This document shows positions 1 through 38,018 of a stretch of DNA of 38,018 nucleotides, in pieces. Below the pieces are notes generated by a model. It searched no databases. It was not told the DNA's origin and saw only the letters and a list, made by a program, of their open reading frames with translations. The stretch covers positions 1 to 38,018 of IMG/VR virus record IMGVR_UViG_3300010397_000038; one strand, given 5' to 3'. Numbering within the stretch: position 1 is the first letter of the stretch; each line of letters begins with the position of its first letter. The position numbers and the translations under genes were made by a program. Source of the stretch: a virus.

Positions 1-123
1 CCGCTTTGAGGATCTTGCAGTAAATTCGTCATCCGTTACATCCCACTCATTCCGCGTAAAGAGTCTTGTTGTGTTTGAGCTTTCTGAAGCAGTTTATTCG
101 CCCTGCGCTGATCGGCGTTCATA
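1..123. repeat. Terminal direct repeat, left copy (circularity overlap)
   Basis: Bases 1-123 are identical to 37896-38018. The repeat lies inside ordinary coding sequence (end of the gene starting at 37927 and part of the gene at 36-242), and gene order continues smoothly through it. This is what a circular or circularly permuted molecule looks like after assembly. A genuine packaged terminal repeat cannot be excluded from sequence alone, but a P22-like headful terminase fits permuted ends better. Confidence 0.93.
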
Positions 124-242
124 CCTGGACCGCATTCAGGTTTCACTTCTCGAGCTTTTGGCATTGGATTGTCTTTATAAGAGCACATCCCTTTGCCGTT
201 ATTCATGAACGGAGTTCCGCCCATGCCTTTTCCTTGAGCCAT
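36..242 (-). CDS. Small virion-operon protein, unknown function
   Basis: A 68-residue basic protein. The first 25 residues are rich in glycine and methionine and the second half is charged and Gln/Arg-rich (RRANKLLQKAQTQQDSLRG). It starts 3 bases after the portal gene ends (portal stop at 246, this ATG at 242). On the circle its stop at 36 is followed by the next start at 37927 (equivalent to base 32), so it is translated within the portal-scaffold part of the late operon. I do not recognise a family. Position suggests a small structural or assembly protein, but nothing in the sequence proves that. Confidence 0.75.
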   Translation of the reverse strand: MAQGKGMGGTPFMNNGKGMCSYKDNPMPKAREVKPECGPGMNADQRRANKLLQKAQTQQDSLRGMSGM

Positions 243-245
243 TTT

Positions 246-2417
246 TCAACCTCCTTGGCTGACATCTTGCATAGTTTGAACTTGCGATTGTTGCATTTGC
301 TGCATCGCTTGATTCTGCTGATACTGTTCTGAACCTTCGATTTCAGAGTTTATGTTTTTAGCTTGAGCACTCACTTGAAGCTTTTGGGCTTCACGCCCAG
401 CTGCTTCTTGCTGCTCTAGCTGATTTACAAACTTGAGCACTTCTAAGATTCTTGATTCATTCATCTGCGCAATTTCGGTGATGGCCTTTGCTCTGTCTAG
501 AGCAGCTTGCGCGATGTTTTGCTGTGCCTCTGATTCGCGCTCATCTTTAAGTGCGAGATTTCCTATGCCGCGAGTTTTTCTCTCGAAGGCAAGACCTTCT
601 TTCTCTTCTTTAGTGGCAATAAGAAGATCAACTTGACGTTGTTGCACTTCTTGATTGAGAGCATTTTGCTTAGCAAGGATTTCATCTTGTTTAGCGATCG
701 CTTCTTCAAGATCACTAAGACCGGCCATAGATAGAGCTTTGATGATTTCAGTTTGAGGCACATCAACAATGCCTTCGCGTTTAAGATTAACAAGCTCATA
801 GTAGTAGGCATCTTTCTGAGACTTAGAACGAACACCCTGCTTAATCACAGCATCATATTGTTCGAATTCTTGCTCATAGAATTGTTGGGTAGGTTCTTCC
901 GCAAGAATGCGCTGCACTTTTCCAGGAGGGTAGTGAGTCTGAATTGCCGTCATCACAAGACAGCCTAGGATCTGCTGAGCAGTTTCGACGTTATCCATAA
1001 TCTTGCGATTGCCACGAAGACCTTGAGCAATGCGAACTTCAGCTAAACGACCTGAGATTTGCGTATTACCTTTCTCATCTATGCCTAAAACAGACTCATT
1101 GACATTGGCAAACTTCAAAGACAGCTGATCAAGGATTTGCGTATATTGAATAAGTTCAGGATTAGCTCCACCACCACGCAATTCTTGCACTGAATCCATG
1201 CCAGCAGGGGCATTATCAGGATCAATACCAATAAGTTTGTTTTGTCCAGACTGTTGTAGATCTTGAGGGTCTGCTACAGATCCTATAAGGTATTTATACC
1301 CTGTAGATATGCTAGAATCGAACATATCTATAATTTTCATATGACGCTTGCAGAACTGTCTTTGAGCCGACCAGTCACTTGCTGCTATTCCTTGAATACG
1401 CTGTGACGGCATCCAAATCGAAGGTTCCATGTAGCAAATCAGCGGGACGAACGGGTACGTTTTATTGATTCCCGTCTTATCCTCACCTGAGTACATAGGT
1501 TGACCATTCAGAAGAATGTGCAGTTCAACAAATCCGCGATCAACAGAACGAATTTCGACGTTAGGAATTTGATTTACATCGATGCCGTAGAGTTCTGGGT
1601 CTTGGCGCATCTTCTCTAGACGGTATAGACCGAACTTCAAGCGCTTCTTTTCCTCTGAGGACAGATCAGTGATATCGCGATAATATGCTGTGTTTATATC
1701 TACGAGGAACTCCCGCTTTTTCGTTACGCGCTTATAGTACTGATCGTATGCAATGAGATTGCGATTTCTTGAGAAAGTAGTGAACTCAGGATGATATTGA
1801 AGGAATTTATCATCCCTATACCCCATTGAAAGCTCATCGATATCTCTAGGGTCAATGAATGGCATGAGCTGCTTAGCGTTTTGCTTATCCACAAGATCGC
1901 GAGTAATTCCAAAAGCAGCATCATCTAGTGAAATCGATGTGAACGTAGGATCAAGATAGAAGGAATTATATGTACGTTTGAAAAATTTTATGTCACCATT
2001 CAAAAAATCTCTTGAATAGTCCATTTGAATACCGCACAGGGCAATTCCTGACTTAAAACCCTCATCTGCTGCATCCAGGAATGTAGGAAAACCTAATCCT
2101 TTATCCCATATGTAATAGCCAAGTTTTGTGAACTGGTCGGCAGTTTTCTGATCAGATCCTTCAACAGGCGCATAGATGATTTCATTGATGTTGTCGCGAA
2201 GATAGCCCGAGAAAAACTGCAATGGCTGACGCATGATGTTGAATTCAATTGGCTCTCTTCCTTCTTTGATGAGAGCTTTTCTTTCATCATCTGACCACGT
2301 ATAACCCGAAGCAGCAAGCGTGTAGACTTGAGCATCCTTGATATAAGGAGCCCAATAGTCAGCTGCATATCTGTAATTTTCTTGAAATTCACCACGAATT
2401 TCGTAGTCTGCAACCAT
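246..2417 (-). CDS. Portal protein, P22 gp1-like
   Basis: A 723-residue protein, almost the same length as P22 portal gp1 (725, family knowledge). Portals of this type form the dodecameric DNA channel at one capsid vertex and dock the terminase. The N-terminal part (IRGEFQENYRYAADYWAPYI, then a block ending EFNIMRQPLQFFSGYLRDN at about 60-95) resembles the conserved start of podovirus portals. The last 150 residues are Gln/Ala/Glu-rich and predicted helical, consistent with the P22 barrel. It lies directly after the large terminase (49-base gap) and before small genes and the scaffold, which is P22 order. Start ATG at 2417. No frameshift is seen. Confidence 0.88.
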   Translation of the reverse strand: MVADYEIRGEFQENYRYAADYWAPYIKDAQVYTLAASGYTWSDDERKALIKEGREPIEFNIMRQPLQFFSGYLRDNINEIIYAPVEGSDQKTADQFTKLGYYIWDKGLGFPTFLDAADEGFKSGIALCGIQMDYSRDFLNGDIKFFKRTYNSFYLDPTFTSISLDDAAFGITRDLVDKQNAKQLMPFIDPRDIDELSMGYRDDKFLQYHPEFTTFSRNRNLIAYDQYYKRVTKKREFLVDINTAYYRDITDLSSEEKKRLKFGLYRLEKMRQDPELYGIDVNQIPNVEIRSVDRGFVELHILLNGQPMYSGEDKTGINKTYPFVPLICYMEPSIWMPSQRIQGIAASDWSAQRQFCKRHMKIIDMFDSSISTGYKYLIGSVADPQDLQQSGQNKLIGIDPDNAPAGMDSVQELRGGGANPELIQYTQILDQLSLKFANVNESVLGIDEKGNTQISGRLAEVRIAQGLRGNRKIMDNVETAQQILGCLVMTAIQTHYPPGKVQRILAEEPTQQFYEQEFEQYDAVIKQGVRSKSQKDAYYYELVNLKREGIVDVPQTEIIKALSMAGLSDLEEAIAKQDEILAKQNALNQEVQQRQVDLLIATKEEKEGLAFERKTRGIGNLALKDERESEAQQNIAQAALDRAKAITEIAQMNESRILEVLKFVNQLEQQEAAGREAQKLQVSAQAKNINSEIEGSEQYQQNQAMQQMQQSQVQTMQDVSQGG

Positions 2418-2465
2418 GAAATCTCACGCTGTTAGGTTAGATTTCATAGTACATAAAAATTGATT

Positions 2466-3965
2466 TTACACGACTCTTTTACACCTGTTTTCTACAACTT
2501 TTTTGTGTTTTTCAAGTGAGCCTTTGAGCGATGAAACAGCTTCTAAATGTGCAACTGATTGACTGACATAACGGAAGGCGTCAGCGTAGTTTGAAGCCTC
2601 GTTATGATATGGTTCTTCTGTGTATTTTCCTAAAGATTCGTTCCATGTTTTTCGATATTTTGCCATGTTATCTAGAAGTTTTTTCACTCGATTCACGTTG
2701 AAAACACATCGTGAAATCATGATTTTCGCATGAGAAATCGATAGCTGTTTATCCATTTTTCCAAGCACATGAAAACGCGTGTTTGTGCCAGAAAACAGAC
2801 GTCTAAAATCGCGCTCGTAACTGTTGGAAATATCTAATGGATCGCGTTTTACAGAATCATGAGGCAAAAATATTGTGTGATAGAGGAATTTCTTGTCTTG
2901 TAGTAGAAATTTCGCATAAAAAGGCACGTCTTTGTTTTTGTCTTCGTAGTAGTCGATGATGCGCACTTCACCGTGAGCGATTTGAAAGAATATCATCACA
3001 GTAAGATCGTTTAGACCTATATCCATAGCGACATAGACAGGCAATAGCACATCATAAGGAGATGAGTGAAGGCAGCGATTTTCTGCATAAGCATTGTTGA
3101 TAGCTTCAGCAAAGTAAAAAGCATCGCTAGAAGATAAGAACGCTTCTTCTACAGTACTAGGAAACTCCTGTTTAATCTTGTCTCCTAAGACTGTACTTTG
3201 AACTGCATACCAGTTACGTTGAACAGGTAATATTATCTTACCCGTTGACGCCTCAACTTTATTGAAGTAATCGTTAAGCGTATGTGGATATCTTATGCTC
3301 GTATCTTCAAGGCAATAAGACGCTTCTTCAAGCCAGCTATAGAAGAAAAGCTTGTAATCCAGAGAGGATAGGTTGTCGTTGCCACGCCTAGCTGCTTCTA
3401 TAACCATCTCCGCAAAGTATCCTTCCGTCCCTTCACCCGTACTTTCAATAATTATTTGACCTTCTCTAGGAACAGCTTGAAGAGTACCCGTTACTACTTC
3501 CTCAGCTTTCTTAGGATTGCGAGCACACGTTTTTCCAAATTCGGAAATAAGCACCAAAGGATAAGAGCCCCCACGTAAGGTTGTATCAACACGTAGTGAG
3601 CTACCATTATTAAAAGTGATTTCGCGAGCGGACCTTTGAACCACTCCAATAAAGGGCTTGAGGTGATGAGGGAGCGTATCCAGTGCATGGCCGATTATCC
3701 TTTTAAAAATGTGCTGAGCATGTTCTAAAGAATAGGAGACGATTCCAGCTTGAAGATTCTCTGAGAAAAGCACGCGATCAAGGAGATAGATCACAGCAAA
3801 TGTGGACATGCCAAGCTGACGCGCTTTTAGGATGAGATTTCTGTAATGAAGATTTCTTAAGACGTCTAGCTGTACGGGATTAAGCTTAAACGGTATCGAG
3901 TTAGCATTGCGCTCAATGATTCGATAGAGATTGTTAAGGCGCCATTCAGGGCAAAGTATTGACAT
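2466..3965 (-). CDS. Terminase large subunit (packaging ATPase/nuclease)
   Basis: A 499-residue protein, the length of P22 gp2. The ATPase domain has a Walker A-like motif KARQLGMST (47-55), a Walker B ending in a catalytic Glu (YPLVLISEFGK, E142) and a coupling motif ESTGEG (174-179). The C-terminal RNase H-like nuclease has candidate metal ligands D315 (VAMDIGLND), D370 (FLPHD) and D462 (NYADAFRY). It would pump DNA through the portal and cut concatemers. Its ATG at 3965 overlaps the last base of the small-terminase stop codon, so the two are translationally coupled. A P22-like headful mechanism is inferred from the neighbours. Confidence 0.93.
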   Translation of the reverse strand: MSILCPEWRLNNLYRIIERNANSIPFKLNPVQLDVLRNLHYRNLILKARQLGMSTFAVIYLLDRVLFSENLQAGIVSYSLEHAQHIFKRIIGHALDTLPHHLKPFIGVVQRSAREITFNNGSSLRVDTTLRGGSYPLVLISEFGKTCARNPKKAEEVVTGTLQAVPREGQIIIESTGEGTEGYFAEMVIEAARRGNDNLSSLDYKLFFYSWLEEASYCLEDTSIRYPHTLNDYFNKVEASTGKIILPVQRNWYAVQSTVLGDKIKQEFPSTVEEAFLSSSDAFYFAEAINNAYAENRCLHSSPYDVLLPVYVAMDIGLNDLTVMIFFQIAHGEVRIIDYYEDKNKDVPFYAKFLLQDKKFLYHTIFLPHDSVKRDPLDISNSYERDFRRLFSGTNTRFHVLGKMDKQLSISHAKIMISRCVFNVNRVKKLLDNMAKYRKTWNESLGKYTEEPYHNEASNYADAFRYVSQSVAHLEAVSSLKGSLEKHKKVVENRCKRVV

Positions 3966-4408
3966 TACTTCTTCTGTGAGATTTTACCTTCAGAAGCCAT
4001 CTTTGCAAGCATGACAAGATTCATCTGCTCGGTTTCTGCAATACCCTTTCTGCGAGCTGCATCTTTGTCTTCCTTGTCGTCTTCGTCTTTAGCAAGGAAT
4101 GGGTCATAACCACGCTGATAACGCTGCCATGCTCCATAATTGAGCACGTTTGCATTTAGCATTCTTTCGCGCCGTGCAGCAAGCCTTAAACGAGCAATTT
4201 CATAAGCGCGCTCGAAGTCTTCGCTTTCCTTTTCAAGACGCCAGATTAGTCCAGAGTGATACCCTCTATCTGCACAGAATTGTGCGATGTTGATCGAGTC
4301 ATCGTCCTCACTCCAGTCTAGCAGCTCTTTAGCTAGCTTCTCTGGATCATAGACAAGAGGTCGACCCATCTTTTTCTTCTTCAAGAGTTCAGCTTTCGGT
4401 ACTGACAT
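3965..4408 (-). CDS. Terminase small subunit (likely)
   Basis: A 147-residue charged protein. The N-terminus is lysine-rich, followed by a putative DNA-binding helical segment (about 16-60, with KMGRPLVYDPEKLAKELLDW and FCADRGYHSGLIWRLEKE) that looks like the helix-turn-helix start of small terminases. A long helical middle (RLAARRERMLNANVLNYGAW) and an acidic/lysine tail follow. It sits immediately upstream of and overlaps the large-terminase gene, the position of P22 gene 3. It would recognise the packaging start site. The assignment rests mostly on position and domain style. Confidence 0.75.
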   Translation of the reverse strand: MSVPKAELLKKKKMGRPLVYDPEKLAKELLDWSEDDDSINIAQFCADRGYHSGLIWRLEKESEDFERAYEIARLRLAARRERMLNANVLNYGAWQRYQRGYDPFLAKDEDDKEDKDAARRKGIAETEQMNLVMLAKMASEGKISQKK

Positions 4409-4482
4409 GCGCCACCTGATAAGTAGTTAATTTTTTTATATTCATAAAAATCTTATCAGTCAACGAAAAAATTTATGTGTGT

Positions 4483-4680
4483 TTAGTGCTCATCTATGTA
4501 TAGAAAATCTGAAAAAATCTGAGCATATACGAGTCCAAATTCGATCAGATCTTCAAGGTGCTCTTTTGTGCAAGAATTTTCTTTCTTAAAGTGACCAGGT
4601 GCAAGCTCTTCAATTCTTCGAATCATGTGATCATAAAAATGTTGAATTTTTGCGATTAACTTAGCGTCATTTTCTATCAC
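4483..4680 (-). CDS. Small ORF upstream of terminase, unknown
   Basis: A 65-residue helical, acidic protein (several Glu/Asp, one Cys in KKENSCTKEHLEDL). Its start ATG at 4680 overlaps the stop of the gene at 4677-4883 in an ATGA arrangement, the usual sign of a co-translated pair. A 74-base gap separates it from the small terminase. No family recognised. It may be first or second in the late operon, a place where phages often keep small regulators. Confidence 0.6.
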   Translation of the reverse strand: MIENDAKLIAKIQHFYDHMIRRIEELAPGHFKKENSCTKEHLEDLIEFGLVYAQIFSDFLYIDEH

Positions 4681-4883
4681 TTACCGTCCAATCTCAAGCA
4701 TTCAGCTAGGTTAAATTTCTTTTCCATAACGTCAACTTTCCACCCTTTTTCAAGAGCCAGTTTGAGTTGATGTTTGAGTATCGTAGGCCGTCCAGTTAAC
4801 TTCGTCAAAAACACCGCATCCTCATTCTCTGGATAGAAAAGCTGCTTTCCCCATTTTTCTTGACAAGAGACCACGATGTGCAT
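4677..4883 (-). CDS. Small ORF at head of the late operon, unknown
   Basis: A 68-residue basic protein with a good ribosome site: the leader reads AGGGGGAAAAT before the ATG at 4883. Further upstream on the minus strand a TATAAT box sits in the AT-rich stretch at about 4900-4915, a candidate promoter for the whole virion operon. The middle of the protein (LTGRPTILKHQLKLALEKGW) could fold as a small helical domain. No family recognised. It overlaps the next gene by 4 bases. Confidence 0.6.
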   Translation of the reverse strand: MHIVVSCQEKWGKQLFYPENEDAVFLTKLTGRPTILKHQLKLALEKGWKVDVMEKKFNLAECLRLDGK

Positions 4884-4950
4884 ATTTTCCCCCTAAATTT
4901 ATATATGGTATTATATATGGCTTTTCATATAAAGTCACATGTGAGAGAGC
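4884..4950. promoter_or_regulatory. Divergent AT-rich promoter region between late and early operons
   Basis: Between the minus-strand start at 4883 and the plus-strand leader at 4951 lies an AT-rich block with a repeated TATATATGG word and several -10-like boxes. On the minus strand TATAAT is present with a weak TGACTT 16 bases upstream. On the plus strand TATTAT and TATAAA occur, without a convincing -35. The two major transcription units diverge here, so promoters must lie close by, but the exact ones are not certain. Confidence 0.45.
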
Positions 4951-5015
4951 GGAATCTTGCAGCGCGATTTCTTCGTATCTGCAAAGAACCATGCAGGAAA
5001 AAATCGTGAGATTCC
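4951..5015 (+). promoter_or_regulatory. Three-tier stem-loop in leader of first plus-strand gene
   Basis: Nested pairings: GGAATCT (4951-4957) with AGATTCC (5009-5015); CGCGATTT (4963-4970) with AAATCGTG (5001-5008, one G.U); CTGCA (4979-4983) with TGCAG (4992-4996). A second TGCAG at 4958-4962 could pair with the same CTGCA, so two exclusive folds are possible. It lies about 100 bases upstream of the ATG at 5113. It could be a regulatory leader RNA or an operator. No known riboswitch class is recognised. Confidence 0.45.
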
Positions 5016-5112
5016 ATCATCAAAAAGATTGATCTTTACGTGTGCAAATCAGCACAAGATCACTCTAGTGTTTTACGGCCTATCCAACAAGATAACAAGA
5101 AAAGGCGAGTAC

Positions 5113-5319
5113 ATGGACATCAAAGTTACCACCTTAGTAGATCTCAAAAAAGAAGTAGGACGCATTGTCAACGAAGACACAGCTGAATTTCCCGCTGTAA
5201 TCACATACAATCGGGGATTTGAACACAAGACATTCAAGATTACCATCGAAGAGCATGAAGAGGATTTTTTCATCGATTCTAAGGGGGAAAAATGGATGAG
5301 GGTCAAGGACAAACACTAA
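5113..5319 (+). CDS. Small early protein, unknown
   Basis: A 68-residue protein starting at ATG 5113 after AAAGGCGAG, a usable ribosome site 5 bases away. The frame is open upstream to 4957, but that stretch overlaps the leader stem-loop and lacks a good start, so the short form is preferred. The sequence (MDIKVTTLVDLKKEVGRIV, then an acidic beta-rich part ending EKWMRVKDKH) suggests a small alpha/beta fold. It is the first gene of the plus-strand operon and is followed by a long hairpin at 5332. No family recognised. Confidence 0.6.
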   Translation: MDIKVTTLVDLKKEVGRIVNEDTAEFPAVITYNRGFEHKTFKITIEEHEEDFFIDSKGEKWMRVKDKH

Positions 5320-5331
5320 ATAACGATTGTC

Positions 5332-5359
5332 TAGTCTATGAATTTCTATTCATAGACTA
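5332..5359. promoter_or_regulatory. 12-bp perfect stem-loop between small genes
   Basis: TAGTCTATGAAT (5332-5343) and ATTCATAGACTA (5348-5359) form a perfect 12-bp stem around the 4-base loop TTCT. No T-tract follows on either strand, so a Rho-independent terminator is unlikely. It could stabilise or process the upstream mRNA, or be a repressor-binding dyad controlling the gene at 5383. Confidence 0.5.
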
Positions 5360-5382
5360 CCCTAAAACAAAGTGAGGTGCTT

Positions 5383-5607
5383 ATGAGACAGTGCGAACTA
5401 GAGAGAGTCATTCGTGAAAAGGGAAATCCTAGGCTTAAGAGAACAGGAGAACGACTGTCTTCTTTTGTCCAAGGAATCACCGAAGAAATGAAGGGAAATA
5501 TCATCGAGCTAAAAAGGCATCGAGGCCTTTGGGTCGTGGATAAGGTGAGCCAATCAGAACATTCTTTGAATGAATTGAAAAGGAACTGGTCAACTGATAG
5601 TGTATGA
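5383..5607 (+). CDS. Small basic protein upstream of parA, unknown
   Basis: A 74-residue protein starting at ATG 5383 with GAGGTG just upstream. A GTG two codons earlier is in frame but falls inside that ribosome site. It is rich in Arg, Lys and Glu (ERVIREKGNPRLKRTGERL at about 6-24) and ends in a Ser/Glu-rich tail. It directly precedes the repeat cluster and the ParA gene. It could be a small partition or copy-control accessory protein, but I see no family match. Confidence 0.55.
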   Translation: MRQCELERVIREKGNPRLKRTGERLSSFVQGITEEMKGNIIELKRHRGLWVVDKVSQSEHSLNELKRNWSTDSV

Positions 5608-5680
5608 CTTTTATACAAAAGACATATGAAACATGTACCTTGGACATACGGAAAATGTACGAAAAATATACATTAAACAC
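5601..5680. repeat. GTATG/CATAC/TGTAC repeat cluster upstream of parA
   Basis: Short related words recur here: GTATGACTTTTATAC (5602-5616), CATATG, ACATGTAC, CATACGGAAAATGTAC (5645-5660) and AATATACATT. Similar words occur at 6319-6422 between parA and the ribbon-helix-helix gene, and at 16352-16422 upstream of the recombination genes. In ParF/ParG-type partition systems the ribbon-helix-helix protein binds such short repeats as operator and centromere (family knowledge). This use here is inferred. Confidence 0.5.
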
Positions 5681-5692
5681 AGGAACCCCCAT

Positions 5693-6346
5693 ATGATCGT
5701 AGTGGTAGGTGGAGTAAAAGGCGGCACGGGCAAAACCACGATTGCCACCAATCTTGCCGTTTTGAGATCTCGAGAAAACAAGAAAGTTTTGCTCGTTGAT
5801 GCAGATGAACAACAGTCAACGACTACTTGGGCTAGTCAAAGAGATGTAATGGGAATACCTACTTCTTGGGTGACCATTCAGCTGACTGGAAAAGCTGTTT
5901 ATTCGCAGCTGGAAAAAATGAGAAATGACTATGACGACATCATCGTTGATGTGGGAGGACGAGAAACTCGCTCTCTTCGTGCAGCGATTGCCATTGCTGA
6001 TATCTTTGTTATCCCATTTCAACCTAGATCGTTTGATATTTGGACGATTGGTGACGTCAAGTCTATCATCGCTGAGATGAAACAAGTGAATGACAAGCTT
6101 CAGTGCGTCGCCTTAATCAACCGAGCAGATTTTAGCGGAAATGACAACGACGATACGCTTAACATCATTCAAGAGTGCGATGATATCGAATGCTTTCAAA
6201 GCCCAATTAAGACGAGAAAGGCATTTGCAAATGCGGCTAGCGATGGGCTAGGTGTATGCGAGATGCAAAAGCCTGATCCGAAAGCGATTCAAGAAATCAC
6301 AGCGCTTTATGACTTTCTGTACAACAAATGTACAGCATCTGTATAG
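5693..6346 (+). CDS. parA: ParA-family partition ATPase
   Basis: A 217-residue protein starting at ATG 5693, right after the repeat cluster. An in-frame upstream extension overlaps those repeats and is not credible. The deviant Walker A motif is KGGTGKTT (9-16), followed by VLLVDADEQQ (switch I/A' motif) and DDIIVDVGG (Walker B). It is short and lacks an N-terminal helix-turn-helix, as in type Ib (ParF-like) partition ATPases that position plasmids on the nucleoid. The next gene encodes a small ribbon-helix-helix protein, the usual type Ib partner. A ParA/DNA-binding pair points to maintenance of the phage genome as a plasmid. Confidence 0.9.
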   Translation: MIVVVGGVKGGTGKTTIATNLAVLRSRENKKVLLVDADEQQSTTTWASQRDVMGIPTSWVTIQLTGKAVYSQLEKMRNDYDDIIVDVGGRETRSLRAAIAIADIFVIPFQPRSFDIWTIGDVKSIIAEMKQVNDKLQCVALINRADFSGNDNDDTLNIIQECDDIECFQSPIKTRKAFANAASDGLGVCEMQKPDPKAIQEITALYDFLYNKCTASV

Positions 6347-6422
6347 ATCATGTACAATAAACATACCAAAACGGTATAGTCTTGGTGTGTTTTTAGTATG
6401 TAAACTATACATAGGATGTACT
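6319..6422. repeat. Second GTATG/CATAC/TGTAC repeat cluster, before the ribbon-helix-helix gene
   Basis: The end of parA and the following 76 bases contain TGTACAACAAATGTACAG, GTATAGATCATGTAC, ACATACC, GGTATAG, AGTATG, CTATACATAGG and ATGTAC. The density of TGTAC and GTAT words exceeds the surroundings and matches the cluster before parA. It probably acts as an operator for the gene at 6423 and may be part of a centromere. Confidence 0.5.
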
Positions 6423-6698
6423 ATGGTCAAAATGCCATTTAAGCGCCAAGAAAAGCCTTCTACTGTTGATGTAAACAAATTAATTGATCGTGGAGCGCCT
6501 GTAAAAGAAGATTTGAAAAGTGAAGAAGCAAAAAAATGGACGTGTATAAACTTAAGACTCCCAAGCACCCTACTAAAAGAGATTGATGAGACTGTAGATG
6601 AGATGGTAGGAATTACGAGAACGGGATGGATACTTCAGACGCTTCAAAAAGAAATTAATCGACTGAAACGGCTAGAGAATGAAGAGTCGAAAGAGTAA
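6423..6698 (+). CDS. Ribbon-helix-helix partition/repressor protein (ParG-like)
   Basis: A 91-residue protein. The N-terminal half is basic and probably flexible (KMPFKRQEKPSTVDVNKL). The C-terminal half (about 47-86) has a beta strand TCINLRLPS, helix LLKEIDETVDEM and a second helix around GWILQTLQKEINRL, the pattern of ribbon-helix-helix DNA-binding proteins. An unstructured N-terminus plus C-terminal ribbon-helix-helix domain following a short ParA is the layout of ParG-type partition proteins. The start ATG at 6423 lies at the end of the repeat cluster, and the frame upstream of it is open but repeat-derived. Confidence 0.75.
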   Translation: MVKMPFKRQEKPSTVDVNKLIDRGAPVKEDLKSEEAKKWTCINLRLPSTLLKEIDETVDEMVGITRTGWILQTLQKEINRLKRLENEESKE

Positions 6699-6763
6699 AA
6701 TGGGTATAACTATATCCTTGAATTCTTTGCCATCTCTGGCAAACTGATATGATCGTATCATCT

Positions 6764-6940
6764 ATGTCACTAGAAAAAGCTATTCAACATGGAAAGGAGC
6801 ATCGAAAGAAATATAGAGACTCACGCGCCTTTGATATGTCATGTAGGAATCATAAAAGCTGTCCAGCGTGTAAAGAGAACAGGCTTTATCAAGTGACGAA
6901 AGAAAAAAGCAAAATCGCACAGATGGAAAAAGAGCTATAA
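6764..6940 (+). CDS. Small Cys-rich phage protein (zinc-binding type)
   Basis: A 58-residue protein starting MSLEKAIQHGKEHRKKYR, with a second part CRNHKSCPACKENRLYQ. The four Cys/His-spaced ligands (C-x5-C-x2-C plus a nearby His) suggest zinc binding. Small proteins with this pattern (LEKAIxHGKEHRK ... C..C) are common in phages of diverse hosts and have no known role (recalled, not searched). ATG at 6764 preferred over 6749 because the conserved start matches. A TTTGCCA/TGGCAAA hairpin at 6726-6743 lies just upstream. Confidence 0.7.
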   Translation: MSLEKAIQHGKEHRKKYRDSRAFDMSCRNHKSCPACKENRLYQVTKEKSKIAQMEKEL

Positions 6941-6943
6941 CCG

Positions 6944-7240
6944 ATGAAGAATAAGATTCCACAAACCATTGAAGAAGAGATCAACGACTTTCTTTGCCTG
7001 TGGGGACATGAAGAGTTTCGTTCTTTTTTGGGTCACGTGCTACCTATAGTTGAGCTCTACAATGTTGATGAGACAAACGATTGGGTACGTGACGAAGTAG
7101 GTCAAGAACACACACGTTCTGTACGATTGGCTCGCACAGCTTATTTGCTTTCGCGTTTTGCTGAGTCGCAAGCTAGCAGGCTTTTTAATACGAATATACG
7201 ATTTAAGAATCTTTGGCGCAGGATGGAAGAGATTAAATGA
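6944..7240 (+). CDS. Conserved-looking early protein, unknown
   Basis: A 98-residue protein starting 3 bases after the previous stop, and ending in an ATGA overlap with the phosphoesterase gene. It is mostly helical, with acidic stretches in the first half and Arg-rich helices at the end (RFKNLWRRMEEI). No motif I can name. Tight spacing on both sides supports it as a translated member of the early operon. Confidence 0.7.
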   Translation: MKNKIPQTIEEEINDFLCLWGHEEFRSFLGHVLPIVELYNVDETNDWVRDEVGQEHTRSVRLARTAYLLSRFAESQASRLFNTNIRFKNLWRRMEEIK

Positions 7241-7893
7241 TCATCGATTGCATTAGCGACCTACATGGCTTCTATCCAGAACTCCAAGGCGGTGATCTTC
7301 TGATCGTAGCGGGGGATTTAACAGCGAGAGATACGCCTGAACAATATCATCAATTTATCGATTGGATTTCCTCTCAAAGATACAAACGCAAAATATTTAT
7401 TGCTGGTAATCACGACAACATTATTTTTAAACATGGGGGCGTCCTTAAGATCTACCAGGAAGCGGATTCATCTGTTCAGTATCTCTGTGACTCCGGCACC
7501 GAGTTCGAAGGCCTAAAAATTTGGGGCTCTCCTTGGAGTTTATGGTTTCCTGGAATCAATCCGCATTGCACGGCTTTTACAGGCTCTGAAGAGGAATTAA
7601 TAGACAAATGGGAAAAGATTCCTGATGAAGTGGATATTCTTGTCACGCATACACCTCCACATGGAATCATGGACGCCAATTTTCAAGAAAAACATTGTGG
7701 AAGCAAGGGATTACTCGGACAACTCATTTACAGGATTCGACCTTTCTTGCATGTGTTCGGGCATATCCATGAAGATTATGGACAACGAGAAACCATGGCA
7801 TGCAGAGAGGGAAAAAGAATGCACTCTGTCAACGCTTCCGTCGTGAATGAGCGTTATGAACAAGTCAACAAGCCTATAAGGATAGAACTGTGA
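7237..7893 (+). CDS. Calcineurin-like metallophosphoesterase
   Basis: A 218-residue protein with the full metal-ligand series of the family: D8-x-H10 (ISDLHG), GD at 26-27 (AGDLTARD), GNHD at 57-60, VTH at 136-138 (H138) and GHIH at 175-178. These residues hold a two-metal centre that hydrolyses phosphomono- or diesters. The substrate cannot be told. Phages carry such enzymes near DNA-metabolism or anti-defence genes. Its ATG overlaps the preceding stop, and its own stop overlaps the GTG of the next gene. Cytoplasmic: no signal peptide. Confidence 0.88.
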   Translation: MIIDCISDLHGFYPELQGGDLLIVAGDLTARDTPEQYHQFIDWISSQRYKRKIFIAGNHDNIIFKHGGVLKIYQEADSSVQYLCDSGTEFEGLKIWGSPWSLWFPGINPHCTAFTGSEEELIDKWEKIPDEVDILVTHTPPHGIMDANFQEKHCGSKGLLGQLIYRIRPFLHVFGHIHEDYGQRETMACREGKRMHSVNASVVNERYEQVNKPIRIEL

Positions 7894-8324
7894 AAAAACA
7901 TATCTATTTGCATTCATCTAAACACGAACACAAAAAAAACTTACGAGAAGATCCTGATTTTAAATCTCCTTTTGAATTAGATATTCTCGAACGAGTAAAT
8001 CTTTTACCTAATGAATATGGAAGAATCGTAACAAAAGAAGTTGATTATCACATACTTATTGGAAGCCTTCCGCACGATAATTGCCCTTGGTGTGGTCATG
8101 GAGGCGATCTAATACAACTTCCAGATTCAAGATCGCGAGAGTTTTCATCTTATTGCATTCAGTGTCGTAATTGTTCCTCTAGAGGCCCTGTCTTAAACGT
8201 TAGAGATAACTTGAATCAAAGTGAAGAAGAATTAAAAGAATATTTTGAAGTTATATGGCAAAAGTACAAATGGCGTAGACCATGGGACGCGGATTTTGTG
8301 AATCCTTACGAGGGGAAAGCGTAG
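7890..8324 (+). CDS. Lar-like zinc-ribbon protein
   Basis: A 144-residue protein starting at GTG 7890, which overlaps the stop of the phosphoesterase gene. A central zinc ribbon has CPWCGHGG and, about 25 residues later, CIQCRNCSSRGP. This CPxCG...C..C...GP pattern is that of the Lar (restriction alleviation) family and related small phage zinc ribbons. Lar proteins modulate host type I restriction (family knowledge). That role here is inferred from the ribbon only. The charged ends are not recognisable. Confidence 0.6.
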   Translation: MKKHIYLHSSKHEHKKNLREDPDFKSPFELDILERVNLLPNEYGRIVTKEVDYHILIGSLPHDNCPWCGHGGDLIQLPDSRSREFSSYCIQCRNCSSRGPVLNVRDNLNQSEEELKEYFEVIWQKYKWRRPWDADFVNPYEGKA

Positions 8325-8325
8325 A

Positions 8326-8724
8326 ATGACTGAGAAAGAGAAACTAGAAATTGAACGCTCTCCCATTAACATACGCGACGCATACCTATCACGAAGAACA
8401 GAAAGAATACTTCAAGACCATGGGATAGAAAATCTTAATGATCTCACACAACTCACATCGAGAGATGTGTTATCGTGGCGTGAATTAGGAAAAAAATCAC
8501 TGAATGAGATTAGAGAAAAACTTGCTTTCCATGGATTAGCCCTCAAAGACGAGACAGTCGATCTTGATATCAAGAAAACCATCCTTATCGATTTGCCGAA
8601 GACGCTTAGGGACATGAAAAGACAAATAGATGAAATGCAAAACGAATTGAGATTTTTTGCTCACAAAATCGATCAGGTGGCTACTTATGCTGAGAAAACC
8701 AAGGAAAAGTTGCCAGATGAATGA
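8326..8724 (+). CDS. RNA polymerase alpha C-terminal-domain-like protein with coiled coil
   Basis: A 132-residue protein. Residues 20-75 closely match the alpha-CTD of bacterial RNA polymerase: LSRRTERILQ, then GIENLNDLTQLT and ELGKKSLNEIREKL followed by HGLAL. R24 aligns with E. coli R265 and K57/S58 with K298/S299, residues that contact UP elements and activators. It lacks the alpha N-terminal domain. Residues 85-130 look like a coiled coil (LRDMKRQIDEMQNEL). It may be a phage transcription factor that mimics alpha-CTD on DNA or on polymerase. The gene starts one base after the previous stop codon and overlaps the next by 8 bases. Confidence 0.75.
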   Translation: MTEKEKLEIERSPINIRDAYLSRRTERILQDHGIENLNDLTQLTSRDVLSWRELGKKSLNEIREKLAFHGLALKDETVDLDIKKTILIDLPKTLRDMKRQIDEMQNELRFFAHKIDQVATYAEKTKEKLPDE

Positions 8725-9040
8725 TATTTACAATTACCTTGCGCGCAGTTTTTTAAAAGAAATTATTGAAAACAGAGAAACGTGTAAACATTTCATAAAT
8801 TATGAAATATACGATGCTCTTCCTCAAAGCCTTAAGGATACATATATAGAACAGTTTCCTTGTCCAGATTTCTGCTTTAACCCTGCATTTACTAAGTCTT
8901 CTGTCCTGTGTAGAGCCAACCACAAAGATAATCCATCAGTCTGTACGTGTGATTGCACGGAACATTACGCCTTAACACTTGAAAAATTCTCTAAAAGATT
9001 CACTGAACGTGCTTTTAACAAAAAAGACACCGATGACTGA
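8717..9040 (+). CDS. Cys-rich early protein, unknown
   Basis: A 107-residue protein starting at ATG 8717, overlapping the end of the previous gene by 8 bases. It has many cysteines in the second half (CPDFCFNP, then VLCRAN and CTCDCTEH), suggesting a metal-binding or disulfide-stabilised fold. No signal peptide, so metal binding is more likely. No family recognised. Its last codons overlap the start of the next gene. Confidence 0.6.
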   Translation: MNDIYNYLARSFLKEIIENRETCKHFINYEIYDALPQSLKDTYIEQFPCPDFCFNPAFTKSSVLCRANHKDNPSVCTCDCTEHYALTLEKFSKRFTERAFNKKDTDD

Positions 9041-9287
9041 GAATCTCACCCCAGATGAAATGAAAACACTGGAACGCTGCAATAGGGCCATGGTAGCAAT
9101 AGTGGATTCTCTAGACTTTGTTGCTGTGAACGATGAATCGGCAATAGCTGCTCTGGTATTGGTTTTATTTCAAGCAGCATGTGCGAACCGGTTTACGAAA
9201 GAGAATACTTTAGACATGGTCAGTAAGGCTTGGGAAACGTGCAAGGAAAAATGGGGAGAAGATGCAAGCAAATGGAATCAGCAGTAA
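9033..9287 (+). CDS. Small early protein, unknown
   Basis: An 84-residue acidic, helical protein starting at ATG 9033, overlapping the preceding gene by 8 bases. The centre (SAIAALVLVLFQAACANRF) is a hydrophobic helix, perhaps amphipathic rather than transmembrane. It is the last gene of the tightly packed early block: a 173-base non-coding stretch with structured repeats follows. Confidence 0.55.
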   Translation: MTENLTPDEMKTLERCNRAMVAIVDSLDFVAVNDESAIAALVLVLFQAACANRFTKENTLDMVSKAWETCKEKWGEDASKWNQQ

Positions 9288-9396
9288 AAAAATGCGGGGA
9301 TTAGCTCTTACAACCGCGTCGAAGCTGACCCAGGGCCCTGATGTGCGGTCTACTCCATCATCCTTATCACCCCGCTTGGATAACGCTCTACATAAT

Positions 9397-9446
9397 CGTC
9401 AAAAATGACGGAAATGACAAGTAAAAACCGTCAAAAATGACGGAAA
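9397..9446. promoter_or_regulatory. Two direct copies of a CGTCA-TGACG dyad (operator-like)
   Basis: The dyad CGTCAAAAATGACG (arms CGTCA/TGACG) followed by GAAAT occurs at 9397 and again at 9429, a spacing of 32 bases (about three helical turns), directly upstream of the gene at 9461. Paired dyads on one face of the helix are typical repressor or activator sites. The protein is not known. The rest of 9288-9460 has a GCGGGG/CCCCGC outer pairing (9294-9299 with 9370-9375) but no gene. Confidence 0.5.
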
Positions 9447-9460
9447 TTGCAAGGAAGTAA

Positions 9461-9658
9461 ATGTCCTACGCTGAACCTGTTCAAAAGTTTTCAGAGATAC
9501 CGAAAGAAAACATTCTAGGCATAGAGCAATATGGGAATAGGTACATGGAGGTGTTGTACAAGCATCCTAAAGGCAATTTATACGTTATTCAAATGTTTCA
9601 TAAGGAGACAGATCAAGCTGTAAGCCTTACTAAGACCATATCGAGCATATCCTCGTAA
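9461..9658 (+). CDS. Small protein behind paired operator dyads, unknown
   Basis: A 65-residue protein starting at ATG 9461 with AAGGAAGT upstream. It has alternating hydrophobic/charged strands in the middle (NRYMEVLYKHPKGNLYVIQ), suggesting a small beta-rich fold. No family recognised. Paired dyads upstream and repeated dyads downstream suggest it sits in a regulated region. Confidence 0.5.
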   Translation: MSYAEPVQKFSEIPKENILGIEQYGNRYMEVLYKHPKGNLYVIQMFHKETDQAVSLTKTISSISS

Positions 9659-9675
9659 TGATCGACAGCATATCT

Positions 9676-9762
9676 ACGATCATATCGTTGATGTCAACGA
9701 AATGGTTGTTAAGTCAGTGACGATCATTTTCGTGATGTCACGAAAATGGTCGATACTATAAT
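9676..9762 (+). promoter_or_regulatory. Tandem palindromic operators and a -10 box
   Basis: Two similar units 44 bases apart each begin ACGATCAT and contain a palindrome: TCGTTGATGTCAACGA (9685-9700) and TTTCGTGATGTCACGAAA (9728-9745). A TATAAT box follows at 9757-9762 with no good -35, as expected for a promoter whose -35 region is covered by an operator or needs an activator. The transcript would enter the small genes at 9830 onward. Confidence 0.5.
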
Positions 9763-9770
9763 ACCACCCT

Positions 9771-9816
9771 CATACGCGCGTATGTGGCCCCCCATCTTCC
9801 GAGGTGGGGACTTTTA
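9771..9816 (+). terminator. Palindrome followed by terminator hairpin just downstream of the promoter
   Basis: CATACGCGCGTATG (9771-9784) is a perfect palindrome. It is followed by the hairpin CCCCATCT (9790-9797), loop TCCG, AGGTGGGG (9802-9809), then ACTTTTAT. With the -10 box only about 10 bases upstream this would give a transcript of about 45 bases. It is either an attenuator for the downstream small genes or the end of a very short RNA. Confidence 0.5.
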
Positions 9817-9829
9817 TCTATGAGTGAAT

Positions 9830-9943
9830 ATGCTCAGCCTCATCGAAGACTTCAGCTTTGAGATATTTGCTCTCATCGAGTTTTGCATCATAGCGATCAT
9901 GCTCAGCTGTCTGTTGTGGAGAATCAAGAAAAACTACGTCTAG
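9830..9943 (+). CDS. Candidate 37-residue single-span membrane protein
   Basis: An open frame from ATG 9830 to TAG 9943. The protein begins MLSLIEDFSFEIFAL and has a hydrophobic run EFCIIAIMLSCLLW ending in the basic cluster RIKKNYV, a classic inner-membrane anchor with a cytoplasmic positive end. The ribosome site is weak. An overlapping 13-codon frame starts at 9820. It lies in a 570-base stretch otherwise without larger genes, next to another small frame. It could be a small holin-like or regulatory peptide, but the evidence is only composition. Confidence 0.4.
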   Translation: MLSLIEDFSFEIFALIEFCIIAIMLSCLLWRIKKNYV

Positions 9944-9950
9944 GAACCAA

Positions 9951-10109
9951 ATGTCAAGAAGAATACAACAAGCACTGTATCTAAAATTTCTTATAATCGA
10001 ACTCTACCTTCACGATAAATTGCATAACGCTCTTAGAAAATGGCATGAATCTCTAAAAAGGCGTGTCTATAAATTTGATAGCGATCAAAAAAACATCAAC
10101 AACCTCTAA
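9951..10109 (+). CDS. Candidate 52-residue basic protein
   Basis: An open frame from ATG 9951 to TAA 10109, 7 bases after the preceding small frame. It is strongly basic and helical (MSRRIQQALYLKFLIIELYL at the start, then LRKWHESLKRRVYKF). The start could be an amphipathic helix. Spacing suggests co-translation with the 9830 frame. No family recognised. An ACGCTTTTTTTT run follows but no stem is obvious. Confidence 0.4.
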   Translation: MSRRIQQALYLKFLIIELYLHDKLHNALRKWHESLKRRVYKFDSDQKNINNL

Positions 10110-10232
10110 AATTTACGCTTTTTTTTCTTCTAGATTGGTACGCAACCGCCTGGTACCGTGACAAACATTGAGAAGAATGTGACAAAAATGCATCATAGGA
10201 AGCAAAGACACAACACCAAGGAATGACATAAA

Positions 10233-10625
10233 ATGACAGATTTAGTGATTGAGTACATGAAAAGAGCCGACATCATTCAATTGCTGGCTATCGGCATCAT
10301 GTTCTGGTTTTTCTATAACCGTTTAGATGGAAAGCTTGGAAGCAGACTGGATAAGCTAGAGACAAAGATGGATAAGCTAGAAACAAAGATTGACCGCGTA
10401 GAAAACTCTTTGAATGCACGCATGGATAGGTTAGAGACAAAAATTGAGACCGAAGAATGCGTACTGAATGCAAGAATGGACAAAATCGATACTCGAATCG
10501 AGAGACTCACGGAACAAGTCATAGACATAAAATGCGGTCTAAATCGTATTGAAGGAAATCTAAACTCACAAGGCCATTGCCTTTTTCATCAGAAACAGCA
10601 ACAGAATGAACCAAAAGCACTATAG
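10233..10625 (+). CDS. Membrane-anchored coiled-coil protein
   Basis: A 130-residue protein. Residues about 11-29 (ADIIQLLAIGIMFWFFYNR) form one transmembrane helix. Residues 35-110 are a long coiled coil built from repeats of the type RLDKLETKMDKLETKID. The C-terminal tail has CLFHQ and a Gln-rich end. Phages often carry such proteins as holin/antiholin-like or superinfection proteins. The role here is not provable. Its ATG at 10233 follows a 120-base non-coding leader, and its end overlaps a potential upstream start of the next gene. Confidence 0.65.
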   Translation: MTDLVIEYMKRADIIQLLAIGIMFWFFYNRLDGKLGSRLDKLETKMDKLETKIDRVENSLNARMDRLETKIETEECVLNARMDKIDTRIERLTEQVIDIKCGLNRIEGNLNSQGHCLFHQKQQQNEPKAL

Positions 10626-10632
10626 GAACACT

Positions 10633-10983
10633 ATGAAAAAACTTGTACTTCCCTTTCTCTTAGCTTTTCTTTGTGTGAACACACTCAACGCATTTGAAGG
10701 ATTTCGCCTTCCTGGAACGAAAAAGCCTCACCGTGAGCGCATGTATATCGATGAGGAAGAGCTGGATATGACAGGAGATTGTTTCCATATTCACGTAGGA
10801 AATAACGAATGGATTCAAACAAAATCCATTCATCGAGATCAGCGTGGATTGTACACGTATGAATCGAGTATTAAGGGACAGGAAGCCGGATATGAGAAAC
10901 ATTGGAAATGTCCATATTGTTATGCCCATTGGCCTATGCACACGAAATGCCAGAACCCTGATTGCCCCTCTAAATACATTTGA
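10633..10983 (+). CDS. Secreted zinc-ribbon-like protein
   Basis: A 116-residue protein starting at ATG 10633 (MKKLVLPFLLAFLCVNTLNA): a Sec signal peptide with basic start, hydrophobic core and probable cleavage after NA at residue 20. An upstream in-frame ATG at 10606 would bury the signal, so it is rejected. The mature part has CPYCYAHWP and CQNPDCPSKY near the end, four cysteines in a ribbon-like spacing. An exported protein in a phage-plasmid suggests a lysogenic conversion or envelope function. Confidence 0.65.
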   Translation: MKKLVLPFLLAFLCVNTLNAFEGFRLPGTKKPHRERMYIDEEELDMTGDCFHIHVGNNEWIQTKSIHRDQRGLYTYESSIKGQEAGYEKHWKCPYCYAHWPMHTKCQNPDCPSKYI

Positions 10984-11001
10984 GAAATAAGGACTTTGAC
11001 A

Positions 11002-11250
11002 ATGGTCGCTCTGTTTTGTTTTCAGGGAAAGTATTTCGATACATTCGAGGAATTCAGTGAATATGCCAAGACATGGTACGCTATGCCTATCACTGAAGAA
11101 AGCATTCACAGCATTCTTGAAAACATGAAAAAAGAGATCATGTTGAATGTCAGGCTAACAAATAAGCAATTCACGAATCTCGAATTTAGCCAAATGGTTG
11201 ATGTTGCCTTCAACTGCATTGTTACAGAAATGCATAACACTCAAACATAA
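11002..11250 (+). CDS. Small protein upstream of the serine recombinase, unknown
   Basis: An 82-residue protein starting at ATG 11002 with AAGGA 10 bases upstream (the TTG two codons earlier is a worse choice). It is helical and mildly acidic with an aromatic start (MVALFCFQGKYFDTFEEFSEY). No family recognised. It ends 5 bases before a 31-base dyad and 56 bases before the recombinase gene. Confidence 0.55.
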   Translation: MVALFCFQGKYFDTFEEFSEYAKTWYAMPITEESIHSILENMKKEIMLNVRLTNKQFTNLEFSQMVDVAFNCIVTEMHNTQT

Positions 11251-11255
11251 TTCTA

Positions 11256-11286
11256 GTGTGAACGTCTATACTATAGGCGTTCACAC
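11256..11286. promoter_or_regulatory. 31-base dyad upstream of the serine recombinase (possible res site or operator)
   Basis: Arms GTGTGAACG (11256-11264) and CGTTCACAC (11278-11286) flank an inner palindrome CTATACTATAG. Of the 15 symmetric positions, 14 pair. It lies 20 bases upstream of the recombinase start. Small serine recombinases bind dyads of about this size next to their own gene (resolvase res subsites). An operator is the alternative. No T-tract, so not a terminator. Confidence 0.5.
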
Positions 11287-11306
11287 ACAATTGAAAGACT
11301 TAATCA

Positions 11307-11990
11307 ATGAAATACGTTCTCTATCTACGAGTAAGCACAGAGCAACAAGTGCTTTCAAATCTAGGTATCGAAGGGCAGCGTGAGTGCTGCCTTAGGTATA
11401 TCTCAAGAACAGCGCCTAATTCTGCTCCTCACAATGTCCTTGAATTCGTTGAAGAAGGGCTGTGCGGAGCGATTGAGCTAGAAAAGCGCCCTGCTCTGCT
11501 TTCTGCTATTTCTGTTCTAGAGAAGGGCGACGTGATGCTTGTCTCTCAAAGAGACAGGCTTTCACGTGGCGACCCCTTTTGCACCGCTATGATCGAAAGA
11601 GCTATAGAGCGCAAGAAGGCAAGACTCATCAGCGCAAGCGGTGATGTTCTGGATTCTACTGATCCTGGAGCCATTCTTATGAAGCGCATGGTAGACGCTT
11701 TTGCAGAATATGAGCGGCTGATCATAGGCTCAAGAACACGCGTAGCATTACAAATCAAGAAACGCAAGGGCGAGCGTGTTGGTTATATCCCTTATGGGTA
11801 TAAGCTAAACGATGACAAAGTACACATATCACCTTGTGAGCATGAAACGAAAATTCTTTCACTTATTGCAGAGCACAGAGAAATGGGACTACCTTATAGA
11901 AAAATTGCTAAGAATCTCAATGAGCTGAGATACTACAATCGAGCAAATAGGCCTTGGAATCATGTATCACTGCAAAGGGTGTCTAAATGA
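11307..11990 (+). CDS. Small serine recombinase (resolvase/invertase family)
   Basis: A 227-residue protein. The catalytic domain starts YLRVSTEQQ with the nucleophile S10. It continues with VSQRDRLSRG (Arg residues of the active site) and the E-helix region DAFAEYERLIIGSRTRVAL. A short recombinase-type DNA-binding part follows (GYIPYGYKL, then LPYRKIAKNLNE, a helix-turn-helix). It is much shorter than large phage integrases (450 or more residues), so multimer resolution of the circular phage-plasmid, or inversion, is more likely than integration. It converges with the minus-strand operon that ends at 12001, 10 bases away. Confidence 0.85.
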   Translation: MKYVLYLRVSTEQQVLSNLGIEGQRECCLRYISRTAPNSAPHNVLEFVEEGLCGAIELEKRPALLSAISVLEKGDVMLVSQRDRLSRGDPFCTAMIERAIERKKARLISASGDVLDSTDPGAILMKRMVDAFAEYERLIIGSRTRVALQIKKRKGERVGYIPYGYKLNDDKVHISPCEHETKILSLIAEHREMGLPYRKIAKNLNELRYYNRANRPWNHVSLQRVSK

Positions 11991-12000
11991 AAATAAATAA

Positions 12001-12513
12001 TCAGACTTCACCGCTAATGACCTCGATTAAAACACTGTAATTGTCACAGATCACCTGATCATACTTCACGTCAATCTGCTCACACGAGTCAGCTCGCCCT
12101 GGCCTATAGTCACCTGTGATGACGGCACATACCGCATCCAAGACATATTTTAGAGACATTGGCAAATTATCAAACTTGTCTAGTTTTTTAGGCGCATATC
12201 GAGTTAGTTTAACCAAACAAGGCAACTTAAACCCGTTTCTATATGGCCTTAGATTCAATAATACTGTTCCTTTTTGTAATAAAGTCCTTCTATGCTTCTC
12301 CGTCCAATGTTCGGCTTTGTAACACTTTTTGCCATTGACCACGTAAGATTTTTTAACCCCCCCGTTTGACTCGGGGGCGGTGAAAATGGGAAGCCTGGCT
12401 TTGAAGTGGCCAGGGTCATTTTGCACAAAACGCACAGAATCGATCTCAGTTGAGCTATCTTTAGCTAAACCTCTCTTGACACCACTCGACTTGTTTTGTG
12501 CGATTCTAGCCAT
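12001..12513 (-). CDS. RusA-like Holliday junction resolvase
   Basis: A 170-residue protein. The part RYAPKKLDKFDNLPMSL, then YVLDAVCAVI and a later DSCEQIDVKYDQV, matches the RusA family, in which three conserved Asp (here in KLDKFDN, LDAV and the C-terminal block) hold the metal. RusA homologues cut four-way junctions made during recombination or replication. The N-terminal 60 residues (basic start, FTAPESNG) are less typical. Last gene of the minus-strand replication operon, 25 bases after the SSB-like gene. Confidence 0.75.
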   Translation of the reverse strand: MARIAQNKSSGVKRGLAKDSSTEIDSVRFVQNDPGHFKARLPIFTAPESNGGVKKSYVVNGKKCYKAEHWTEKHRRTLLQKGTVLLNLRPYRNGFKLPCLVKLTRYAPKKLDKFDNLPMSLKYVLDAVCAVITGDYRPGRADSCEQIDVKYDQVICDNYSVLIEVISGEV

Positions 12514-12537
12514 GTTTCTTTGCGAAATAGAGGGTTT

Positions 12538-12870
12538 TTAAAATGGAAAGTCAGCTGGGTTTTGAGTTGACGCTTCGCTTTTCCATGCAACAGATGGAGA
12601 ACTGTTTGCCTTTTCCCAGCTACGATTATCTAAGAAGCACTTTATATCTTTCTCAAGGAAGTTTGAATCCTGTAAAAACGCTGGAAAGTACTCTTTCTGG
12701 CCATTTCGCTTAAGTGAAACATTCACAACCGTCCAGAACATTCCCCCATTAGCCATCTTCTTGCGTACGTATGCAACGCGGTATTTACCCTCTAGGCATA
12801 AGTAAACCAGTTCTTTTGTGTAATCATCCTCTGGAAAGCTATCGTGGCTTATGAATTCAATCTTAGACAT
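12538..12870 (-). CDS. Possible single-strand DNA-binding protein
   Basis: A 110-residue protein with a beta-rich first 75 residues (ELVYLCLEGKYRVAYVRKK, then MFWTVVNVSL) and a disordered, Ser/Ala/Pro-rich tail ending NPADFPF. Bacterial and phage SSBs combine a beta-barrel core with a flexible tail that ends in an acidic-hydrophobic tip (typically DIPF) binding partner proteins. Placed between the initiator and a RusA-like resolvase, an SSB role is reasonable. The core does not match the OB fold clearly enough to be sure. Confidence 0.5.
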   Translation of the reverse strand: MSKIEFISHDSFPEDDYTKELVYLCLEGKYRVAYVRKKMANGGMFWTVVNVSLKRNGQKEYFPAFLQDSNFLEKDIKCFLDNRSWEKANSSPSVAWKSEASTQNPADFPF

Positions 12871-12938
12871 ATTGTACCCTGTGTTGTTTTGTTTATATCA
12901 CTCTTTGAAATAGTTTTCAACGGCTTTTCAAATATTTT

Positions 12939-14390
12939 TTAGGCGGTCGATATACAATTTATGTCCATTTCCCTTTCTTGCATTATGCTTAAGCACCTTT
13001 GCTTAAACTCAGGATCAGTGTAGGGTATGAATACCTTGCTTCTCATATCTCTAGGCTTATCTGCATGATAAAAAACAATTCCCTGTGTTGATGTAGATGA
13101 ATCGGTTATTGTTTCGCATATCCAACAGCCTTTTTTACGTCTGAATTTCCTATCTAGGTTAATGCCTATGGCTTCATTCTGTTGAAATTGAGAAGAAATA
13201 TCTACTTCTACTCCATCTTCAACGCGACTCAGCTGCATTTTATACTTTCTAAGTAAGTCAGAGCACTTCTTAGCAAACTCAGCATCAGTGTAGGCAATGA
13301 ATACGCTTTCTGTGTGAGATAAATTGTTGTAAAATAAGACCCCTGAAATATCCTTACGCTTATCTGTGTGCTTTCTAAATGCCCATCCAGTGTGGTGATC
13401 GGCGTAAGTTGTGATTAGGCGCTCTGCTGTTTCCTCGTTTTCCTTGAGTCTAGACTTAATGTCGACCTTTATTGCCCATACAGATAGCGTGTGAGGCCAG
13501 TCGTAGATTTCACTCTTCCGTCCAGGAGATCGCAAAACATACTCCATAGCATTCTTAACCGCTTCTAATGATCCCTTGATTGCTATACAGGCTTGAAGAT
13601 CCTCTTCTGATATTTTTACGAGCTTGTTTGCTTTGTTAACGATGAAGATGAATTCGTGAAAGAGCTTGGTTGTTTTGGTTTTCTTTCCCTTCCGAGTCTC
13701 CCCGTCTTCTTTCGAAAGAAAGTCATCAGTCACCGCGTTCGGTAAAGCAGCTGCGTCGAAAGAAGAAGGGTAGGGATGATGATCTTCTTCAGATCTTAAG
13801 ATCTTATGATCTTGATTGTGGTGGTCGGTTGGTGGTCGGTTGGTGGTCGGTCTGTGGTTTGGTTGGTGGTTTGGTTGGGTTTTTGGTTGGTGGTCAATTT
13901 CTGAATTATCCATCTCAGATGGATTGTATGCGTTGTTTTGATTGGTGGTTTGGTTGGGGTTTTGGTTGGTGGTTTGGTTGGTGGTTTTTTTGGGGTTTTT
14001 CGAAAAATGCGGGTTTTCGGTTGGTGGTTTTAAAAAAGATTTACCATCATGGCATAAAAAAGCATCGAGATTCCATTTGTATATGGTGAAGCGGTTGCGA
14101 ATTGGAGCGGGAAGCTTGATTAGAAGGCCTAGCGTTTCCCACCTTTCCTGTTGAGTACGTATTTCGTTTTCTGTAAGTCCAGTCTCTTCGCAACAGGATT
14201 GGCGTCCAAAGATAAAGGCATAGGGTGGAAGTGTGACTTGCTGATGCTGGTGGTATACGATTCGCTCTTCTGGCCCGCATCGCTCGAAGCACCACATCAC
14301 AAAAGCAACGTTCTTGGGATTGGTGAAAAACCCGTTGTCGCGAAAAAATCTAGGCGTGGGGGCGTGGAAAAAGAATGGAATTTTAGACAT
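12939..14390 (-). CDS. Replication initiator-like protein with internal iterons
   Basis: A 483-residue protein. Residues about 45-110 look like a winged helix (PYAFIFGRQSCCEETGL, then IRTQQERWETLGLLI and RFTIYKWN), as in phage O-type and plasmid initiators. Residues 120-190 are low complexity (TTNQN, NHQPNH and PTTNRPPT blocks), encoded by tandem DNA repeats that may be the origin. A helical part follows (about 230-320). The C-terminus is two related units of about 60 residues, each with a GW/GC start, a VLFY/IVFY strand and AYTDAEF/PYTDPEF. The gene leads the replication/recombination operon. It would recruit the host helicase, by inference from family style and context. Confidence 0.65.
   Translation of the reverse strand: MSKIPFFFHAPTPRFFRDNGFFTNPKNVAFVMWCFERCGPEERIVYHQHQQVTLPPYAFIFGRQSCCEETGLTENEIRTQQERWETLGLLIKLPAPIRNRFTIYKWNLDAFLCHDGKSFLKPPTENPHFSKNPKKTTNQTTNQNPNQTTNQNNAYNPSEMDNSEIDHQPKTQPNHQPNHRPTTNRPPTDHHNQDHKILRSEEDHHPYPSSFDAAALPNAVTDDFLSKEDGETRKGKKTKTTKLFHEFIFIVNKANKLVKISEEDLQACIAIKGSLEAVKNAMEYVLRSPGRKSEIYDWPHTLSVWAIKVDIKSRLKENEETAERLITTYADHHTGWAFRKHTDKRKDISGVLFYNNLSHTESVFIAYTDAEFAKKCSDLLRKYKMQLSRVEDGVEVDISSQFQQNEAIGINLDRKFRRKKGCWICETITDSSTSTQGIVFYHADKPRDMRSKVFIPYTDPEFKQRCLSIMQEREMDINCISTA
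13827..14028. repeat. Iteron-like tandem repeats inside the initiator gene (candidate origin)
   Basis: Plus-strand word GGTTGGTGGT occurs exactly seven times between 13827 and 14028, separated by short T- or C-rich spacers, with further degenerate copies (ATTGGTGGT, GGTTGGGG). The repeats are strand-asymmetric (G/T on one strand) and encode the Asn/Thr/Gln/Pro-rich linker of the protein. Origins made of iterons inside the initiator gene are known from lambda O. The origin role here is inferred. Confidence 0.6.
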
Positions 14391-14414
14391 AGCAGTACCC
14401 GCAATGTTTGATCG

Positions 14415-14530
14415 AAATTGCGCGGTGTGCTATATATTGGAGTAACACTGTTCCAATATGCTGGTGGTAGCCTAGAGAGCACACCGCATTATCTTTAACA
14501 CTCAGACGGCTAATCTGAGTGTTTTTTTTT
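14415..14530 (+). ncRNA. Candidate structured RNA with strong terminator, opposite the initiator leader
   Basis: Plus-strand order: GCGGTGTGCT (14422-14431) pairs with AGCACACCGC (14478-14487). Inside, ATATTGGA (14434-14441) pairs with TCCAATAT (14452-14459). Then comes the hairpin AACACTCAGA (14497-14506)/TCTGAGTGTT (14514-14523) with a run of nine T, a complete Rho-independent terminator. No plus-strand gene lies upstream for 2.4 kb. The RNA would be antisense to the untranslated leader of the initiator gene (start 14390). Antisense RNAs in this position control copy number in many plasmids. The promoter is not clear. Confidence 0.55.
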
Positions 14531-14554
14531 GTCACGATAGCACTTCGAAGATAT

Positions 14555-14863
14555 TCAGTACAGACCACACCAACAGAATATCTCTCTGCCCCTATCGTAG
14601 ACTTCTCCTCTTCTAAAGTTTGGCTTAACCAGTATGATCTGATTTTGCCTATCACAGCTAACCACGAGGCTTTTCTGTTCCAGGTATTTGATAACCTGCA
14701 TGACATGTGGTGAAACATATTGCTCGTGATACGCAAACAATCTCCCATTAGCTGAGTGAAAGCACAGTTGTTCCATAAAATCCAAGCACATATAGCCATA
14801 GTCCCCGATCCTCTTTTTGCAGGCGTTGCATAGGTGTTCTTTCTCTTTCATCGGCTTTATCAT
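14555..14863 (-). CDS. Small zinc-finger-like protein, unknown
   Basis: A 102-residue protein starting at ATG 14863, overlapping the previous stop as ATGA. This is preferred over an in-frame start at 14881. The N-terminus has LCNACKKRIGDYGYMCLDF, a C-x2-C ... C/H-type zinc-binding pattern. The middle (HVMQVIKYLEQKSLVVSCD) looks like a recognition helix and wing. It could be a small DNA-binding regulator of the operon. It ends 24 bases before the candidate RNA terminator on the other strand. Confidence 0.55.
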   Translation of the reverse strand: MIKPMKEKEHLCNACKKRIGDYGYMCLDFMEQLCFHSANGRLFAYHEQYVSPHVMQVIKYLEQKSLVVSCDRQNQIILVKPNFRRGEVYDRGREIFCWCGLY

Positions 14864-15129
14864 TTGAGAAACCCCGAGCACTTCACAAAGAAGTACTCTT
14901 CCTCTTCTTCAAAGCGAATGACATCGAGTTTAAGCAGTGCAACAAGCTGACTACGAAAACGGGTTGGCGACATTAGAAAGACTTTCTTGATGTCTTTCTT
15001 TGCGTACCTGGCATTTCCACACTCGTTCCTATGTTTCCATAGATCGGTGTATAGATGCGCTGCATGCGGTATGGTTTGTAGTACCCTGTTAAACATGTGC
15101 ATAGGAGGGAATTCGGCATAGCTTTTCAT
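14860..15129 (-). CDS. Possible winged-helix protein, unknown
   Basis: An 89-residue protein starting at ATG 15129 (MKSYAEFPPMHMFNRVLQ). Residues about 28-85 could be a winged helix: helix LYTDLWKHRN, then YAKKDIKKVFLM and SPTRFRSQLVALLKLDVIRF with a strand-like acidic end. It is the first gene after the structured region downstream of the repressor and is coupled to the next gene by an ATGA overlap. A role in replication or regulation is inferred from position. Confidence 0.55.
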   Translation of the reverse strand: MKSYAEFPPMHMFNRVLQTIPHAAHLYTDLWKHRNECGNARYAKKDIKKVFLMSPTRFRSQLVALLKLDVIRFEEEEEYFFVKCSGFLK

Positions 15130-15154
15130 ACGTCTCACAAAAGATATTGTTCTT

Positions 15155-15275
15155 TATCTATCGGGAGGGTATGGTATCAACAGCATGTGAGGTCTATTTC
15201 ACATGACTTGTCTTTGTCCCTCTGATAGAGCATTTGGATTGGCGTTCGGGTGCTCTATCTTTCTATTATTTTTTA
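15155..15275 (+). ncRNA. Candidate plus-strand RNA/attenuator with terminator hairpin
   Basis: TATC(15159-15162)/GATA(15224-15227) and GAGGG(15165-15169)/CCCTC(15218-15222) enclose the hairpin CATGTGA (15184-15190)/TCACATG (15199-15205). A terminator-like stem GATAGAGCA (15224-15232)/TGCTCTATC (15251-15259) is followed by TTTCTATTATTTTTT. The GATA segment is shared, so the outer stem and terminator compete. No plus-strand gene is present. On the minus strand a TTGATA ... GATAAA promoter for the gene at 15129 overlaps. Confidence 0.4.
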
Positions 15276-15280
15276 ATATT

Positions 15281-15538
15281 TTATTTCAAGCCTTGTTGAT
15301 CTGCTGACATGCAATCATCGTCAGTTTCTGTATCACTTTTCTTGTGCTCTTCTTGCACCCAATCTTGCATTGTTACAAGCCCTCCAGTCTCTTTTTCTAT
15401 CACATATGCAAGCCTCAAATTCGGCATGTTTTTGCCTTTGATCAGATTGCCTAACGTGTTAGGTGTCACATCGATTTTCTTAGCGAAATATCTCTGAGAA
15501 ATACCCCTGTGTTTGAGGTATTTTTCAAGCTTGTTCAT
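15281..15538 (-). CDS. Cro/C1-type HTH repressor
   Basis: An 85-residue protein. Residues 4-57 form an XRE-family helix-turn-helix: LEKYLKHRGISQRYFAKKI, then VTPNTLGNLIKGKNMPNLRLA. The tail is acidic (TETDDDC). It lacks a LexA-like peptidase domain, so RecA-driven cleavage is not expected. It is divergent from the plus-strand early gene at 15657 across two overlapping promoters with dyads, the arrangement of a lysis-lysogeny or copy-control switch. Confidence 0.8.
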   Translation of the reverse strand: MNKLEKYLKHRGISQRYFAKKIDVTPNTLGNLIKGKNMPNLRLAYVIEKETGGLVTMQDWVQEEHKKSDTETDDDCMSADQQGLK

Positions 15539-15559
15539 TGTAAAATCTCCTTTTTGTTA

Positions 15560-15650
15560 TGGTTTTTGTATCTGTTATCGTTGACAGAAATACAAACAAA
15601 CTGATACACTGTGAAGTGTAGTCGATGCCAGTGTAAAAGTCAACAAAGGA
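15560..15650. promoter_or_regulatory. Overlapping divergent promoters with repressor dyads
   Basis: Plus strand: TTGACA (15581-15586), 18 bases, TACACT (15605-15610). Minus strand: TTGACT (15643-15638), 17 bases, TACACT (15620-15615). The two -10 boxes are 4 bases apart. The dyad TTTGTATCTGT...ACAGAAATACAAA lies across the plus -35, and ACACTG...CAGTGT lies across the spacer. This is a good candidate operator region for the repressor at 15281-15538. Confidence 0.7.
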
Positions 15651-15656
15651 AATCCA

Positions 15657-15839
15657 ATGGACACTAGTCAAACTATCAACAACCTAGAGAAAGTCAGTAA
15701 GGTACTAAGTGAGGCTGCTAACAAGCCTGAGAACTATAACACAGAATGGGCGCATTGCCTGGAACAGATGAGCTTTTCCCTAATACGCCAGGCTGATGAG
15801 CTCAAAGAGCTGGCATATCTATTTGATGTGACACTTTAA
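15657..15839 (+). CDS. Small early protein under repressor control, unknown
   Basis: A 60-residue helical, acidic protein starting at ATG 15657 with AAAGGAAA upstream. It is the first gene downstream of the divergent promoter region, so probably controlled by the repressor encoded on the other side. No family recognised. The pattern of helices (LEKVSKVLSEAANK, then LEQMSFSLIRQADELKELAY) is compatible with a small regulator or inhibitor. Confidence 0.6.
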   Translation: MDTSQTINNLEKVSKVLSEAANKPENYNTEWAHCLEQMSFSLIRQADELKELAYLFDVTL

Positions 15840-15892
15840 ACTTGGACAGAGAAATATCAGGACTTTGTGAGCTGATTCTAAGGAAAAGTGGT

Positions 15893-16063
15893 ATGAAAGA
15901 AAAATCTTTAAAAACATGCGACAAAAAACATATTGAAAGCTTTGCGTTCAAGCGAGTATTTTTGTTCATTTTTTCATCACAGTCGACTATGATAAAAAAT
16001 GTTGAAAAAATCTTTGAATATTACGCAATCGCTGTTAAGAAGAGTGTCTTTTATGAGCGCTGA
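15893..16063 (+). CDS. Doubtful small basic ORF
   Basis: A 56-codon frame from ATG 15893 with AAGGA about 9 bases upstream, overlapping the next start by 11 bases. The product is basic and partly hydrophobic (FKRVFLFIFSSQSTMIKNV). A longer version from TTG 15842 is possible. Composition is unusual and nothing is recognised, so it may be a leader rather than a gene. Confidence 0.3.
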   Translation: MKEKSLKTCDKKHIESFAFKRVFLFIFSSQSTMIKNVEKIFEYYAIAVKKSVFYER

Positions 16064-16220
16064 ATACTGGAGTCAGTGGGGTCGTGATGAAATTCTTTCT
16101 ATGTTAGATGTGCCTAGCGAACAAGATTCGTGGAAAGATATCAATTTGGATGAAAAACTAGACCAGAACGACGAAGAATGTGTAAACATTTACACATATC
16201 AACTATGGGAAGAATGGTAA
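16053..16220 (+). CDS. Small acidic early protein, unknown
   Basis: A 55-residue, very acidic protein starting at ATG 16053 (MSAEYWSQWGRDEILSMLDV) and ending QLWEEW. Acidic, Trp-rich small proteins in phage early regions often inhibit host DNA-binding enzymes by DNA mimicry (general knowledge), but this is only compositional here. An upstream start at 15999 is possible but lacks a ribosome site. The gene ends immediately before an inverted repeat at 16228. Confidence 0.5.
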   Translation: MSAEYWSQWGRDEILSMLDVPSEQDSWKDINLDEKLDQNDEECVNIYTYQLWEEW

Positions 16221-16253
16221 AAAAAATAGAGTGGGAGAACCAATTCCCACTCT
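16219..16253 (-). terminator. Rho-independent terminator on the minus strand
   Basis: Stem AGAGTGGGA (16228-16236)/TCCCACTCT (16245-16253) with an 8-base loop. Reading the minus strand, the stem is followed by A and then eight T (16226-16219). On the plus strand the A-run precedes the stem and no T-run follows, so it works for minus-strand transcripts. No minus-strand gene exists between here and 16512, so it implies an unannotated transcript across the repeat region. Confidence 0.55.
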
Positions 16254-16351
16254 ACAAAGAACGCGACAACAACCAACAAGAAAGGCTGTGATTTCATTTA
16301 TAAATCAAACGTTCAAAACATGCAATAACAATAAAAATCATGCTATTTTAC

Positions 16352-16422
16352 GTATGAAAAACACACGTAAAAAGTATGAAAAACATACGAAAAACATACA
16401 CAACATGTACTTTTTTCGTATC
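16352..16422. repeat. Third GTATG/CATAC repeat cluster, upstream of the recombination operon
   Basis: The words GTATGAAAAACACACG (16352-16367) and GTATGAAAAACATACG (16374-16389) recur 22 bases apart, then AAAAACATACACAACATGTAC and TTTTTTCGTATC. They share CATACG-A-rich and TGTAC words with the clusters flanking the partition genes more than 9 kb away. The stretch 16254-16512 has no credible gene. This cluster could be a centromere-like site or an operator for the operon at 16513. Confidence 0.5.
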
Positions 16423-16512
16423 AGAAAAATGGATGATTAGGTTATCATTAGACACGTAAACAGTCATGTTCTCACGCCAATTTAGAGATGTGACGCAACA
16501 CAAGGACAAATC

Positions 16513-17211
16513 ATGGAAAACTCTCAAAATATGCAGTCTCAAGATATCAAAGAACTTGTCAGCGCCTTATCAAAAGCTCAGGGCGTAATGCGTCCAGCTG
16601 TGTTCAATAGAGTGAATCCCCATTTCAAGACTAGATATGCGGATTTTACGAGCTGCATGGACTGTTGCCGCGAGCCACTAGCTACCAATGGCTTATCTAT
16701 CATGCAATATTGTGAAACAGTGAGCGACAAACTCATGCTAGTTACTATGTTAGCTCATGTTTCTGGACAGTGGATAAAATCTTATTTCCCTTTGAATCCA
16801 GCACAAATGACTAGTCAGGCTGTAGGTGCTGCTATGACATATGGGAAAAGATATAGTTTGTCAGCGCTTCTTGGCATCGTTTCTGACGATGAAGATGATG
16901 ATGGGGAATCTGAACAAGGAAGAGGAAATGGTGCTGCCGTTGCTAAGACACAAAATAAAGTTAATCCTGTTCAGGAACAAAAAACACCACCAAAACCAAG
17001 AATTGATAAAGATCAATTGCTTACACTTAAAGCCCTTGATGAAGCATTAGATGATGAATGTAAGTCTAAAATTTACTCATGGCTAGCAAATAGCCACAAA
17101 ATTAGAAGCCTTGAGGAAGTGACTGTGGACATCTATAAAATAGTAGTAGCAACCATAGAAAATGCGCTGAAATTTATGGAACAGAACAAGAAAGAGGTTG
17201 CACATGTCTAG
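16513..17211 (+). CDS. ERF-family single-strand annealing recombinase
   Basis: A 232-residue protein, a normal ERF length. The N-terminal 140 residues carry the family signature: an N-terminal helix, NRVNPHFKTRYADF (ERF proteins have N..F.S.YA.L here), GLSIMQYCE, then LMLVTMLAHVSGQWI and the Gly/Ala-rich AVGAAMTYGKRYSLSALLGI followed by the acidic DDEDDDGE. It would coat and anneal single strands made by the downstream YqaJ exonuclease. The ATG at 16513 follows a leader from the repeat cluster. The stop overlaps the next gene's start. Confidence 0.88.
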   Translation: MENSQNMQSQDIKELVSALSKAQGVMRPAVFNRVNPHFKTRYADFTSCMDCCREPLATNGLSIMQYCETVSDKLMLVTMLAHVSGQWIKSYFPLNPAQMTSQAVGAAMTYGKRYSLSALLGIVSDDEDDDGESEQGRGNGAAVAKTQNKVNPVQEQKTPPKPRIDKDQLLTLKALDEALDDECKSKIYSWLANSHKIRSLEEVTVDIYKIVVATIENALKFMEQNKKEVAHV

Positions 17212-17758
17212 ACAAAACTGGATTTGGTACGGTCACGCTGGACATTTAATTGTGGCACAATCGTGCCGCTTTCATATGCTAACATGGGTAAACGGGTTTT
17301 TAATTTCCACGGTTGGGGAATATTTGCCAGATCGAGAAATACGACGCTGCTTGAAAGAGAACGATCCCGAGCTTCTGGGATTGAAAGGAGACGATTTTGA
17401 AAGGACGTATTTTAAAAAATACGGCTTTGAAGAAATCGGGTACGGCAGAACATATGAAACCACGGTATTCATCGCAAAAGAATGTGAATGCGGTTGTGAA
17501 GGATATACGCCTTCTTGTTCAGAGTTTCTGGATTTCAAAGGTTACAATAGTTCTAAAGATGCTACTCAAGGCCATTATAAGCTTTGTGAGGTATGGGACA
17601 AAGCAGCGAGTCCCGTGTCGATAAAAAACTGTCCTGATTGGCACAACAATATACAGCCTATCATGAAACTAAGAGACACGGGAGTAATTGAAGAAGATGA
17701 GTATGAACGGCTTGTGAGCAAATTAGAATACAAACTTTTGAAAGGCGACTACGAATGA
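17204..17758 (+). CDS. Conserved phage protein of unknown function
   Basis: A 184-residue protein starting at ATG 17204 with AAGAGG upstream, overlapping the ERF stop by 8 bases. The start (WYGHAGHLIVAQSCRFHM, then VNGFLISTVGEYLPD) and the block YGFEEIGYGRTYETTVF match an uncharacterised family I recall from other phages. Two Cys-rich spots (ECECGCEG) suggest metal binding in the middle. It lies between two recombination genes and is translationally coupled to both, so a role in the same pathway is possible. Confidence 0.7.
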   Translation: MSRQNWIWYGHAGHLIVAQSCRFHMLTWVNGFLISTVGEYLPDREIRRCLKENDPELLGLKGDDFERTYFKKYGFEEIGYGRTYETTVFIAKECECGCEGYTPSCSEFLDFKGYNSSKDATQGHYKLCEVWDKAASPVSIKNCPDWHNNIQPIMKLRDTGVIEEDEYERLVSKLEYKLLKGDYE

Positions 17759-18606
17759 GAAAAGTACAAATAGAACAAGGCTCAGAAGAATGGCTCTCTT
17801 GGAGAAAAGGCCTAATCACCGCTACAGAAGCAAGCAGCATCATGGGTGTAAACCCATGGTGCACAGCTTATAAGAGCTGGCAAAGAAAAGTAGGCCAGAT
17901 TCCTCAGCAAGAAGAAAATGACGCCATGCGAAGAGGAAAAAGAGATGAGCCTATCGCTCGAGATCTTTTCATCAAACAGTATGGAATTGAAATGACTCCA
18001 TGCTGCATTGAAAGCGAAATGTATAACTTTCTTGGGGCTTCCCTAGATGGGATTAGCCCCTGTGGAAAATATATCTTAGAGGTGAAATCAACGCGTCCAA
18101 CAGATAGAGTTCCGGATTACTACTATGCGCAAATGCAGCATCAAATGCTATGCGGTGATGGGTCTATTGACAAAGGCTTTTATGTTTCCTTTTGGGAGGA
18201 GGCGATTCATGTTTTACAAGTGATACCAGATATTGATTGGACACGTCAATATATAGAAAAGGCCAAAGAATATTGGCGCTGTGTTGTTTTTCATGAGCCT
18301 CCAGAGATGACAGGTGGAGACTATAAAAGCATGGAATCAGAAATGGAATGGCAGTTCCACGCGTCAAGTTACATTGATCTTTGCAATGCTATCAAAGAGT
18401 TGGAGGAAAAAAAAGAACGACGCAGAAGAAAGCTCATTGAGCTTTGCGATAATAACAGCTGCCGTGGAGGTGGGGTTAAAGTGCTTAAGAAGACTATCAA
18501 AGGAAGGATCGACTATGAATCCATCCCTGAGATCAAGGAAATTGACCTAGAGAAACATCGCAAACCTACGAGCATCTCTTGGACAATCCTTCTTGATCAG
18601 CAATGA
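17755..18606 (+). CDS. YqaJ-family exonuclease (lambda Exo-like)
   Basis: A 283-residue protein. The start EQGSEEWLSWRKGLITATEAS is the conserved entry of the YqaJ/lambda exonuclease family. The catalytic core shows GASLDGI (D98) and YILEVKST (E109, K111), the D-ExK set of the PD-(D/E)XK fold, followed by AQMQHQML. It would resect one strand from double-strand ends, supplying substrate to the ERF protein. The C-terminal helical part has a basic coil (LEEKKERRRRKLIE). The ATG overlaps the previous stop by 4 bases. Confidence 0.92.
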   Translation: MRKVQIEQGSEEWLSWRKGLITATEASSIMGVNPWCTAYKSWQRKVGQIPQQEENDAMRRGKRDEPIARDLFIKQYGIEMTPCCIESEMYNFLGASLDGISPCGKYILEVKSTRPTDRVPDYYYAQMQHQMLCGDGSIDKGFYVSFWEEAIHVLQVIPDIDWTRQYIEKAKEYWRCVVFHEPPEMTGGDYKSMESEMEWQFHASSYIDLCNAIKELEEKKERRRRKLIELCDNNSCRGGGVKVLKKTIKGRIDYESIPEIKEIDLEKHRKPTSISWTILLDQQ

Positions 18607-18765
18607 TTATGTAATTGAGAATGTCGGAGTTACCGACGTACTCGGCGTGTTTGTGGCTGTCTCATCTACTACATCGCTAGCTTGTCCTTCTGTATGGACC
18701 ATGGTGATGGAGTAGGTGCAGCCTTCTAGAGCCATCAAAGATACAATCAAAGCTATTAGTCTCAT
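18607..18765 (-). CDS. Small lipoprotein
   Basis: A 52-residue product starting at ATG 18765 with AGAGGAAAA upstream: MRLIALIVSLMALEGC is a lipoprotein signal with lipobox LEGC (Cys16 becomes the lipidated residue). An in-frame upstream ATG (18807) would bury the signal. The mature 37 residues are Thr/Ser/Val/Asp-rich and probably extended. It converges with the YqaJ gene. In a phage this could be a spanin subunit, a superinfection-exclusion protein or a conversion protein, and nothing in the sequence decides. Confidence 0.65.
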   Translation of the reverse strand: MRLIALIVSLMALEGCTYSITMVHTEGQASDVVDETATNTPSTSVTPTFSIT

Positions 18766-18844
18766 TTTTCCTCTATAATATCTTGGTAGATCACAAATAG
18801 CTTTCATGCTATCTTCCTTTTTAAAATCCTTCAGGAGGTATGTT

Positions 18845-19147
18845 TTGAAAAAATTCTTACTTTGTTTGATGCTTGCTTTCGTGTTCTGTTCTCCATTACA
18901 AGCATCCGATTTTTCTTATGCTGAATATATCCAGAAAAAGCTTGATCAAAGTGAATTTGAACTTGCAAAATACAATGGAGTCCTCCTCTTTGAATCCGAT
19001 TTAAGGGACTGTACGGAAGGAGAAAGACATCTATATTGGTGTGGTGTTCGTAATGCGCTAGAAGATGTTCGACACTCTAAAAGTCATCATGATTGGGTAG
19101 AGAAAAACAATCTCGTGTGGAATGGTTTCCAGTGGGTGCCTCGATAG
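18845..19147 (+). CDS. Small secreted protein, unknown
   Basis: A 100-residue product starting at TTG 18845, preceded by CAGGAGGTATGT, one of the best ribosome sites in the window. It opens with a Sec signal peptide (KKFLLCLMLAFVFCSPLQA, cleavage probably after QA). The mature protein has two Cys (DLRDCTEGE, YWCGVRN) that could form a disulfide, and ends NGFQWVP. It is a lone plus-strand gene at the end of the minus-strand tail module, beside the lipoprotein gene: an exported 'moron'-like pair. Confidence 0.6.
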   Translation: MKKFLLCLMLAFVFCSPLQASDFSYAEYIQKKLDQSEFELAKYNGVLLFESDLRDCTEGERHLYWCGVRNALEDVRHSKSHHDWVEKNNLVWNGFQWVPR

Positions 19148-19148
19148 G

Positions 19149-21548
19149 TCAAGAAGCCCAATAAAAGCCGCTCATTTGCACGGTTGAAGTGTCCGAAATG
19201 TGCGCCTGGGTTAGCTGTGTGAAGGTGGTAGTTCCAACCCCCCATAAAGCAATTGTCACTCCTCCTGATCCTAAAATCCCGATGGCATATGTGGCGCCTG
19301 CGGGGAAAGTTAAATTCGTTATCATTACAATAAACGTTTGATCGCTTGCCGCGTTCCCTGTGGGTAGACCTGTAATTGTTGCCGCTCCGGTTCCGCTTCC
19401 GTTGTTTGAAAGTGCCATAGTAAAATTAAAGAAAACCATTTTACCGATGACCCAAAACGCAGCGCTTCTAGAGCTATATGTCACGCCTGTGCTAGACCCT
19501 CCGAATGCGATAGAGGGGTTCCAGCTGTTGAATCTACCGAAAGGCATGTCTGTGATAGAAGTGACGGTGATGGTTTGACCGATACCATTTCCATAGGAAA
19601 TTGGATCCATTGAAATAGATCCTGCGCCTACAATTGCATTTGATGTGCCGATACATGACATGGTTGAATTGTTAACGTTGAGAGAAGATCCTGTTCCCAC
19701 GGTAATGCAAGAGGTTGTATCATTACCCACAAAGCAATTTTCGATGTTCAAAGAGCCAGAGGTGACAGTTTCGATAGTGTAGGTTGTCACTCCTCCAAGC
19801 CTGCAAAAACGAAAAGCAGACCCACCTGTAGGGTTAGTCAATTTGAAATTACCGATAAAATAGCAGTAAGTCATCTCAAAGATAGTGCTAGAAGTGGTAT
19901 TTACAACTGCGCTGTTTCCGCTTGTGGTGATTCGGCACCTGCGAATAAAGAAAGCTCCCACAGCTGTGCTTGTAAATAGCCAGCCAGTAGAGCTGCTGAC
20001 GTCTCCATCGCAATCTAGAATGTTAAGAGATGCGCTCGTTCCTGAAGTAGTATAAGAGATGCCGGCTACAGCGTTAGCTACAAGAAGATAGCAGCCTACT
20101 AGGTTGATAACAGTGTTGTTTGAACCTGTGATTGCAAGGAAGTTGTCGCTATTTGTTTGCAATTTAATGTTGCTAATTGTGCAAGTACCTGCAAACGTAG
20201 CTGATGCCTTACCTACAATCGTAACATTGGGAGTAAGATCATCTCCAAGAAATGCTGTAAGATGAACTCCGGCCTTTAAAGTAAGATTTTCAGTGTATGT
20301 GCCTGGTCTAATAAAAATGGTGTCGCCAGAAGACGCAGCGGTAAGTGCTGCTGCAATAGTCTGATGTGTCCCAATATTTGCTGTAGCATCTACAATCCAC
20401 TTGGCACAATTATAAGGGTTCAAAGTCAGAGAGTTAGCCCCCACAACTGTATTCATGTTTGCGTTTGTTGCGATTGTCGCAAATGCTGGATCTGCTCCAG
20501 TAGCAGCAAGAAGAGCTTGACCGTCTGTGCCTATACCTAAATTTGCTGATGCCGTGTTAGTTCCCCTGCCAACAAAAAGAGCGTGGTTTGTTCCTTGAAC
20601 GTTCAAACGCATCGTATTAGCAACAGAGCCAGATGAAAAAATATTTGTTGCGCCTGTAAAGGCGACATTTCCAGATCCATCTGGAGAAACGGGCCCGCTG
20701 ACGTCTGTAGTGAATGAATCTATGGCCTGTCCTCCTCCTGTCAGAGAAACAAAGCCGTCCGAAGTCACGGAGAAGTGAGATGAGTTAAAGTTTGCAAGCC
20801 CTATTTTTGTTGCATCAGCAGCTGCAATAGCTTGTGAGGTCTGAACTTGTACGGCTAAAGTATTTGCTCCAGTTCCATTTGTTCTTACAGGATTTGTGCC
20901 AGCAGCAACGACAGCGCCATTGATTGTGATTAATCCTGCTGCTGTTGGAACAATGGGTGATGTGCCGGCTTGTACTGCCACTGAATCAATAGCTAGACCA
21001 CCCCCTAAAAGAGATACAAAGCCTGTTGGGTCAACGCTAAAAATATTCGAATCAAAAGCTGCTAGGCCTATACGTGTTGAATCTGCTGCACCAATAGCCT
21101 GAGATCGTTGAATATTAACAGTTAGTGTGCTTCCCACGCCTGAAGTGGCAGCTGGAGATGTCCCAGCAGCTACAGAAGTAGCAAATATATTCCAGTTACC
21201 ACCAGAAGGTGATAATGCGCCACCAGATTGACCTGTAATTGTTTGACCAGCTCCAGCAGCATTAAGAGTAACAAAACCATTTGCATCTACTGAAAAATCT
21301 GTCGAATCAAAAGCGGCAAGACCCACTTTTGTTGCATCAGTAGCTGCAATCCCTTGAGATCTTTGAACAATAGTTGTAATGGTATTTCCTGAGCCTGTTG
21401 TGTGCACAGGTGTTGTGCCAGCAGCTGCAGTATCTCCTAGGATGTTCAGAGTATTGGCTATGGGTATTGCAAATCCAACGTCAGCAACAAAAGTCGTAGG
21501 AATTTGAGGATGATTACCTTCAATATCAATAATCGATACTTGGCTCAA
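19149..21548 (-). CDS. Tail fibre/appendage protein with beta-helix domain
   Basis: A 799-residue protein. Residues about 35-290 are repeats of the type GTSPAxTxGxGxTLTVxIQRSQAI followed by TxIGLAAFDSxxFSVDxxGFVSL. Residues about 375-650 look like a right-handed beta-helix (short Val/Ile/Asn strands such as GVHLTAFLG, TCTISNIKL, SLNIENCFVG). The last 140 residues form a separate C-terminal domain (FGRFNSWNPSI, WVIGKMVFFNFTMAL). This is the layout of a trimeric receptor-binding fibre. It is the final gene of the late operon, where P22 has its tailspike. Enzyme activity cannot be shown. Confidence 0.75.
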   Translation of the reverse strand: MSQVSIIDIEGNHPQIPTTFVADVGFAIPIANTLNILGDTAAAGTTPVHTTGSGNTITTIVQRSQGIAATDATKVGLAAFDSTDFSVDANGFVTLNAAGAGQTITGQSGGALSPSGGNWNIFATSVAAGTSPAATSGVGSTLTVNIQRSQAIGAADSTRIGLAAFDSNIFSVDPTGFVSLLGGGLAIDSVAVQAGTSPIVPTAAGLITINGAVVAAGTNPVRTNGTGANTLAVQVQTSQAIAAADATKIGLANFNSSHFSVTSDGFVSLTGGGQAIDSFTTDVSGPVSPDGSGNVAFTGATNIFSSGSVANTMRLNVQGTNHALFVGRGTNTASANLGIGTDGQALLAATGADPAFATIATNANMNTVVGANSLTLNPYNCAKWIVDATANIGTHQTIAAALTAASSGDTIFIRPGTYTENLTLKAGVHLTAFLGDDLTPNVTIVGKASATFAGTCTISNIKLQTNSDNFLAITGSNNTVINLVGCYLLVANAVAGISYTTSGTSASLNILDCDGDVSSSTGWLFTSTAVGAFFIRRCRITTSGNSAVVNTTSSTIFEMTYCYFIGNFKLTNPTGGSAFRFCRLGGVTTYTIETVTSGSLNIENCFVGNDTTSCITVGTGSSLNVNNSTMSCIGTSNAIVGAGSISMDPISYGNGIGQTITVTSITDMPFGRFNSWNPSIAFGGSSTGVTYSSRSAAFWVIGKMVFFNFTMALSNNGSGTGAATITGLPTGNAASDQTFIVMITNLTFPAGATYAIGILGSGGVTIALWGVGTTTFTQLTQAHISDTSTVQMSGFYWAS

Positions 21549-22252
21549 AGGGTAACCTCCCGTTTTTTCTTGTCTTCGATAAGAGAATAGATATTCTCAA
21601 TGTTCTTCTCGATTACCATGACCCGCTTGCCAATGATGCGAATCTCTCTTAACAGTCCTTCTACATCTAACTTATGAGCCGATACTTTCTCTTCTAAATC
21701 TTGTCTAACAATTCCAAGCTTCTCTGGGATCAAATCCAAGATCTCAGCCATAAACTTAGAATTCATTTTTCCAACGTTGAGATTTATCTGGTTAAGAGAA
21801 TTCTCTATTACACCTGCATGCACTTTTAGACGCTCTTCAGTGGAACAAAAAAACTTTTTTAAACTATCTATCTCATTTTGAGCGTCAGTGATGCGATTAT
21901 TCGTTATGCTTTCTTCTCGAAGAAAATCGTGAATGTCTGTTTCAAGCTTTTTTAGATAATAGTCTGTACCACCCGCATACATTTTCATGCGGTGGTCTAT
22001 GAGTTCTTGATCTTCTTTTAAGACATCAACTTGTATGGATAGACTTTTATGCCTGGATTCCGATAAAGAGTGAGTTTTAGTGTAAGAATTTTCAAGATTC
22101 TCTAATCGAATCATCAGCTCGTTTAGAGTCTGATTGAGCTGATAAGAGACATCTTGAAAATTCTTTATCTCTTGCTGCACGACAAGTTCAAACTGCTTGG
22201 CTAGATCATTTCTATTGAGCATGTTTACCAAATTTAAGTTTAGAAAATGCAT
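21545..22252 (-). CDS. Coiled-coil tail accessory protein
   Basis: A 235-residue, charged, almost wholly helical protein with long coiled-coil heptads (LAKQFELVVQQEIKNF, LEKLGIVRQDLEEK-type stretches). Start uncertain: ATG 22252 overlaps the previous gene by 13 bases, and an internal ATG at 22222 would give 225 residues. It overlaps the start of the beta-helix fibre gene by 4 bases. A trimeric stalk, connector or fibre chaperone is likely by position. No family recognised. Confidence 0.6.
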   Translation of the reverse strand: MHFLNLNLVNMLNRNDLAKQFELVVQQEIKNFQDVSYQLNQTLNELMIRLENLENSYTKTHSLSESRHKSLSIQVDVLKEDQELIDHRMKMYAGGTDYYLKKLETDIHDFLREESITNNRITDAQNEIDSLKKFFCSTEERLKVHAGVIENSLNQINLNVGKMNSKFMAEILDLIPEKLGIVRQDLEEKVSAHKLDVEGLLREIRIIGKRVMVIEKNIENIYSLIEDKKKREVTL

Positions 22253-22581
22253 TCAATATAGACGTCACCAGCAGCAGGAGCCGTAACCTGCTTCACATAA
22301 AATCGATCCCCTACAGCAAGAACATATTTATCATCAGCTCTTGGATTCATATTTGCTTGCACGTCATAGAGCTTATAGCTTCCTTTTGCAACAAACATTT
22401 CTCCTTGAGAATCTGTAGGATCTAATGAAAAGATAAGATCCCCTTGTGTGTTGTTTGTGATGCAAAATGCTCTAACTTGTTGTGTTAAAGCAGAACCTAC
22501 AGGAGCGTAGCTTGCAGAAATTCCAGCGAAACCTAGTGACCTAAGAGATTCAAAACGTGCTCTAGCAACTCCATTTGCCAT
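22240..22581 (-). CDS. Tail-region protein, unknown (beta-rich)
   Basis: A 113-residue protein starting at ATG 22581, one base overlapping the previous stop. The first 25 residues are helical/basic (RARFESLRSLGFAGIS), the rest beta-rich (QGDLIFSLDPTDSQGEMFV, KYVLAVGDRFYVKQV). It lies between the fibre genes, so a tail attachment or capping protein is likely. No family named. Confidence 0.6.
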   Translation of the reverse strand: MANGVARARFESLRSLGFAGISASYAPVGSALTQQVRAFCITNNTQGDLIFSLDPTDSQGEMFVAKGSYKLYDVQANMNPRADDKYVLAVGDRFYVKQVTAPAAGDVYIECIF

Positions 22582-22844
22582 TATTCCGCCTTTTCAGCGC
22601 ATACCCCTTCACATGGTGCATTTCCGCAACATGCAGATAAATCTTCCTCTGAAGGATGTCGGGGTAACTCTTGCTGAGCTTTCATTTGTTCTTCTTGTTC
22701 TTTATGAGCAGCTACCATGCGCTCAACCATAAGTCCCTTGATTTGCATGAGAAAATCATGGAAAACACCGATAGCTAAATCGTTTTCAACGAAAATTCTT
22801 GCTTTTCCGCATTCGCTTGAAAATTGGGTGACTGCTTTGTTCAT
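22581..22844 (-). CDS. Small Cys-rich tail-region protein, unknown
   Basis: An 87-residue protein starting at ATG 22844 with AAAGGAAAA upstream. An upstream extension to 22889 runs into a hairpin and is rejected. The middle is helical (MIQ-type, HDFLMQIKGLMVERMVAAH), and the acidic tail has CCGNAPCEGVC, four Cys in eleven residues, possibly metal binding. The stop overlaps the next start by one base. Confidence 0.6.
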   Translation of the reverse strand: MNKAVTQFSSECGKARIFVENDLAIGVFHDFLMQIKGLMVERMVAAHKEQEEQMKAQQELPRHPSEEDLSACCGNAPCEGVCAEKAE

Positions 22845-22860
22845 ATTTTTTCCTTTGGTT

Positions 22861-22892
22861 ATATTGAGGGGCCTTTTACAGCTCCTCAATAT
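22861..22892 (-). promoter_or_regulatory. Intergenic hairpin after the first tail-fibre gene
   Basis: ATATTGAGG (22861-22869) pairs with CCTCAATAT (22884-22892), with GC pairs continuing inside. It lies between the tail-fibre stop (22920) and the next start (22844). No T-tract follows on the minus strand, so a terminator is doubtful. It may stabilise or process the operon mRNA. Confidence 0.4.
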
Positions 22893-22919
22893 AATAAAGT
22901 TTTACTTATTACACAATCC

Positions 22920-25196
22920 TTACAGTGGTCTAACGATGAAATAAGCCACTGTAGAGACATCAGCAGTTTGAGGTGAACCAGGAGTTCCTAGGATCAAGCT
23001 TGTAATTGTGAAAGAAGCACCATTGCTAATGGTGTAGCTAAGCTCGCCAAGCGTCACAGATCCATTGGCTGCAACACGTGATAAGAAGATCAAATCTCCT
23101 GTTGCAATATTTGTATTGGCAACCGTTACGGTTCCTAGAACAAGCACAGCAGATCCTGCAAAATCTGTAGCTGCCCCAGCTTTGATTTGTAGTCCTTTAC
23201 CTGTTGTAGCAATCTTTAAGTGAGAACTTGTCACCGCAACGTTTGCCGATCCCCCCACAATGCTAACCCCACTTGCTCCAGTGGTGTTACCGATTGTGAT
23301 GGTTTTTGCTGCCGCATCAGCACCAATGTTAATCGCTCCTGTACCTGTGACAATTCCAAAACTTCCGTTTGTAGTTGTCCAAGCGCATGCACCTGATCCA
23401 GAATTTACATTGACTGCAGTTGCTCCCGTGATATTACCGATCGTAATGGTTTTAGCAGCAGCATCTGCACCAATATTAATTGCCCCTGTACCAGTCACAA
23501 CACCAAATGAACCGTTGGTTGTTGTCCAAGCACATGCTCCAGATCCTGAGTTCACATTGACTGCAGTTGCACCTGTGATATTACCAATAGTGATTGTGTG
23601 GGCTATTGCATTGGTACCTATATTTAGAGCACCTGTTCCACAGTTAACCACAACGCTTGTTGCGCCTGTAGAGTTTCCTAGTGTGATTGTTTTTGCTGCC
23701 GCATCGGTACCTACGTTAATTGCCCCTGTGCCTGTAATTAAACTGAAATCACCATTTGTAGTTGTCCAAGCGCAAGCTGAAGAACCTGAATTGACGTTCA
23801 CAGCTGTGGCTCCAGTCACATTGCCAATCGTAATAGTCTTGGCAGCGGCATCTGTACCTAGATTGATTGCTCCAGTTCCTGTTGCTACGCCAAATGAGCC
23901 GTTTGTAGTTGTCCAAGCGCATGCTCCAGAGCCACTATTCACATTCACAGCTGTTGCGCCCGTCACGTTTCCAATGGTGATAGTATGTGCTACTGCGTTT
24001 GTTCCTATGTTAAGTGCCCCTGTACCACAATTGAGGACAACACTTGTTGCGCCTGTTGAATTTCCTACTGTAATTGTGTGAGCAGCGGCATCTGCGCCAA
24101 TATTAATTGCTCCTGTACCTGTTACAAGGCTAAACGCGCCGTTTGTTGTGGTGTAGGTTGATCCCCCTGTACCTGTATTAATATTGACTGCAGTAGCTCC
24201 TGTCACGTTTCCGATTGTGATTGTTTTCGCTACTGTGGTACCGATGTTAATTGCACCTGTACCTGAGTCAATCACAACTGCACTAGCGCCTGTTTGGTTT
24301 CCAATGGTCACTGTTTGAGCAATGGCATTTGCACCTATTTGAACACCCGCTGAACCGCTATTCACAACAACTTGAGTGGCACCTGTACTATTACCTACTG
24401 TAATTACACGAGCTGCAGCTCCAGTGCCGATATTAATATTTTGCGCATCCGCATCGTTACCAATCCCAATTACACCTGCAGAGCTATTTAGTTCTAAAAC
24501 ACCATCTGCATCTAGAAGCATCGTGTCATCAGAATTAAGGATAATGTCACCTGAACCGGTAGTGGTGACTGTGAAATGTCCTGTGCCTGTGTTGACAGCG
24601 ACTGCTGTAGCTCCTGAGATGTTTCCTATTGTGATCGTGCGAGCCGCTGCTCCTGTACCAATATTTACAGCAGCCGTATCAGCATCAGAGGCTAAATTTA
24701 AGGCTGTACCAGCTGTTAAAATAGTTGCCGATCCACTTAAAGAAGATAGTCCGCTAGCTGCCAGTGTTGTAAAGGCGCCTGCCCCTGGAGTGGTTCCACC
24801 AATGGCGGGAGGAGTTGCGAGCAATTGTGCTGTCTTAAGAGGCGTCATTGCTACGTTATCATTGGATGCTGCTTGAGCTTCTGCAGTTGTGGCGAGCTGG
24901 CCAATACCCGAAAGTGTTTCACTCCATGCGGGGGCGCCTGCAATTGCCAAGTTATCCGCGTAGAGCTTAGTGGCTACAGGAGAACTGTTATCTGTAAGGA
25001 GCACCACACCCTCAACTACGGTCGTTGCAGAAGGAACAAGACCTCCTACAGCGCTAGCTAGTGTTGCAGGGGTAATATAAAGCTGCTCGGATAAGCCAGC
25101 TGCTGCTTCTGTTGCATTGGCGGCTTTAGTTTGCCCTGTCCAAGCTTGGTTTGATTGTTTGCCTGTATAGCTGTTAGGACGCGCAAATTTGGGCAT
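22920..25196 (-). CDS. Long repetitive tail fibre protein
   Basis: A 758-residue, Gly/Thr/Asn/Ala-rich protein of low charge. After a 100-residue N-terminal part (PKFARPNSYTGKQSNQAWTG...) it is built from repeats of about 40 residues: TGAINIGxDAAAKTITIGN, then xTGATAVNVNSGSGACAWTT and TNGSF. A C-terminal 80-residue part differs (LSRVAANGSVTLGELSY). Such beta-rich repeats form long fibre shafts. No catalytic motif. It lies between the putative ejection genes and the second fibre, with a plus-strand ribbon-helix-helix gene at its 5' side. Confidence 0.75.
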   Translation of the reverse strand: MPKFARPNSYTGKQSNQAWTGQTKAANATEAAAGLSEQLYITPATLASAVGGLVPSATTVVEGVVLLTDNSSPVATKLYADNLAIAGAPAWSETLSGIGQLATTAEAQAASNDNVAMTPLKTAQLLATPPAIGGTTPGAGAFTTLAASGLSSLSGSATILTAGTALNLASDADTAAVNIGTGAAARTITIGNISGATAVAVNTGTGHFTVTTTGSGDIILNSDDTMLLDADGVLELNSSAGVIGIGNDADAQNINIGTGAAARVITVGNSTGATQVVVNSGSAGVQIGANAIAQTVTIGNQTGASAVVIDSGTGAINIGTTVAKTITIGNVTGATAVNINTGTGGSTYTTTNGAFSLVTGTGAINIGADAAAHTITVGNSTGATSVVLNCGTGALNIGTNAVAHTITIGNVTGATAVNVNSGSGACAWTTTNGSFGVATGTGAINLGTDAAAKTITIGNVTGATAVNVNSGSSACAWTTTNGDFSLITGTGAINVGTDAAAKTITLGNSTGATSVVVNCGTGALNIGTNAIAHTITIGNITGATAVNVNSGSGACAWTTTNGSFGVVTGTGAINIGADAAAKTITIGNITGATAVNVNSGSGACAWTTTNGSFGIVTGTGAINIGADAAAKTITIGNTTGASGVSIVGGSANVAVTSSHLKIATTGKGLQIKAGAATDFAGSAVLVLGTVTVANTNIATGDLIFLSRVAANGSVTLGELSYTISNGASFTITSLILGTPGSPQTADVSTVAYFIVRPL
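23230..24680. repeat. Tandem coding repeats of the tail fibre (about 120 bases per unit)
   Basis: Within the fibre gene, near-identical blocks (encoding AAAKTITIGN...TGAINIG units) recur about every 40 codons, with several pairs nearly identical over more than 60 bases. Such blocks recombine easily and may vary in number between isolates or be collapsed in assembly. Confidence 0.8.
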
Positions 25197-25314
25197 AAGG
25201 ATTCTCCTAGACTTTGTGTAAATTTAAACTTCAATATATTACTTATGGGCGTGCAAAAACACATATCTGTTGAAGAAAAAACAGAATTATGAATAATTGA
25301 ATAAGTGGGGATCT

Positions 25315-25482
25315 ATGGATAAAGAAAACTCAAAGCATACTACGACAACTTTTCAGCTGACACATCATCTGCATACGCAGCTTAAGACGATGTGTATGCT
25401 GACAAAAAAGAGCATGGGTGCGTTTATCAGAATAGCGATTTTAGATAAGATTAATGACTTGAATAAAAATCAGCCGAAATAG
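25315..25482 (+). CDS. Arc/Mnt-like ribbon-helix-helix protein
   Basis: A 55-residue protein starting at ATG 25315, with GTGGGGA 6 bases upstream. A strand TTFQLTHHLHTQ is followed by helices LKTMCMLTKKS and GAFIRIAILDKINDL, the ribbon-helix-helix pattern of Arc and Mnt. It is a single plus-strand gene between the third putative ejection gene and the first tail fibre. In P22, the immI genes mnt and arc sit between gene 16 and tailspike gene 9 (established), so position and fold both match. The target is unknown. Confidence 0.6.
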   Translation: MDKENSKHTTTTFQLTHHLHTQLKTMCMLTKKSMGAFIRIAILDKINDLNKNQPK

Positions 25483-25553
25483 AGAGTAACAGTGCATTTC
25501 ATTTTATGTTTCGTGCTATCCCTTTTCTTGATGGTAATTTTTTCTATCACTGA

Positions 25554-27158
25554 CTAATCTTCTTTCAGATCTTTTGTAAGAAAACTCCAATCTTCATTAG
25601 GATGCTTCCTTTTCATGTAGTCTTGCGCTTGCTTTACAGTTTCCTGGATAGACTTGATTGAAGCAGAGTTAAAATTATGCACGAGCTTTCCTGCGATTGT
25701 TTGAAGATAGGGGCTGATCAGCATTTCTCTTGCAAGTAGGCGAATAGATGTTTCCGTAGCTAATGAAGCTAATCCCCACGGGTTGCCATGGACTAAAGCA
25801 AATGCTGCTGGAACGGTCGCTGCGATTTCCCCCTTGTTAAGGAAAGCATCTACTATATCTGGCTTCAACTTTTTAGAAATTTGCGCATATTTGCTATAGA
25901 GATCATTAGTCATTTCGAACTGTTGCGCAAGTTTTGGGGAAACCTTATTTAAAACTTCCGCTAGTGGCTCTTTGAGTTGCGCTAATGCTTTTTTCCCACC
26001 ATTAATACTATTCCATTTCACCGATTTGTTGATATCTTGCCAAAAGTTCACAATGTATTCTGGAGTAACTTTTCCATCACGCAATGTTTGTAAAGACTTT
26101 TCTATATAATCCAATGCTGCTTGCTTATCTGGCGAAGGAGCAAGAGTTTTAGAAAGTTCATTGCGAATGTTGCCAATTTTTTTTCTTAGACTTAGCTGAT
26201 CAGCATTGATAAGCGGTATTTTTGATTCTGCATTAGATTTTATCGAGTTATAAGAATCTCCAAGCTGTTCCTTGAGTCTTCCAAATACTTTTTTAGTTCG
26301 AGTTCCCTTCTTAGCAAGACGAGAAAGTAGTGCTGATTTTCCTTCAGATTGAAGAAGTGGAGCAATACTTTGCTCTGATAAACCTATCTGTCTACCAGCA
26401 TTAACGATCTCTTTTCCTGATTTTGAAAGAGGTGCAAGATTTTTAGTGATTACTGTACTTGCTATTGGTGTTGCTATCTCTACACCTGTAGCTAATGCTT
26501 CTGGACCTCCAGCTTCTCTAATGCCTTGTCCAGCCGCTCCCGCTGCGCCTAGGCTTAATAACGCTTTGCTTCCTCCACCTGTAGGAATTCCTTCGCCAAC
26601 AAATTGCGCTGCATTACCTACTACTCTTCCATGGGGTGTTTTGCCCTTTCCAATACCTGTTAAAGATTCAATTCCCTGATTGATATCCTGAGAAGAAGGC
26701 AAGCGATTGAGATTAGGTGCGTCTTCATCATCAGAGAGAAGCATAAGTTCACCAAATGAGGGCTGTTCTCCACGATTAATCTTCTGTAAGATTTCAAACT
26801 GAACTGAATTTCTAGCCTGTTCGCCTGGCAGCGTTTCCCCTGCTTTTCTCTGGAGTCCAAAAGCATCTAAGAGATTGCCATAAGCACCTAAAATACCAGC
26901 GCCAAATTTAGCTAAACCTTGTTCTCCTATGTCTTGAAGAGTTCCTAAGAATCCTAACTCGCTATCTTTCTGCTCTTGGTTTTGAGTCGCCATTTGCTCA
27001 AAGATATTGCCTTTAGGTTCTTCAACAGCTTCAGCAACGACTTCTTGATTAGGAGAAGCGATAACTTCAGATACCGCTTCAGGCTTGGTATACTCAGCGT
27101 TCATACCTGAAAAATTATTCGCTTCATTGTCTTTGGCTAATCTTTCAAATATATTCAT
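25554..27158 (-). CDS. Putative DNA ejection protein (P22 gp16-like position)
   Basis: A 534-residue protein starting at ATG 27158. The N-terminal 60 residues are charged, followed by Gly/Ala-rich, weakly hydrophobic stretches (LLSLGAAGAAGQGIREAGG, VPAAFALVHGNPWGLASLAT) and long helices (about 270-440). P22 ejection proteins gp7, gp20 and gp16 leave the virion first and build a channel across the envelope. This is the third of three consecutive overlapping genes in that position. Family assignment is positional; I see no catalytic motif such as a transglycosylase. Confidence 0.6.
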   Translation of the reverse strand: MNIFERLAKDNEANNFSGMNAEYTKPEAVSEVIASPNQEVVAEAVEEPKGNIFEQMATQNQEQKDSELGFLGTLQDIGEQGLAKFGAGILGAYGNLLDAFGLQRKAGETLPGEQARNSVQFEILQKINRGEQPSFGELMLLSDDEDAPNLNRLPSSQDINQGIESLTGIGKGKTPHGRVVGNAAQFVGEGIPTGGGSKALLSLGAAGAAGQGIREAGGPEALATGVEIATPIASTVITKNLAPLSKSGKEIVNAGRQIGLSEQSIAPLLQSEGKSALLSRLAKKGTRTKKVFGRLKEQLGDSYNSIKSNAESKIPLINADQLSLRKKIGNIRNELSKTLAPSPDKQAALDYIEKSLQTLRDGKVTPEYIVNFWQDINKSVKWNSINGGKKALAQLKEPLAEVLNKVSPKLAQQFEMTNDLYSKYAQISKKLKPDIVDAFLNKGEIAATVPAAFALVHGNPWGLASLATETSIRLLAREMLISPYLQTIAGKLVHNFNSASIKSIQETVKQAQDYMKRKHPNEDWSFLTKDLKED

Positions 27159-28459
27159 TCGTATGAATACCCCAATTTTGTAGCCTCTTGAGCGGCTTTT
27201 TTAGGATCATTATCAAATTGTCTCAGTAAAGCCTGAGCCACTACAGCAGAAATTGGAGTGTCTTTTTCAACTTTTCTAAACTTCTGCGGTGTGTTTTCTC
27301 CAATAGCTTTAATCGCTCTCAGATCATTGAAAAGCTCGATTTGCTTTTTCTCAGCATATTGCGCAAGTTGCTTATCCACCATGGAACTTAATTTCGCCTG
27401 GCTCAAATCTCCTTCACTGATAAGCTTATCTGAAATCTCTTCCGTCAGGCGCACCTTTTCCTTATCCAAATCTAGTTCATTTCTAAACGCACGTGCTACG
27501 GAAAGATTAGCCTCGATGCTTCGTCCAATTTTTGGCATCATGTCTGAAATCTGCTGTTCTACCCACTGATTAGGGCGAGCGCCAGCACGAGCAATATTTC
27601 CTAAGAAATATTCCTTTCCAGCTGTTTTGAATATTGCTCCTTCTGGAGATCTAAATCCTTCTATCCCAGTGACTTCAGCTAAGTTATCTGGAGAGAAATA
27701 GGATAGGTTTCTTGTTGCAACTGCATCTTCCATTGATTTCAGAGCAGATTCTTTCTGAGGAAGGGTCGCAGATAGTTCATCTACTTTTTCCTTGAATTTA
27801 TCAGCACGCGCTAGATTGCTTTTGAATACAGCATCTTTCTGACCTTGAGCAATTTTCTCGTTATTTTTGATCACCTCAAGCTGTGCTTTAGCAGGTTCGG
27901 AAATCTCTCTATCTGGATGACCTGTAAGCACTGTGAGCTGCTGTTTATTCATCTTATCTAGAAAAGATGCTTGAGGGGGTCTAGAGATCATTTTCGTGGC
28001 GCCAGGAATATGGTCCGGAACATTTGTAGGAGGGGTAGAAGGATCTGCTTGACCATTAGAAGGTACATCACCACCAAGGCCATATTGAGATAGGCGTGTA
28101 TTTTTATTTCTATCTTTTAGCTGTTGAGCTTGCACTGTAGGATGAATACCAGGGGTGATCCCAGCGGCTTGTTCATCTTGTCTTTTTCTCTCTATGTCAG
28201 CTCTTTCTCTAGCTAAAGTTTGTTTCTGCTGAAGACTATTATAAACATTGCTTAAATACTGTACGGCTGCTCCTTGTCTCTCAGGAGATACCTGAGATAA
28301 GATTTTACCAATGCTATTTTGCACGACAGCAGGGTCTTGTGTTTCCATGGCTTGTGAAAGAATGGTCTCAATAGCGCTATTATCCCTTTGCTTTACAAAG
28401 GCACCTGCAACGTTATTGCCAGCTGTTCTTCCTATTTCAAATGCGGATGGATTATTCAC
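27155..28459 (-). CDS. Putative DNA ejection protein (P22 gp20-like position)
   Basis: A 434-residue, Gln-rich, mostly helical protein (ALKSMEDAVATRN, ARADIERKRQDEQ stretches) with a Pro/Thr-rich linker around 130-155. Start ATG 28459 overlaps the previous stop, and its stop overlaps the next start (ATGA-type). Second of three consecutive genes upstream of the tail fibres, matching the order of P22 genes 7, 20 and 16. Identification is by position and composition. Confidence 0.6.
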   Translation of the reverse strand: MNNPSAFEIGRTAGNNVAGAFVKQRDNSAIETILSQAMETQDPAVVQNSIGKILSQVSPERQGAAVQYLSNVYNSLQQKQTLARERADIERKRQDEQAAGITPGIHPTVQAQQLKDRNKNTRLSQYGLGGDVPSNGQADPSTPPTNVPDHIPGATKMISRPPQASFLDKMNKQQLTVLTGHPDREISEPAKAQLEVIKNNEKIAQGQKDAVFKSNLARADKFKEKVDELSATLPQKESALKSMEDAVATRNLSYFSPDNLAEVTGIEGFRSPEGAIFKTAGKEYFLGNIARAGARPNQWVEQQISDMMPKIGRSIEANLSVARAFRNELDLDKEKVRLTEEISDKLISEGDLSQAKLSSMVDKQLAQYAEKKQIELFNDLRAIKAIGENTPQKFRKVEKDTPISAVVAQALLRQFDNDPKKAAQEATKLGYSYE

Positions 28460-29061
28460 ACTTGCCCCCTATCTTCTGCAAATCCTCGACGCGGTAGCTC
28501 CCCTTGTCTTGCTGTCGTCTGACCGCCTGGAACAGGTTGAAAATACTTACTGAATTGATCAGCAAATTTATCTCCTGATAGGTATCCACCAAGTCCTGAC
28601 ATCACATTTTGAGCTGAAGATGGCGTATTTTGCGCGCCAGAACCAGACCCAAGAATAGCATTAATGCTGTTCTGTTTTCTGCTTAAAGCATCGTTGTTAA
28701 ATTGGTAGAGCTGTTGATTTAGCATAGAATCTAGGTCTACACCAGCACGTAAAAGCTGATCATCTAGACCTGTTCCGCGCTGCTGTCCTGAAGCAATGTA
28801 TTGTTGCTGAATTTGAGGAGCGATTTGATTTCTAAACATGGCCTGAGCAGGATCTACAAATGACTTTTGAAAAACGTTTTCATCTTTATTGTAAAGATCT
28901 GCAAACGGTCCAGAACCACTTAAAGAGCTAATCAACTGATCTACGAGTTTACGCTGAGTACGTTGCATCTTAGATTCATTGGATGCTGAGCCTTTTCCGC
29001 TTAAGTAGCTAGCTCCTGCTGCTATTAGAGGAGGTCCCCAAATTTCTGCTCCATAGGTCAT
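28456..29061 (-). CDS. Putative DNA ejection protein (P22 gp7-like position)
   Basis: A 201-residue protein starting MTYGAEIWGPPLIAAGASYL, with a short hydrophobic/Gly-rich N-terminus and a Gln/Asn/Ser-rich remainder (FRNQIAPQIQQQYIASGQQ). This style (small Gly/Ala segment then Gln-rich helices) is common in first ejection proteins of podoviruses. The gene follows a structured, promoter-bearing gap at 29075-29159, so the ejection genes may form their own transcription unit. Positional assignment. Confidence 0.6.
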   Translation of the reverse strand: MTYGAEIWGPPLIAAGASYLSGKGSASNESKMQRTQRKLVDQLISSLSGSGPFADLYNKDENVFQKSFVDPAQAMFRNQIAPQIQQQYIASGQQRGTGLDDQLLRAGVDLDSMLNQQLYQFNNDALSRKQNSINAILGSGSGAQNTPSSAQNVMSGLGGYLSGDKFADQFSKYFQPVPGGQTTARQGELPRRGFAEDRGQV

Positions 29062-29074
29062 AAATTTTTTCCCC

Positions 29075-29159
29075 TTGACGTATGTTTTTTTTATGATATA
29101 ATCGGGCTGCGCCCAGGCGCTTCAGCGCCGAGTCAAGGCGCGGTCAAAGCCCGATTATA
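29075..29159. promoter_or_regulatory. GC-rich nested dyad carrying -10 boxes on both strands
   Basis: Perfect 12-bp arms TATAATCGGGCT (29097-29108) and AGCCCGATTATA (29148-29159) enclose GCGCC (29109-29113)/GGCGC (29137-29141) and GGCGC (29116-29120)/GCGCC (29125-29129). The arms put TATAAT on each strand. Plus: TTGACG (29075-29080), 16 bases, TATAAT. Minus: TTGGAC, 17 bases, TATAAT (29159-29154), reading into the ejection genes. The plus promoter would be antisense to the upstream virion genes. Confidence 0.55.
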
Positions 29160-29163
29160 AAGT

Positions 29164-29430
29164 TTAACTCAATTGCGTCCAAGTGACGTTTGTCGGACTC
29201 GTGTGATTTGTTAACATTTCCACTTTGTTTGTGCTCAAGTTGATGTTGATAGATCCTTGAGCTAGAAATGTGTCGCTAGCTTGTCCGTCAGTGTTTCTCT
29301 GATAGAGATCAGGTTTTCCATTTATTGCCTCAGCTAAGTCCATGTACATACGCTGAAGCTTAATTACAAGCTCTTCAACTGTCATATCGGCTTGCTCGCC
29401 AAAGTTGAATGTGTCTGGTATTCTACCCAC
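29164..29430 (-). CDS. Small virion-operon protein, unknown
   Basis: An 88-residue protein (start ATG 29430, overlapping the previous stop by 8 bases). Helical N-terminal half (DMTVEELVIKLQRMYMDLA) and Thr/Asn-rich C-terminal half (SININLSTNKVEML). It is last before the structured gap at 29159. It may be a small tail-completion protein. No family recognised. Confidence 0.65.
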   Translation of the reverse strand: MGRIPDTFNFGEQADMTVEELVIKLQRMYMDLAEAINGKPDLYQRNTDGQASDTFLAQGSININLSTNKVEMLTNHTSPTNVTWTQLS

Positions 29431-31327
29431 TTGTCAAACCTCCTGGAGAACAATGAATACGCATAGAAGTAAGCCGTAGCTGTACAGCTGGGCTTTGTTG
29501 TTTCATAACGAAAGTAATGAAATTTGCCTCTTGATTCACAGTCACCGTGATGTACTCGCTGTTTTGTTGCACAGCAGTATTTGGATTAACTGGAATATTT
29601 TCTCTAAAAGGGATGGTTTGCTGATCAGCATAGATATCAACAAGCATATTCCCTCCGTTTTTTTCGATAAGAAATTCAACGTGAGAAAGTCGGCATCTTC
29701 TCCCCTGAGCACGGTAAGGATTAAAAGGAATCGTTTCAGCTTGAAAGCTGATGATTTTTGAAAGATTGCCCCCTGAGGTATAGGGAGTAAATTGAGTGGA
29801 ATCTACATTGATTGTAATGGAGGTTGGCGTCGCTGAAAGCACTGTGTAGAGATCACCTGTTTGCGTATTAGTCTCAGGATCAAAATTATTCAGCTCGACC
29901 ATGCCGCCGACATTAGAGACTGTAACTAGATCTCCAGCCAGAACAGCAGTTGCAGAAACTGTTAAAGTGGTTGTTGTACCTGTTGCAACAGCGCTAATAT
30001 TCGTGAAATAGTCGTCATAGTCTTGATTGAGCTCGTAGATAAAACCTAAATCATCGCCTGCGAGCGTCTTCTGAACAGATGCTCCAAGGCCGATTCTATC
30101 CCATATTTCTTCTGTGGTATCCCACTGAGCCCATGATTCATTGCCAGATGCAGAATCAATACCATCCCAGGTTAAATTTAATCCCAAATCGCTTTGTCCA
30201 AAGACGCTAAATCTCTGGTCATAGGTAGCCCAGGTGTCTTCTTCATAATTGCGTACAAGAACAGCATTTTGAGTTTGTGAATCTGTTTGAGACTGCTTAT
30301 AAGCCCATAAGAATTGGTTATTGAGACGATCAAAACCGCCATAAGTGAGACCGAAACCAAGCTGATCGATTTCTTCACGGGTGAAATTTGGAATTTTGTT
30401 ATCGATGCGTAAATTGCGCCTTCCATCTAATCCAAGAACCCCTGTTTTTCCTATGGAATCAACGAGGTCATTCCATGAGACCGCTGAGAACTTCGCATTT
30501 GTTCCTAGCACTCCTGGAACAGCTCTCCCAAAATAAGGGTTGAATGCGTCTCTAGTCTTTTCTAGCACATAAGCCATGCGATCAAAATTGAGAGCAATGA
30601 TCTGTCCAAGAATTGTAGCTCCTGTAATCGTCTGATAGGTATCTGATTGAAAAAGACCTGAGCCAGCTACGTTGAATTTATCTCCATTTCCTGAAGTGGT
30701 GCGAATGCCTGAATAGAGCACTCCTTGATTGTAGGTAATGCCTGCAATCTGTGGAGAGACAAAATTGATACGTTCATTGAACCATAAGACATAAGAAGCT
30801 GAATTTAATGCCCCCATGGTGGGAGCGGCATAATTTGGATTGTCTACGACGCTCGTGAAATCTAAGACATTAGTTCCATTATAAAAGAAGATAGCTGATG
30901 CGGCTGCGTTGGGTGTAATCCCTTCTCCACAAAATACAAAGCGAGCCCCATTTGTAGCGGTAGGATAAGAAGTGCCCGATACATACAGATCCTTGGAAGG
31001 TATGTTGAAACCTGCATATCCAGCCATGCTTCCGCCAAAGGGAATTTGGTCAAAAACACCTGTGGATGTGTTGAACTTATAAAGAAAGTTCTGATCAACA
31101 GCTAAAAGCTCCTTTGTAGAGTCTGGAAGCGTATGTTCAAAAATACCAAAGACGCGCGTTTGATTAGCTAGCCTAGGAGCAAAGAAGCCAACTCCCTGGC
31201 GAGATTGGAGTACTTCCCGATATACAAATCCATTAATAATATTTTGAAACGAGTCAGAAGGCTGGAGGTAGTTAACACCAGCATCAGAAACACCCGTCCT
31301 AAAACCAGCGATTTCATAAACATCCAT
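29423..31327 (-). CDS. Tail stabilisation protein, P22 gp10-like
   Basis: A 634-residue protein. Family members (P22 gp10, 472 residues) form the hexameric tail hub that plugs the portal channel. The N-terminal part (EIAGFRTGVSDAGVNYLQPS, then FQNIINGFVYREVLQSRQGVG) is typical of gp10-like phage proteins. Residues about 455-530 hold an inserted beta module (TTTTLTVSATAVLAGDLVTV ... FTPYTSGG) also found in two proteins encoded upstream. The extra length comes partly from that module. It overlaps the previous gene's stop by one base. Confidence 0.7.
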   Translation of the reverse strand: MDVYEIAGFRTGVSDAGVNYLQPSDSFQNIINGFVYREVLQSRQGVGFFAPRLANQTRVFGIFEHTLPDSTKELLAVDQNFLYKFNTSTGVFDQIPFGGSMAGYAGFNIPSKDLYVSGTSYPTATNGARFVFCGEGITPNAAASAIFFYNGTNVLDFTSVVDNPNYAAPTMGALNSASYVLWFNERINFVSPQIAGITYNQGVLYSGIRTTSGNGDKFNVAGSGLFQSDTYQTITGATILGQIIALNFDRMAYVLEKTRDAFNPYFGRAVPGVLGTNAKFSAVSWNDLVDSIGKTGVLGLDGRRNLRIDNKIPNFTREEIDQLGFGLTYGGFDRLNNQFLWAYKQSQTDSQTQNAVLVRNYEEDTWATYDQRFSVFGQSDLGLNLTWDGIDSASGNESWAQWDTTEEIWDRIGLGASVQKTLAGDDLGFIYELNQDYDDYFTNISAVATGTTTTLTVSATAVLAGDLVTVSNVGGMVELNNFDPETNTQTGDLYTVLSATPTSITINVDSTQFTPYTSGGNLSKIISFQAETIPFNPYRAQGRRCRLSHVEFLIEKNGGNMLVDIYADQQTIPFRENIPVNPNTAVQQNSEYITVTVNQEANFITFVMKQQSPAVQLRLTSMRIHCSPGGLTSG

Positions 31328-31971
31328 TAAAATTCCCTATAAGTAATGCGATAATTCCATGTAGCTGAACTCGCATCACTGCGTCTTGCCTTGATGTTTA
31401 AATCGGTCGCATTTGAACCAGAGGCAAATTTAAGAGGAGTGTTGCCACTTGAACTATCATCTGACTGAATAAGCCCCCACGTTTCAACAATGCTACCATT
31501 GCTTCTAAAATGCGCTGTGATGCCAGAATATCTTCCAAGAGCTGTTGTATACATAGCTACTTGACCATAGCAATTGGCTGGAACGGCTACAATAGTAGTA
31601 TAAGAATTAGTTGGTATGGCAACAGAGCCAGATAGAAAAGCTGGAATATATTGATAAATACCCTGTGCATTTCTGTAGAAACCTTGAACACGTCCTAGTG
31701 TAGTTTTAAGATATCTTACACCATCCATGCCTGTGCCAATAACAGGGTCAGTAGGATTTCCACCTACAGTGAAAGCGGGAGATTGCACAAAGCGATGGCG
31801 CCCATCTTCATTTGAACCCACAGCCCAAAAGTGGTCTCGTGTTGTGTTGGTATTGGTACCTACAACACTATTTCCCATCGTGGTTTCAATATAGGTGGTG
31901 TTCTGTTGTCCAGCAGTGCGATTATTCTTCACCGAAGAGGAGCCAATAGGCCAAGTTGAATTCCAGGGCAT
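31327..31971 (-). CDS. Virion-operon protein, unknown (beta-rich)
   Basis: A 214-residue, Gly/Ser/Thr/Asn-rich, beta-rich protein (MPWNSTWPIGSSSVKNNRTA at the start, TWNYRITYREF at the end). It contains a motif DHFWAVGSNEDGRHRFVQSP similar to domains I recall from other phage structural proteins. Placed upstream of the gp10-like gene, it is probably a tail or head decoration protein. A long hairpin precedes it at 31990-32028. Confidence 0.6.
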   Translation of the reverse strand: MPWNSTWPIGSSSVKNNRTAGQQNTTYIETTMGNSVVGTNTNTTRDHFWAVGSNEDGRHRFVQSPAFTVGGNPTDPVIGTGMDGVRYLKTTLGRVQGFYRNAQGIYQYIPAFLSGSVAIPTNSYTTIVAVPANCYGQVAMYTTALGRYSGITAHFRSNGSIVETWGLIQSDDSSSGNTPLKFASGSNATDLNIKARRSDASSATWNYRITYREF

Positions 31972-31989
31972 AAGTTATCCTATTTTGGC

Positions 31990-32028
31990 GTCTACTTACC
32001 TTAAACCAACTGCTTAAGGAAAGTAGAC
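31990..32028 (-). promoter_or_regulatory. 14-bp hairpin between small basic genes and tail genes
   Basis: GTCTACTT (31990-31997) pairs with AAGTAGAC (32021-32028), and CCTTAA (31999-32004) with TTAAGG (32014-32019), with one A.A mismatch and a 9-base loop. No T-tract follows on the minus strand, so it is more likely an mRNA processing or stability element than a terminator. Confidence 0.45.
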
Positions 32029-32033
32029 TTGTC

Positions 32034-32216
32034 TTATTTGCTAAATTTTCTAAGCGTCTCTGCCAAGACAGCCCGTTTCTTAGTCAGAGGATTCTTTGAC
32101 TTCTCAGCTTTTTTCAGCTTAGCTGTAGGGATTTTTTCCCCTTTCTTGATGCCTAGAGTCTTTCGAAGAGAACCAGGTTTCTTAATGGCTCCCGCTATCC
32201 ACATGTCTTTTTCCAT
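32034..32216 (-). CDS. Small basic phage protein (MWIxxAIKKPGxLxKTLG type)
   Basis: A 60-residue, Lys-rich protein: MWIAGAIKKPGSLRKTLGIK then KIPTAKLKKAEKSKN and a helical tail. Proteins of this pattern are frequent in the head-tail module of podoviruses (recalled, not searched) and have no assigned role. They may bind DNA. ATG 32216 overlaps the stop of the gene before it by one base. Confidence 0.75.
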   Translation of the reverse strand: MEKDMWIAGAIKKPGSLRKTLGIKKGEKIPTAKLKKAEKSKNPLTKKRAVLAETLRKFSK

Positions 32217-32452
32217 TAGTACACCTTCTTTTGTCCCATCACAGGCTTCATATTTTTCTTCTGAGGCTTAACTCTAGGCTGCTTAGAATAGCCTTCTTCT
32301 TTCTGAGACATCTTTAGCTCAGTCGCCATGCCAGGCGTCTTCATATTTTTCAGCTGCTTTTGGTCTTGCTTACGGTCATATTTCTCATCAGAAGCCGCGT
32401 AGTCGCATCCTTTGACGGTTTTACCTTTAGGTTTCATATTCTTTTTAGCCAT
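32216..32452 (-). CDS. Small basic protein, unknown
   Basis: A 78-residue, very Lys- and Met-rich protein (MAKKNMKPKGKTVKGCDYA, then YDRKQDQKQLKNMK). Probably nucleic-acid binding or an internal virion protein. It starts 2 bases after the stop of the gene at 32455-32619 and overlaps the next start by one base, so it is translated within a chain of three small basic genes. Confidence 0.65.
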   Translation of the reverse strand: MAKKNMKPKGKTVKGCDYAASDEKYDRKQDQKQLKNMKTPGMATELKMSQKEEGYSKQPRVKPQKKNMKPVMGQKKVY

Positions 32453-32454
32453 GG

Positions 32455-32619
32455 CTACATTCCTCGTTTAGATTTCTTTTTCTTAGGTTTATAGCCAGAC
32501 TTGGCCGCTTCATTGAGGGAAATAGCTACAGCTTGCTTACGTGGACGATTTCCCACTTTCATTTCGGTCTCAATATTTTGGCGAATTGCGTTTTCGCCTT
32601 TACCTTTTACGAGGGGCAT
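32455..32619 (-). CDS. Small basic phage protein (MPLVKGKG type)
   Basis: A 54-residue protein read from ATG 32619 to TAG 32455: MPLVKGKGENAIRQNIETE then RPRKQAVAISLNEAAKSG and a lysine-rich end. The pattern MPLVKGKS..xISxNIxxEM..GKPQKQAVAIAL is one of the commonest small proteins in phage genomes, of unknown role. It overlaps the sigma-like gene's stop by 13 bases. Confidence 0.75.
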   Translation of the reverse strand: MPLVKGKGENAIRQNIETEMKVGNRPRKQAVAISLNEAAKSGYKPKKKKSKRGM

Positions 32620-33188
32620 AATCTCTCCTTGACACGTTTTAGAGTTCTTTTGTGCATTTTTAAAGGACTGCTTTTGTTTTTGTAACCTAATTTTCTTCCA
32701 ATTTCGGCATAGTCATATCCAGCGATAAATAATTGATGTATTTCAGATTCCCTAAGAGGAAATTCCTTTATCATCTCATTTATGATATGAGTGTCCATCT
32801 CATTCACTACGTCCTTTCCAGTAGATTTTCTTGTGAAAAAATCTTCGAAACTTATGAACTTCTTAGGAAAATAGATTTGTCCGGAAGATGGAAGATATCC
32901 AAAAATGACAGCAAAAGACCAAAAACATCGTTTTGCACACATTCTCACAAGGCCTTTTTTATGAAGATAATCAGGATTTTCTACCTTTTTAGATACAAGA
33001 TAGGCTCGAAAACATCCTTCATATGCAGCTGTACGGCACAAATCTAATCCAAAATATTTTCCAGAACTTTTTAGACAATCAACACACAAATACATTGCAA
33101 AGTTTATGAAATGCTTAATGAATTCATCACATTCTTTTTCGTCATATTCCTGCGGGTAGGTAAATGTTTTTAATGGCGATCTTTTCAT
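32607..33188 (-). CDS. Sigma-factor-like/HTH protein in the virion operon
   Basis: A 193-residue basic, Cys-rich protein. The last 50 residues (FPLRESEIHQLFIAGYDYAE, then IGRKLGYKNKSSPLKMHKRT and LKRVKERL) resemble sigma region 4: a helix, 'YDYAEIGRKLG' as the helix-turn-helix, then a basic recognition helix. The middle has aromatic and Cys residues (YLCVDCLKSS, MCAKRCFWSF) that do not clearly match region 2. It may regulate late transcription from within the operon. Moderate to low certainty on function, high that the gene is real. Confidence 0.5.
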   Translation of the reverse strand: MKRSPLKTFTYPQEYDEKECDEFIKHFINFAMYLCVDCLKSSGKYFGLDLCRTAAYEGCFRAYLVSKKVENPDYLHKKGLVRMCAKRCFWSFAVIFGYLPSSGQIYFPKKFISFEDFFTRKSTGKDVVNEMDTHIINEMIKEFPLRESEIHQLFIAGYDYAEIGRKLGYKNKSSPLKMHKRTLKRVKERLCPS

Positions 33189-33189
33189 C

Positions 33190-33879
33190 TTAAAACCTTG
33201 GCAAACATCTAGACATTTTGATTTGATTGTGTGTGTGAGTCAGTTGAAGCTTTCTTTCACTGCTAAAAGTTTTTTCGATCAAAGCTCTTGCAGCTCCATC
33301 AAAATTGAAATCCCTTGCATAGTTCACAGCAGCGCCATAAGCCGAATACCTCAGCCAATAATCAAAATCGAGCGGCACATCAGGATTTGGATAATCAAAA
33401 TTCTTTTTGTAACCGAAGATTTTGACGAGGTAAGAGGTTTGGGGAATTGTGCGAAAAGTGAGCTGATTCCCATAGTAGAGCATCATCGTAGGGTATCCAG
33501 GGATGAGGATTTCATCGTTATTGATACCCCAGATCGCGAAGAATTCCCCTGGATCTTGATAAATGGGAAGGTAGTTCCAAGACACAGAATTATTGATAGG
33601 ATCAAGCAAAGAGATATAGGCTTCTTGGGACAGATTCATAAAGTCAAAAGAAGCCCCCACATCGTTCATGGTATAAACGCCTGTGGTGTTCGTCTCATCA
33701 ATAGTGAATGAAAGCGTGCCAAAGCTTTCGAATAACTTCGTGTCATTAGGCATTCCAAGACTTACAAAGTCGTTGAAGTACCTAAGAAGAAGATCATCGC
33801 TAGAGTCTGGATCGTTTTCATTATTCCGACTGATCGCTCTTCGCATAATATCTAAAGCGTCTTGGACATACCTAACCAT
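33190..33879 (-). CDS. Head-tail connector protein, P22 gp4-like position
   Basis: A 229-residue protein starting MVRYVQDALDIMRRAISRNNEND, helical at first, then beta-rich (YNYLPIYQDPGEFFAIWGI-like blocks), ending in a helix with DFDYWLRYSAYGAAVNYARDF. P22 gp4 (166 residues) is the adaptor ring below the portal. Length and position fit a connector or stabilising ring, and the N-terminal helix plus C-terminal helical bundle is typical. Assigned by position and fold style. Confidence 0.6.
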   Translation of the reverse strand: MVRYVQDALDIMRRAISRNNENDPDSSDDLLLRYFNDFVSLGMPNDTKLFESFGTLSFTIDETNTTGVYTMNDVGASFDFMNLSQEAYISLLDPINNSVSWNYLPIYQDPGEFFAIWGINNDEILIPGYPTMMLYYGNQLTFRTIPQTSYLVKIFGYKKNFDYPNPDVPLDFDYWLRYSAYGAAVNYARDFNFDGAARALIEKTFSSERKLQLTHTHNQIKMSRCLPRF

Positions 33880-33881
33880 GC

Positions 33882-34349
33882 TTACATATCCTGATAGATA
33901 GTCGTTAAAGAGAATCTAGGCTTTCTATCTATGACACGCGTTTCCCTTTCTCCATTTGTGCCAATAGGCACCCATCCCCAAATAGGATTACCTTTCTCAG
34001 AAAGATAGTGAATGATGCACTCAGGAAGGTCGTAAATCTTTCCTGGGATGAGCTTCTCATCAAAGTGAATGAGGTGATTGCTCAAAAAAACGGGAATTGG
34101 ATTACGCGTGCCATCTGTGGTGTCGATTTTTACTCTTTGCTTTGGATGAAGCTCTACAGGGCATTGCTTAATAGGATAGCGACACATTCTAAGCTTCTTA
34201 TTTAGCTTACGAGCCTCATCGTTATAGAGGCGATAATCACGTAGAGTTTCTAAAGGCATATCTTCAATAGGCACTTTATCTGCTTCAGCGTCACCTAATG
34301 CCTTTTCAAGAGGTTCGTTTTTCTGTGCTACGTGAGGATGTTTTGCCAT
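33882..34349 (-). CDS. Virion-operon protein, unknown
   Basis: A 155-residue, basic/acidic mixed protein (LEKALGDAEADKVPIEDMPL, then KQRVKIDTTDGTRNPIPVFL, LIHFDEKLIPGKIYDLPE). The second half resembles small capsid-associated beta proteins that I recall beside gp4-like genes. It starts 12 bases after the FCCH-like gene stops. No named family. Confidence 0.6.
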   Translation of the reverse strand: MAKHPHVAQKNEPLEKALGDAEADKVPIEDMPLETLRDYRLYNDEARKLNKKLRMCRYPIKQCPVELHPKQRVKIDTTDGTRNPIPVFLSNHLIHFDEKLIPGKIYDLPECIIHYLSEKGNPIWGWVPIGTNGERETRVIDRKPRFSLTTIYQDM

Positions 34350-34361
34350 GTGTTATTGCTC

Positions 34362-34715
34362 CTAGTTTGGGAATGCTTGATCAGGGCTTGGATAAAAAAC
34401 AAAATTTGGCTGCACCAAGTTACAGCTTCCACCTGTTACATAAGGTGGGAATGTCGTTGAATCCACGGGGATAAAGGTGATCGGGTCTTGCAGATAAAAG
34501 GTGTCGTCCCCTGTCACGATGATTCTAAATTTGTAGTTGTTCAGTGGGTCTTCTCCACGAGGAACGGGCATCGCGCCATTCAAATCTGTCAATCTTACAA
34601 ATGATTTATTAGAAAAAAAATGCGGTCCATCGGTTGTCACAGTGCAAGGAAGCGAATTCGTGATATTCACGATTGCTGCTCTGTCTGGAAGCTGTCCAAT
34701 AGGTGCAGACGTCAT
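34362..34715 (-). CDS. Small beta-module (FCCH-like) structural protein
   Basis: A 117-residue protein starting at ATG 34715 (MTSAPIGQLPDRAAIVNITN) with AGAGGG upstream. An in-frame ATG at 34751 is weaker. Most of it is one beta module: FVRLTDLNGAMPVPRGEDPL, then FRIIVTGDDTFYLQDP and STTFPPYVTGG. It is clearly related to the module in the proteins at 34781-35551 and 29423-31327. In phages such 'ubiquitin-activating E1 FCCH-like' domains occur in virion proteins. Likely a tail or head decoration piece. Confidence 0.6.
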   Translation of the reverse strand: MTSAPIGQLPDRAAIVNITNSLPCTVTTDGPHFFSNKSFVRLTDLNGAMPVPRGEDPLNNYKFRIIVTGDDTFYLQDPITFIPVDSTTFPPYVTGGSCNLVQPNFVFYPSPDQAFPN

Positions 34716-34780
34716 TTTTATGCCCTCTATAGATAGCCAGAATGGGAACAATCACTCTGGCTATCTTGTAGAATTATTTA

Positions 34781-35551
34781 TTAAGTAAGCAAATCGCCTA
34801 AATCTATGACTTGGCCATACTTGATTACCTCAATTCGGAACACGTCTCCATCAGATCCCATGACTGATGTCCCCACTAGCAATTGATACGTCACCGGATC
34901 ATATTGATAAGGGTTAGGATCATAAGGATTTGTATTAGAGTAAGGAGTGACTTGAGGGTTATTCAAGCTAATCACATGGGTCTCTAAAGTGATTCGACCA
35001 CCTGACACATAGGCTGTCATCGTGGTTGTATCAATTGGTTCCCCTGTGATCACATCCTTAAGCGAGAAGGTTGTGGGGCTCAGAACTACAATTCTATAGC
35101 GATTGTTGTTCAAGTCACCCATACCGCGGTTTGTGGCTGGCGTCACTTGTCCAAGATCAGTCAGTCTTACGATCTGATTGGTCTGAAAAGTATACGCTGA
35201 GTGCGTCACCACCCCAGGATCAGCTTGAGTGATGCCTGAAATTGTGGCGTGGGATGTTGCTTGACCTCCAGGAAGATCAGCAACGGTGAAGCCATTGGTA
35301 GCTGTATCCAAGAAGTTGAAACTTGAACCAGCTGCAGAGTCAATGACTTGCTGTTGATAAGCATGGGCTGCCGTAGTTTGATCTCTAAACCACACCGAAA
35401 TAGGCCTACCTGCAGCTGTTGCCGTCCAGTCAGAAAGGTTATAAAAAACCACCTTATCGGGCTGGAAATTGAATTGAAATGTATGAGCCGTACCAGCGGA
35501 AATAAACTTGTACGACTCGGTCATTGTTTGACCTTGGAATAAATCTGACAT
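34781..35551 (-). CDS. Virion protein with FCCH-like beta module
   Basis: A 256-residue protein. Residues about 1-100 are a beta-rich N-terminal part (YKFISAGTAHTFQFNFQPDK). Residues 100-190 are the repeated module (ISGITQADPGVVTHSAYTF, QIVRLTDLGQVTP, YRIVVLSPTTFSLKD, TAYVSGG). The rest is Asn/Pro/Tyr-rich. It follows the capsid gene, 10 bases after its stop, so it is most likely a head-completion or decoration protein. Phages often use this domain for virion surface attachment, but no function is proven. Confidence 0.65.
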   Translation of the reverse strand: MSDLFQGQTMTESYKFISAGTAHTFQFNFQPDKVVFYNLSDWTATAAGRPISVWFRDQTTAAHAYQQQVIDSAAGSSFNFLDTATNGFTVADLPGGQATSHATISGITQADPGVVTHSAYTFQTNQIVRLTDLGQVTPATNRGMGDLNNNRYRIVVLSPTTFSLKDVITGEPIDTTTMTAYVSGGRITLETHVISLNNPQVTPYSNTNPYDPNPYQYDPVTYQLLVGTSVMGSDGDVFRIEVIKYGQVIDLGDLLT

Positions 35552-35561
35552 GGTGACCTCC

Positions 35562-36863
35562 TTAACCTTTAGTAGAGAGCAGGGTTACGATATGGGAGTC
35601 ATCCAAAATGGCAGCGTTAAACCATGCTGTGAAGCCCATCGATTGGAAGCGGTTCAAATAATCATTAAACCCTAAAGGCTTAAGAATCATTTCTGTAGAT
35701 ACCTGGTCGAGACCAACATACCCGTAAGCATTAGCTCCAACGAATGTATTGTTATAAACAGGTGGATTTGTTGCCGACACTTTAACTAGAGTGGATGTAA
35801 CCCATCTAGCTTCATCTGTAGCACCAAACTCTGCTTGTAACACAGGCTCTTGAGAACCATACTGAGACGTTGGGACAAACGCATCTAAATTGCGAATATC
35901 TGGTTTTAAATTTACGTGCGCAGTGACCCAGAAACCCGCTTCCACGGGCCCTGTACCAAAGCGTGAAGTTCCTTCGATGGTTGGAGTCATCTTCTCAGTG
36001 TCATTATCATCAAGGTATTGAATAGCCCTGTTGACGTCTGTCTGAGTCAGCTCCGTAATTGCATTTCCGTTTGCCAATCTGTTACTTGATGACCAATAAT
36101 TAAGTTTCTGTTAATTATTGGCGGCCCAGTCATCTCTGCTGGACTCTCGACCTTCATTTATACGTCGAGTTCAGACTATCGCTTCCCCAGTCGGTTTCAT
36201 TTTGTAACCTACTGAAGTCTTCTCACTTAGTCGTTCAGGCTGGAGATCAAAAAAAGCATTTTTTGGAATAGTAGCACCATGTTCACCAAATCCCTGAAAA
36301 TAATAGAAATTTTCATCTTCTTTGATGAGAGGTCCATATACTTTTTCTAGCTCTTCTTTCATTCCTTGCCCCTTGTTAACCCCCGCTTACGCAGCCAGGC
36401 ACTCCAAGTCCATCAGAGAAGATTTTACAACGGCACATCGTTTACCGTTGAGGCACGTAATTTGAGGTACGCTCGCGTCCCAAACATCACGCGTAACCTT
36501 GTCAAGCATAGTGTGCATGCACTGTGAAAGGTTGTCAGCGGTCTCTGAGGCCGTATCATCTTCCACGACAAGCAATACTTTTCGTCCAAGCAACACCACT
36601 TTTCCAAACTCTTGAATAGTGACGTTGATATCGAATTTTTGTACTTGCTCAGGTGCTGGATCAGCATCTTGAGAAAGGACAACAGGGTCAGAGTTCAGGT
36701 TCTCTTGACGCCTAAAGGCCATAGTATCTGTGTTCTTCTGTGGAAGGGTAAACGCACGTCCAAACAGATTGTGAACACATCGAGGCTTAGAACGCTGAAG
36801 CAGAGCCCGATGTGCCCAGCGATCGGACATTGAGCCGTAGCCCGAAGTCGTTGTTACTGACAT
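35562..36863 (-). CDS. Major capsid protein (N4-gp56 family-like), interrupted by a group I intron
   Basis: Exon 1 is 36863-36444 (140 codons, ATG with AAGGA upstream) and exon 2 is 36074-35562 (170 codons plus stop). They are in the same frame and join as ...TCLNG|ANGNAITELTQTD..., giving 310 residues. The N-terminal part (LFGRAFTLPQKNTDTMAFRR, then VTIQEFGKVVLLGRKV) and the C-terminal part (DIRNLDAFVPTSQYG, EARWVTSTLVKV) follow the N4-gp56-type capsid pattern, with NG-NAITELT directly after a Cys-x-Asn-Gly strand. Without splicing translation stops at 36387. A split gene or pseudogene is the alternative, but the join is exact and in frame. It lies right after the scaffold. Confidence 0.85.
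36075..36443 (-). ncRNA. Group I self-splicing intron in the major capsid gene
   Basis: 369 bases, ending in G (36075). P1: exon CAACGGU (36450-36444) pairs with GCCGUUG (36434-36428), with U.G at the splice site. P3: UCUUCUC (36422-36416) with GAGAAGA (36224-36218). P7: GACUA (36232-36228) with UAGUC (36178-36174). P8: CAGUAGGUU (36214-36206) with AACCGACUG (36196-36188), one A.G mismatch. P9 hairpin: CUCGAC/GUCGAG (36169-36164/36151-36146). Further 3' hairpin: 10-bp CAAUAAUUAA/UUAAUUAUUG (36120-36111/36103-36094). P10: exon 2 GCA can pair with UGU just before the P1 3' strand. Order P1-P3-P7-P3'-P8-P7' is that of group I. P4-P6 are not fully resolved by eye. Confidence 0.85.
36171..36362 (-). 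CDS. ORF inside the intron, unknown (no homing-endonuclease motif)
   Basis: A 63-residue frame from ATG 36362 with GCAAGGA upstream (good ribosome site). The product starts MKEELEKVYGPLIKEDENF, has YYFQGFGEHGATIPKNAFF and ends GYKMKPTGEAIV. No LAGLIDADG, GIY-YIG or HNH residues are seen. It runs across P7, P3', P8 and the P7' strand, so RNA fold and coding are superimposed. It could be a real small protein, a remnant of an endonuclease or a chance frame. Confidence 0.45.
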   Translation of the reverse strand: MKEELEKVYGPLIKEDENFYYFQGFGEHGATIPKNAFFDLQPERLSEKTSVGYKMKPTGEAIV

Positions 36864-36878
36864 AAGCGATCCTTATGC

Positions 36879-37511
36879 CTATCTTGCTCTTCTTTTAGAC
36901 TGCCTCCATGCAGCGAATTCAGAATCGGTCATATTCATCACATCAACAGCTTCATTCAATGCAGCAGCTTTAGGAACACTCGAAGGAGCGTGAGGCGCTT
37001 CTTTTTTAGATTGAGAAGCCTGTCTAATCTGCTGCTGTTGTTTTGGTGTCAATGCTTCCATAAGGGTATATGCCTCTTCATAGCGGTTCGATGCTGAGCT
37101 AATCGCCGATGCAAGATTAGGTCTTTGTTTTAAAAATTGAGGTAAAAACTCATTCACTCTTTCGTATTTTTCAGGATTGTTTTTGATCCATTGCTTCTCT
37201 TCGACAATGCGAACAATTTCCTCCTGAGAACGTGTCAAATCTTCCCGTGTAGCAGATTCATAACGTGAATTATCATCTTCAGCAGGTTTAGGAGCGGCTA
37301 CTTGAGCATTGCGCTGCTTTTCCCACTGAAGCTCTAATTCAAGTTCACGCTTCTTCTCTCTCAGCTTTTGGAGAGCAGAAAGTGGAACCATGGTTTTTTC
37401 AGGAACTGCTTCCTGTTCGTTATGCTCTTGAGCTTCTGTTTCAACAGATTCATGTTGATCCATGATTTGCTCAATCGGCTCTGCTTGAGGCTCTACGGCT
37501 TCCTCATTCAT
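36879..37511 (-). CDS. Scaffolding protein (likely)
   Basis: A 210-residue, acidic/basic, mainly helical protein: an acidic N-terminus (EEAVEPQAEPIEQIMDQHES), a coiled coil (LQKLREKKRELELELQWEKQ), and a basic C-terminal tail (SEFAAWRQSKRRAR). P22 scaffold gp8 also has a coiled-coil middle and a basic C-terminal coat-binding helix. It sits directly before the capsid gene (15-base gap). Shorter than P22 gp8 (303), but position and layout fit. Confidence 0.75.
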   Translation of the reverse strand: MNEEAVEPQAEPIEQIMDQHESVETEAQEHNEQEAVPEKTMVPLSALQKLREKKRELELELQWEKQRNAQVAAPKPAEDDNSRYESATREDLTRSQEEIVRIVEEKQWIKNNPEKYERVNEFLPQFLKQRPNLASAISSASNRYEEAYTLMEALTPKQQQQIRQASQSKKEAPHAPSSVPKAAALNEAVDVMNMTDSEFAAWRQSKRRAR

Positions 37512-37543
37512 ATTTACTCCGTGTTTATAGCTTAGGAATCCCC

Positions 37544-37927
37544 CTAAGAAGGCATTGCACCCTTTGCTTGAAGGTAGGCCACACCTTTTGTGTTGAAATC
37601 GACTTTTAGCTTTTTGTCTTTACATCGTGTTACCATCCACAGCAGCTCACAAATCCCTTTCTTATTACTTACCCAAAAAACCATCTGATTGGATGTGAAA
37701 GGGGGTAAGCGAAATGTGATGACTGGCTTGCTGATAACGAATTGAGATCCATCTAACTGATCAAATTTAGCGTGCAAGGTTAGATAATAGTTCTGATCAA
37801 TGTGTTGATGAGCTAAAACAGCTTTATCAATGACATCATCAATTACCTTTTTCAAAGCTAGCTTCTCATCGACGAATTGTCTTGGAAGCATTAAACCGCT
37901 TTGAGGATCTTGCAGTAAATTCGTCAT
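37544..37927 (-). CDS. Small virion-operon protein, unknown
   Basis: A 127-residue protein starting at ATG 37927, inside the terminal repeat, so the true molecule continues from base 32 of this window. Sequence is mixed helical/beta (LQDPQSGLMLPRQFVDEKLA, VISKPVITFRLPPF, FWVSNKKGICELL). It lies 32 bases before the scaffold. No family recognised. Confidence 0.65.
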   Translation of the reverse strand: MTNLLQDPQSGLMLPRQFVDEKLALKKVIDDVIDKAVLAHQHIDQNYYLTLHAKFDQLDGSQFVISKPVITFRLPPFTSNQMVFWVSNKKGICELLWMVTRCKDKKLKVDFNTKGVAYLQAKGAMPS

Positions 37928-38018
37928 CCGTTACATCCCACTCATTCCGCGTAAAGAGTCTTGTTGTGTTTGAGCTTTCTGAAGCAGTTTATTCGCCCTG
38001 CGCTGATCGGCGTTCATA
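37896..38018. repeat. Terminal direct repeat, right copy (circularity overlap)
   Basis: Identical to 1-123. It includes the start of the gene at 37544-37927 and a fragment of the gene at 36-242. Counting it once gives a circle of 37,895 bases. Confidence 0.93.

Follow-up and report, generated by a model that had tools for sequence, protein, structure and literature searches.

The major capsid protein gene of the viral DNA analysed here, a stretch of 38,018 nucleotides referred to below as the window, is interrupted on the minus strand, at positions 36443-36075, by a group I intron. The intron is confirmed by several lines of comparative evidence and is a member of a large, previously unrecognised family. 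We estimate a probability of about 0.93 for the overall reading that, judged from sequence comparison, this is a group I intron of a family which has repeatedly entered capsid genes with re-matched guide sequences and whose RNA appears to be arranged for translation before splicing.

The interrupted capsid gene

The capsid reading frame spans 36863-35562 on the minus strand; it stops at a TAA at 36389-36387 and then resumes in the same frame. Excision of exactly 36443-36075 (369 nt) fuses TCLNG to ANGNAITELT and generates a 930-nt open reading frame of 310 amino acids, residues 2-305 of which match PHROG 1357, 'major head protein', with an E-value of 1.4e-30. From the reading frame and the match of the joined protein to PHROG 1357, exon 1 (36444-36863, minus strand) encodes residues 1-140 and exon 2 (35562-36074, minus strand) residues 141-310 of the major capsid protein. 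On unspliced RNA, exon-1 translation would end (..KSSLMDLECLAA*) at the UAA at 36387-36389 of the minus strand, which by frame reading lies in the P5 loop of the intron. Since the exon-1 frame contains this in-frame stop, capsid synthesis is predicted to depend on splicing.

The preliminary description of this DNA had proposed that removal of the intron leaves an intact capsid protein, and this was borne out by relatives from viral contigs: the 310-residue product aligns at 85-99% protein identity to the best 80 of 165 relatives, a list that is ordered by match and hence biased to uninterrupted genes. All of these 80 have an uninterrupted capsid gene, and none carries the insert as translated residues, the observation that had been named as contrary to an intron. 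Furthermore, DNA alignment revealed the empty insertion site to be intact in the 80 intronless relatives, and the family covariance model detected no intron anywhere in their capsid loci.

Structure and covariation of the intron

The intron (36075-36443, 369 nt, minus strand as for all its elements below) begins with AAACGAUGU and terminates in AACAGAUUG, its last base being the G at 36075; its delimitation draws on intronless relatives, an independent covariance model and covariation. P1 comprises 7 bp with a U.G pair at the 5' splice site and is formed by the exon strand CAACGGU (36444-36450), with splicing after the U, and the internal guide sequence GCCGUUG (36428-36434), both assigned by pairing and P1 statistics. 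The P10 intron strand UGU (36435-36437), assigned from family P10 statistics, makes 3 bp with the GCA of exon 2 (36074-36072). The core consists of P3 (UCUUCUC, 36416-36422, with GAGAAGA, 36218-36224; pairing and covariation), P4 (CUUG, 36405-36408, with CAAG, 36372-36375; covariation and covariance model), P6 (GGGC, 36368-36371, with GCCU, 36237-36240; covariation) and P7 (GACUA, 36228-36232, with UAGUC, 36174-36178; core motif and covariation). The P8 hairpin (36183-36217), placed by the covariance model, exceeds the length seen in most relatives and would be translated in the frame of the intron ORF. It is followed by the P9 hairpin CUCGAC/GUCGAG (36146-36169), a P9.1 hairpin and a P9.2-like hairpin of 11 bp (36093-36121), P9 and P9.2 being assigned by pairing. 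The P1, P3, P7, P8 and P9-like hairpins, the terminal G and the 3-bp P10 that had been described earlier were each found again at their positions.

According to this structure, the pre-mRNA would adopt the P1-P9 fold, a P7-bound guanosine would attack 3' of the U in CAACGGU, and exon 1 would then attack behind the terminal G (36075), giving the 930-nt ORF for the 310-residue capsid protein.

Viral contigs were searched with a P7-P3' core motif for which 0 hits are expected in the shuffled window. This search returned at least 72 contigs, nearly all with a matching P7' and P8 downstream, and a second motif search added further introns beyond those 72 contigs. Forty relatives, with the window intron left out, were aligned for the analysis of covariation and for a covariance model (R1). 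Across these 40 introns, 97.8% of the 1075 pair cells in P3-P8 are standard pairs, and two-sided changes are seen in 17 of the 27 core pairs; none of 500 shuffled controls comes near this level of core pairing, while slid versions drop to about 40-50%. Trained without the window intron, R1 recovers it at 36424-36145 (84.9 bits, E = 4.4e-21) in a match whose P6 loop is extended by a long insert, and finds no second match in the whole window.

The guides of the 89 introns listed form 6.76 of 7 pairs with their own exons, as opposed to 3.68 with swapped guides, a score that is partly by construction since guides were picked for pairing. P10, which played no part in choosing the guides, is complete (3/3) in 60 of these 89 introns compared to 12.6% when swapped, a value reached by 0 of 10000 permutations. 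Hence, the P1 and P10 statistics lend independent support to the splice sites.

A match to the group I models of Rfam had also been expected. It alone among the expectations of the preliminary description did not materialise: the window gave no Rfam match at gathering or permissive thresholds, and RF00028 (Intron_gpI) scores a sibling without a P6 insert (L135) at a sub-threshold 28.9 bits (E = 0.0014; gathering cut-off 50). Because Rfam overlooks the family, the capsid genes of such phages may appear in annotations as broken fragments.

The central proposal of the preliminary description, that a group I intron interrupts the capsid gene, is nonetheless backed by structure, covariation, the independent covariance model and the 80 intronless homologues. 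It is extremely improbable that the insert is intein-like or translated, or that it arose by misassembly: although its length is divisible by three, its three in-frame stops rule out an intein or translated insertion, its ribozyme structure covaries and recurs in many independent relatives, and its exact removal restores the protein.

A family of introns in capsid genes

The motif searches, which ignored the identity of the interrupted gene, detected introns at no fewer than 149 loci, with a PHROG-1357-like capsid gene in at least 87; as the set was drawn with window-core motifs from redundant contigs, of which only exact or near-exact copies were dereplicated, the counts are lower bounds and are skewed to close relatives. 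Capsid coding sequence lies on both sides of the intron in at least 91 cases, including a second copy of the window (L153). Most of the remaining introns reside in other major head proteins (PHROG 283, 9953, 1328 and 267), with PHROG 283 in the largest cluster (at least 37 loci); a minority are located in the portal gene, and at least three in ribonucleotide reductase genes. The relatives are overwhelmingly found in capsid genes, representing at least five head-protein families. The P22-coat-type (PHROG 283) capsid genes of L144, L196, L161 and their relatives carry two to three family introns and no read-in frame, while L223, L204 and L235 have family introns inside or beside portal genes.

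Within the PHROG-1357 gene, at least 44 distinct positions are occupied (counting joined proteins that score above 20 bits), and each intron possesses its own guide pairing. A single capsid gene may contain up to five introns (L186), and four are present in L116, L084 and L182. On the minus strand of L186, at 9498-12100 of the reverse complement, the capsid gene is apparently split by these five introns, which are related to one another and of group I. The window intron occupies column 155, phase 0, where no other family intron was found, and the adjoining site 154/0 holds at least eight. Its nearest relative is L101, with which it has 80% of the core in common and which, on our reading of the L101 P1, is inserted about one base away. 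Site labels switch 58 times on the intron tree, many branches of which are weakly supported, and these changes imply that introns move between sites, beyond inheritance at one. Pattern matches in four of five bacterial genome contigs (L260, L262-L264) were set aside as chance-like, having no R1 match.

This family membership, with introns at 44 or more positions of one gene, had been overlooked in the preliminary description, and the open-access PMC literature yielded no report of capsid genes with many group I introns.

Mobility and spread

The insertion point had been described as a typical homing target. This holds in so far as the position is a hot spot, with relatives at 154/0, 155/2, 158/0 and 161/0, but the window intron has no endonuclease gene, and its 63-aa ORF has no nuclease match in Pfam or PHROGs. 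Elsewhere in the family, large P6 inserts contain LAGLIDADG endonuclease genes, mostly antisense and mainly at site 118/0, as well as one HNH protein; LAGLIDADG genes are also found in one copy at 154/0 and one at 195/0. The introns of L256, L249, L182, L098 and L253, with antisense LAGLIDADG genes in P6 and mostly at capsid site 118/0, constitute the mobile form of the family.

How the introns reached new capsid positions is a separate matter. At slightly under even odds, they may have spread by reverse splicing into abundant capsid mRNA, the products then being reverse-transcribed and recombined. Among late mRNAs, that of the major head protein usually has the highest expression, and the bias of the family towards major head proteins, in at least five families, is consistent with entry by this route, as are the 44 or more sites in one gene with guides always matched to the new site and the lack of an endonuclease in most copies. 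The LAGLIDADG copies (118/0, and one each at 154/0 and 195/0) weigh in the other direction, since DNA homing combined with relaxed cleavage could explain part of the pattern; moreover, no reverse transcriptase was seen and the cDNA steps are hypothetical. According to a 2014 review, direct evidence that group I introns reach ectopic sites through reverse splicing is wanting, the best circumstantial case being that of rDNA (PMC3984707). The occupied positions with matched guides in this one gene family, numbering at least 44, form a far denser natural record than the rDNA case, and this density makes spread by reverse splicing testable.

A conserved read-in frame from exon 1

In 84 of the 93 listed non-redundant PHROG-1357 introns, the frame of exon 1 is the one frame of the intron 5' half without an early stop. 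This open read-in frame, which the preliminary description overlooked, runs as ..KSSLIDLE.. across P3 and P4 and reaches its stop after a median of 58 nt, compared to about 16-17 nt for the other two frames. At least one in-frame copy is present at 39 of the 44 listed sites (p = 4e-14). We considered whether the frame is a by-product of a fixed 9-nt P1 loop and phase-0 insertion, and rejected this: phase 1 or 2 sites keep the frame in 11 of 14 listed cases (p = 7e-4), the length of the P1 loop offsetting the phase, and the listed introns of other genes are in frame at chance level (10 of 28). Most group I introns have a stop directly past the 5' junction, whereby ribosomes are kept out (PMC3073962, review); the read-in frame of the capsid family is the reverse of this arrangement.

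The stop lies in the P5 loop in 34 of the 38 listed introns with a P6 ORF versus 8 of 34 without one (Fisher, 1e-8), and otherwise at P6'. The last read-in residue is Ala in 62 of the 84 listed introns, and the last two are AA in 46, which is never the case in the other two frames; both stop positions (P5 loop and P6' GCC-UGA) yield -AA ends. Ribosomes exiting exon 1 would thus pass P1, P3 and P4 in a fixed frame and terminate in P5 (or P6'). Soon after this stop, a Shine-Dalgarno site in the core would start the small-protein ORF in the P6 loop, to be read through the ribozyme core. If the intron RNA is arranged for translation before splicing in this manner, splicing and intron translation would have to compete on one RNA.

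As to what the frame is for, a serious candidate, though one that we place appreciably below even odds, is that it serves splicing or the P6 ORF: a ribosome moving through P1/P3/P4 would clear wrong exon-intron pairings and re-initiate on the ORF after the P5 stop. Such a role accords with the association between P5 stop and P6 ORF, with the start codon being located 17-32 nt past the stop in 34 of 38 listed introns, and with the promotion of bacterial group I splicing by upstream exon translation (PMC3073962). It accords less well with the ORF-less introns, which also keep the frame and stop in P6', or with the statement in the same review that most group I introns stop ribosomes just past the junction.

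A further proposal, about which we are more doubtful, is quality control, in which unspliced capsid mRNA would yield a truncated capsid protein with an SsrA-like C-degron (-LAA, -AA) and assembly-poisoning fragments would be degraded. Its attraction is that a capsid fragment could poison assembly. The restriction of the AA and A ends to the read-in frame is in its favour, as is the fact that two different stop positions both give -AA. In addition, the tmRNA tag of a Parachlamydia metagenome-assembled genome (MAG) bearing a relative ends in ELMAA; the tags of two relatives of this MAG (itself LMAA) end in AAAA and LVAI. Yet RNA structure also dictates GCUGC-GUAA and GCAGCC-UGA, and about a quarter of the ends differ (ALS, VFN, AIS). 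No report of degron-tagged read-in was found in the open-access PMC literature.

Reading frames through the ribozyme core

The preliminary description also overlooked a 63-codon ORF that passes through the ribozyme core of the window intron. This ORF (MKEELEKVYGPLIKEDENFYYFQGFGEHGATIPKNAFFDLQPERLSEKTSVGYKMKPTGEAIV; 36171-36362, minus strand), assigned from its reading frame and the family anatomy, starts in the P6 loop and continues in frame through P6', P7, P3', P8 and P7', with the tail QPERLSEKT.... The AAGGGG at 36369-36374 (minus strand), part of P4/P6, is a Shine-Dalgarno-like site for the ORF, as indicated by the sequence and by family ORF statistics. All 39 distinct listed P6 inserts of 80-300 nt carry an ORF whose start codon lies 12-20 nt downstream of the first base of ACAAGGGGCAAG, within which AAGGGG doubles as P4/P6 and Shine-Dalgarno-like site; shuffled inserts would be expected to give 0.76 open frames. 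The ORFs range from 27 to 116 codons; the frame of the core peptide QPERLSEK is used by 38 of the 39, and 36 continue through the core. At their N-termini they belong to several groups without relation to each other (CxxC..CxxC zinc-ribbon-like, others by eye), and a few distant homologues are found at different sites (L084/L211, 47%; L142/L156, 33%). In the first of these pairs (near 6364 in L084 and near 5549 in L211), one ORF has the core tail and the other ends in SLND*; it is the L084 ORF that ends without the core tail, which implies that the protein does not require it.

The P8 extensions remain in the ORF frame. Between L088 and L120 there are eight synonymous and three non-synonymous differences (pN/pS 0.09), and the tails of L101, L105 and L124 give pN/pS values of 0.15-0.25. 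These low values argue for protein-level selection on translation through the core, at least in L088/L120 and L101/L105/L124.

Pfam and PHROGs searches of 36 P6 ORFs produced nothing above cut-off, and no relative of the 63-aa ORF of the window was found among viral contigs and annotated phages. A weak Pfam match of the latter to YcxB (E = 0.013, below cut-off) was not believed. In this one copy, the ORF is possibly a slowly decaying remnant.

It is unlikely that the P6 ORFs at large are decayed homing endonucleases as opposed to cargo proteins. Full-size LAGLIDADG or HNH genes do fill the same P6 loop in some members, and the HNH N-terminus is a zinc ribbon, as in several of the small ORFs; however, most LAGLIDADG genes are antisense whereas the small ORFs are sense, the latter are open in 39 of 39 inserts and belong to several unrelated groups, and purifying selection acts on their tails.

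The conserved read-in frame, together with the core-spanning ORFs, points to selection on the translation of unspliced RNA, and such selection is relevant to the way in which a phage coordinates splicing, translation and capsid assembly. Only tentatively, and as an account that is rather improbable in its entirety, do we propose that capsid-specialised introns invert the usual rule: the frame would be kept at nearly every site, unspliced RNA would give a degron-tagged fragment plus a re-initiated cargo protein read through the core, and the introns would spread by reverse splicing.

Genome and host context

A perfect terminal direct repeat of 123 bp (1-123 and 37896-38018) makes it probable that the window covers a complete phage genome, assembled in circular form. 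A P22-like portal (246-2417) and an adjoining terminase-like large subunit (PHROG 2; 2466-3965) are encoded near its start. Genes for a ParA-type ATPase (5633-6346), a serine recombinase (resolvase; 11307-11990) and a YqaJ exonuclease (17755-18606) are present as well, and a plasmid-like or temperate lifestyle is possible. On the minus strand, 22920-25196 encodes a 758-aa ORF of repeated GTGAINIG..AKTITIGN units with a 147-bp tandem repeat (23273-23640), and the opposite strand also has long open frames.

A relative whose capsid gene contains several introns is located on a contig of 39.8 kb in the Parachlamydia MAG, and the capsid gene with intron motifs occurs in 2 of 50 genomes related to this MAG. 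This suggests Chlamydiota hosts for part of the phage group, an assignment that depends on MAG binning.

Comparison with known systems

A close parallel is mycobacteriophage LittleE (Cluster J), whose major capsid gene likewise harbours a group I-type intron; as in the window, the exon ends in U and the intron in G, and splicing was demonstrated by RT-PCR and protein sequencing (PMC3706429). Unlike the window intron, that of LittleE is 819 bp in length and contains an antisense LAGLIDADG-like gene; unlike the family, it is present as a single copy at a single site, in one phage out of six, and the parts of the report consulted here describe no small core-spanning ORF or read-in frame (PMC3706429).

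In the T4 td intron with I-TevI, as in the family, the ORF of the P6 loop encroaches on the core, in td on P6a and P7, a case of 'core creep' (PMC3073962). The td ORF encodes a homing endonuclease and its ribosome site is sequestered, whereas the family ORFs are diverse products of 27-116 codons that are not recognisable nucleases and that, unlike td, come after an open exon-1 read-in frame. The group I introns of Bastillevirinae resemble the family in that several (up to three) may occupy one phage gene, but the genes they interrupt are DNA polymerase, terminase and nucleotide genes, most of these introns carry endonucleases, and their mean length is 802 nt (PMC11878797). Finally, the Nitratidesulfovibrio/Desulfovibrio phage 7757 (PV062637, OR395405; 81312-81483 in both), a cultured phage of 142 kb, has 73% identity over 85% of a family core sequence, and with this related intron core it represents a possible experimental system.
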